Assembly: GCA_003153935.1 (NCBI GenBank) | Contig: PMCA01000017.1 | Span: 1-33,652 of the forward strand | Source of the DNA: Elusimicrobiota bacterium | Lineage (GTDB): Bacteria; CAYTYR01; UBA6262 | Length of the DNA: 33,652 nt | Direction of reading: 5' to 3' | Part shown: piece by piece, positions 1-33,652 of the stretch | How the letters are laid out: every line of letters starts with the position of its first letter | Position numbering within the stretch: position 1 is the first letter of the stretch | Notes under the pieces: model-generated | Told to the model about the DNA's origin: nothing | The model's input: only the letters and a program-made list of their open reading frames with translations | Databases searched by the model: none | Position numbers and translations under genes: made by a program

Positions 1-252
1 CCTAGTACGAGAGGACCGGAATGGACTGACCGCTGGTGTACCAGCTGTTCCGCCAGGAGCATTGGCTGGGTAGCTACGTCGGGATGAGATAAACGCTGAA
101 AGCATCTAAGCGTGAAACTCGCCTCAAGATTAGATATCCCTGGAACGCGAGTTCCCTAAAGACCCCTAGAAGACTACTAGGTTGATAGGTTAGCAGTGTA
201 AGGCCAGTAATGGCTTAAGCTTACTAATACTAATAGGTCGTGAGGCTTGACC
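1..252 (+). rRNA. 23S ribosomal RNA, 3' end (partial)
   Basis: The window opens inside the sarcin-ricin region of 23S rRNA (CCTAGTACGAGAGGACCGG at the start) and continues through the conserved 3' domain to the typical terminal stretch ACTAATAGGTCGTGAGGCTTGACC. The 5' part lies outside the window. The exact 3' end is placed by similarity to other 23S molecules and may be off by a few bases. A 5S gene follows on the same strand, the usual bacterial rRNA order. Confidence 0.97.
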
Positions 253-380
253 ATATTATTTGATTTTGTTTCAAATAATGATTTAAACGAATTAAGATCG
301 TTCTTTCAATGGATAACCCTGTATTTTTAATTTGAAGCCACGATATACCAAAAGCCATGGTATTAGCTGGTAAATGATTT
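253..380 (+). other. 23S-5S internal transcribed spacer with two hairpins
   Basis: This A+T-rich spacer holds no tRNA. It contains a perfect 9-bp hairpin (255-263 pairing with 271-279, 7-base loop) directly after the 23S end, and a 6-bp hairpin (345-350 with 358-363) shortly before 5S. Such stems are plausible processing signals for rRNA maturation, but that role is inferred. Confidence 0.5.
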
Positions 381-496
381 CTTGGTGATTATAGCGGAGG
401 GGCCACACCCGTTCCCATCCCGAACACGGCCGTTAAGCCCTCCAGCCCCGATGGTATCATATGGGTAACTGTATGGGAGAGTAGGACATCGCCAGG
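381..496 (+). rRNA. 5S ribosomal RNA
   Basis: A 116-base 5S rRNA. It carries the conserved loop sequence CCCGTTCCCATCCCGAACACG, and its two ends (CTTGGTGAT and ATCGCCAGG) pair to close helix I with G-U wobbles. The T-rich run just after it (497-507) has no dedicated terminator stem. The first clear intrinsic terminator is after the next gene. Confidence 0.95.
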
Positions 497-524
497 TTTA
501 ATTTTTCAAAAGGGGTTGATTCTT

Positions 525-926
525 ATGGAACATAAAGTAGTAGCGCATTTTTTGGACAAAGGCATTAAAAAAGGCGTAGCCTACGATTTTTCCAGTGAAT
601 CTCCAATGCTGCATCTGGTAGCTGAAGATGCCCCGGGGCAGAAACAGGTACACAAGATCAATCTTAACCTGGTCAAAGCTATTTTCTTCGTTAAAGATCA
701 TGACGGAAATAGCATTTATAAGGAGAAGAATGACTTTGAACCAGGTAAAACTGTCTACGGGAAAAAAGTGGAGATTGAGTTCGATGACGGGGAAAAGATC
801 GTCGGTTACTCTATCACTAATCCGGTGATGAAAAAGAAATTTTTCCTGATCCCGGCTGACCCCAATAGTAACAACGCGAAAATATTTATCAATACCGACA
901 CCATCAAGGACTTAAAATACCTATGA
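525..926 (+). CDS. DUF6982-like small cytoplasmic protein in the rRNA transcription unit
   Basis: A 133-residue protein of unassigned function. It has two similar halves: an opening segment with KVVAHFLDKGIKKGVAYDF, then LNLVKAIFFVKDHDGN, and a closing segment with KVEIEFDDGEKIVGYS and FFLIPADPNSNNAKIFI. From memory this matches the DUF6982-type domain that often occurs beside or fused to PilZ and chemotaxis modules; no family search was run. There is no signal peptide or membrane segment. The ATG at 525 is preferred over the in-frame TTG at 516 because AAGGGG lies about 9 bases before it. The gene begins only 28 bases after 5S with no room for a clear promoter, and an intrinsic terminator follows it, so co-transcription with rRNA is likely. 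Confidence 0.75.
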   Translation: MEHKVVAHFLDKGIKKGVAYDFSSESPMLHLVAEDAPGQKQVHKINLNLVKAIFFVKDHDGNSIYKEKNDFEPGKTVYGKKVEIEFDDGEKIVGYSITNPVMKKKFFLIPADPNSNNAKIFINTDTIKDLKYL

Positions 927-958
927 TTGTCGCTGGTGCTCAAACAAAAAATTAAAGT

Positions 959-995
959 AAAGGCATTGTTGTGAAAACAACAATGCCTTTTTTCA
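959..995 (+). terminator. Intrinsic terminator after the rRNA-linked gene
   Basis: A perfect 13-bp stem (959-971 with 978-990), a 6-base loop TGAAAA and a run of six T at the 3' side. It is the first strong intrinsic terminator downstream of 5S rRNA. It ends only about 18 bases before the next start codon. Confidence 0.92.
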
Positions 996-1012
996 TTTAT
1001 AGGGGGTAAACC

Positions 1013-3040
1013 ATGAAAAAGTATGAGGCAGGTCAGATCCGCAACATTGCTTTGGTGGGACACGGTACGACCGGCAAGACTTCTTTGAATGAAGCTATAC
1101 TTTTCGACGCGAAAATGACGGACCGTCTGGGCAAGGTGGCGGAGGGTAATACCGTCAGCGATTATCACGACGAGGAACTGAACAGGAAAATATCGGTTAA
1201 TCTCTCACTGTCTTATTGTGAATGGAAAGACTGTAAGGTGAATATACTGGACACCCCGGGTTATTCGGACTTCTTTGGCGAAGTGACCGCGGCTTTAAGG
1301 GTAGCCGAAGCAGCGGTAGTGGTGGTGGACGGTATTACCGGCAGCGATGTCGGGACCAGCAAGGTTTGGCAGGCCGCGGATTCTTACAAGCTTCCCAAGA
1401 TAGTTTTCGTCAATAAGATGGACAAGGAAAATGCTTCCATCGATAAGGTCATGGAGAGCCTGGCTAATAAGTTAGAAAGCAATTTTGTACTGGTCCAGCT
1501 GCCCATCGGAGCCAATGCCGCTTTCAGCGGAATTGTCGACCTAATATCCATGAAGGCATATAAAGGGGGACAGGAGACGGAAATCCCCGCCGACATGAAA
1601 GACAAGGCCCAGCAATATCACGAAAAACTGCAGGAAGCTATCGCCTCCATGGACGAAAAAATGATCGAGGAATTCCTGGAAGGTAAAGAACTGACCAAAG
1701 AAGAGGTTATTACCGGGATGCACAAGGCGATCAAGGAAGGCCAATTCATACCGGTCCTGCTGGGTTCGGCCACTAATAATATCGGGGTTTCTAACCTGCT
1801 TGATTTTACGACTACTTACTTACCATCGCCTCAGGAAGACACAGAAGTAAAAGTCGCTGATCCTGTTTCCCTGCTTGTATTTAAGACCAGTGTTGAACCG
1901 CATATGGGTGAGATCTTCTATTTCAAGGTTTTTTCCGGTGCGATCACTACCGGTATGGACCTGTTGAATAACAGCAAAAGAGTCAGCGAAAGGCTGGGAC
2001 AGCTCTCAGTGGTCCTGGGCAAGAACCGTAAAGATATTGATGGGTTTTTGGCGGGAGATATCGGCGCCACGGTTAAGCTTAAGAATACGTCGACCAATGA
2101 TACCCTGTGCGATACCAAGCACCCGGTAACAATCCCGCCGATCAAATTTCCCGATACTCTGATAGATATGGCGGTGTTCGGTAAGAGTAAGGAAGAAGCG
2201 GAGAAGATCGGCAATGCTATCCATATCCTGATGAAAGAGGACCCTACCCTAAAATATGCGCTGAACCCGGAAACTCACGAAAATATCTTGTCGGGTGTCG
2301 GCAGCTTGCAACTGGAGGTTTTGGGCGGACGGTTAAAAAGCCGCTATGGCGTGGCCATGGAATTGAAAAAACCGAAAGTACCTTACCGGGAAACTGTCCG
2401 CAGCAAAGTTGAGGTCCAGGGCAAGCACAAGAAACAATCCGGCGGGCATGGACAGTATGGCGATGTTTGGGTCAGGGTGGAGCCGATCGAACGGAGCAAA
2501 GGGTTTGAATTCGTTAATAAGATCGTCGGCGGAGCTATCCCCCGGAATTATATCCCCGCGGTCGAAAAAGGCATCAAAGAGACCATGGATATGGGGATCC
2601 TGGCTGGGTACCCGGTAGTGGACCTGCGAGCTACTTTGTTTGACGGGTCTTATCATGACGTGGATTCCAGCGATATGGCTTTTAAGATCGCCGGCTCGCT
2701 GGCCATCCGCAAAGCGGTAGAGGATGCCAGACCTTATCTTCTGGAACCGATCATGCACGCGGAAATATTTACCCCGGAAGAATATATGGGCACCATTATG
2801 GGCGACTTGAACAGCCGCCGCGGCCGGGTGCTGGGCATGGACAAGGCCGGCCATGACAGCGTCATCAAGGCGCTGGTACCGTTGTCCGAAATGCACGAAT
2901 ACGCCACCAGCTTAAGATCCTTTACCCATGGTGCCGGTACGTTTAAAATGGTCTTCGATCATTACGAGGAATTACCCTCCCAGCTGGCTACCCCGTTAAT
3001 AGAGACCTATAAGAAACACCGCGAAGAAGGAAGCAGATAA
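1013..3040 (+). CDS. Elongation factor G-like translational GTPase (EF-G2-type paralogue)
   Basis: A 675-residue EF-G family GTPase with the full domain set: the G domain has P-loop GHGTTGKT (residues 16-23), DTPGY (80-84) and NKMD (134-137), followed by domains II to V. The domain IV region contains GQYGDVWVRVEP near residue 480. Canonical EF-G has a P-loop of the AHIDAGKTT type and a catalytic His after DTPG; here that His is Tyr84. Both changes match the EF-G2-like subfamily found beside a normal EF-G in many bacteria, so this is probably not the main fusA. AGGGGG lies 7 bases before the ATG. A terminator lies directly upstream and another directly downstream, so it is transcribed mostly alone or by read-through. 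The exact role of this subfamily is not established. Confidence 0.9.
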   Translation: MKKYEAGQIRNIALVGHGTTGKTSLNEAILFDAKMTDRLGKVAEGNTVSDYHDEELNRKISVNLSLSYCEWKDCKVNILDTPGYSDFFGEVTAALRVAEAAVVVVDGITGSDVGTSKVWQAADSYKLPKIVFVNKMDKENASIDKVMESLANKLESNFVLVQLPIGANAAFSGIVDLISMKAYKGGQETEIPADMKDKAQQYHEKLQEAIASMDEKMIEEFLEGKELTKEEVITGMHKAIKEGQFIPVLLGSATNNIGVSNLLDFTTTYLPSPQEDTEVKVADPVSLLVFKTSVEPHMGEIFYFKVFSGAITTGMDLLNNSKRVSERLGQLSVVLGKNRKDIDGFLAGDIGATVKLKNTSTNDTLCDTKHPVTIPPIKFPDTLIDMAVFGKSKEEAEKIGNAIHILMKEDPTLKYALNPETHENILSGVGSLQLEVLGGRLKSRYGVAMELKKPKVPYRETVRSKVEVQGKHKKQSGGHGQYGDVWVRVEPIERSKGFEFVNKIVGGAIPRNYIPAVEKGIKETMDMGILAGYPVVDLRATLFDGSYHDVDSSDMAFKIAGSLAIRKAVEDARPYLLEPIMHAEIFTPEEYMGTIMGDLNSRRGRVLGMDKAGHDSVIKALVPLSEMHEYATSLRSFTHGAGTFKMVFDHYEELPSQLATPLIETYKKHREEGSR

Positions 3041-3045
3041 TAATC

Positions 3046-3080
3046 GTTCGCCGTTAGCGGTTCGCGGTTGACAGTTTGAA
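3046..3080 (+). repeat. Tandem heptamer repeat GTTNNNN, five units
   Basis: GTT recurs at 3046, 3053, 3060, 3067 and 3074, exactly every 7 bases, with the first units GTTCGCC, GTTAGCG and GTTCGCG. It starts 6 bases after the stop codon of the EF-G paralogue. Related arrays occur at 16166, 23018 and 24855, all on the + strand and all at the 3' end of a gene. Confidence 0.8.
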
Positions 3081-3091
3081 ATCAAAAACAG

Positions 3092-3125
3092 ATAGGAGCC
3101 CCGATAAATCGGGACTCCTATTTTG
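3092..3125 (+). terminator. Intrinsic terminator of the EF-G paralogue
   Basis: The stem pairs TAGGAG (3093-3098) with CTCCTA (3115-3120) and CCCGA (3100-3104) with TCGGG (3109-3113), with one C-A mismatch and a TAAA loop. It is followed by TTTT. Confidence 0.9.
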
Positions 3126-3126
3126 C

Positions 3127-3155
3127 TTTACATTAGGCAAAAATTGTGGTATAAT
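3127..3155 (+). promoter_or_regulatory. Sigma70-type promoter of the yebC-ruvCAB run
   Basis: TTTACA (3127-3132), a 17-base spacer, then a perfect TATAAT (3150-3155). It lies just after the upstream terminator and about 40 bases before the yebC start, so it is well placed to drive the long downstream gene run. Confidence 0.8.
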
Positions 3156-3196
3156 TTTCAATTGCACAACTATAATCTATAAAGGAGAACAAACCA

Positions 3197-3955
3197 ATGT
3201 CAGGCCATTCAAAATGGGCCAGTATCAAGCATAAAAAAGCTGCTACTGATGCCAAAAAGGGTAAGGTATTTACGCGGATTATAAGGGAGCTCACCATGGC
3301 GGCTAAAGCCGGCGGTGGCGATCCCGCTGGTAACGCCAGTTTGCGCAAGGCGATCGATGACGCCAAAGCGGCCAACATGCCGCAGGATAATATCAAGAAA
3401 GCTATCCAGAGAGGCACCGGCGAGTTGCCGGGAGTGATCTATGAAGAAGTAGTTTATGAAGGATACGGGCCGGGTGGAGTAGCGGTCATTGTGGAAGCTA
3501 CCACCGATAATAAGAACCGGACTTCCAATGAGATAAGGAAGATCTTCAGCCAGCATGCCGGGAATATGGGAGAAGGCGGCTGCGTCGGCTGGATGTTCAA
3601 TAAAAAGGGTATTATCGAAGTGCCTAAAGCCAAATACAAAGAAGAAGAATTAATGGACATCGCCCTGGAAGCCGGGGCTGACGATATCGACAGCGAAGAT
3701 GAGGATATTTACACCATCAGCACCGATCCCGCCAAATTCAACGCGGTCAAAGCCAAACTTGACGAGAAGAAAATCACACTAAATTTCGCGGAAGTTACCC
3801 TGGTGCCACAGACCTATATAAAGCTGGCTGGCAAGGAAGCGGAACAGATGATGGCGCTTGTGGAAGAGATGGAAGAACATGACGATACAAAGAATGTTCA
3901 TTCCAATGTTGATATAGCCAAAGAAGAAATGGATAGGATCGCGGGGCTTTCATGA
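3197..3955 (+). CDS. yebC: YebC/PmpR/TACO1 family protein
   Basis: A 252-residue member of the YebC family, once annotated as transcriptional regulators and more recently linked to relief of ribosome stalling. The hallmark N terminus MSGHSKWASIKHKKAATDAKKG is present, as is the internal GGCVGWMFNKKG segment and the usual length of about 250 residues. AAAGGAG precedes the ATG by 9 bases. It is the first gene after a strong promoter and overlaps ruvC by 4 bases. The yebC-ruvC-ruvA-ruvB order is widespread in bacteria, which suggests translational coupling rather than a specific role in recombination. Confidence 0.96.
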   Translation: MSGHSKWASIKHKKAATDAKKGKVFTRIIRELTMAAKAGGGDPAGNASLRKAIDDAKAANMPQDNIKKAIQRGTGELPGVIYEEVVYEGYGPGGVAVIVEATTDNKNRTSNEIRKIFSQHAGNMGEGGCVGWMFNKKGIIEVPKAKYKEEELMDIALEAGADDIDSEDEDIYTISTDPAKFNAVKAKLDEKKITLNFAEVTLVPQTYIKLAGKEAEQMMALVEEMEEHDDTKNVHSNVDIAKEEMDRIAGLS

Positions 3956-4449
3956 TAGTACTTGGCGTCGATCCAGGAACGGCCATTACAGGATGGGGAG
4001 TGGTCGAGACTATCAGGGACTCGGAATTCATCGTGCGCGGTTATGGCGCTATCATAACTAAAAGCACCACGCCTTTTCCCGAGAGACTGAAAATAATCCA
4101 CCATGAGCTGAGAAAGATCATCCACACCCATAGGCCCGAGGAAGCGGCGGTTGAAGAACTGTTCTTCGCCAAGAACGTGAAAACAGCATTAACGGTCGGA
4201 CAGGCCCGGGGAGTAGTGATGCTCACCGCTATCGAAGAAGACCTGGATGTTTACGAATATACCCCGCTGCAGATAAAACAAGCAGTAGTCGGCTATGGCC
4301 GGGCTGATAAAATGCAAATGCAAAAAATGGTCAAGGTACTATTGCACCTGCCGGAGATCCCCAAGCCTGATGATGTAGCTGACGCTCTGGCGGTAGCTTT
4401 CACCCATATTAACTGCGGTAATTACCAGAAGAGAGTTGGACACAGGTGA
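3952..4449 (+). CDS. ruvC: Crossover junction endodeoxyribonuclease RuvC
   Basis: A 165-residue Holliday junction resolvase that cuts four-way junctions symmetrically together with RuvAB. The acidic catalytic set can be read as Asp7 (GVDPGT), Glu68 (AVEELFF), Asp141 and Asp144 (KPDDVADALAVA), matching D7, E66, D138 and D141 of the E. coli enzyme. The length is normal. The start ATG overlaps the yebC stop by 4 bases, and the stop overlaps the ruvA GTG by 4 bases, so the three genes are probably translationally coupled. Confidence 0.97.
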   Translation: MIVLGVDPGTAITGWGVVETIRDSEFIVRGYGAIITKSTTPFPERLKIIHHELRKIIHTHRPEEAAVEELFFAKNVKTALTVGQARGVVMLTAIEEDLDVYEYTPLQIKQAVVGYGRADKMQMQKMVKVLLHLPEIPKPDDVADALAVAFTHINCGNYQKRVGHR

Positions 4450-5057
4450 TCTCTTACATTAAAGGGACTCTGATCGACAAAAACACGGATGAGGTTGTTG
4501 TTGAAGCTGGCGGGATCGGTTATGAAATAAATATACCGGTCAGCACCTTTGAAAAACTGCCGGCGGCAGGCAATACCGTTACCCTGCATATTTGTGAATC
4601 AACCGGGATGTACGCTTCCGGTACCTCTCTCTATGGTTTCTTTACCGGGGAAGAAAAAAAAGTATTCCTGCTTTTAAAAAGCATTTCTAAGATCGGGGCC
4701 AAGGGCGCCTTGGAGATATTATCGAAAGTAAGCAAATCATTTAACCTGTTTAATAAAGCCATCCGGGAGCGCGACGCCAAAACCCTGGTAGGCGTTTTCA
4801 ACTTGACCAAGAAGACCGCTGATAAGCTGATCCTCGGCTTAAAGGATAAAGTGGCCGAGATCGCCGGCGTCACGCCGGAGCAGGATAAATCGCATCTGCA
4901 GAACATGCAGGATGTAAATGATGCCGTGGCCGGGCTGATGGCCCTGGGATTCAGCCAGAATAAATCCCGGGAAGCCGTGGAACAGGCCGCCCAGGACCTG
5001 GGAATTTATCAGACCGCCGAATTGATCAAACATTCATTGAAGATATTAAGGGGCTAA
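4446..5057 (+). CDS. ruvA: Holliday junction branch migration protein RuvA
   Basis: A 203-residue RuvA, the junction-binding subunit that recruits RuvB hexamers. It begins with the OB-fold N terminus ([13 protein letters not shown], then [10 protein letters not shown]). It continues with the helix-hairpin-helix region ([17 protein letters not shown] and [19 protein letters not shown]) and ends in the mobile C-terminal domain that contacts RuvB ([18 protein letters not shown]). GTG is the start, fixed by the 4-base overlap with ruvC. The common (V)xGIGPK(T/S)A motif of the second hairpin is altered to [11 protein letters not shown], a mild divergence. Confidence 0.96.
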
Positions 5058-5058
5058 A

Positions 5059-6081
5059 GTGCCGGAAAAAATTACCTCCCCGGAAAATATGAACGACGAC
5101 TTGAAACTGGATGTAACCCTGCGGCCCAAACAATTGTCGGAGTTTGTCGGCCAAGATAAATTGAAAGAGAACCTGAAGATATTTATAACCGCGGCCAAAC
5201 AGCGCAAAGAACCCCTGGACCATTGCCTCTTTTACAGTCCGCCGGGCCTGGGCAAGACCACGCTATCGCATATCATCGCTAATGAAATGGGCGTCAATAT
5301 ACGGGCGACCAGCGGACCGGTCCTGGAGCGCGTCGGCGACCTGGCAGCGCTATTAACCGATATGAAGGACGGGGATGTATTTTTTATTGATGAGATCCAT
5401 CGGCTGAACCGCCTGGTGGAAGAAGCACTTTATCCGGCCATGGAAGAGTTTAAGCTGGACATTGTTATAGGTGAGGGCCCCAGCGCCAAGTCTATAAAGC
5501 TGGACCTGCCGCATTTTACTTTGGTAGGAGCCACAACCCGGGCCGGCCTGCTGACCAGTCCCTTGCGCGATCGTTTCGGCATCATCGGTCATTTGGATTT
5601 CTATACCACAGAAGAATTGGAAAAGATAGTTTTCCGTTCCGCGAAAATATTGAATATTGATATTGACCAGGGTGGAGCGAAAGAGTTAGCCAGGCGTTCC
5701 CGCGGCACGCCGCGTATTATTAACCGCCTGCTCAAACGGGTGAGGGATTTTGCCCAGGTCAAGGGCCAGGGCGTCATTACCCAGGCTATCGCTAACCACT
5801 CTTTGGACATGCTGGCAATAGACGGCGCGGGCTTGGATGAAATGGACCGTCGCATCCTGGAGACGATCATCGGCAAGTTCTCCGGCGGGCCGGTGGGAAT
5901 AGAAACCATCGCGATCGCGGTTAACGAGGAAGTGGATACCATAACCGACGTATACGAACCATTCCTGATACAGGCCGGGTTCCTATCTCGTACTGCGCGC
6001 GGCCGGATGGTGACGGAAAACACTTATAAACACTTAAATATAACTCCCAAAACAAATAATAAACAGGAAGAGCTGATATAA
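5059..6081 (+). CDS. ruvB: Holliday junction branch migration ATPase RuvB
   Basis: A 340-residue AAA+ helicase motor. Walker A is SPPGLGKTT (60-68), Walker B is FFIDEIH (108-114), sensor 1 is GATTRAG (157-163), and the arginine-finger region TSPLRDRFG follows. The C-terminal winged helix includes the [10 protein letters not shown] and [10 protein letters not shown] segments. The first Walker residue is Ser where Gly is usual; the catalytic Lys and Thr are intact, so activity should not be affected. It starts with GTG one base after the ruvA stop. Confidence 0.97.
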
Positions 6082-7203
6082 ATGAAAAAAATATTTCTAA
6101 TATTATTAGTAGTACTATTAACGGCGAGTGGCGCCTGGGCGGGGTCGCCGATCATCCGGGTGGGTCTCTTGAAGAATGTGACCGCTGCGGAAATATCCGG
6201 GGCCGGAGTCTTTGAGGTCAGCTTCTCTAAAAGCGACCAGACCAGCTATTTCAACCACCCGATCGCCATCAAGATCAAAGACAAAGCGCTGTTTGTGGAA
6301 ACGAAAAAGATATCCAGTGATAAAGTGACGGTCCGCACCGACAACAGCGTAGTATTGGTGAATAAGAGAAATTACCGCGGGTTCATAGAAATAATTAATA
6401 ACGCGCCACAATCCTTTACCGTGGTAGAGATAGTTCCCATGGACCAGTATGTTTACGGCATTATTAAACATGAAATATCCCCGACCTGGCCGCCGGAGGC
6501 GATCAAGGCCCAGATAATTGTGGCCCGTACCTATGCCTTAAAGAATATGGGCAAACACGCCAAAGACGGATTTGATATGTGCACTACCACTGATTGCCAG
6601 GTTTACGGCGGAATGGATAGCGAAGACCCGGTCTCCAACAAACTAGTGGATGAAACGCCTGGCGAGATTTTGACTTATAAAGGCGAATTAATCTCCACTC
6701 CTTATCACGGTTTTTGCGGCGGCTATACCGAGGAAGCACGCTATGTCTGGGAAGGGTCCATTAAAGTCCCATACCTGGTCAGTAAGCGTTGTAAGTTCTG
6801 CAAAAACGCTCCTCATTTCAACTGGCAAGCCAGGTATGAAAGAAGCAAAATTGAATCCATCTTACAGGCTAATGGCTACGACATTGGCAAAATCATTAAC
6901 ATTAAAGTAAATGAACGCAGTCCTTCGGGACGGGCCATGGAAATGAAAATTAGCCATAAGAATGGCAAGCTGCTTCTGCAGGCGAATAAATTCCGTTTAT
7001 TGATGGGTTCTGATATTATCCGCAGCGCCTTATTCAAGATAAGAAAAGATAAAGACGCCTATATTTTTGAAGGGACCGGCTGGGGACATGGCGTAGGGAT
7101 GTGCCAGGAAGGCGCCAAGGGCATGGCGGAAAAAGGCTACGACTACAGTAAGATCCTGAAATTTTATTACCCCGGAACACAGATCACTCAATGGGACTAC
7201 TAA
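6082..7203 (+). CDS. SpoIID/LytB-domain cell-wall protein (secreted)
   Basis: A 373-residue exported protein of the SpoIID/LytB family, which cleaves or remodels peptidoglycan; SpoIID itself is a lytic transglycosylase in sporulating Firmicutes. It has a signal peptide (hydrophobic run in MKKIFLILLVVLLTASG, probable cleavage after AWA). The core carries the family motifs EISPTWPPEAIKAQ, VARTYAL, the Cys-rich segment around CQVYGG, HGFCGGYTEEA and GWGHGVGMCQEGA. No other sporulation gene is in the window, and homologues occur in many non-sporulating bacteria, so a vegetative wall role is more likely. It directly abuts ruvB and overlaps queA by 13 bases, the same neighbourhood seen in many Clostridia. 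Confidence 0.9.
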   Translation: MKKIFLILLVVLLTASGAWAGSPIIRVGLLKNVTAAEISGAGVFEVSFSKSDQTSYFNHPIAIKIKDKALFVETKKISSDKVTVRTDNSVVLVNKRNYRGFIEIINNAPQSFTVVEIVPMDQYVYGIIKHEISPTWPPEAIKAQIIVARTYALKNMGKHAKDGFDMCTTTDCQVYGGMDSEDPVSNKLVDETPGEILTYKGELISTPYHGFCGGYTEEARYVWEGSIKVPYLVSKRCKFCKNAPHFNWQARYERSKIESILQANGYDIGKIINIKVNERSPSGRAMEMKISHKNGKLLLQANKFRLLMGSDIIRSALFKIRKDKDAYIFEGTGWGHGVGMCQEGAKGMAEKGYDYSKILKFYYPGTQITQWDY

Positions 7204-8240
7204 ACCTATCCGATTTCGACTATGAACTCCCGCGTGAACTCATCGCGCAAACTCCCGCCAAAGAACGAGACCAATCCAGGCTGCTTATACTGGATAAAGA
7301 CTCCAGAAAGATCGCCCACGGCAAATTCTCCCAGATAATAGATAACCTTTCCCCGGATGATATACTGGTCATTAACAACGCCAAAGTCATACCGGCCCGG
7401 TTGTTCGGGCATAAAAAAACCGGCGGTAAAGTAGAGATACTGCTGTTAAGAAAAATAGGCGCCAACGCCCGTATCTGGGAAGCGCTGATCACCGACGCCC
7501 GCAAATTCAAACCCAAAGACATAGTGTATTTTAAAGACGAGCTCCTGGAAGCGGAGATCAAGGAAAAAGGGACTGAAGGCAAAGTGATTCTGTCCTTCAA
7601 CACGCCCGATTTTGAAAAAGTCTTGCCTCGTGTGGGTAAGATGCCCCTGCCACCATACATCAAACGCATGGCTGAAGAAGAAGATTGCGACCGGTACCAG
7701 ACCATATACGCGCAGAAGGAAGGGGCGGTAGCGGCTCCGACCGCCGGCCTGCATTTCACCCCGGCCCTGCTGGAAGCGATCAAGGCCAAAGGGGTAAAGA
7801 TAGTGCCGCTGACCCTTTATGTCGGCATGGGGACTTTCATGCCGGTGCGGGAAGAAGACATCACCAAGCACAAGATGGAAACGGAATTTTATGAGATACC
7901 GGAAGAAACAGCGAGGGAAATAAACTTGGCGCTGAAAGCGGGCAAGAATATAGTTTCCGTTGGAACCACTGCGGTAAGGGCGCTGGAGAGTTCGGCCGAA
8001 CAGACGGCCGATGGCTGGCAGCTGAAATCTGAATGCAAGGGCACGGATATTTTTATCTATCCGGGCTATGAGTTCAAGATAGTCAAAAACCTGATAACCA
8101 ATTTCCATTTGCCGAAATCAACGCTATTGATGCTGGTCTCGGCTTTCGCTGGCCAGGAAACCATCAAGAGCGCCTATGAAGAGGCGATCGTGGAGAGATA
8201 CCGCTTCTTCTCCTACGGCGACGCCATGTTTATTAAATAA
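7191..8240 (+). CDS. queA: S-adenosylmethionine:tRNA ribosyltransferase-isomerase QueA
   Basis: A 349-residue enzyme that transfers and rearranges the ribosyl group of AdoMet onto 7-aminomethyl-deazaguanine in tRNA to give epoxyqueuosine. It matches the family along its whole length: LSDFDYELPRELIAQTPA at the N terminus, VINNAKVIPARLFG, GAVAAPTAGLHFT, HKMETEFYEIPEE, VGTTAVRALES and TNFHLPKSTLLMLVSAFAG. Start ATG 7191 lies inside the end of the SpoIID-like gene. Tgt, which acts one step earlier in the same pathway, is encoded two genes on. Confidence 0.97.
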   Translation: MGLLNLSDFDYELPRELIAQTPAKERDQSRLLILDKDSRKIAHGKFSQIIDNLSPDDILVINNAKVIPARLFGHKKTGGKVEILLLRKIGANARIWEALITDARKFKPKDIVYFKDELLEAEIKEKGTEGKVILSFNTPDFEKVLPRVGKMPLPPYIKRMAEEEDCDRYQTIYAQKEGAVAAPTAGLHFTPALLEAIKAKGVKIVPLTLYVGMGTFMPVREEDITKHKMETEFYEIPEETAREINLALKAGKNIVSVGTTAVRALESSAEQTADGWQLKSECKGTDIFIYPGYEFKIVKNLITNFHLPKSTLLMLVSAFAGQETIKSAYEEAIVERYRFFSYGDAMFIK

Positions 8241-8251
8241 AGGAAAATTCT

Positions 8252-8728
8252 ATGGACCAGATTGATATAAACGAATTTATGAAAAGCCTGGTGGAGAAAT
8301 CTGACGAGGGCATAGTAGAAATGGCCAAGTTGGGTCGGGGAGCCTATATTGAGGGCCTTTATGATTGTATTATGGGAGAATTTAACCGGAGACGGTTGGA
8401 TCCAAATCTTCTGAAAGAAAATGTTGAAGAAGAGGAAGCAGGGACAGAAGATATAGCTACGGAGGATACCGAAGATTTTGAAACTATCGCCTTCTTTGAT
8501 GTGCCTGGACTGGTGAGCGTCTATCAGCAGGCACTTGAACAAGAGGGCATAAAAACTTTCGTACCGAATGATTACGCTCCTTATGACGGGCAGTTTTATC
8601 GCCAAATTAATCTGACTGGCAAGGGGATCATGCTCCAGGTGCATGAAAAAGATGTAAAAAAGGCGATAGAGTTACTTAGTGAAGACCTCGCCTGCCAAAA
8701 ATATATTGTTTATCCGGATGAGGATTAA
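8252..8728 (+). CDS. DUF2007-domain protein (putative signal transducing protein)
   Basis: A 158-residue soluble protein. The C-terminal half (about 80-150) reads as a DUF2007 domain: it opens with AFFDVPGLVSVYQQALEQEG, has IKTFVPND in the middle and closes with MLQVHEKDVKKAIELL, the usual small alpha/beta pattern. The N-terminal 60 residues are helical and not recognised, and an acidic linker joins the two parts. The function of DUF2007 is unknown despite the family name. An AGGAAAA ribosome site precedes ATG 8252, and the gene is wedged between queA and tgt with its stop codon directly abutting the tgt GTG. A link to tRNA modification is only suggested by position. Confidence 0.72.
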   Translation: MDQIDINEFMKSLVEKSDEGIVEMAKLGRGAYIEGLYDCIMGEFNRRRLDPNLLKENVEEEEAGTEDIATEDTEDFETIAFFDVPGLVSVYQQALEQEGIKTFVPNDYAPYDGQFYRQINLTGKGIMLQVHEKDVKKAIELLSEDLACQKYIVYPDED

Positions 8729-9865
<1,137 letters not shown>

Positions 9866-9878
9866 TACAGGAGGTTTT

Positions 9879-10199
9879 ATGCAAGCTAATCCGCAATTGA
9901 ATATGCTAATTTCGATCATTATGGTTTTTGCCATTTTTTATTTCCTGATGATCAGGCCCCAGAACCAGGAGAGAAAAAAACTGCAAAAACAGCTGGACGC
10001 CCTGAAAAAAGGCGACGAAGTCATAACCAACGGCGGTTTGCACGGGACGGTGGCCAATGTGCGGGGTACCCTGGTAGATATCAAAGTTTATGAAGAAATA
10101 AAGTTAGTCTTTTCCAAGAGCGCCATAGCCTATGTGAAAAAACCGCAGGACCTGGAGCTGGAAAAGAAGGAAGCAAATAAGGTAGAGGTGATCAAATAA
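9879..10199 (+). CDS. yajC: Preprotein translocase subunit YajC
   Basis: A 106-residue single-pass inner membrane protein, an accessory of the SecDF complex. One hydrophobic segment (about residues 9-26) is followed by the family signature MIRPQNQERKK and a basic cytoplasmic domain with GDEVITNGGLHGTVANV. A strong AGGAGG site precedes the ATG. The tgt-yajC-secD-secF neighbourhood is common across bacteria; here one extra gene sits between yajC and secD. Confidence 0.96.
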   Translation: MQANPQLNMLISIIMVFAIFYFLMIRPQNQERKKLQKQLDALKKGDEVITNGGLHGTVANVRGTLVDIKVYEEIKLVFSKSAIAYVKKPQDLELEKKEANKVEVIK

Positions 10200-10868
10200 A
10201 TGCCCAGTACCGCTACTCTAAATGAGGTAAAGAAGCATCCCCTGGTGATATCGCTCCTGGAAGGAGCCAATCGTTACCTGGGGGTGATCGGTTTTACTGA
10301 GCATGGGCATCGACACGCCAGCCTCGTTTCCAATATCGCTCAGAACGTCCTGACTCATCTTAAATACACCGAAAGACTGGCCGAGTTGGCTGCGATTGCC
10401 GGGTACCTGCACGATATCGGTAACGTGATCAGCCGGATGGATCATGGCATCTCAGCATCCAATATATCGATAATGATCTTGCGTGATCTTAATGTCGATC
10501 CCGATGAGATCACGGAAATAGTTGGGGCCGTTGGCAATCACGAAGAAGAATTCGGGGATCCGGTGAGCGCCGTTGCCGCCGCTTTGATACTGGCGGATAA
10601 GAGCGATGTACATCGCAGTCGCGTGCGCAACCCGAACATGGTGCTATTCGACATTCATGACCGGGTGAATTACGCGGCGGAAAAGTCATTCTTGCGCGTG
10701 GATGCAGAAAAGCGCAGTATCACCCTGGAACTTACCATCGATACTTCTATCTCCCAGGTTATGGAATACTTTGAAATATTCCTATCCCGTATGGTGATCT
10801 CGCGCCGTGCAGCCAAATTCTTGGAATGCAATTTCTCTTTGGTCATCAATGATAATAAACTGCTATAA
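10200..10868 (+). CDS. HD-domain metal-dependent phosphohydrolase
   Basis: A 222-residue soluble HD-superfamily protein. The metal ligands can be read as His39 (HGHRHASLV), His71-Asp72 (YLHDIGN), His114 (VGNHEEEFG) and an Asp in ILADKSD (133-136), so the catalytic core looks intact. The C-terminal 80 residues (after RVRN) form a separate alpha/beta segment. The substrate cannot be inferred; HD enzymes act on nucleotides, second messengers and others. Its start codon abuts the yajC stop, and it lies directly upstream of secD. I recall similar HD genes near the Sec genes of some Clostridia, but I could not check this. Confidence 0.85.
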   Translation: MPSTATLNEVKKHPLVISLLEGANRYLGVIGFTEHGHRHASLVSNIAQNVLTHLKYTERLAELAAIAGYLHDIGNVISRMDHGISASNISIMILRDLNVDPDEITEIVGAVGNHEEEFGDPVSAVAAALILADKSDVHRSRVRNPNMVLFDIHDRVNYAAEKSFLRVDAEKRSITLELTIDTSISQVMEYFEIFLSRMVISRRAAKFLECNFSLVINDNKLL

Positions 10869-10895
10869 CAATCTGAAAGGAGATCACGGACTAGC

Positions 10896-12254
10896 ATGAA
10901 CGCTAAACAGATCAAATGGATCATAACATTAGCTCTACTGGGGGCGGCGGTCTATTTTATGATCCCGACTATCCAATGGTACAGGCTCTCTCCTGAAACC
11001 AGGGAGGAGAAAGAAAAGAGTGGGGATACGATCCTGGGTAAGATCATCAACCTGGGATTGGACTTAAGAGGCGGCATGCACCTGGTTTTGGAAGTAGACA
11101 CTTCAAAACTGGCTGCCGGAGTGACCAAGGTTGACGCGGTGGACCGGGCGATCGAGATCCTGCGTAACCGTATAGACCAGTTCGGGGTCAGCGAACCTTT
11201 GATCCAGAAGCAAGGCGATAATTTGATCATCGTACAGTTGCCGGGCGTGAAGGATCCGCAGCGGGCGATAGACTTGATCGGCCGCACAGCTCTACTGGAA
11301 TTCCGGCTGGTAGATGATACCAATAAACTCAGCGAAGCCCTGCAAGGCAAGGTCCCCGCGGGTTATGAATTGTTAAAAGACAAAAATGGCGAAGCTCTTT
11401 TACTGCAAAGCTCCGCCACGGTTACCGGCGCCTCCCTTTCTAACGCTAAGGTGAAGATCGGCGGGCAATATAACCAGCCCTATGTGGCCATTGATTTTAC
11501 CGAGCAGGGAGCCAAGGATTTTGCCAAACTAACGGGGGAAAATATCAACCGGAGATTGGCCATTGTCCTGGACGGCGTTGTGCAATCGGCCCCGGTGGTC
11601 AGGTCTAAAATTCCGGACGGCCATGCAATTATAGAGGGTAATTTCACCATGGAAGAATCAAGCGAATTAGCCATTGTGCTCCGGGCGGGCGCTCTGCCAG
11701 CTCCGGTTAATATTATCGAGAACAGGACTATCGGACCATCTTTGGGACAGGATTCTATCAAGAGCGGTGTCCGGGCTTGCCTGATCGGCTTGGCGGCAAT
11801 CGTCATATTTATGTTCATTTATTACGGCATGTCGGGTTTGATCGCGGACGTGGCATTGATCGGTAATTTTGTCGTCTTGCTGGGAGCTATGGCGGCGTTC
11901 CATTTTACTCTGACTTTGCCGGGTATCGCCGGTATCATTCTCAGCTTGGCGATGGCCGTGGATGCCAACGTGCTGATCTTTGAAAGGATCAGGGAAGAGT
12001 TGAATAACGGGAAAACGATCAGGGTAGCGATCGATACCGGTTATGAAAGGGCCACGGTAACCATCGTGGACTGTAACTTAACCAACCTGCTTGCGGCTTT
12101 GTGCCTGTTCAATTTCGGCACCGGCCCGGTGAAAGGGTTCGCGGTGACATTATTTCTGGGTATACTGATCAGTATGTTCACGGCCATTATTGTGACCCAT
12201 CTGATCTTCGACTATACTTTGCAGGGTAAAGACATTAAGAAACTCAGCATATAA
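10896..12254 (+). CDS. secD: Protein translocase subunit SecD
   Basis: A 452-residue RND-type membrane protein that uses the proton motive force with SecF to pull proteins across the inner membrane. The N-terminal membrane segment is followed by GLDLRGGMHLVLEV, the periplasmic P1 domain (with RNRIDQFGVSEP and VQLPGVKDPQRA), then five membrane segments carrying the conserved AMAVDANVLIFERIREEL. The length fits a separate SecD rather than a SecDF fusion. AAGGAGA precedes the ATG. SecF follows 17 bases later. Confidence 0.97.
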   Translation: MNAKQIKWIITLALLGAAVYFMIPTIQWYRLSPETREEKEKSGDTILGKIINLGLDLRGGMHLVLEVDTSKLAAGVTKVDAVDRAIEILRNRIDQFGVSEPLIQKQGDNLIIVQLPGVKDPQRAIDLIGRTALLEFRLVDDTNKLSEALQGKVPAGYELLKDKNGEALLLQSSATVTGASLSNAKVKIGGQYNQPYVAIDFTEQGAKDFAKLTGENINRRLAIVLDGVVQSAPVVRSKIPDGHAIIEGNFTMEESSELAIVLRAGALPAPVNIIENRTIGPSLGQDSIKSGVRACLIGLAAIVIFMFIYYGMSGLIADVALIGNFVVLLGAMAAFHFTLTLPGIAGIILSLAMAVDANVLIFERIREELNNGKTIRVAIDTGYERATVTIVDCNLTNLLAALCLFNFGTGPVKGFAVTLFLGILISMFTAIIVTHLIFDYTLQGKDIKKLSI

Positions 12255-12271
12255 AGGGGAGATTCGCAAAA

Positions 12272-13201
12272 ATGAGATTAATCGGCAAAACCAACATTGA
12301 TTTTGTAGGAAAAAGGTGGATTGGGTACACGCTCAGCCTCCTGATATTATCCTTTGGTATATTTTCATTGATATCCAAAGGCGGACCCCGTCTGGGTATC
12401 GATTTTACCGGCGGTATTCTGATGCAAGTTAAATTCGTTCAGAATGTCCCGGCGGAGGATATCCGCACGGAACTGGAATCTATCGGTTATAAGGACGCAG
12501 AGATCCAGGATATTACGAACTCTAATTCCGTGATCATCAGGTTCCCTAAGTCCAATCTGGCTGTGACTGAAGAAGTAAAGAAAATAACCGATGCCCTGAA
12601 CAGCAAGTGGAGCGGACAGGGGATATCGATCGAGCGTACGGAAATGGTCGGGCCTAAAGTGGGCGCGGCTTTGAGCCAACAGGCGTTCTATGCGTTGCTA
12701 TATTCCTGGGTAATGATCATCATTTATATAGCCTTCCGCTTCAAATCCATGGTAAACGGCGTAGCCGGAGTGGTCGCGCTGATACATGATGTCCTGGTAG
12801 TATTGGGTATTTTCTCTATCATGAACAAGGAGATCACCCTGACGGTCATCGCCTCATTCCTGACCATTGTCGGTTATTCGATCCATGATACTATAGTCGT
12901 TTATGACCGTATTCGCGAGAATAAACGAATATTACGGGATAAATCATTTTACGATGTTATTAATATAAGCATCAATGACACCCTCAGCCGTACTATTATC
13001 ACTTCCCTGACTGTCTTCATGGCCCTGGTGGCTTTGTTCTTCTGGGGCGGGCCGGTAATACATGATTTCGCGCTGGCACTGCTGATCGGCGTCATCGTGG
13101 GTACTTATTCGTCTATCGCGGTTGCCAGCCCGATGGTCTATGACTGGGTAACCAGGCAAGAGAAGAAGCGGGCGCTTATAAGACAAAATGGTAAAGCTTA
13201 A
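12272..13201 (+). CDS. secF: Protein translocase subunit SecF
   Basis: A 309-residue partner of SecD. It begins with one membrane segment, then GIDFTGGILMQVKF, a short periplasmic domain, and five further membrane segments with the hallmark VGYSIHDTIVVYDRIREN and a family-typical NDTLSRTIITSLT. AAAGGGGAG precedes the ATG. The last 14 bases overlap the start of the next gene, so the methionine synthase genes seem to be read from the same transcript. Confidence 0.97.
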   Translation: MRLIGKTNIDFVGKRWIGYTLSLLILSFGIFSLISKGGPRLGIDFTGGILMQVKFVQNVPAEDIRTELESIGYKDAEIQDITNSNSVIIRFPKSNLAVTEEVKKITDALNSKWSGQGISIERTEMVGPKVGAALSQQAFYALLYSWVMIIIYIAFRFKSMVNGVAGVVALIHDVLVVLGIFSIMNKEITLTVIASFLTIVGYSIHDTIVVYDRIRENKRILRDKSFYDVINISINDTLSRTIITSLTVFMALVALFFWGGPVIHDFALALLIGVIVGTYSSIAVASPMVYDWVTRQEKKRALIRQNGKA

Positions 13202-13784
13202 TATAGATATACGTGAAAAAGAAGTATTAAGATATTTAAGATTTGATCCGGCCCGGACCAAACTGGACGATAAAATTGGCCAGCTGGTAAGAGAGACCAT
13301 CCTGCTGGGCAAAAGAAGAGTCCGTCCCCGGTTCGCCTACCAGGTGCTGAATATCCTGGAGAATAACGGTCGCAAGGTCCGGGTAAAAGGGTTCATTATA
13401 GAAAGTAAAAATGTGGCCAAAATACTGCGCCACGCCACTGCGGTGGTTCTGTTTGTCACCAGCATAGGCCTGGACCTGGAGAAGGAAATCGACCGGCTGT
13501 TCCGGCTGGGTGAACCATCTAAAGCGGTCATATTGGACGCAGTCGGCTCTGAAGCCGAAGAAGCGCTGACAGACTCGTTGCAGCAGCAGCTTATGAGCGA
13601 ATATAGCGATTTTAAAGCAACGCCTCGCTTCAGTCCCGGTTATGGTGACTGGGATCTCAAAGCTAATAAAGGAATTTTAAAACTTCTGGACGCAAAAAAA
13701 ATAGGAGTGAAAGTATCCCCGGCCCTGATGTTGCTCCCGCAAAAGACCGTGACCGGCGTCTGGGGACTATCAAGAGGTAAATGA
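13188..13784 (+). CDS. Stand-alone MetH reactivation (AdoMet-binding) domain protein
   Basis: A 198-residue protein matching the vitamin B12-dependent methionine synthase activation domain as a separate polypeptide. In E. coli this domain is the C terminus of MetH and reductively methylates inactive cob(II)alamin with AdoMet. The best marker is RFSPGYGDWDL (near residue 146), the AdoMet-binding motif region, together with AVVLFVTSIGLDLE and ILDAVGSEAEEAL. Known free-standing examples include the Thermotoga protein TM0269, paired with a short MetH. Here the next gene is a short MetH lacking this domain, and the two overlap by 4 bases. The start overlaps the end of secF by 14 bases. Confidence 0.9.
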   Translation: MVKLNIDIREKEVLRYLRFDPARTKLDDKIGQLVRETILLGKRRVRPRFAYQVLNILENNGRKVRVKGFIIESKNVAKILRHATAVVLFVTSIGLDLEKEIDRLFRLGEPSKAVILDAVGSEAEEALTDSLQQQLMSEYSDFKATPRFSPGYGDWDLKANKGILKLLDAKKIGVKVSPALMLLPQKTVTGVWGLSRGK

Positions 13785-16177
13785 ACTTCAAAAATCTTCT
13801 TAAAGGCCATAAAACCATTATCTTCGACGGGGCGATGGGGACCATGCTCCAAAAAGAAACTCTCCCTCAAGGAGTGTGCCCTGAGTCCTATAATCTCTCT
13901 CATCCCGGAATAATCACCAAAATACATGAAGCCTATATCGCGGCCGGCGCCCAGGTAATAACCACCAATACTTTTGGCGCGAACCGGCTTAAGCTGGCGA
14001 CCTATCACCTGGAAAATGAACAGGCCAAGTTGATCCAGGCGGCAGTTAAAGCCGCGCGACAAGCTATTAAGAACCAAAAAGTTTTAATAGCCGGCGATAT
14101 CGGACCCTTGGGCGAGCTGGTTGAGCCATTAGGCAAAATCGCCTTTGAGCTGGCGGTAGATGTTTTTACCGAACAGGCCAAGTATTTAAAAAAAGCCGGG
14201 TGTGATTGTCTTATCCTGGAAACATTTACTGATCTGCAGGAAATGAGAGCGGCGCTCGTTGCCGCTAAAGGTGTAGGCTTGCCGGTTATCGCTACAATGA
14301 CTTTTGAACAAGGTCTAAGAACAGTCACCGGTTCGGATCCGCGCACCGTCGCGGTCGTAATGCAATCTCTGGGAGCCGATATTATCGGCGCCAATTGCAG
14401 CAGCGGACCGCAGGAATTACTGGCTGTGGCCAGGGAAATGGCTGCGGTAGCGCAGGTACCGGTATTAATACAGCCAAATGCCGGCTTGCCTAAACTGGAA
14501 AACGGGCGGACGGTTTTTCCTTTATCCGCCGAAGCGTTTGCCGGTTGTACTGATGAATTCCTAAGGATCGGAGTGTCTTGCCTGGGTGGTTGCTGCGGAA
14601 CTACGCCGGAACATATAAAACAGTTGGCAGATGGCAGTCGGCGGATGGCAGTAAAAAACAAAACAAAAAATAAAGTTTCGAAAACATATTTAAGCTCTAG
14701 GACAAAAGTGGTAGAGATTGGGGAATATCCGGTTATCATCGGCGAGAGAATCAATCCAACCGCCAGGAAATTACTGGCCGAAGCTATCAGAAACAAAAAT
14801 TATACTCTTATCCTGGATGAAGCCCGGGCTCAGATCGCGGCCGGCTGTGACCTGCTGGATGTCAACGTGAGCGTTCCGGGCACTGAGGAAAAAGAGACCA
14901 TCAAGAAGCTGGTTCTCGACCTGAGCACCATAACCGAGAAACCCCTGGTGCTGGATTCGCCTGACGCACAGGTTTTGGCGGCGGGATTAAGGAATTTTCC
15001 CGGCAAAGCGTTAGTGAATTCCGTGACCGGCGAAAAAGAAAAACTTAAAGCACTCCTGCCTTTGGTAAAACAATACGGGGCGGCGGTGGTTGGTTTATGC
15101 ATAGATGAGAGCGGTATACCCAAAACCTGGCAAAAACGCGTGGAAATAGCCGGTAAGATAGTTAAAGCCGCTGACCAGGCCGGTATCCCGCGGACAGATA
15201 TCTTTATCGACTGCCTGACCCTGGCGGTTTCCGCCGAACCGGAGGGAGTAGCCGGTACTTTACGGGCTATCAGCGAAGTAAAGAAAAAGCTGGGAGTGAG
15301 GACGGTACTGGGGGTAAGCAACATCTCCCATGGTTTGCCGAACCGCGTCCTGGTAAACGCCAGCTTCCTGAGCATGGCCATCGCGGCCGGGTTGGACGCG
15401 ATCATCATGAATCCGTTGGATGAAAAAATGCAGGAAACTGTTTCAGCGGCGGCGTATTTAGCGGGCCGCGACCCAAACGGGAAAAGATATCTGGCTAAAT
15501 TTAGCGCTCAATCATTAAGTACTACGCCGGCTGCCGGATCCCAGGATGTGCCAGCCAGTTTAAAACAAAGAATTATCAGTGGCGATAAAGACGGCATCCA
15601 AGTTCTGACCGAACAGCTTTTGGCCAAGGAAAAGCCGCTGGATATTATAAACGGGCAGATCATACCGGCGCTGGAAGAGGTGGGCGCCAGGTATGAAGCC
15701 AAAACATATTTCTTGCCGCAACTGATCCTGTCGGCGGAATGCGCGCAGGTAGCCATGAAGCTTCTGCGGCAGGAGATCGCCAAAGATAAGACCGTACCTG
15801 CCGTTAAGCCTGCCACCTTGGTATTCGCCACGGTAGCCGGCGACGTGCATGATATCGGCAAGAATATATTGATCGCGGTCCTGCAAAATTACGGCTACCA
15901 TATCGTGGACCTGGGCAAAGACGTGCCCTTGAAAAAAATAGTCGCGGCGGCTAAAAAGTACCGGGCCGAAATAGTGGCGCTTTCCGCCCTAATGACCACG
16001 ACAGTAATAGAAATGCCGAAAGTGATACAGGCCCTGCGGAAAGAAAAATTAGGGACCAGGGTAATTGTAGGTGGAGCCGTAGTCACTCCTGAATACGCCG
16101 GGCAGATCGGCGCCGATGGCTATGGCAAGGACGCCATTGAAACGGTGCGGGTCATAAAAAATCTCGTTAGCCGTTGA
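13781..16177 (+). CDS. metH: Cobalamin-dependent methionine synthase MetH, short form
   Basis: A 798-residue enzyme that moves a methyl group from methyltetrahydrofolate through cobalamin to homocysteine. Domains in order: homocysteine domain (about 1-285) with zinc ligands Cys206 (GANCSSG), Cys271 and Cys272 (GGCCGTTPEH); pterin-binding domain (about 312-575, VIIGERINPT and DCLTLAVSAEP); cobalamin cap (about 590-670); cobalamin-binding domain (678-798) with DVHDIGKN (688-695), whose His690 is the cobalt ligand. The C-terminal reactivation domain of the 1,227-residue E. coli enzyme is absent and supplied by the preceding gene. The linker after the homocysteine domain contains a period-7 DNA repeat. 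The stop codon lies inside a GTT heptamer array. Confidence 0.96.
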   Translation: MNFKNLLKGHKTIIFDGAMGTMLQKETLPQGVCPESYNLSHPGIITKIHEAYIAAGAQVITTNTFGANRLKLATYHLENEQAKLIQAAVKAARQAIKNQKVLIAGDIGPLGELVEPLGKIAFELAVDVFTEQAKYLKKAGCDCLILETFTDLQEMRAALVAAKGVGLPVIATMTFEQGLRTVTGSDPRTVAVVMQSLGADIIGANCSSGPQELLAVAREMAAVAQVPVLIQPNAGLPKLENGRTVFPLSAEAFAGCTDEFLRIGVSCLGGCCGTTPEHIKQLADGSRRMAVKNKTKNKVSKTYLSSRTKVVEIGEYPVIIGERINPTARKLLAEAIRNKNYTLILDEARAQIAAGCDLLDVNVSVPGTEEKETIKKLVLDLSTITEKPLVLDSPDAQVLAAGLRNFPGKALVNSVTGEKEKLKALLPLVKQYGAAVVGLCIDESGIPKTWQKRVEIAGKIVKAADQAGIPRTDIFIDCLTLAVSAEPEGVAGTLRAISEVKKKLGVRTVLGVSNISHGLPNRVLVNASFLSMAIAAGLDAIIMNPLDEKMQETVSAAAYLAGRDPNGKRYLAKFSAQSLSTTPAAGSQDVPASLKQRIISGDKDGIQVLTEQLLAKEKPLDIINGQIIPALEEVGARYEAKTYFLPQLILSAECAQVAMKLLRQEIAKDKTVPAVKPATLVFATVAGDVHDIGKNILIAVLQNYGYHIVDLGKDVPLKKIVAAAKKYRAEIVALSALMTTTVIEMPKVIQALRKEKLGTRVIVGGAVVTPEYAGQIGADGYGKDAIETVRVIKNLVSR
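14626..14653 (+). repeat. Tandem heptamer repeat GGCNGNN inside metH, four units
   Basis: Four consecutive 7-base units (GGCAGAT, GGCAGTC, GGCGGAT, GGCAGTA) fall in the coding sequence for the linker between the homocysteine and pterin domains, around residues 282-291. The total of 28 bases is not a multiple of three, but the frame stays open. The sequence differs from the GTT arrays, but the period is the same. Confidence 0.7.
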
Positions 16178-16193
16178 CCGTTAGTCGTTAGCC
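16166..16193 (+). repeat. Tandem heptamer repeat GTTNNNN, four units, spanning the metH stop
   Basis: GTT recurs at 16166, 16173, 16180 and 16187. Units are GTTAGCC, GTTGACC, GTTAGTC and GTTAGCC. The metH stop TGA (16175-16177) is inside the second unit, so the last residues of MetH are encoded by the repeat. It ends 12 bases before the next start codon. Confidence 0.8.
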
Positions 16194-16205
16194 GAAAAGG
16201 ATGAA

Positions 16206-16844
16206 ATGATAATAACTAAGCAAAAAGAGTTAGATAAAATATTGGAAAAGCTGAAAAACCGGAAGAATATTTTTATCGTGGGCTGCGCGGCCTGCGCCAC
16301 CAAGTGCGCGACCGGCGGTGAGGACCAGGTCCAGGCCCTGTCGGTAGAGATGTCCAAGCACGGACTGGCTATACTCGGCTCGATGGTCCTGGATACGCCC
16401 TGCGATATCCGGGTGGTGAAAAAGGACCTGGCGCGCGACGATAAGGCCCAAAAAGCCGAAAGCCTGGTGTTACTGACTTGCGGCGCTGGGGTGCAGGCCA
16501 TTTCCTCGGTGCTGGAAGATAAGGAACTGGTGCCGGCCCTGGATACCATGTTCCTGGGGACGATCGAGCGCTTAGGTAACTTCCACCAGTTCTGTTCCCT
16601 TTGCGGCGATTGTATCATTGACGAGACAGGGGGCATCTGCCCGGTTACGCGCTGCGCCAAGTCGCTGGTCAACGGGCCCTGCGGAGGTGCGCTCAAAGGA
16701 AAATGCGAAGTTAACAGCGAGAACGACTGTGCCTGGATAACCATCTATGATAAATTGAAGAAAAATAAAACCGGTATCAAAAAATATCATAACATCAAGA
16801 ATAATGCGGCGGTCAATAAACCGCAAAAAGTTAAAACCCGGTAG
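16206..16844 (+). CDS. MetV-like methylenetetrahydrofolate reductase C-terminal / iron-sulfur protein
   Basis: A 212-residue cysteine-rich protein of the methylene-tetrahydrofolate reductase C-terminal family, called MetV in acetogens, where it forms a complex with MetF. Twelve or more cysteines are grouped: Cys27, 30 and 34 (GCAACATKC); Cys66; Cys92; and Cys130, 133, 136, 145, 150, 159 and 167, consistent with metal or iron-sulfur centres. The C-terminal 40 residues are basic and not conserved-looking. AAAGGA precedes the ATG. MetF follows after 14 bases. I see no HdrA or NADH-binding partner here, so the electron donor cannot be told. Confidence 0.88.
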   Translation: MIITKQKELDKILEKLKNRKNIFIVGCAACATKCATGGEDQVQALSVEMSKHGLAILGSMVLDTPCDIRVVKKDLARDDKAQKAESLVLLTCGAGVQAISSVLEDKELVPALDTMFLGTIERLGNFHQFCSLCGDCIIDETGGICPVTRCAKSLVNGPCGGALKGKCEVNSENDCAWITIYDKLKKNKTGIKKYHNIKNNAAVNKPQKVKTR

Positions 16845-16858
16845 GGAAAGAGCTTAAA

Positions 16859-17719
16859 ATGACTTTTACTGAAACTTTACAAACCAAAAAATTTATCGTA
16901 ACCGCGGAACTTTTCCCGCCTAAAGGCACCAACCTCAAACCACTGCTGGAAAAAGCGGAGTTGCTGAGGGGGCGTATTGACGGGTTTAATGTTACCGACA
17001 ACCAGCGCGCGGTCATGCGCCTGGGTTCGCTGGCGATCTGCAGTATCCTGCAGAAACAGGGCCTGGAGCCGATCATGCAGATGACCTGCCGCGACCGGAA
17101 TCGGATCGCCCTGGAATCGGACCTACTGAGCGCTGCCGCCCTAGGTATTGAGAATATCCTGATCCTGAGCGGTGACCATCCTTCGCAGGGAGACCATAAA
17201 GAGGCCAAGGTTGTCTATGACCTGGATCCGGTGCAACTGTTAAAAACCGCCCGGACACTGGAAACCGGAGTCGACCTGGCCGGAAAGAAACTGGACGGCT
17301 CGCCTAAATTCTGCCTGGGAGCAGTAGTTAACCCGATGGCCGAACAGCTGGACCTGCAATTAGCCATGGTGGAGAAGAAAATAGAGGCCGGGGCGCAATT
17401 TTTCCAGACCCAGCCGGTATTCGAGAAAAAGTTGCTGGAATTATTCCTGTGCAAAACTAAAGATCTGCCGGTAAAGTTCCTGATCGGCGTCTTCCTGCTT
17501 AAGAACTCCCAAATAGCTATGTTTATGAAAGAAAAATTAGGCATCAATATCCCGGACGAGTATATTAAACGCCTGGCGACCGCTGCCAGTCCGCTTGACG
17601 AAGGAATTAAGATTGCTGCCGAATTGATCTCGGCCATGAAACCGCAGGTCCAGGGAGTGCATATTATGGCTCTGGGGCTGGAAGAACACATCCCGGAGAT
17701 ATTAAATAAAGTGAAGTGA
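16859..17719 (+). CDS. metF: Methylenetetrahydrofolate reductase MetF
   Basis: A 286-residue flavin-dependent TIM-barrel enzyme that reduces 5,10-methylene- to 5-methyl-tetrahydrofolate, the methyl donor for MetH. It shows VTAELFPPKGTN (catalytic Glu), FNVTDNQRA, MTCRDRNR, LILSGDHPSQGDHKEAK, FCLGAVVNP and AGAQFFQTQPVF. The GDHP segment followed by VVYDLDPVQLL resembles the acetogen-type, MetV-associated branch. It lies directly behind the MetV-like gene and completes a methyl-transfer gene group with metH and the reactivation protein. Absence of other Wood-Ljungdahl genes in the window means a methionine role is enough to explain it. Confidence 0.95.
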   Translation: MTFTETLQTKKFIVTAELFPPKGTNLKPLLEKAELLRGRIDGFNVTDNQRAVMRLGSLAICSILQKQGLEPIMQMTCRDRNRIALESDLLSAAALGIENILILSGDHPSQGDHKEAKVVYDLDPVQLLKTARTLETGVDLAGKKLDGSPKFCLGAVVNPMAEQLDLQLAMVEKKIEAGAQFFQTQPVFEKKLLELFLCKTKDLPVKFLIGVFLLKNSQIAMFMKEKLGINIPDEYIKRLATAASPLDEGIKIAAELISAMKPQVQGVHIMALGLEEHIPEILNKVK

Positions 17720-17735
17720 ACAGCAGGAGGCTCAT

Positions 17736-17978
17736 GTGCTGGAAGCTGAGGACATCAGAAGTGTCTTGAAAGAGATCCTTGATCCGGAGTTGAATGTCAG
17801 TATCGTTGACCAAGGTATGATTAAGGACATCAATATCAACGGCGGACAGGTTACGATCGTGGCGTCTTCCTCCTACGTCGGCACGCCCATGGCCGAATAC
17901 CTGAGTGATGTTATTAAACAAAAGATCGGGGCTTTACCCGAAGTTGATGCGGTAACTGTGGAGTTTACAGGAAAATAA
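17736..17978 (+). CDS. MIP18/DUF59-family small protein lacking the conserved cysteine
   Basis: An 80-residue single-domain protein of the MIP18 family, whose members (SufT, PaaD and the N-terminal part of some Mrp proteins) help assemble or insert iron-sulfur clusters. The start is VLKEILDPELNVSIVDQGMI and the end is LPEVDAVTVEF, both typical. The family usually has a reactive Cys in a TxPGCPM segment; here that place reads YVGTPMA, with Thr instead of Cys. The start is GTG 17736, set by CAGCAGGAGG just upstream; the ATG at 17734 is in another frame. It sits between metF and the PorV-like gene. Confidence 0.82.
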   Translation: MLEAEDIRSVLKEILDPELNVSIVDQGMIKDININGGQVTIVASSSYVGTPMAEYLSDVIKQKIGALPEVDAVTVEFTGK

Positions 17979-17990
17979 GGAGGCGGCAGA

Positions 17991-19037
17991 GTGCGCATAA
18001 AAAGGATCTTGCTGTTAATAGTCATTTCGCAAATATGGTTTAGTGTTTTAGCCCGGGCCGAAAAAGCGCCGCTCACTTTTGACGCTTTTGACGGTCAGCC
18101 CGTAGGCGCCAGGGCTATTTCCCTGGGCGAAGCCTTCACCGGTTTGGCCAACGATGCCAACGCTCCTTACTGGAACCCGGCCGGCATGGCCCTGATGGGC
18201 AGCAATTCCTTTACCGCCTGTTCCTATCTGCAAAGAGCCAGCGACGCCAAGTTTACTGATGTGATCAGCAGCGATCCGCTCCGCGGCGGTAAGCTGGTTT
18301 TTTTAAGTTTTGCCTCGCCTAACGGCGGATTGTCTTTGCGTCCGCTTTCCAAGATCTCCCTGAGCAGCCATACCAATGAAAATGGCGTGGAAAAATGGGT
18401 GGACCAGAGCATAAATATTAACGAAATATCGTTCACCGCCGCCAGAAAGTACCAGGATAATTTATATACCGGGGTGAGCTTGAACTATATTAACAGCAAC
18501 CTGGCCCTGTCACAGCGCACCAAAGACGCAATCAGCGACATTACCGAAGTACACGCCGACACTGGCAATGGCTGGAGCATAGACGCGGGGATTTTGTATG
18601 TGGCCAGCGAATACCTGACTTTCGGCATCACCGCCCGGAACGCAATCGGGTATCTTTACTGGAGTGATTTTGATAAGAATAAACTGCCGCTGACCTGGCG
18701 CGGCGGTATGGCTTTAAGCCTGCCGCAAAAAATGACCTTTACCTATGATTACGCCAAGGCTTATTATCCCGATCATGATGATATAGCGACCAAACACGTT
18801 GGTCTGGAGCAGATATTGTTTAATACATTTGTTTTTCGGGCTGGGATCAGCGGGGAGGATTGGAACGATCCTTTGAAAGTGACTTATACCTTTGGACTGG
18901 GTTTTGACGATAAGGGTTATGGGTTGGATATGGCCATGAAACAGAACAAGATCCGGGACTCGGTTGACCCCGACATCCTGGACCAGGTGCTTACTTACAT
19001 TGTTTCAATAAATTTACCTTTTGGCCAGTCTAATTGA
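17991..19037 (+). CDS. PorV/PorQ-like (UPF0164) outer membrane beta-barrel protein
   Basis: A 348-residue exported protein. A signal peptide (hydrophobic stretch at residues 5-17, probable cleavage after ARA) is followed by the family opening DGQPVGARAISLGEAFTGLANDANAPYWNPAGMA. The rest is alternating amphipathic strands ending in an aromatic-rich C terminus (SINLPFGQ), as expected of a beta barrel. PorV-family proteins act in type IX secretion in Bacteroidetes but are widespread in other diderms without it; no type IX genes are in this window. GTG is the start, with AAGGAGG upstream. It is the last gene of the long run and converges on rpmB with only 23 bases between stop codons. Confidence 0.85.
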   Translation: MRIKRILLLIVISQIWFSVLARAEKAPLTFDAFDGQPVGARAISLGEAFTGLANDANAPYWNPAGMALMGSNSFTACSYLQRASDAKFTDVISSDPLRGGKLVFLSFASPNGGLSLRPLSKISLSSHTNENGVEKWVDQSININEISFTAARKYQDNLYTGVSLNYINSNLALSQRTKDAISDITEVHADTGNGWSIDAGILYVASEYLTFGITARNAIGYLYWSDFDKNKLPLTWRGGMALSLPQKMTFTYDYAKAYYPDHDDIATKHVGLEQILFNTFVFRAGISGEDWNDPLKVTYTFGLGFDDKGYGLDMAMKQNKIRDSVDPDILDQVLTYIVSINLPFGQSN

Positions 19038-19060
19038 TACTTCGAGGGCCTCAGTACGGG

Positions 19061-19252
19061 TCAGCTGGCTTTGATGACTTTGCCGCTGCGGATACAGCTG
19101 GTGCAGACATAGGCTTTGTCGTTCTTACCGTTCAAGACGATCCTGAGTTTCTGTAAATTGGCATGGAAGCGTCTCTTACTGGCCCGGTGCGAGTGGCTGA
19201 TCTTATTACCGGACGCCGATTTTTTCCCGCAAATTACGCATTTAGTTAACAT
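19061..19252 (-). CDS. rpmB: 50S ribosomal protein L28
   Basis: A 63-residue L28, a small protein of the large ribosomal subunit. It shows the typical HSHRASKRRFHANLQKL core. Two CxxC pairs are present (CVICGKK near the N terminus and CTSCIR near the C terminus), so it is the zinc-binding form. GAGGTGA lies 5 bases before the ATG on the minus strand. It is the only minus-strand gene I accept in the window, with its own promoter and a leader hairpin between promoter and start. Confidence 0.95.
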   Translation of the reverse strand: MLTKCVICGKKSASGNKISHSHRASKRRFHANLQKLRIVLNGKNDKAYVCTSCIRSGKVIKAS

Positions 19253-19263
19253 TTGTCACCTCA

Positions 19264-19310
19264 ATAGAAAAATTAAAACCCCGCCGCATTTGTTTCGGCG
19301 GGCTGGGTTT
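19264..19310 (-). promoter_or_regulatory. Leader terminator (candidate attenuator) of rpmB
   Basis: Read on the minus strand, CCCGCCG and CGGCGGG (19280-19302) form a 7-bp G+C stem with a 9-base loop. A flanking AAAC/GTTT pairing extends it, and it is followed by GTTTTAATTTTT. This has the form of an intrinsic terminator, but it lies between the rpmB promoter and the rpmB start. Attenuation control is inferred. Confidence 0.65.
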
Positions 19311-19315
19311 AATGA

Positions 19316-19344
19316 AATATAGCATATTTAGAGAAAGTTGGCAA
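19316..19344 (-). promoter_or_regulatory. Sigma70-type promoter of rpmB
   Basis: On the minus strand, TTGCCA (19344-19339), a 17-base spacer and TATATT (19321-19316). Transcription would start just before the leader hairpin. The -35 box lies just upstream of the recG start at 19356, so expression of the two genes may interfere. Confidence 0.65.
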
Positions 19345-19355
19345 GAGAAAATTTT

Positions 19356-21425
19356 ATGGATCTGCAAAAGGACGTCCGCTATCTGAAGGGAGTGGGGCCG
19401 GCTCGCCAGCGTCTCTTGGCGGATATCGGTATCCGCACGGTCTATGAACTGTTGACCTATTACCCCCGCGACCACGTTGACCGCAGCCATCTAAAACTGA
19501 TCGCCCAGCTCCAGGACCAGGAAACCACCACTATCCAGGCCACGGTCGTGGCTCACCACCCCATATATACCCGGAGCCGGAAGAAGTTATTGAAGATCGA
19601 CTTGAGCGACGGCACCGGAACGGCCACGCTGGTTTGCTTCAACCAGTTTTACCTTAAAGATACCTTGCCCCAGGGACGCACCATAATAGTTAACGGCAAA
19701 TTCGAGAAAAAAACCAGCCCGGCGAACGCTTTCGAGGTTACCAATTTCACCTACGAGGTTCTTTCGGGGGATCATGAAGACCTGATCCACACCGGCCGGA
19801 TCGTGCCTGTTTACAGCGTCACCCAACATTTAAACCTGCGATTCTTGCGTTCCCTGATAAGGCAGGCCCTGGATGAATACCGGCCCGCCTTGGCAGAATT
19901 TTTACCGCCGGAGATCATCAGCGGCCAATCCTGGCTGGACTGGCCTCGGGCCATAGAATACATTCATTTCCCGCCGTCCTTCACTGAGCTGGAACTGGCC
20001 AAGCGCCGTTTGGCTTTTACGGAATTTTTTATCCTGGAAATGGTCTTGGCAGTGAAGCACTTTAAGGAACAGCGCCTGGTTAAAGGTAACTCTTACCAGC
20101 TGAAGAAGAATTTACTGACCCCGTTCAAGCAATTACTGCCGTTTGAGTTCACGGCCGAACAGAAGAAGGTCATCAGGGAGATCTTTGAGGATATGCAGTC
20201 CGTCCATCCTTTGAACCGTTTGCTCCAGGGTGACGTGGGCAGCGGCAAAACCGTCGTCAGCCTGTGCGCCATGCTGCTGGCGGTGGAGAACGGTTACCAG
20301 GCGGCGATAATGGCGCCGACCGAGATCCTGGCCGAGCAGCATTTTCTTTACCTGGAACGGTACTTGCATGATCTGGGCGTCAAGACGGCGCTGCTGACCA
20401 GCGGGATGGACAAGAAAGAATACCGTCAAGTAAAGACGGATATTGCCTCCGGCCAGGTCCAGGTGGCGGTCGGCACCCAGGCCTTGCTGGAAAAAGATGT
20501 ATCATTTAAGCGGTTGGGTCTGGTGGTCATAGATGAACAGCATAAATTCGGCGTCAGGCAGAGACTTTCCCTGCGCGGTAAAGGTAGTCAGGCCGATGTC
20601 CTGGTCATGACGGCCACGCCGATCCCGCGTTCCCTGGCCCTGACTTTGTACGGGGACCTGGATGTATCGACCATCGGCCAGTTGCCGCCTGGACGTCTGC
20701 CGATAAAAACATATAAACTGACCGAACAAGAGGCCTATGATTTCGTGAAAGGCCAGGTTAGCCAGGGCCGCCAGGCTTTTATCGTTTATCCGTTGATAGA
20801 GGAATCCCCAAATTTTACCCTGAAAGCCGCCCGCCGCATGGCGACGGACCTGCAGGAAAAGGTTTTCCCCGAGTACAAGGTTGGTTTGATGCACGGCCGT
20901 TTAAAAGTAGAGGAAAAAGAGCGGATCATGGCCGACTTCAAAAATAAGAAGATCGATATCCTGGTAGCCACTACGGTGATAGAAGTGGGGATCGATATCG
21001 CCAACGCGACAGTGATGCTGATCGAACACGCCGAACGGTTCGGTCTGGCTACCCTGCATCAGTTACGCGGACGCGTCGGGAGGGGAAGCGATCAATCTTA
21101 TTGCCTGCTGGTGGGGGAAGCGAGAACGCCGGAGGCCCGGAGCCGGATCGCTGCCATGCTGGCTAGCACGGACGGGTTCAAGATCGCCGAACAGGACCTG
21201 CAGATCCGCGGTCCCGGCGAATTCTTCGGCACCCGTCAGAGCGGCCTGCCGGAATTCAAAATAGCCGATGTGGTCAATGACTTCGCCCTCTTGTCCCAAG
21301 CCAGGGAAATGGCTTTTGCCCTGGTGCAGGCAGATCCTTACCTGCGGCAGCAGCAGCATGCGCCGCTGAAAAAATTCATGATCGAGGCTTACGGGAATTC
21401 CCTGAACTTGATACAAGTAGGTTGA
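19356..21425 (+). CDS. recG: ATP-dependent DNA helicase RecG
   Basis: A 689-residue branched-DNA helicase that remodels stalled forks and recombination intermediates. It has the N-terminal LKGVGPARQRLLADIGI and the wedge (OB-fold) domain (about 60-140). The superfamily 2 motor follows, with Walker A GDVGSGKT (292-299), APTEILAEQH, DEQHKFGVRQR, VMTATPIPRS and the C-terminal LRGRVGRG and GPGEFFGTRQSG motifs. I prefer ATG 19356 over the in-frame TTG 19338, which would add six residues; neither has a strong ribosome site. Its start region overlaps the divergent rpmB promoter. It ends where a promoter for coaD begins. Confidence 0.96.
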   Translation: MDLQKDVRYLKGVGPARQRLLADIGIRTVYELLTYYPRDHVDRSHLKLIAQLQDQETTTIQATVVAHHPIYTRSRKKLLKIDLSDGTGTATLVCFNQFYLKDTLPQGRTIIVNGKFEKKTSPANAFEVTNFTYEVLSGDHEDLIHTGRIVPVYSVTQHLNLRFLRSLIRQALDEYRPALAEFLPPEIISGQSWLDWPRAIEYIHFPPSFTELELAKRRLAFTEFFILEMVLAVKHFKEQRLVKGNSYQLKKNLLTPFKQLLPFEFTAEQKKVIREIFEDMQSVHPLNRLLQGDVGSGKTVVSLCAMLLAVENGYQAAIMAPTEILAEQHFLYLERYLHDLGVKTALLTSGMDKKEYRQVKTDIASGQVQVAVGTQALLEKDVSFKRLGLVVIDEQHKFGVRQRLSLRGKGSQADVLVMTATPIPRSLALTLYGDLDVSTIGQLPPGRLPIKTYKLTEQEAYDFVKGQVSQGRQAFIVYPLIEESPNFTLKAARRMATDLQEKVFPEYKVGLMHGRLKVEEKERIMADFKNKKIDILVATTVIEVGIDIANATVMLIEHAERFGLATLHQLRGRVGRGSDQSYCLLVGEARTPEARSRIAAMLASTDGFKIAEQDLQIRGPGEFFGTRQSGLPEFKIADVVNDFALLSQAREMAFALVQADPYLRQQQHAPLKKFMIEAYGNSLNLIQVG

Positions 21426-21451
21426 AATGCCCGGGGCGGAAGTGGTATACT
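21422..21451 (+). promoter_or_regulatory. Candidate sigma70 promoter of coaD
   Basis: TTGAAA (21422-21427), an 18-base spacer and TATACT (21446-21451), overlapping the recG stop codon and ending 30 bases before the coaD ATG. Two mismatches to consensus and the long spacer make it a moderate prediction. Confidence 0.5.
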
Positions 21452-21481
21452 AAGAATGCAGCTGAAAATTGAGGAGGGAAA

Positions 21482-21973
21482 ATGACCAAGATAGCGGTTT
21501 ATCCGGGAAGTTTTGATCCCATCACTTACGGACATCTGGATATTATCAAAAGGGGCCTGCAAATCTTCGACGGATTGACCATCGCCGTGTTGAATAATCC
21601 CAGCAAGAAAACCCTGTTCAGTACCGCCGACCGGGTAAAAATGCTAAAAGCCGTAGTCGCTAGCATGCCCAGGGTGGAGGTCACCTCTTTCGACGGGTTG
21701 CTGGTAGATTTCGTGATCGCGCAAAAAGCCAAAGTGATCATCAGGGGACTACGCGCGGTCAGCGATTTCGAATACGAGCTGCAGATGGCGCTGATGAACC
21801 GGAAACTGGCCAAGACCGTGGACACTATTTTCCTGATGCCGGCCGAACCTTATACCTATTTATCCTCCAGCCTGGTGAAGGAAATCGTGGCGCGCGGCGG
21901 CCGGGCGGCCAAATTCGTGCCGCCGCTGGTAGAGCAGGAATTGAGGCGAAAGTTTTCATTGACAAAAAAGTAG
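21482..21973 (+). CDS. coaD: Phosphopantetheine adenylyltransferase CoaD
   Basis: A 163-residue nucleotidyltransferase that makes dephospho-CoA from ATP and 4'-phosphopantetheine, the fourth step of CoA synthesis from pantothenate. It shows the HxGH-type site as YPGSFDPITYGHLDII, the mid motif IIRGLRAVSDFEYELQMA and the C-terminal YLSSSLVKEI, all at family positions and normal length. GAGGAGG precedes the ATG. It is followed by pta, so two genes for CoA and acetyl-CoA metabolism are adjacent. Confidence 0.97.
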   Translation: MTKIAVYPGSFDPITYGHLDIIKRGLQIFDGLTIAVLNNPSKKTLFSTADRVKMLKAVVASMPRVEVTSFDGLLVDFVIAQKAKVIIRGLRAVSDFEYELQMALMNRKLAKTVDTIFLMPAEPYTYLSSSLVKEIVARGGRAAKFVPPLVEQELRRKFSLTKK

Positions 21974-21987
21974 TAATGTGATAATTT
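21959..21987 (+). promoter_or_regulatory. Candidate sigma70 promoter of pta, with palindrome just downstream
   Basis: A perfect TTGACA (21959-21964) overlaps the end of coaD; 17 bases later is TAATTT (21982-21987). A perfect palindrome follows at 21989-22005 (AATTAAT, 3-base gap, ATTAATT), about where transcription would start, and could be an operator. The pta ATG is at 22025. Confidence 0.5.
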
Positions 21988-22024
21988 AAATTAATAGTAT
22001 TAATTAATTTCCGACGGAGAAGGC

Positions 22025-23011
22025 ATGAACGTTGTGGAAGATATAAGAAGGCGCGCCCGCCAGAATAATCGCCAGATTATCCTAGCGGAGGGAGAGGAAG
22101 AGCGCACGATCGAAGCCGCTGAAATCATTCACAGGGAAAAGATCGCCCGGACCATCCTGGTAGGAAATATTGAAGTCATCAAAAGTAAAGCCCAGCGGTT
22201 GAAAGTGGATCTGTCCGGTATCAATTTAGTGGACCAGCGCCAACATCCCCGCCGTCAAGAATATATAGAACAATATTTTCAGTTACGCAAGCATAAAGGC
22301 ATCACGACAGAAGAAGCCGCTAAGCAGATGGATAATCCTTTGTATTACGGCTGTATGATGCTGCGCAACGGCGAAGGTGACGGAGTGGTCGGCGGAGCCC
22401 TCAATACTACGGCGGAAACGGCCCGGGCGTCTCTACATTGCGTCGGGCTGGCCGAAGGTAATTCCACTCTTTCCAGTTTTTTCCTGATGATCGTGCCGGA
22501 TTGCCCATATGGCGCCAACGGGGTCTTTATGTACGCCGACTGCGGTGTCGTGCCGGATCCTTCGCCAAGGCAGCTGTGCAATATAACCCTGGCTACCGCC
22601 AAAAACACCAAAGCGCTGTTGGGAATAGAGCCGATAGTCGCGTTATTAGCGTTCTCGACTAAAGGCAGCGCTCAGCACCAGGTTTTGGAGAAAATTACCA
22701 AAGCCCTGGAGCTGGTCAAGGAAAAAGACCCGCTGCTACTGGTGGACGGAGAATTGCAGGGAGACGCGGCGCTGGTGCCAGAGGTCGGGGAAAAGAAGGC
22801 TCCCGGCAGCAAAGTAGCCGGCAAAGCCAATGTTTTGATCTTCCCTGATCTGAATTCTGGTAATATTTGTTATAAATTAACGCAGCGGTTAGCGAAAGCC
22901 GAAGCTTATGGTCCGATCTTCCAGGGTTTGGCCAAGCCGGTAAATGACTTATCGCGCGGTTGCAGCGCCATGGATATCGTCAATGTCACTGCCATAACCG
23001 CCACACAATAA
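22025..23011 (+). CDS. pta: Phosphate acetyltransferase Pta
   Basis: A 328-residue enzyme of the PTA_PTB family that interconverts acetyl-CoA and acetyl phosphate. It has the short form without the regulatory N-terminal domains of E. coli Pta. Conserved segments are ILAEGEEERTIEAAE, MMLRNGEGDGVVGGA, VPDPSPRQLCNI, ALLAFSTKGSA, VDGELQGDAAL and GKANVLIFPDLNSGNICYKL. A phosphate butyryltransferase is less likely given the segment set. Acetate kinase, its usual partner, is not in the window. CGGAGAAGG precedes the ATG. Confidence 0.94.
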   Translation: MNVVEDIRRRARQNNRQIILAEGEEERTIEAAEIIHREKIARTILVGNIEVIKSKAQRLKVDLSGINLVDQRQHPRRQEYIEQYFQLRKHKGITTEEAAKQMDNPLYYGCMMLRNGEGDGVVGGALNTTAETARASLHCVGLAEGNSTLSSFFLMIVPDCPYGANGVFMYADCGVVPDPSPRQLCNITLATAKNTKALLGIEPIVALLAFSTKGSAQHQVLEKITKALELVKEKDPLLLVDGELQGDAALVPEVGEKKAPGSKVAGKANVLIFPDLNSGNICYKLTQRLAKAEAYGPIFQGLAKPVNDLSRGCSAMDIVNVTAITATQ

Positions 23012-23017
23012 AACACA

Positions 23018-23089
23018 GTTGACGAGTTAGCGGGTTGCGGGTTAACGAGTTAAGGAATAATAAACAATAACTCGAAACTCGGAACTTCT
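23018..23089 (+). repeat. GTTNNNN array of five units with inverted AACNNNN arm
   Basis: GTT recurs at 23018, 23026, 23034, 23041 and 23049 (steps of 8, 8, 7, 8), starting 7 bases after the pta stop. After a short A+T gap, AAC recurs at 23063, 23069, 23076 and 23083, which is the same repeat in the opposite orientation. CGAGTT units in the first arm can pair with AACTCG units in the second. It is the only one of the four GTT arrays with an inverted arm. Confidence 0.72.
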
Positions 23090-23104
23090 TAGGGGTTGTA
23101 AAGC

Positions 23105-24847
23105 ATGGTTTTGTTAAAGAAGACGGGAACTCATAAAAGGCTGGGAGAAATGCTGGTGGAGACCGGCATTATTACCAGCGAACAGCTGTCAGAAGCTTTG
23201 GAAGAGCAGAAAAAAAGCGGCGGACGGCTGGGACAGAACTTAATGGCCCTGGGATATATTACCGAAGACGTCATGGCGGCCTTTGTCGGCAAACAGCTGG
23301 GCATTTCTTATGTCTCGCTCAGCGAATACGGAGATATACCGGCCGAGGTCATCAAGATCGTGCCGGAGAACATTTCCCGGCACCAGACCCTGGTGCCTAT
23401 CTCGCTGGAAGATAATATCCTGACCATCGCCATGGCTGATCCGTTGAACGTATTTACCGTGGACGACCTGCGGGTCATGACCGGTTACGAGATCAAAGTG
23501 GTGATCTCCTCAGAAGCGGAGATCAAGCAAACTATCGAGAAATATTACGGCAATAAGGGCTCCATGGAAGATATCCTGAAAACCATGGATGATACTAAAG
23601 GGGGCGGCGGTACCCTGGAAGTAGTGCAGGAGCACGAAGAACAGGTAGACATCGCCTCCCTGGAAGCCATGGGTGAAGAAGCCCCCGTGGTCAAGATCGT
23701 CAACCTGGTCCTGACCGGCGCCGTCAAATCCGGGGCTAGCGACGTCCATATCGAACCCTTTGAGAAAACACTACGCACCCGCTATCGCATCGACGGCGTG
23801 CTGCATGAGATCTCTTCACCGCCCAAGCGCCTGACCGCGGCGATCGTTTCCCGTATCAAAATCATGGCCAACCTGGACATCGCTGAAAGGCGTTTGCCCC
23901 AGGACGGCAGAATTAAAGTCAAGGTGCTGGGCAAGGAAGTTGACCTGCGCGTTTCCATCCTGCCGACTGCGTTCGGCGAAAAAGTCGTGATGCGTATTTT
24001 GGACGCATCCTCCCTGTGCCTGGACCTGACCAAGTTAGGATTTGACCCGGACGTCCTGCCGATCTACCAGAAGAACATCGACGTGCCTTACGGCATAGTC
24101 CTGGTAACCGGCCCAACCGGCAGCGGTAAATCAACCACTCTTTATTCTTCCCTAAGCACCCTGAATTATCCCGATCGCAATATCATGACCATAGAAGACC
24201 CGGTGGAGTATGTGCTGGAAGGCATCAACCAAGTGCAGGCCAAGCCGGATATCGGCCTGACCTTTGCGGCCGGATTGCGTTCCTTCCTGCGCCAGGACCC
24301 GGACATCATCATGGTCGGCGAAATTCGCGACGCGGAAACGGCGGAGATCGCCATCAACGCGGCCCTGACCGGCCACTTGGTGTTCTCCACCCTGCATACC
24401 AACGACGCCTCCGGCGCCGTCACCCGTCTCACGAACATGGGTATTGAACCGTTCTTAACCGCTTCGACCGTGGTTATGGTCATTGCCCAAAGACTGGTGC
24501 GCAAAATTTGCGATCACTGTAAAGAAGATTACCAGGTTCCGGCTTCGTTTATCCGTGACCTGGGGCAGAAATATGAAGATGATAAACCAGTGTTGTTATA
24601 CCGCGGCAAAGGTTGCGATCATTGCTCCAATACCGGCTATCGCGGTCGTCTGGCCTGTTATGAAATAATGACCGTGGCCGATGAGATCAGGGACCTGATC
24701 CTGGAAAGAGCCTCCACCCATCTGGTCAAACAAAAGGCCCGGGAGCTGGGCATGATCACCCTGCGTGAAGCGGCTTTTCGCAAAGTTTTGAACGGCACGA
24801 CTACCGTGGAAGAAATGATGAGAGTAACTTTCGCTGACGCAGGCTGA
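23105..24847 (+). CDS. pilB: Type IV pilus assembly ATPase PilB (GspE family)
   Basis: A 580-residue hexameric motor that drives pilin polymerisation at the inner membrane. It has two N-terminal MshEN-type regions (LGEMLVETGIITSEQLSEAL and LGYITEDVMAAFVGKQLG), then the secretion ATPase core: DVHIEP, Walker A GPTGSGKST, the Asp box IEDPVEY, Walker B IMVGEIRD and the His box GHLVFSTLHTNDA. A zinc site is formed by CDHC and a second CDHC followed by NTGYRGR. The MshEN regions suggest possible cyclic-di-GMP binding, which is inferred from the family. AGGGG lies 8 bases before the ATG. It heads the pilus cluster. Confidence 0.95.
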   Translation: MVLLKKTGTHKRLGEMLVETGIITSEQLSEALEEQKKSGGRLGQNLMALGYITEDVMAAFVGKQLGISYVSLSEYGDIPAEVIKIVPENISRHQTLVPISLEDNILTIAMADPLNVFTVDDLRVMTGYEIKVVISSEAEIKQTIEKYYGNKGSMEDILKTMDDTKGGGGTLEVVQEHEEQVDIASLEAMGEEAPVVKIVNLVLTGAVKSGASDVHIEPFEKTLRTRYRIDGVLHEISSPPKRLTAAIVSRIKIMANLDIAERRLPQDGRIKVKVLGKEVDLRVSILPTAFGEKVVMRILDASSLCLDLTKLGFDPDVLPIYQKNIDVPYGIVLVTGPTGSGKSTTLYSSLSTLNYPDRNIMTIEDPVEYVLEGINQVQAKPDIGLTFAAGLRSFLRQDPDIIMVGEIRDAETAEIAINAALTGHLVFSTLHTNDASGAVTRLTNMGIEPFLTASTVVMVIAQRLVRKICDHCKEDYQVPASFIRDLGQKYEDDKPVLLYRGKGCDHCSNTGYRGRLACYEIMTVADEIRDLILERASTHLVKQKARELGMITLREAAFRKVLNGTTTVEEMMRVTFADAG

Positions 24848-24854
24848 AGTAGAT

Positions 24855-24882
24855 GTTGATAGTTGATCGTTGTCAGTTGATA
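24855..24882 (+). repeat. Tandem heptamer repeat GTTNNNN, four units, between pilB and pilT
   Basis: GTT recurs at 24855, 24862, 24869 and 24876. Units are GTTGATA, GTTGATC, GTTGTCA and GTTGATA. It starts 8 bases after the pilB stop and ends 29 bases before the pilT start. Confidence 0.8.
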
Positions 24883-24911
24883 GAAAAAGCCAAAAAATTG
24901 GAGACAAACGC

Positions 24912-25976
24912 ATGGTAACGATGGACGAGCTGTTACGCCTGATGTACAAAAAGGGAGCCAGCGACCTGCATATTACCGTAGGTTCTCCGCCGCAGCTCCG
25001 CATCGACGGCGAGTTGATAAAGCTGGATTTTGAAGAAATTACCCCGGAAGTCTGCCAGCGCCTGATCTACAGCATCCTCAGCGATAACCAGAAAGAAAAA
25101 TTCGAAAAATTCAACGAACTTGACCTGTCCATAGGCATCAAGGAAGTCGGCCGGGTCAGAATGAACGTATTCCGCCAGCGCGGACAAGTGGGCGCGGCCA
25201 TTCGTTCGATCCCGAACAAAATATTGGGGTTTGAAGAACTGCGCCTGCCGGATGTAGTTAGGGATTTCGTCAAATTGCCTAAAGGCCTGGTGCTGGTCAC
25301 CGGCGCCACCGGCAGCGGCAAAACCACCACCCTGGCGTCCATCATTGATTTTATTAACGAGAACCGCCACAATCATATCGTCACCATTGAAGATCCTATC
25401 GAATACGTACACGGGCATAAGAATTGCATCGTCAACCAGAGAGAAGTGGGCGGCGATACTCATTCCTTTGCCCAGGCGCTCAAATATGTACTGCGCCAGG
25501 ACCCCGATGTCGTGCTGGTCGGCGAAATGCGCGACCTGGAAACGATCGGGGCGGCCCTGTCCATCGCGGAAACAGGCCACCTGGTATTTGCCACTCTGCA
25601 CACTACGGACGCGCCGCAATCCATCAACCGTATCATCGATGTGTTCCCGCCTTACCAGCAGACGCAGATACGGGCGCAATTGTCTTTCGTATTGCAGGGG
25701 GTATTGTGCCAGCAGTTGATACCCAAAGCTTCCGGTTCGGGGCGGGTAATGTGCTGCGAAGTACTGGTAGTAACCCCGGCGGTCAGGAACCTGGTCCGCG
25801 AACAAAAGACCCAGCAGATCCCGTTAGCGATGCAAACCGGCGGCAAATACGGCATGCAGACGATGAATTACGGGCTATATGAACTTTATTCCAAACATAT
25901 TATTACTTATGCAGAAGCTATGGCTCACACTCTGGACGCTGAAGACCTGCAAAGGTTGTGTAAGGAAACATTTTAG
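24912..25976 (+). CDS. pilT: Type IV pilus retraction ATPase PilT
   Basis: A 354-residue hexameric ATPase that depolymerises pili and powers twitching motility. It shows the N-terminal KKGASDLHITVGSPPQLRIDG, Walker A GATGSGKTT, the Asp box IEDPIEYVH, Walker B LVGEMRD, the His box GHLVFATLHTTDA, and the PilT-specific C-terminal AVRNLVRE followed by GMQTMN. ATG 24912 is chosen because GGAG sits 8 bases upstream; the in-frame TTG at 24870 would translate part of the GTT repeat and adds nothing conserved. Its presence indicates a retractable pilus rather than a type II secretion pseudopilus. Confidence 0.96.
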   Translation: MVTMDELLRLMYKKGASDLHITVGSPPQLRIDGELIKLDFEEITPEVCQRLIYSILSDNQKEKFEKFNELDLSIGIKEVGRVRMNVFRQRGQVGAAIRSIPNKILGFEELRLPDVVRDFVKLPKGLVLVTGATGSGKTTTLASIIDFINENRHNHIVTIEDPIEYVHGHKNCIVNQREVGGDTHSFAQALKYVLRQDPDVVLVGEMRDLETIGAALSIAETGHLVFATLHTTDAPQSINRIIDVFPPYQQTQIRAQLSFVLQGVLCQQLIPKASGSGRVMCCEVLVVTPAVRNLVREQKTQQIPLAMQTGGKYGMQTMNYGLYELYSKHIITYAEAMAHTLDAEDLQRLCKETF

Positions 25977-26000
25977 ACTGAGTAAAAGGAGGCAAGATAA

Positions 26001-27242
26001 ATGCCGAAGTATTCCTATCGAGTCCGCGCCGCCCAAGGCGGTGAAATGACCGGTGTCATGGAAGGTAAAACGCAGCGTGACGTTTCCGACAAACTGCGCA
26101 GCCAGAAATTCACCATCCTGTCGATAGAGGAAGAAAAAAAGAGCTACGTCAATATGTTGATCGAGTCTTTGCCTTTTATGAAAAAGGGGACGGGTAAACG
26201 GGTAAAGACCAAACACTTGGTGTTGTTCAGCCGCCAGTTGTCCACCCTGGTCAGCGCCGGCGTTCCTATCGTCCAAGGGCTCAATATTCTGATCGAGCAG
26301 ATCGAAAACAAGAATTTTAAAATGGTAGTGGAATCGGTCAAGAATGACATTGAAGGTGGTTTATCTATCGCCGATTCCATGGCCAAATACCCGTGGGTTT
26401 TTGATGAACTTTACGTCGGCATGATTCGCAGCGGTGAAACCGGCGGCGTGCTGGATATTATCCTGGAGCGGTTATCAACCTACCTGGAAACTTCCGAGAA
26501 ATTAAAAGGGAAAGTTAAAGGTGCTATGGTTTACCCGGCTATCGTGACCACGGTGGCGGTCTCCATCACGATCTTCCTGCTGGTGGTGGTCATCCCCACG
26601 TTTAAGCAGGTCTTCTCCGCGTTCGGCGGAGAGTTACCGTTACCTACCCAGGTCCTGATCAATATCAGCGAGATTTTAAAGAAATATTTTATCTGGGGAA
26701 TATTACTGATAATTATCGGGCTGTTCCTGGGCAGGCAATGGAGTAAGACGGAGAAGGGCAGCCGGATCTGGCACAAGATATTACTGAAGATCCCTGTCTT
26801 CGGTCCGCTGCTGCGGAAAGTTGCCATAGCCAAATTCTCCCGGACCCTGGGTACGCTGGTGAAGAGCGGCGTGCCCATCCTGGACGCTATCGGCACCACC
26901 GGCAAAACCTCCGGGAACAAGATAGTGGAAGACGCGGTAATGAACGCCCGGGAAAATATCCGCGAAGGCGAAAGAATAGCCAGCCCTTTAAAGGAAAGCG
27001 GCGTATTCCCGCCGATGGTCATCCAGATGATATCGGTAGGAGAAGAAACCGGCGCCCTGGACAATATGCTCAACAAGATCGCCGATTTCTACGAGCAGGA
27101 AGTTGATGTGGCGGTCGGCGGCCTGACCAGCATGATCGAGCCGCTGATCATGGTAGTCATGGGCGTAGTCATCGGCGCCATTGTTATAGCCATGTTCATG
27201 CCGATCTTCAACCTGGGAGAAGTTGTCAGCAAAGCGGGTTAA
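26001..27242 (+). CDS. pilC: Type IV pilus inner membrane platform protein PilC
   Basis: A 413-residue platform protein with two T2SSF domains (about residues 75-195 and 275-400) and about three membrane segments. Markers are KHLVLFSRQLSTLVSAGVPI, YPAIVTTVAVSITIFLL, KFSRTLGTLVKSGVPILDA and MISVGEETGALDNML. The two halves repeat the pattern FSRxLxTLVxxGVPI, as usual. AAAAGGAGG precedes the ATG. It ends 7 bases before the -35 box of the major pilin promoter. Confidence 0.95.
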   Translation: MPKYSYRVRAAQGGEMTGVMEGKTQRDVSDKLRSQKFTILSIEEEKKSYVNMLIESLPFMKKGTGKRVKTKHLVLFSRQLSTLVSAGVPIVQGLNILIEQIENKNFKMVVESVKNDIEGGLSIADSMAKYPWVFDELYVGMIRSGETGGVLDIILERLSTYLETSEKLKGKVKGAMVYPAIVTTVAVSITIFLLVVVIPTFKQVFSAFGGELPLPTQVLINISEILKKYFIWGILLIIIGLFLGRQWSKTEKGSRIWHKILLKIPVFGPLLRKVAIAKFSRTLGTLVKSGVPILDAIGTTGKTSGNKIVEDAVMNARENIREGERIASPLKESGVFPPMVIQMISVGEETGALDNMLNKIADFYEQEVDVAVGGLTSMIEPLIMVVMGVVIGAIVIAMFMPIFNLGEVVSKAG

Positions 27243-27248
27243 AAAAAC

Positions 27249-27277
27249 TTGACAATAACAACGCAGTGTGGTATTTT
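27249..27277 (+). promoter_or_regulatory. Promoter of the major pilin gene
   Basis: A perfect TTGACA (27249-27254), a 17-base spacer, then TATTTT (27272-27277) within TATTTTTATAAG. The minor pilin operon has the same -35 box, spacer length and -10 context at 28726-28754. Confidence 0.65.
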
Positions 27278-27321
27278 TATAAGGGAGCATTACAACTTCA
27301 AAACAAAAGGGGGTGAGATTA

Positions 27322-27807
27322 ATGATGAGGTTTTTAAGAAGCAAAAAGGGCTTTACATTGGTTGAATTGATGATCGTGGTCGCTATTATCGGTATTTTAG
27401 CCGGTATTGCTATTCCGCGTTATATGAATTTCGTGAGAAGGTCCAGAGAAGGTGCTACCAAGGGTAACTTAGGGACAATTCGTTCTGCATTAAATATTTA
27501 TTACAGTGATAACGACGGTATTTTCCCGGCTGGTTCAGCAGCCGCTCTTACTGGTGTCCCATTTGTCGGCACAACCGCTAACAATTATCTTGATGCCCTG
27601 CCGTCCGCGAATGAAGATTGCGGAAACGTTGCCCACAAGAACAATGGCAGCGTGCGCGCGGGTATTGCCTTTGCCACGGCGTCTAACAATGCCGGTGGCT
27701 GGCAGTATGAAACAGCCGGTGGCGTAGCCGTATCCACTTCGGCGGCGAGAATTTTGATCAACTGCACGGCGAACGATACCAAGGGTACCGTAATCTCTAC
27801 TTGGTAA
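27322..27807 (+). CDS. Type IV major pilin (PilA/GspG-like prepilin)
   Basis: A 161-residue class III prepilin. A basic leader ends in KKG, cleaved before [20 protein letters not shown], with Glu at mature position 5. The mature domain has [19 protein letters not shown] near its start, a short GspG-like C-terminal part ([10 protein letters not shown]) and two cysteines (in NEDCGN and ILINCTAN) that may form a disulfide loop. It carries its own promoter and a very strong ribosome site (AGGGGGTGAG), as expected for an abundant subunit. ATG 27322 is chosen from that site; ATG 27325 is equally possible, and the GTG at 27313 lies inside it. Confidence 0.93.
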
Positions 27808-27830
27808 AGCTTTTCGGCTAATAGTAAACA

Positions 27831-27866
27831 CATGAATGGGTTGGGGATCTCCTCAACCCATTCATG
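27831..27866 (+). terminator. Long hairpin between the major pilin and pilD
   Basis: A 13-bp perfect stem (27831-27843 with 27854-27866), extended by about 3 bp including a G-U pair, with a 4-base loop. The sequence after it (GTTTCTGCCTTTCTG) is only moderately T-rich, so it may be a leaky terminator or a 3' stabiliser that lowers pilD relative to the pilin. Confidence 0.7.
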
Positions 27867-27880
27867 GTTTCTGCCTTTCT

Positions 27881-28708
27881 GTGGAGGAAAGTATTTTTAT
27901 TAGCGAAGCGATAATTGTTTTCATATTCGGAATGCTTTTTGGTAGTTTTGCTAATGTCTGCGTTTACCGTATCCCGCGTAAAGAATCCATTGTTTTCCCG
28001 GCATCCCATTGCCCCGCCTGTAATTCCGCCATTGCCTGGTATGATAACATTCCCGTATTTAGTTTCCTGAACTTGAGAGCCAAATGCCGTTCCTGCCAAG
28101 AGCCCATATCCTGGCGTTATCCGGCTGTGGAGCTGTTGACCGGACTGGCTGCGGCGGCTTTATACTGGCGTTTCCAGTTATCACACTTTTTTTGGCTCTA
28201 CGCCTTATTAACCCTGGTGCTGATAATAGTATCGGTAATTGACCTGAGAGAGCAGATAATCCCCGACGAATTGAGCTACGGGCTCGTTATTGCCGGGGTT
28301 TTATATAGTTTTTTTAATTCAGAGCTATTCCTGAAATGGCTTTTTTATTTCCCCCAGTTCCTGAACCGTTTTGTAGCCAGTTATCTGGGCCTGTTGGCTG
28401 GCGGCGGCGCCTTGTACCTGATCGGCTGGCTCAGCGGAGTTATTTTAAAGAGGGAGACAATGGGGGGCGGGGATATAAAGTTGGCCGCTGGCATTGGTAC
28501 CTTCCTGGGTTGGGAGAATGTTTTGATCATGCTTTATATAGCTTTTATCTTGGGTGGGACGGTCGGTTTGACCTTGTTGCTTATAAACCGGAGCAAGAAG
28601 AAAGACCTGATACCTTTTGGGCCTTTTATTGCATTGGCTACCTTTATAGTTATACTGTTCGAGCCGCAAATTTATGCGCTGCTAAGCTCATATTTCACTT
28701 TTTACTGA
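27881..28708 (+). CDS. pilD: Prepilin peptidase / N-methyltransferase PilD
   Basis: A 275-residue bifunctional membrane aspartic protease that cuts prepilin leaders and methylates the new N terminus. The N-terminal methylase region has GMLFGSFANVCVYRIPR and the four-Cys zinc site CPAC plus CRSC. The protease aspartates are in DLREQIIPDE and GGGDIKLAAG. Around eight membrane segments are visible. The start is uncertain: GTG 27881 gives a full first membrane segment but has no ribosome site upstream; GGAGG (27883-27887) points instead to an ATT at 27893; the in-frame ATG 27836 lies inside the hairpin and adds residues of no family character. Confidence 0.9.
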   Translation: MEESIFISEAIIVFIFGMLFGSFANVCVYRIPRKESIVFPASHCPACNSAIAWYDNIPVFSFLNLRAKCRSCQEPISWRYPAVELLTGLAAAALYWRFQLSHFFWLYALLTLVLIIVSVIDLREQIIPDELSYGLVIAGVLYSFFNSELFLKWLFYFPQFLNRFVASYLGLLAGGGALYLIGWLSGVILKRETMGGGDIKLAAGIGTFLGWENVLIMLYIAFILGGTVGLTLLLINRSKKKDLIPFGPFIALATFIVILFEPQIYALLSSYFTFY

Positions 28709-28725
28709 TAAGCTTGATGATTTCC

Positions 28726-28754
28726 TTGACATTTAAGCGTATTTATACTATTTT
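28726..28754 (+). promoter_or_regulatory. Promoter of the minor pilin operon
   Basis: TTGACA (28726-28731), a 17-base spacer, TATTTT (28749-28754) within TATTTTTATATAAG. It matches the major pilin promoter box for box and lies 45 bases before the first minor pilin start. Confidence 0.65.
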
Positions 28755-28798
28755 TATATAAGATTGACTATATTCGCACATTAATATTTGGAGAAAGC

Positions 28799-29365
28799 AT
28801 GTTACTGCGCTTCAATAAAATAAAAAAAGACGCCCGTGGAGTTACACTGGTAGAGCTTATGCTGGCCCTGGCCATCATATTATTGGTGATAGCTCCGTTG
28901 GTCAAGGCTTTGTACCAGGGTATGAAAGGGTCAGTCAGGTTCGGCGATACGAACAAGGCCATCCAGCTGGCGCAAGAGCTGACGGAAGAAATTAAACAGA
29001 AAAAATGGGACGAAACAACGCCCATCGGTGGAGGAGCTACCACCACACCGTCGGCTATCGGTATTGATGGCGGGGAAACCGCCGGAAATAAGACCACCTA
29101 TGACGATATCGATGATTATAATGGTTTAGTCGAGCATCCGCCCAAGGATATAAATAATGTGGAGATCCCAAACACTTCGCATTTTACCAGGTGGGTTGCA
29201 GTGCAGTATGTAAACATCCCTATGGCTAATTCGCCAGCGGTAAACCTGGTGCAGGCAGTTGCCGGGCCAACTGACTACAAGCTTGTAACCGTAACCGTAA
29301 CCTGGGATGGGTATACGACTCCTGTGGTCCTGAAAACAGTGGTAGCGAATATAAAGAAATTTTGA
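28799..29365 (+). CDS. Minor prepilin, PilV/GspI-like
   Basis: A 188-residue prepilin. The leader ends in DARG, cleaved before VTLVELMLALAIILLVIAPL, with Glu at mature position 5. The mature part has a helix (RFGDTNKAIQLAQELTEEIKQK), a low-complexity Gly/Thr-rich loop (IGGGATTTPSAIG), and a beta-rich C terminus with LVTVTVTWDGYTTPVVLKTV, the pattern seen in PilV/GspI-type minor pilins. GGAG lies 5 bases before the ATG. It is the first gene of an operon of four prepilins, which fits a tip-initiating minor pilin complex. Assignment to PilV rather than another minor class is inferred. Confidence 0.78.
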   Translation: MLLRFNKIKKDARGVTLVELMLALAIILLVIAPLVKALYQGMKGSVRFGDTNKAIQLAQELTEEIKQKKWDETTPIGGGATTTPSAIGIDGGETAGNKTTYDDIDDYNGLVEHPPKDINNVEIPNTSHFTRWVAVQYVNIPMANSPAVNLVQAVAGPTDYKLVTVTVTWDGYTTPVVLKTVVANIKKF

Positions 29366-29387
29366 GTGATATCGGAGACCTGTGCAG

Positions 29388-29702
29388 ATGAATTTACCAA
29401 AGATCAGGAATGAAAAGGGCAGTACCCTAATAGTCGCAGTGATGCTCTTAATTATCTTGGGGGTGGTAGTTGGCTCGTTCGCTTTCTGGCTGGCCGTTCA
29501 GTCGCGGGGACTGGCCCATAAAAAAGCTATTTCCCGGGCGGAATACTACGGTGAGACCGGGGTGCAAAGAGCTCTGCGGTATATCCAGGACAATCCTTCT
29601 GTACAGCAGGCGCTATTGACCAACAATGCTACTAACTATCATTTTTTGGTTGGCGTGGACACCGGCACTGTCGCAGATGTCAAGATTAAGGTGTTGCAGT
29701 GA
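29388..29702 (+). CDS. Minor prepilin, PilX-like
   Basis: A 104-residue protein. The leader ends in RNEKG, and the hydrophobic segment is STLIVAVMLLIILGVVVGSF. It lacks the Glu at mature position 5 (Val there), as in PilX-type N termini, which marks a subunit at the end of the assembly. The mature part is short, with AEYYGETGVQRALRYIQDN, a pattern typical of PilX (Ala-Glu-Gly-Ala-like helix). ATG 29388 is chosen, 10 bases after GGAG; GTG 29382 is an alternative that adds two residues. It overlaps the next gene by 4 bases. Confidence 0.7.
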   Translation: MNLPKIRNEKGSTLIVAVMLLIILGVVVGSFAFWLAVQSRGLAHKKAISRAEYYGETGVQRALRYIQDNPSVQQALLTNNATNYHFLVGVDTGTVADVKIKVLQ

Positions 29703-30664
29703 GCTCCCGTCGCGGCATAACCCTGGTCGAATTAATGATCGTCGTAGCCATAGTCAGCATCATCGGCGTCGGCTTGGTCAATTTGATAAGGATCAGCATG
29801 AATATCTGGTGGGCCGGCGGCGTCAAGGTCGAATTACAGCACTATGCCCAGGAAGCGATGTTCTGGATCAGTAAGGACCTGAGAAGCGCCAAAGCCTCCA
29901 GCGTCGGCAATGTCGGTTATAACTCCGGGTTTGAGATACCCCTGGACAGTAATCTGCCGTCCGGCGATCCTTACGGCTGGCAGAGCCCCTTACCGGCGGG
30001 AGTAGCGCGCATCAGCTCCAATGATCCCAACCTGAAAAGCGGTTTTTACGGCATGAAATTAACCAACAGCGGCGCCACCGTTAATTATGAAAGCGAGGTG
30101 GCCACATTCTCAATGACCGGCACTTATACTTTGTCCTGCTGGATAAAATCGGACGGTCCGGCGGAAGTTCGCTTGCTGCAGGATACCGGGTTTGATTTCA
30201 TACCGGCCGTATCGACGGGTTGCGCTACCGGTTCTTTATACTGGCAGCATCTTTCCATCACCACCAGCAAGGCCGCCGGGACCAAGTTCAAGATCCGGCT
30301 CACTAACGCCAATGCCGGCGGCACGAGCTATTTTGACGATGTCGGCATCGCTCCTTTGAAAGTCGAGTTTAACCCGAGTGATCCTCCCGGGTATTTTACT
30401 TACGAAAAATATACGGGGCTGAAAATAAACGCCTGGCGCTTGTATTATGATCCGGCCACGCGGAATTTGTACCGGCAGGTCTTCGACGGCTTGACCTGGG
30501 TCACCCAGTCTCCTGACCCGTTATGCCAGGATGTCCAAGCGGTCGTAATTTCCAATAATGAACAAACTAATTTCATGGTTAGCCTGACCCTGTCCAAGCC
30601 GGTCAGGGCTGGGAAGATCGAAGAATACCGGGTGGATAACAGCATTACGCCCCTGGTGCCTTAG
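29699..30664 (+). CDS. PilW-like minor prepilin with carbohydrate-binding-like jelly roll
   Basis: A 321-residue prepilin. The leader RRG is cleaved before [15 protein letters not shown], with Glu at mature position 5. Residues about 50-70 are the pilin helix (MFWISKDLRSAKASS). From about 75 to 220 it has a jelly-roll-like domain: a GFE start, SGFYGMKLTNS, YTLSCWIKSDGPAEVRLL, WQHLSITTSK, FKIRLTNANAGG and YFDDVGIAPL. This order resembles carbohydrate-binding module 4/9-type domains. The C terminus (RLYYDPATRNLYRQ, then a beta-rich tail) resembles PilW. GTG 29699 overlaps the previous stop by 4 bases. The neighbouring gene is a paralogue with an inserted domain. Ligand binding is inferred only. 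Confidence 0.78.
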   Translation: MSSRRGITLVELMIVVAIVSIIGVGLVNLIRISMNIWWAGGVKVELQHYAQEAMFWISKDLRSAKASSVGNVGYNSGFEIPLDSNLPSGDPYGWQSPLPAGVARISSNDPNLKSGFYGMKLTNSGATVNYESEVATFSMTGTYTLSCWIKSDGPAEVRLLQDTGFDFIPAVSTGCATGSLYWQHLSITTSKAAGTKFKIRLTNANAGGTSYFDDVGIAPLKVEFNPSDPPGYFTYEKYTGLKINAWRLYYDPATRNLYRQVFDGLTWVTQSPDPLCQDVQAVVISNNEQTNFMVSLTLSKPVRAGKIEEYRVDNSITPLVP

Positions 30665-30694
30665 CAACCTCATTTCGCTTAAAGGACGCCAAAG

Positions 30695-32770
30695 ATGATC
30701 AACCTGCGCAAAAAGGGAACGACGCTGGTAGAGCTTATGATGGTAATTGCGATCGTTTCCATTGTTTTTACCGGTATAATCATGCTCATACAGAAAGTAA
30801 GCAAAGGTACCTGGCTGCAATCAGGCGCCCTGGACCTGACCCGTAATGCCAATGACGCCATGTACTGGATCGAGCATGACTTCATCAATGCCAAAGCCTC
30901 CTCCATGGGGAACCAGGCTCAGAATCCTGGTTTTGAAGACCCCCTCATCTCCTGGCAAGATCCCTACTGCTGGAATGCTTTATCGACAGCCAATGCTATT
31001 AAGTTAGGACCGGGCGGGGATAGGATAAAATCAGGCTTCTACTCCGTCGGTGTGCCGCCCGCAAACAATTATGAAAGCCTGGTCGGCACTACCACTTATA
31101 CCACGGCAGCAGCGGGGACCAGGAACTATATCCTGTCAGGCTGGGTTAAGAACGAGAACCGCGGTCTCGGCGAATTAAGGATGGTGACGCAGGCGGGAGC
31201 TGATTTTGCCCCGGCGGTTTTTGTTTCTTCCACAACTACTTCTAACCCCGGCTGGGATCATATTACTACCACTACGAACCAACTTGTAAACATTAATTTT
31301 AAATTCAGGCTGACCCACACCGGGGGTGATTTCTGGAGCAAGATCATGACCAACGCCATCGGCAGCGGCGGCCGGGATTACGGTTACAACTATGGTTACA
31401 ATGGCGGCACAGGTACGGGAACATTAGGCGCATACAAGGGATTCCTGTATGAAGCCATGACTGATCCGGGAGCTTCAAGTTATGCCGTTTATTATGACGG
31501 GGCGATATGGAATACCGCTCAAACCAGCGGCTTGGGAGCGGAAACTCCAAACTATATTTATAATATGGCGCCGGGAATGAAGGCGGAATATAATGGCATG
31601 ATTTATGCGTTCCGGAATCCCGGTTTAGCGGGGAATGTCTATGCGCTCAAGTGTTTTAACGGGTCAAACTGGAGTACCGTAAACAGTTTAGCTTTCTATC
31701 AGGGAACTGCATTGGAACAGTCCAGCAGTGTAAACTGTTACGCGGTTTTCCAGGGTAATCTTTATATGGGAGGTTGGTGGAAGGGCACCCCAGAACAGGC
31801 CATCTGGCAGTATGACGGGACCAATGTCAACCGGGTTTACTACGTGGCTGGAGGCGGTACCAGGGTTACCGATCTGTGTGTTTATGGCACTCGTATCTAT
31901 GCCTTGACTAACTGGATACCTGGCAGTCAGGTAATTGCCAGCGTTGACGGGCTCAACTGGGTGCCAGATGCCAATTTTACTCTTTTGTGCGTTGGGACTT
32001 TTGCAGCAGGATCCTGGGCTACCAAAATGGTGTCATATAATGGCAAGCTTTATGTCGGCGTAAACGGCGTGTACCCTGGTTTTATGTCGAGACTGTTCGT
32101 ATATGACGGGGTTTCCTGGTCTGCGCCAGCCGCCGCCGTATTAAGTGAAGATGCGAATATTACCGCTTTGTATGTGGATAATGGTATTCTTTATATTGGC
32201 ACCAGCGGCCAGGATGGCGGCAGGATCTATACTTGGAACGGCGCGGCGATTAACCCAAGTTATACTCTGTTTGGTTCTTCTTTTTTTAAGACGATAAATT
32301 CCATAATATCCTATAACAGTTTACTGTTGGCTAATTACAACCAGTGGAATCCCGGACCGGTGGGGGAAACCGGTATTTTACAGTGGGGCGGTTATACCTT
32401 GTTTGACGACGTCTCTCTTTCCCCGGCGCAGGTAGTCTTCTCCAGCAGTACCGCGGTAAGCACCGATACCACTTACGAATATTATACAAATTACGGAACT
32501 TCAGAAACAGACCTGAATAAATACAGGAAATACCGCTTGCGTTATGACCGGCCCAACCGGAAGCTATACCGCGAACGCTGGACGGGACCCAATCCGACAG
32601 ATTATGCTCTGGACGGTCCAGACCCGTTGTGCGCTAATGTCGTCAATTTGACGATAATTAACCGGAACCAGGAGTCATTTTTAGTGAGATTGGTTTTGGA
32701 GAAGCCGGTCGGCGAAGGCAAGACAAAGCTTTACCGGGTTGAAAATGAATGTGCCCCCAGGGTGCCTTAA
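30695..32770 (+). CDS. PilW-like minor prepilin with a propeller-like domain nested in the jelly roll
   Basis: A 691-residue prepilin. The leader RKKG is cleaved before TTLVELMMVIAIVSIVF. Residues 50-211 follow the preceding paralogue closely (AMYWIEHDF, NAKASSMGN, NPGFEDPL, IKSGFYSV, YILSGWVK, FKFRLTHTGG), and homology resumes at LFDDVSLSPAQVVF (569-582) through the same PilW-like C-terminal tail ending in RVP. Between them, about 212-566, is an extra domain of seven similar units starting near 246, 298, 349, 395, 447, 492 and 538. Each has a YNGxLYxG strand and most have a DGxxW strand, as in Kelch-like beta-propellers. AAAGGA lies 8 bases before the ATG. A cell-surface adhesin role is inferred. 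Confidence 0.8.
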   Translation: MINLRKKGTTLVELMMVIAIVSIVFTGIIMLIQKVSKGTWLQSGALDLTRNANDAMYWIEHDFINAKASSMGNQAQNPGFEDPLISWQDPYCWNALSTANAIKLGPGGDRIKSGFYSVGVPPANNYESLVGTTTYTTAAAGTRNYILSGWVKNENRGLGELRMVTQAGADFAPAVFVSSTTTSNPGWDHITTTTNQLVNINFKFRLTHTGGDFWSKIMTNAIGSGGRDYGYNYGYNGGTGTGTLGAYKGFLYEAMTDPGASSYAVYYDGAIWNTAQTSGLGAETPNYIYNMAPGMKAEYNGMIYAFRNPGLAGNVYALKCFNGSNWSTVNSLAFYQGTALEQSSSVNCYAVFQGNLYMGGWWKGTPEQAIWQYDGTNVNRVYYVAGGGTRVTDLCVYGTRIYALTNWIPGSQVIASVDGLNWVPDANFTLLCVGTFAAGSWATKMVSYNGKLYVGVNGVYPGFMSRLFVYDGVSWSAPAAAVLSEDANITALYVDNGILYIGTSGQDGGRIYTWNGAAINPSYTLFGSSFFKTINSIISYNSLLLANYNQWNPGPVGETGILQWGGYTLFDDVSLSPAQVVFSSSTAVSTDTTYEYYTNYGTSETDLNKYRKYRLRYDRPNRKLYRERWTGPNPTDYALDGPDPLCANVVNLTIINRNQESFLVRLVLEKPVGEGKTKLYRVENECAPRVP

Positions 32771-32795
32771 GTCAGGATACTCCCAGGAGATATTA

Positions 32796-33652
32796 ATGAA
32801 GATAACTTTTGATTTTACCAAGACCTTAGCGTTAACGGCATTATTTATGACTGTTGTTTTCGTGAACGGCTGTCACAAGAAGGATAAATTCGCTGAGCCG
32901 GACCTGACGCCTCCAACCCTGTCAAATATAACTGCCAGCTCGGTGACTGACTCGACGATCACCATCACCTGGAGCACGGATGAATCGGCCCTGGTTACCG
33001 TGGAATATGGGACGACCACCAGTTACGGGTTAAGCGAGGTTTCTACCGCCACCGGTATGTCGGGCAGTTTCGGCCTGACCGGATTAACGCCTGACACTAC
33101 TTATCATTATCGTATCAAGGCTGTAGACGACAGCGGCAATGTTACCTACAGCGCCGATGACAGTTTTACCACCAACGGGCCCCTGGCCACCATCCAGGTT
33201 ACCCCGACGACGGTTGACATGGTAACGGAGGAAGTAAGATTATTCACTGCTACCGGGAAAGACGCGCACGGCAAGGCGGCGGCGGTCGTTCCCAACTGGA
33301 GCGTTACCAACGGCATAGGCACTCTATCAGCCAGTATGGGCTTAACCGTAGCTTTAACCGCCGCGGATGCCAATGCGGCGACATCGGGTACAATAACGGC
33401 CACTTACGGCGGCATCACCGGCTCCGCTACCGTAAATATTACCGGGGGATTTTTCCCGGCTCCACCGGAAGACGGGGCCATATACAAGATAATTACTCCC
33501 AATGCCAGCAGCGAAATATTGGCTGAATATTATATGGGCGTAAATACCTTAGAAGGTGAAACAAGCTGGCTAAACGATAATGATCCTACCTGGACCGCCA
33601 GCCACGACTATATGAAGTTAGCTTACCCCGGTTCTTCTAGCTGGGGCGCAGC
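32796..33652 (+). CDS. Lipoprotein with fibronectin type III and Ig-like domains (partial, 3' end outside window)
   Basis: An open frame running from ATG 32796 to the window edge (285 codons, no stop). A signal peptide ends in a lipobox VNGC (23-26), so the protein is a lipoprotein. Residues about 40-125 form a fibronectin type III-like domain (TITITWSTDESALVTVEYG, TPDTTYHYRIKAVDDSGN). Residues about 130-215 form a bacterial Ig-like domain (VTPTTVDMVTEEVRLFTATG, then GTITATYGGITGSATVNI). From about 218 a further domain starts (DGAIYKIITPN), cut off by the window. GGAG precedes the ATG by 6 bases. It follows the minor pilins 25 bases later and is probably in the same operon; a role on the outer surface is likely but unproven. 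Confidence 0.82.
   Translation, partial: MKITFDFTKTLALTALFMTVVFVNGCHKKDKFAEPDLTPPTLSNITASSVTDSTITITWSTDESALVTVEYGTTTSYGLSEVSTATGMSGSFGLTGLTPDTTYHYRIKAVDDSGNVTYSADDSFTTNGPLATIQVTPTTVDMVTEEVRLFTATGKDAHGKAAAVVPNWSVTNGIGTLSASMGLTVALTAADANAATSGTITATYGGITGSATVNITGGFFPAPPEDGAIYKIITPNASSEILAEYYMGVNTLEGETSWLNDNDPTWTASHDYMKLAYPGSSSWGA

Follow-up and report, generated by a model that had tools for sequence, protein, structure and literature searches.

A type IVa minor prepilin carrying a predicted kelch-like propeller within a CBM4-like jelly roll

The pilus operon and its minor prepilins

The whole stretch of DNA analysed here, referred to as the window, is 33,652 nt long and carries a run of pilus genes on one strand, in the order pilB, pilT, pilC, major pilin, a prepilin-peptidase-like gene and three prepilin-like genes, followed by the minor prepilin P0001. 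The genes upstream of P0001 are:

23105..28708, + strand: type IVa pilus machinery (pilB, pilT, pilC, major pilin, prepilin-peptidase-like gene; curated cut-offs exceeded by PilB and PilT)
28799..29702, + strand: two small prepilin-like genes, PilV/ComGE-like and PilX-like (weak family matches)
29699..30664, + strand: P0002, the adjoining paralogue of P0001, a jelly-roll minor prepilin without the insert

PilT reached 490.7 bits against a cut-off of 319.1, and PilB exceeded both the PilB and the GspE cut-offs, with the higher score as PilB. The prepilin-peptidase-like gene was assigned by reading its sequence and had no match in NCBIfam. Judged from its gene content, the locus is a type IVa pilus operon, and P0001 shares the window with a type IV pilus machinery. 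Directly after P0001 lies a lipoprotein-like gene with an fn3 domain (32799-33652, signal ending VNGC), which is cut by the window end and is a possible surface partner of P0001. The main features of P0001 are:

30695..32770, + strand: minor prepilin P0001, 691 aa, with a pilin helix, a jelly roll split by a propeller and a C-terminal pilin-type domain
30695..30718, + strand: class III leader peptide MINLRKKG (from the sequence and PF07963)
30719..30886, + strand: pilin alpha-1 helix region, residues 9-64 (aligned to the paralogue; helices in the model)
30923..31327, + strand: CBM4-like jelly roll, first part, residues 77-211
31328..32386, + strand: insert, residues 212-564, 353 aa, a seven-unit kelch-like propeller
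32387..32425, + strand: last jelly-roll strand GGYTLFDDVSLSP, residues 565-577, matched via the paralogue to YFDDVTVSP of 1gui
32426..32767, + strand: C-terminal pilin-type domain, residues 578-691 (~43% identity to the paralogue)

The N-terminus of P0001 (residues 5-28) matched PF07963 at 21.8 bits, over the cut-off of 21.2, and the prepilin signal MINLRKKG/TTLVELMMV is expected to be cleaved after G8, leaving a mature protein that starts TTLVE with Glu5. P0001 therefore has the class III signal peptide and the hydrophobic alpha-1 with Glu5 of a modular type IV pilin, and in the AlphaFold2 model residues 11-35 and 41-73 are helical. The open reading frame, its coordinates and its assignment as a minor pilin, all given in a preliminary description of this DNA, were confirmed. 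The label ‘PilW-like’ used there rests on gene order and shape; no PilW family model matched P0001, and the only matching models were N-terminal pilin models. Searches of the whole protein against Pfam, NCBIfam and PHROGs likewise matched the pilin N-terminus alone.

The jelly roll and the site of the insertion

In the whole source genome, P0001 matched P0002 alone, and the match fell in two pieces, in agreement with the paralogy proposed earlier. Residues 6-209 aligned with positions 29708-30310 (42% identity, E=2.7e-34) and residues 565-691 with positions 30317-30661 (43% identity, E=7.7e-17). An affine alignment placed the break at P0002 residues 206|207 with zero residues skipped, so the paralogue runs straight across the insertion site, as had been noted. 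The block is therefore real, but its span, given before as residues 212-566, is 212-564; GG is present at both insert ends, which makes the boundary ambiguous by these two residues. The first half, the insert and the second half are alike in GC content (0.504, 0.486 and 0.501) and in codon index (0.632, 0.625 and 0.635), and since the insert matches its flanks, neither a chimeric contig nor a recent import is suggested. The reading frame, together with the codon usage, speaks against an assembly chimera.

The P0001 sequence alone gave a weak match in the PDB, to the carbohydrate-binding module 2zew (E=0.0056, residues 69-155). A profile built from P0002 together with three relatives aligned with residues 4-154 of the 155 in 1gui (E=5.6e-6), the CBM4 of Thermotoga maritima laminarinase 16A, and ended at YFDDVTVSP. 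The propellerless relatives thus align with a CBM4-type domain over its whole length, the last strand YFDDV included. The insertion point (P0002 profile columns 209|210) corresponds to the loop just before the last strand of the 1gui-type fold. From this alignment and position, the relatives have the whole jelly roll, whereas in P0001 it is broken ahead of the final strand. This supports the earlier claim of a block that interrupts a jelly roll, places the block between the last two strands and identifies the host fold as CBM4-like. The laminarinase module itself has no insert and belongs to a glucanase, whereas P0001 and P0002 form pilin heads.

The same jelly-roll pilin without the insert was found in two genomes of the same family as the source (G001 and G003) as well as in six genomes that belong to another class, where the open frames are 316-415 aa long. 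Counting P0002, nine jelly-roll pilins without the propeller and one with it, P0001, were found. The CBM4-like sandwich in a pilin head (e.g. 29699-30664) is common to two distant lineages, and we found no description of it in open-licence papers. A simpler relative of 238 aa in a further genome (L015 in G072) has no jelly roll at all; the sandwich therefore looks like a graft after helix 1, and if so, the architecture of P0001 would have three levels in all. The same nested layout, proposed earlier as something to look for in related genomes, was absent from the other nine of the ten jelly-roll pilins seen, and no close relative of P0001 or of its insert was detected in genome contigs, viral contigs, phages or plasmids. 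Consequently, conservation cannot be used to argue for the function of P0001.

Seven kelch-like units and the predicted propeller

The insert contains seven units, preceded by a segment that may belong to the last of them:

31316..31354, + strand: segment HTGGDFWSKIMTN, proposed as the closure strand (outer strand of blade 7), ranking second among outer-strand matches outside the repeats
31418..31570, + strand: repeat 1, residues 242-292
31571..31729, + strand: repeat 2, residues 293-345
31730..31864, + strand: repeat 3, residues 346-390
31865..32017, + strand: repeat 4, residues 391-441
32018..32158, + strand: repeat 5, residues 442-488, best consensus match
32159..32293, + strand: repeat 6, residues 489-533
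32294..32386, + strand: repeat 7, residues 534-564, without its own outer strand (weak)

A seven-unit profile recovered the units in register in P0001. The segment before unit 1 was part of the profile build, and its own match is therefore no evidence. When each unit was left out in turn, the scores of units 1-6 were each reached by 0-6 of 500 shuffles and that of the weak unit 7 by 39 of 500, which agrees with the seven units counted in the preliminary description. Taken by itself, the raw ungapped self-similarity of the insert did not exceed that of shuffled sequences (best 45, against a shuffle mean of 36 and maximum of 49). The succession of YNGxLYxG and DGxxW, described before as present in most units, does recur but in a looser form, with Y..G.[LI]Y in four of the seven units and [DN]GxxW likewise in four.

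A PDB sequence search with the insert alone gave no credible match, and the insert contains no curated Pfam kelch signature. The repeat profile also matched units in other genomes, including the full-length proteins L075 and L088, whose type occurs in 79 of 120 genomes of one bacterial order (genomes roughly 5-10 Mb). This conserved, uncharacterised family (e.g. L088:1501-3150 and L107:1489-3156) has a seven-unit kelch-like propeller that splits a laminin-G domain, of which Pfam recognises only the second half, after the propeller (Laminin_G_3, profile 79-151). The family profile matches kelch structures (designed SAKe6BC, E=2.6e-9; KLHL20, 6e-8), and hhalign related the P0001 repeats to it at 90.7%. 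When the family is aligned with P0001, the blades pair one to one (7:7). As in P0001, seven units of the same repeat type split a jelly-roll domain, and they run in the same phase, with the outer strand first and the last unit open; the family proteins, however, are non-pilins with a laminin-G sandwich, while P0001 is a pilin with a CBM4 sandwich. The closest propellers found for the P0001 insert sit inside the laminin-G jelly roll of a non-pilin family. The source genome also holds a weak single match to the repeat profile (L027, C13:47630-47701), in a secreted 824-aa frame beside an outer-membrane-type protein.

Single-sequence AlphaFold2 prediction of the whole of P0001 was uninformative (mean pLDDT 32), with strands in a blade-like rhythm. 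A second model came from an alignment of P0001 residues 1-583 with three jelly-roll pilins and seven laminin-G-nested propellers. The rows of this alignment came from searches with the repeat profile, and the row set was tuned, over ~2,100 trial sets, to bring the blades into register, a selection that itself favours a propeller. This model (mean pLDDT 51, pTM 0.51) has seven sheets of three to four strands between residues 243 and 564, with pLDDT mostly 58-82 in blades 3-6 and lower elsewhere. A Foldseek search of the PDB returned 590 matches at E<=0.001, and the best 50 of these 590 were all propellers, of the kelch, WD40 and peptidase types. In prediction, the insert thus has the ring of recurring blades, each of three to four strands, that characterises kelch-like propellers, and the model favours the propeller-type insert proposed earlier. 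The surrounding regions are less certain: pLDDT is 31-51 in the jelly roll, 22-35 in its last strand, below 50 in residues 206-242 and 24-30 in residues 211-240. At these values the model falls short of confirming that the sandwich is intact. Of the closed propeller on an intact jelly roll that had been anticipated, it gives the seven-sheet propeller, with the host fold at low confidence and the ring not visibly closed.

Closure can be argued from the sequence, since unit 7 has no outer strand of its own and, outside the repeats, the stretch ahead of unit 1 (HTGGDFWSKIMT) ranks second as an outer-strand match. Its counterpart in L088 ranks clearly first (13.0 vs 0.1). In the model of P0001, a short low-confidence helix occupies the place where the closing strand is expected. 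The propeller ring is likely to be closed by a strand from its other end.

P0001 as a probable modular pilin

P0001 joins to its pilin part two domains that are not pilus-specific, the CBM4-like jelly roll and the kelch-like propeller. Modular pilins were catalogued in 2021 and comprise >1,200 proteins in 264 architectures, one of them that of GspK, into which a domain is inserted (PMC8179133). This protein of type II secretion carries an alpha-domain at a single nesting level and belongs to a pseudopilus, whereas P0001 is nested two deep. In Streptococcus sanguinis, PilB (vWA) and the lectin pilin PilC also bear a bulky binding module on a pilin that is thought to be displayed at the tip (PMC8179133, PMC9934059), but there the module follows the pilin part via a short linker, with neither propeller nor nesting. 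In TM7x (Saccharibacteria), the minor pilin PilX2 bears a seven-bladed propeller of the RCC1 type and the minor pilin PilX1 a domain resembling a jelly roll; when pilX2 was deleted, host binding fell by more than half, from ~10.6% to 4.6% of host cells (PMC12206443). These domains are C-terminal and on separate pilins, while in P0001 a kelch-like propeller, not one of RCC1 repeats, is nested in a CBM4-like jelly roll within one pilin. Among the sequences that we encountered, a 995-aa minor pilin (L060:1397-4381, - strand) has SdrD_B-like domains followed by C-terminal FG-GAP (integrin-type propeller) repeats, and a pilin-headed frame of at least 1636 aa (L061:952-5859, + strand) has bacterial Ig-like domains and runs off its contig. 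With TM7x PilX2 and PilX1, the modular pilins and the FG-GAP pilin as precedents, a propeller in a pilin is not in itself new, and P0001 is less novel than had been supposed. P0001 probably belongs with the known modular-pilin tip adhesins rather than to a new kind of system, and what is new in it is the double nesting, a propeller in a jelly roll in a pilin, of which we found no description in open-licence papers.

The tip adhesin PilY1/PilC likewise has a seven-bladed propeller associated with tip minor pilins, but it is a separate non-pilin protein with PF05567, whereas the propeller of P0001 lies inside the prepilin. P0001 has no match to PF05567, and its membership of the PilY1 family was ruled out on both counts. 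No PF05567 match was found in the source genome and its four nearest relatives either, in a search that was positive in 0 of 14 control genomes and whose sensitivity is therefore unproven.

The prepilin signal, the operon, the insert boundaries, the jelly-roll homology, the seven units and the predicted propeller-type fold were computed; the closed ring, the location at the tip, the binding of a ligand and any role in place of PilY1 are inferred. We consider it reasonably probable that P0001 is a modular type IVa minor pilin and a tip adhesin whose propeller is nested in a CBM4-like sandwich. Its N-terminal helix and C-terminal domain would make it a filament subunit, with the sandwich placed in the pilin head as a graft behind helix 1 and the seven-bladed propeller then inserted, in P0001 alone, into the loop between the last two sandwich strands. 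A closed propeller has its two ends next to each other and can therefore occupy a loop while the host fold stays unbroken. The head is bulky, which suggests that P0001 lies at the pilus tip, together with the operon's other minor pilins. There, the face of the propeller, and perhaps the sandwich, may bind a surface ligand, plausibly a glycan, and PilT-driven retraction would pull the cell towards it.

The propeller could instead act mainly as a surrogate for PilY1 that caps or primes the minor-pilin tip complex with no external ligand, a reading that we regard as unlikely. The lack of PilY1 matches in this genome and its nearest relatives is in its favour, as is the priming complex that PilY1 of Myxococcus is reported to form with minor pilins (PMC7541494). 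Apart from the missing PF05567 match, however, the jelly-roll pilins of G001 and G003 have no propeller at all in genomes that also lack a PilY1 match; the propeller thus seems unneeded for assembly, which favours a binding over a priming role. It is improbable that P0001 is a type II secretion pseudopilin whose propeller binds cargo: its N-terminus has a weak GspH match (E=4.6e-4, 20 bits vs a cut-off of 80) and PilB also passes the GspE cut-off, but a PilT in the operon and a PilB that scores higher as PilB than as GspE are the signature of retractile type IVa pili.

We give an equally low probability to a neutral graft, in which the propeller entered a duplicated pilin and is tolerated there with no role under selection. 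A single instance among ten jelly-roll pilins and the propellerless paralogue next door would fit such an event, yet the intact 1 kb frame, the seven recognisable units and the flank-like codon usage argue that the insert is neither recently acquired nor decaying. Finally, the weak unit 7, the modest model confidence and the tuned alignment rows leave a very small chance that the insert is some other beta-rich repeat fold or a propeller with another blade number; the link of the repeat profile to kelch-like families, the seven sheets of the model and the propellers in the structure search point the other way.

The separate laminin-G family indicates that propellers of this type lodge in the loops of jelly rolls in at least two settings, and that they may be a transferable insertion module. 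More tentatively, a PilY1-less lineage may have taken an independent route, in which a kelch-like propeller of a kind also found inside laminin-G jelly rolls was captured by a CBM4 minor pilin to give a two-module tip adhesin in one chain. P0001 extends the idea of the modular pilin from modules that follow one another to a twofold nesting, and P0001 and P0002 are a natural pair of neighbours with and without the propeller in which its contribution at the pilus tip can be asked.
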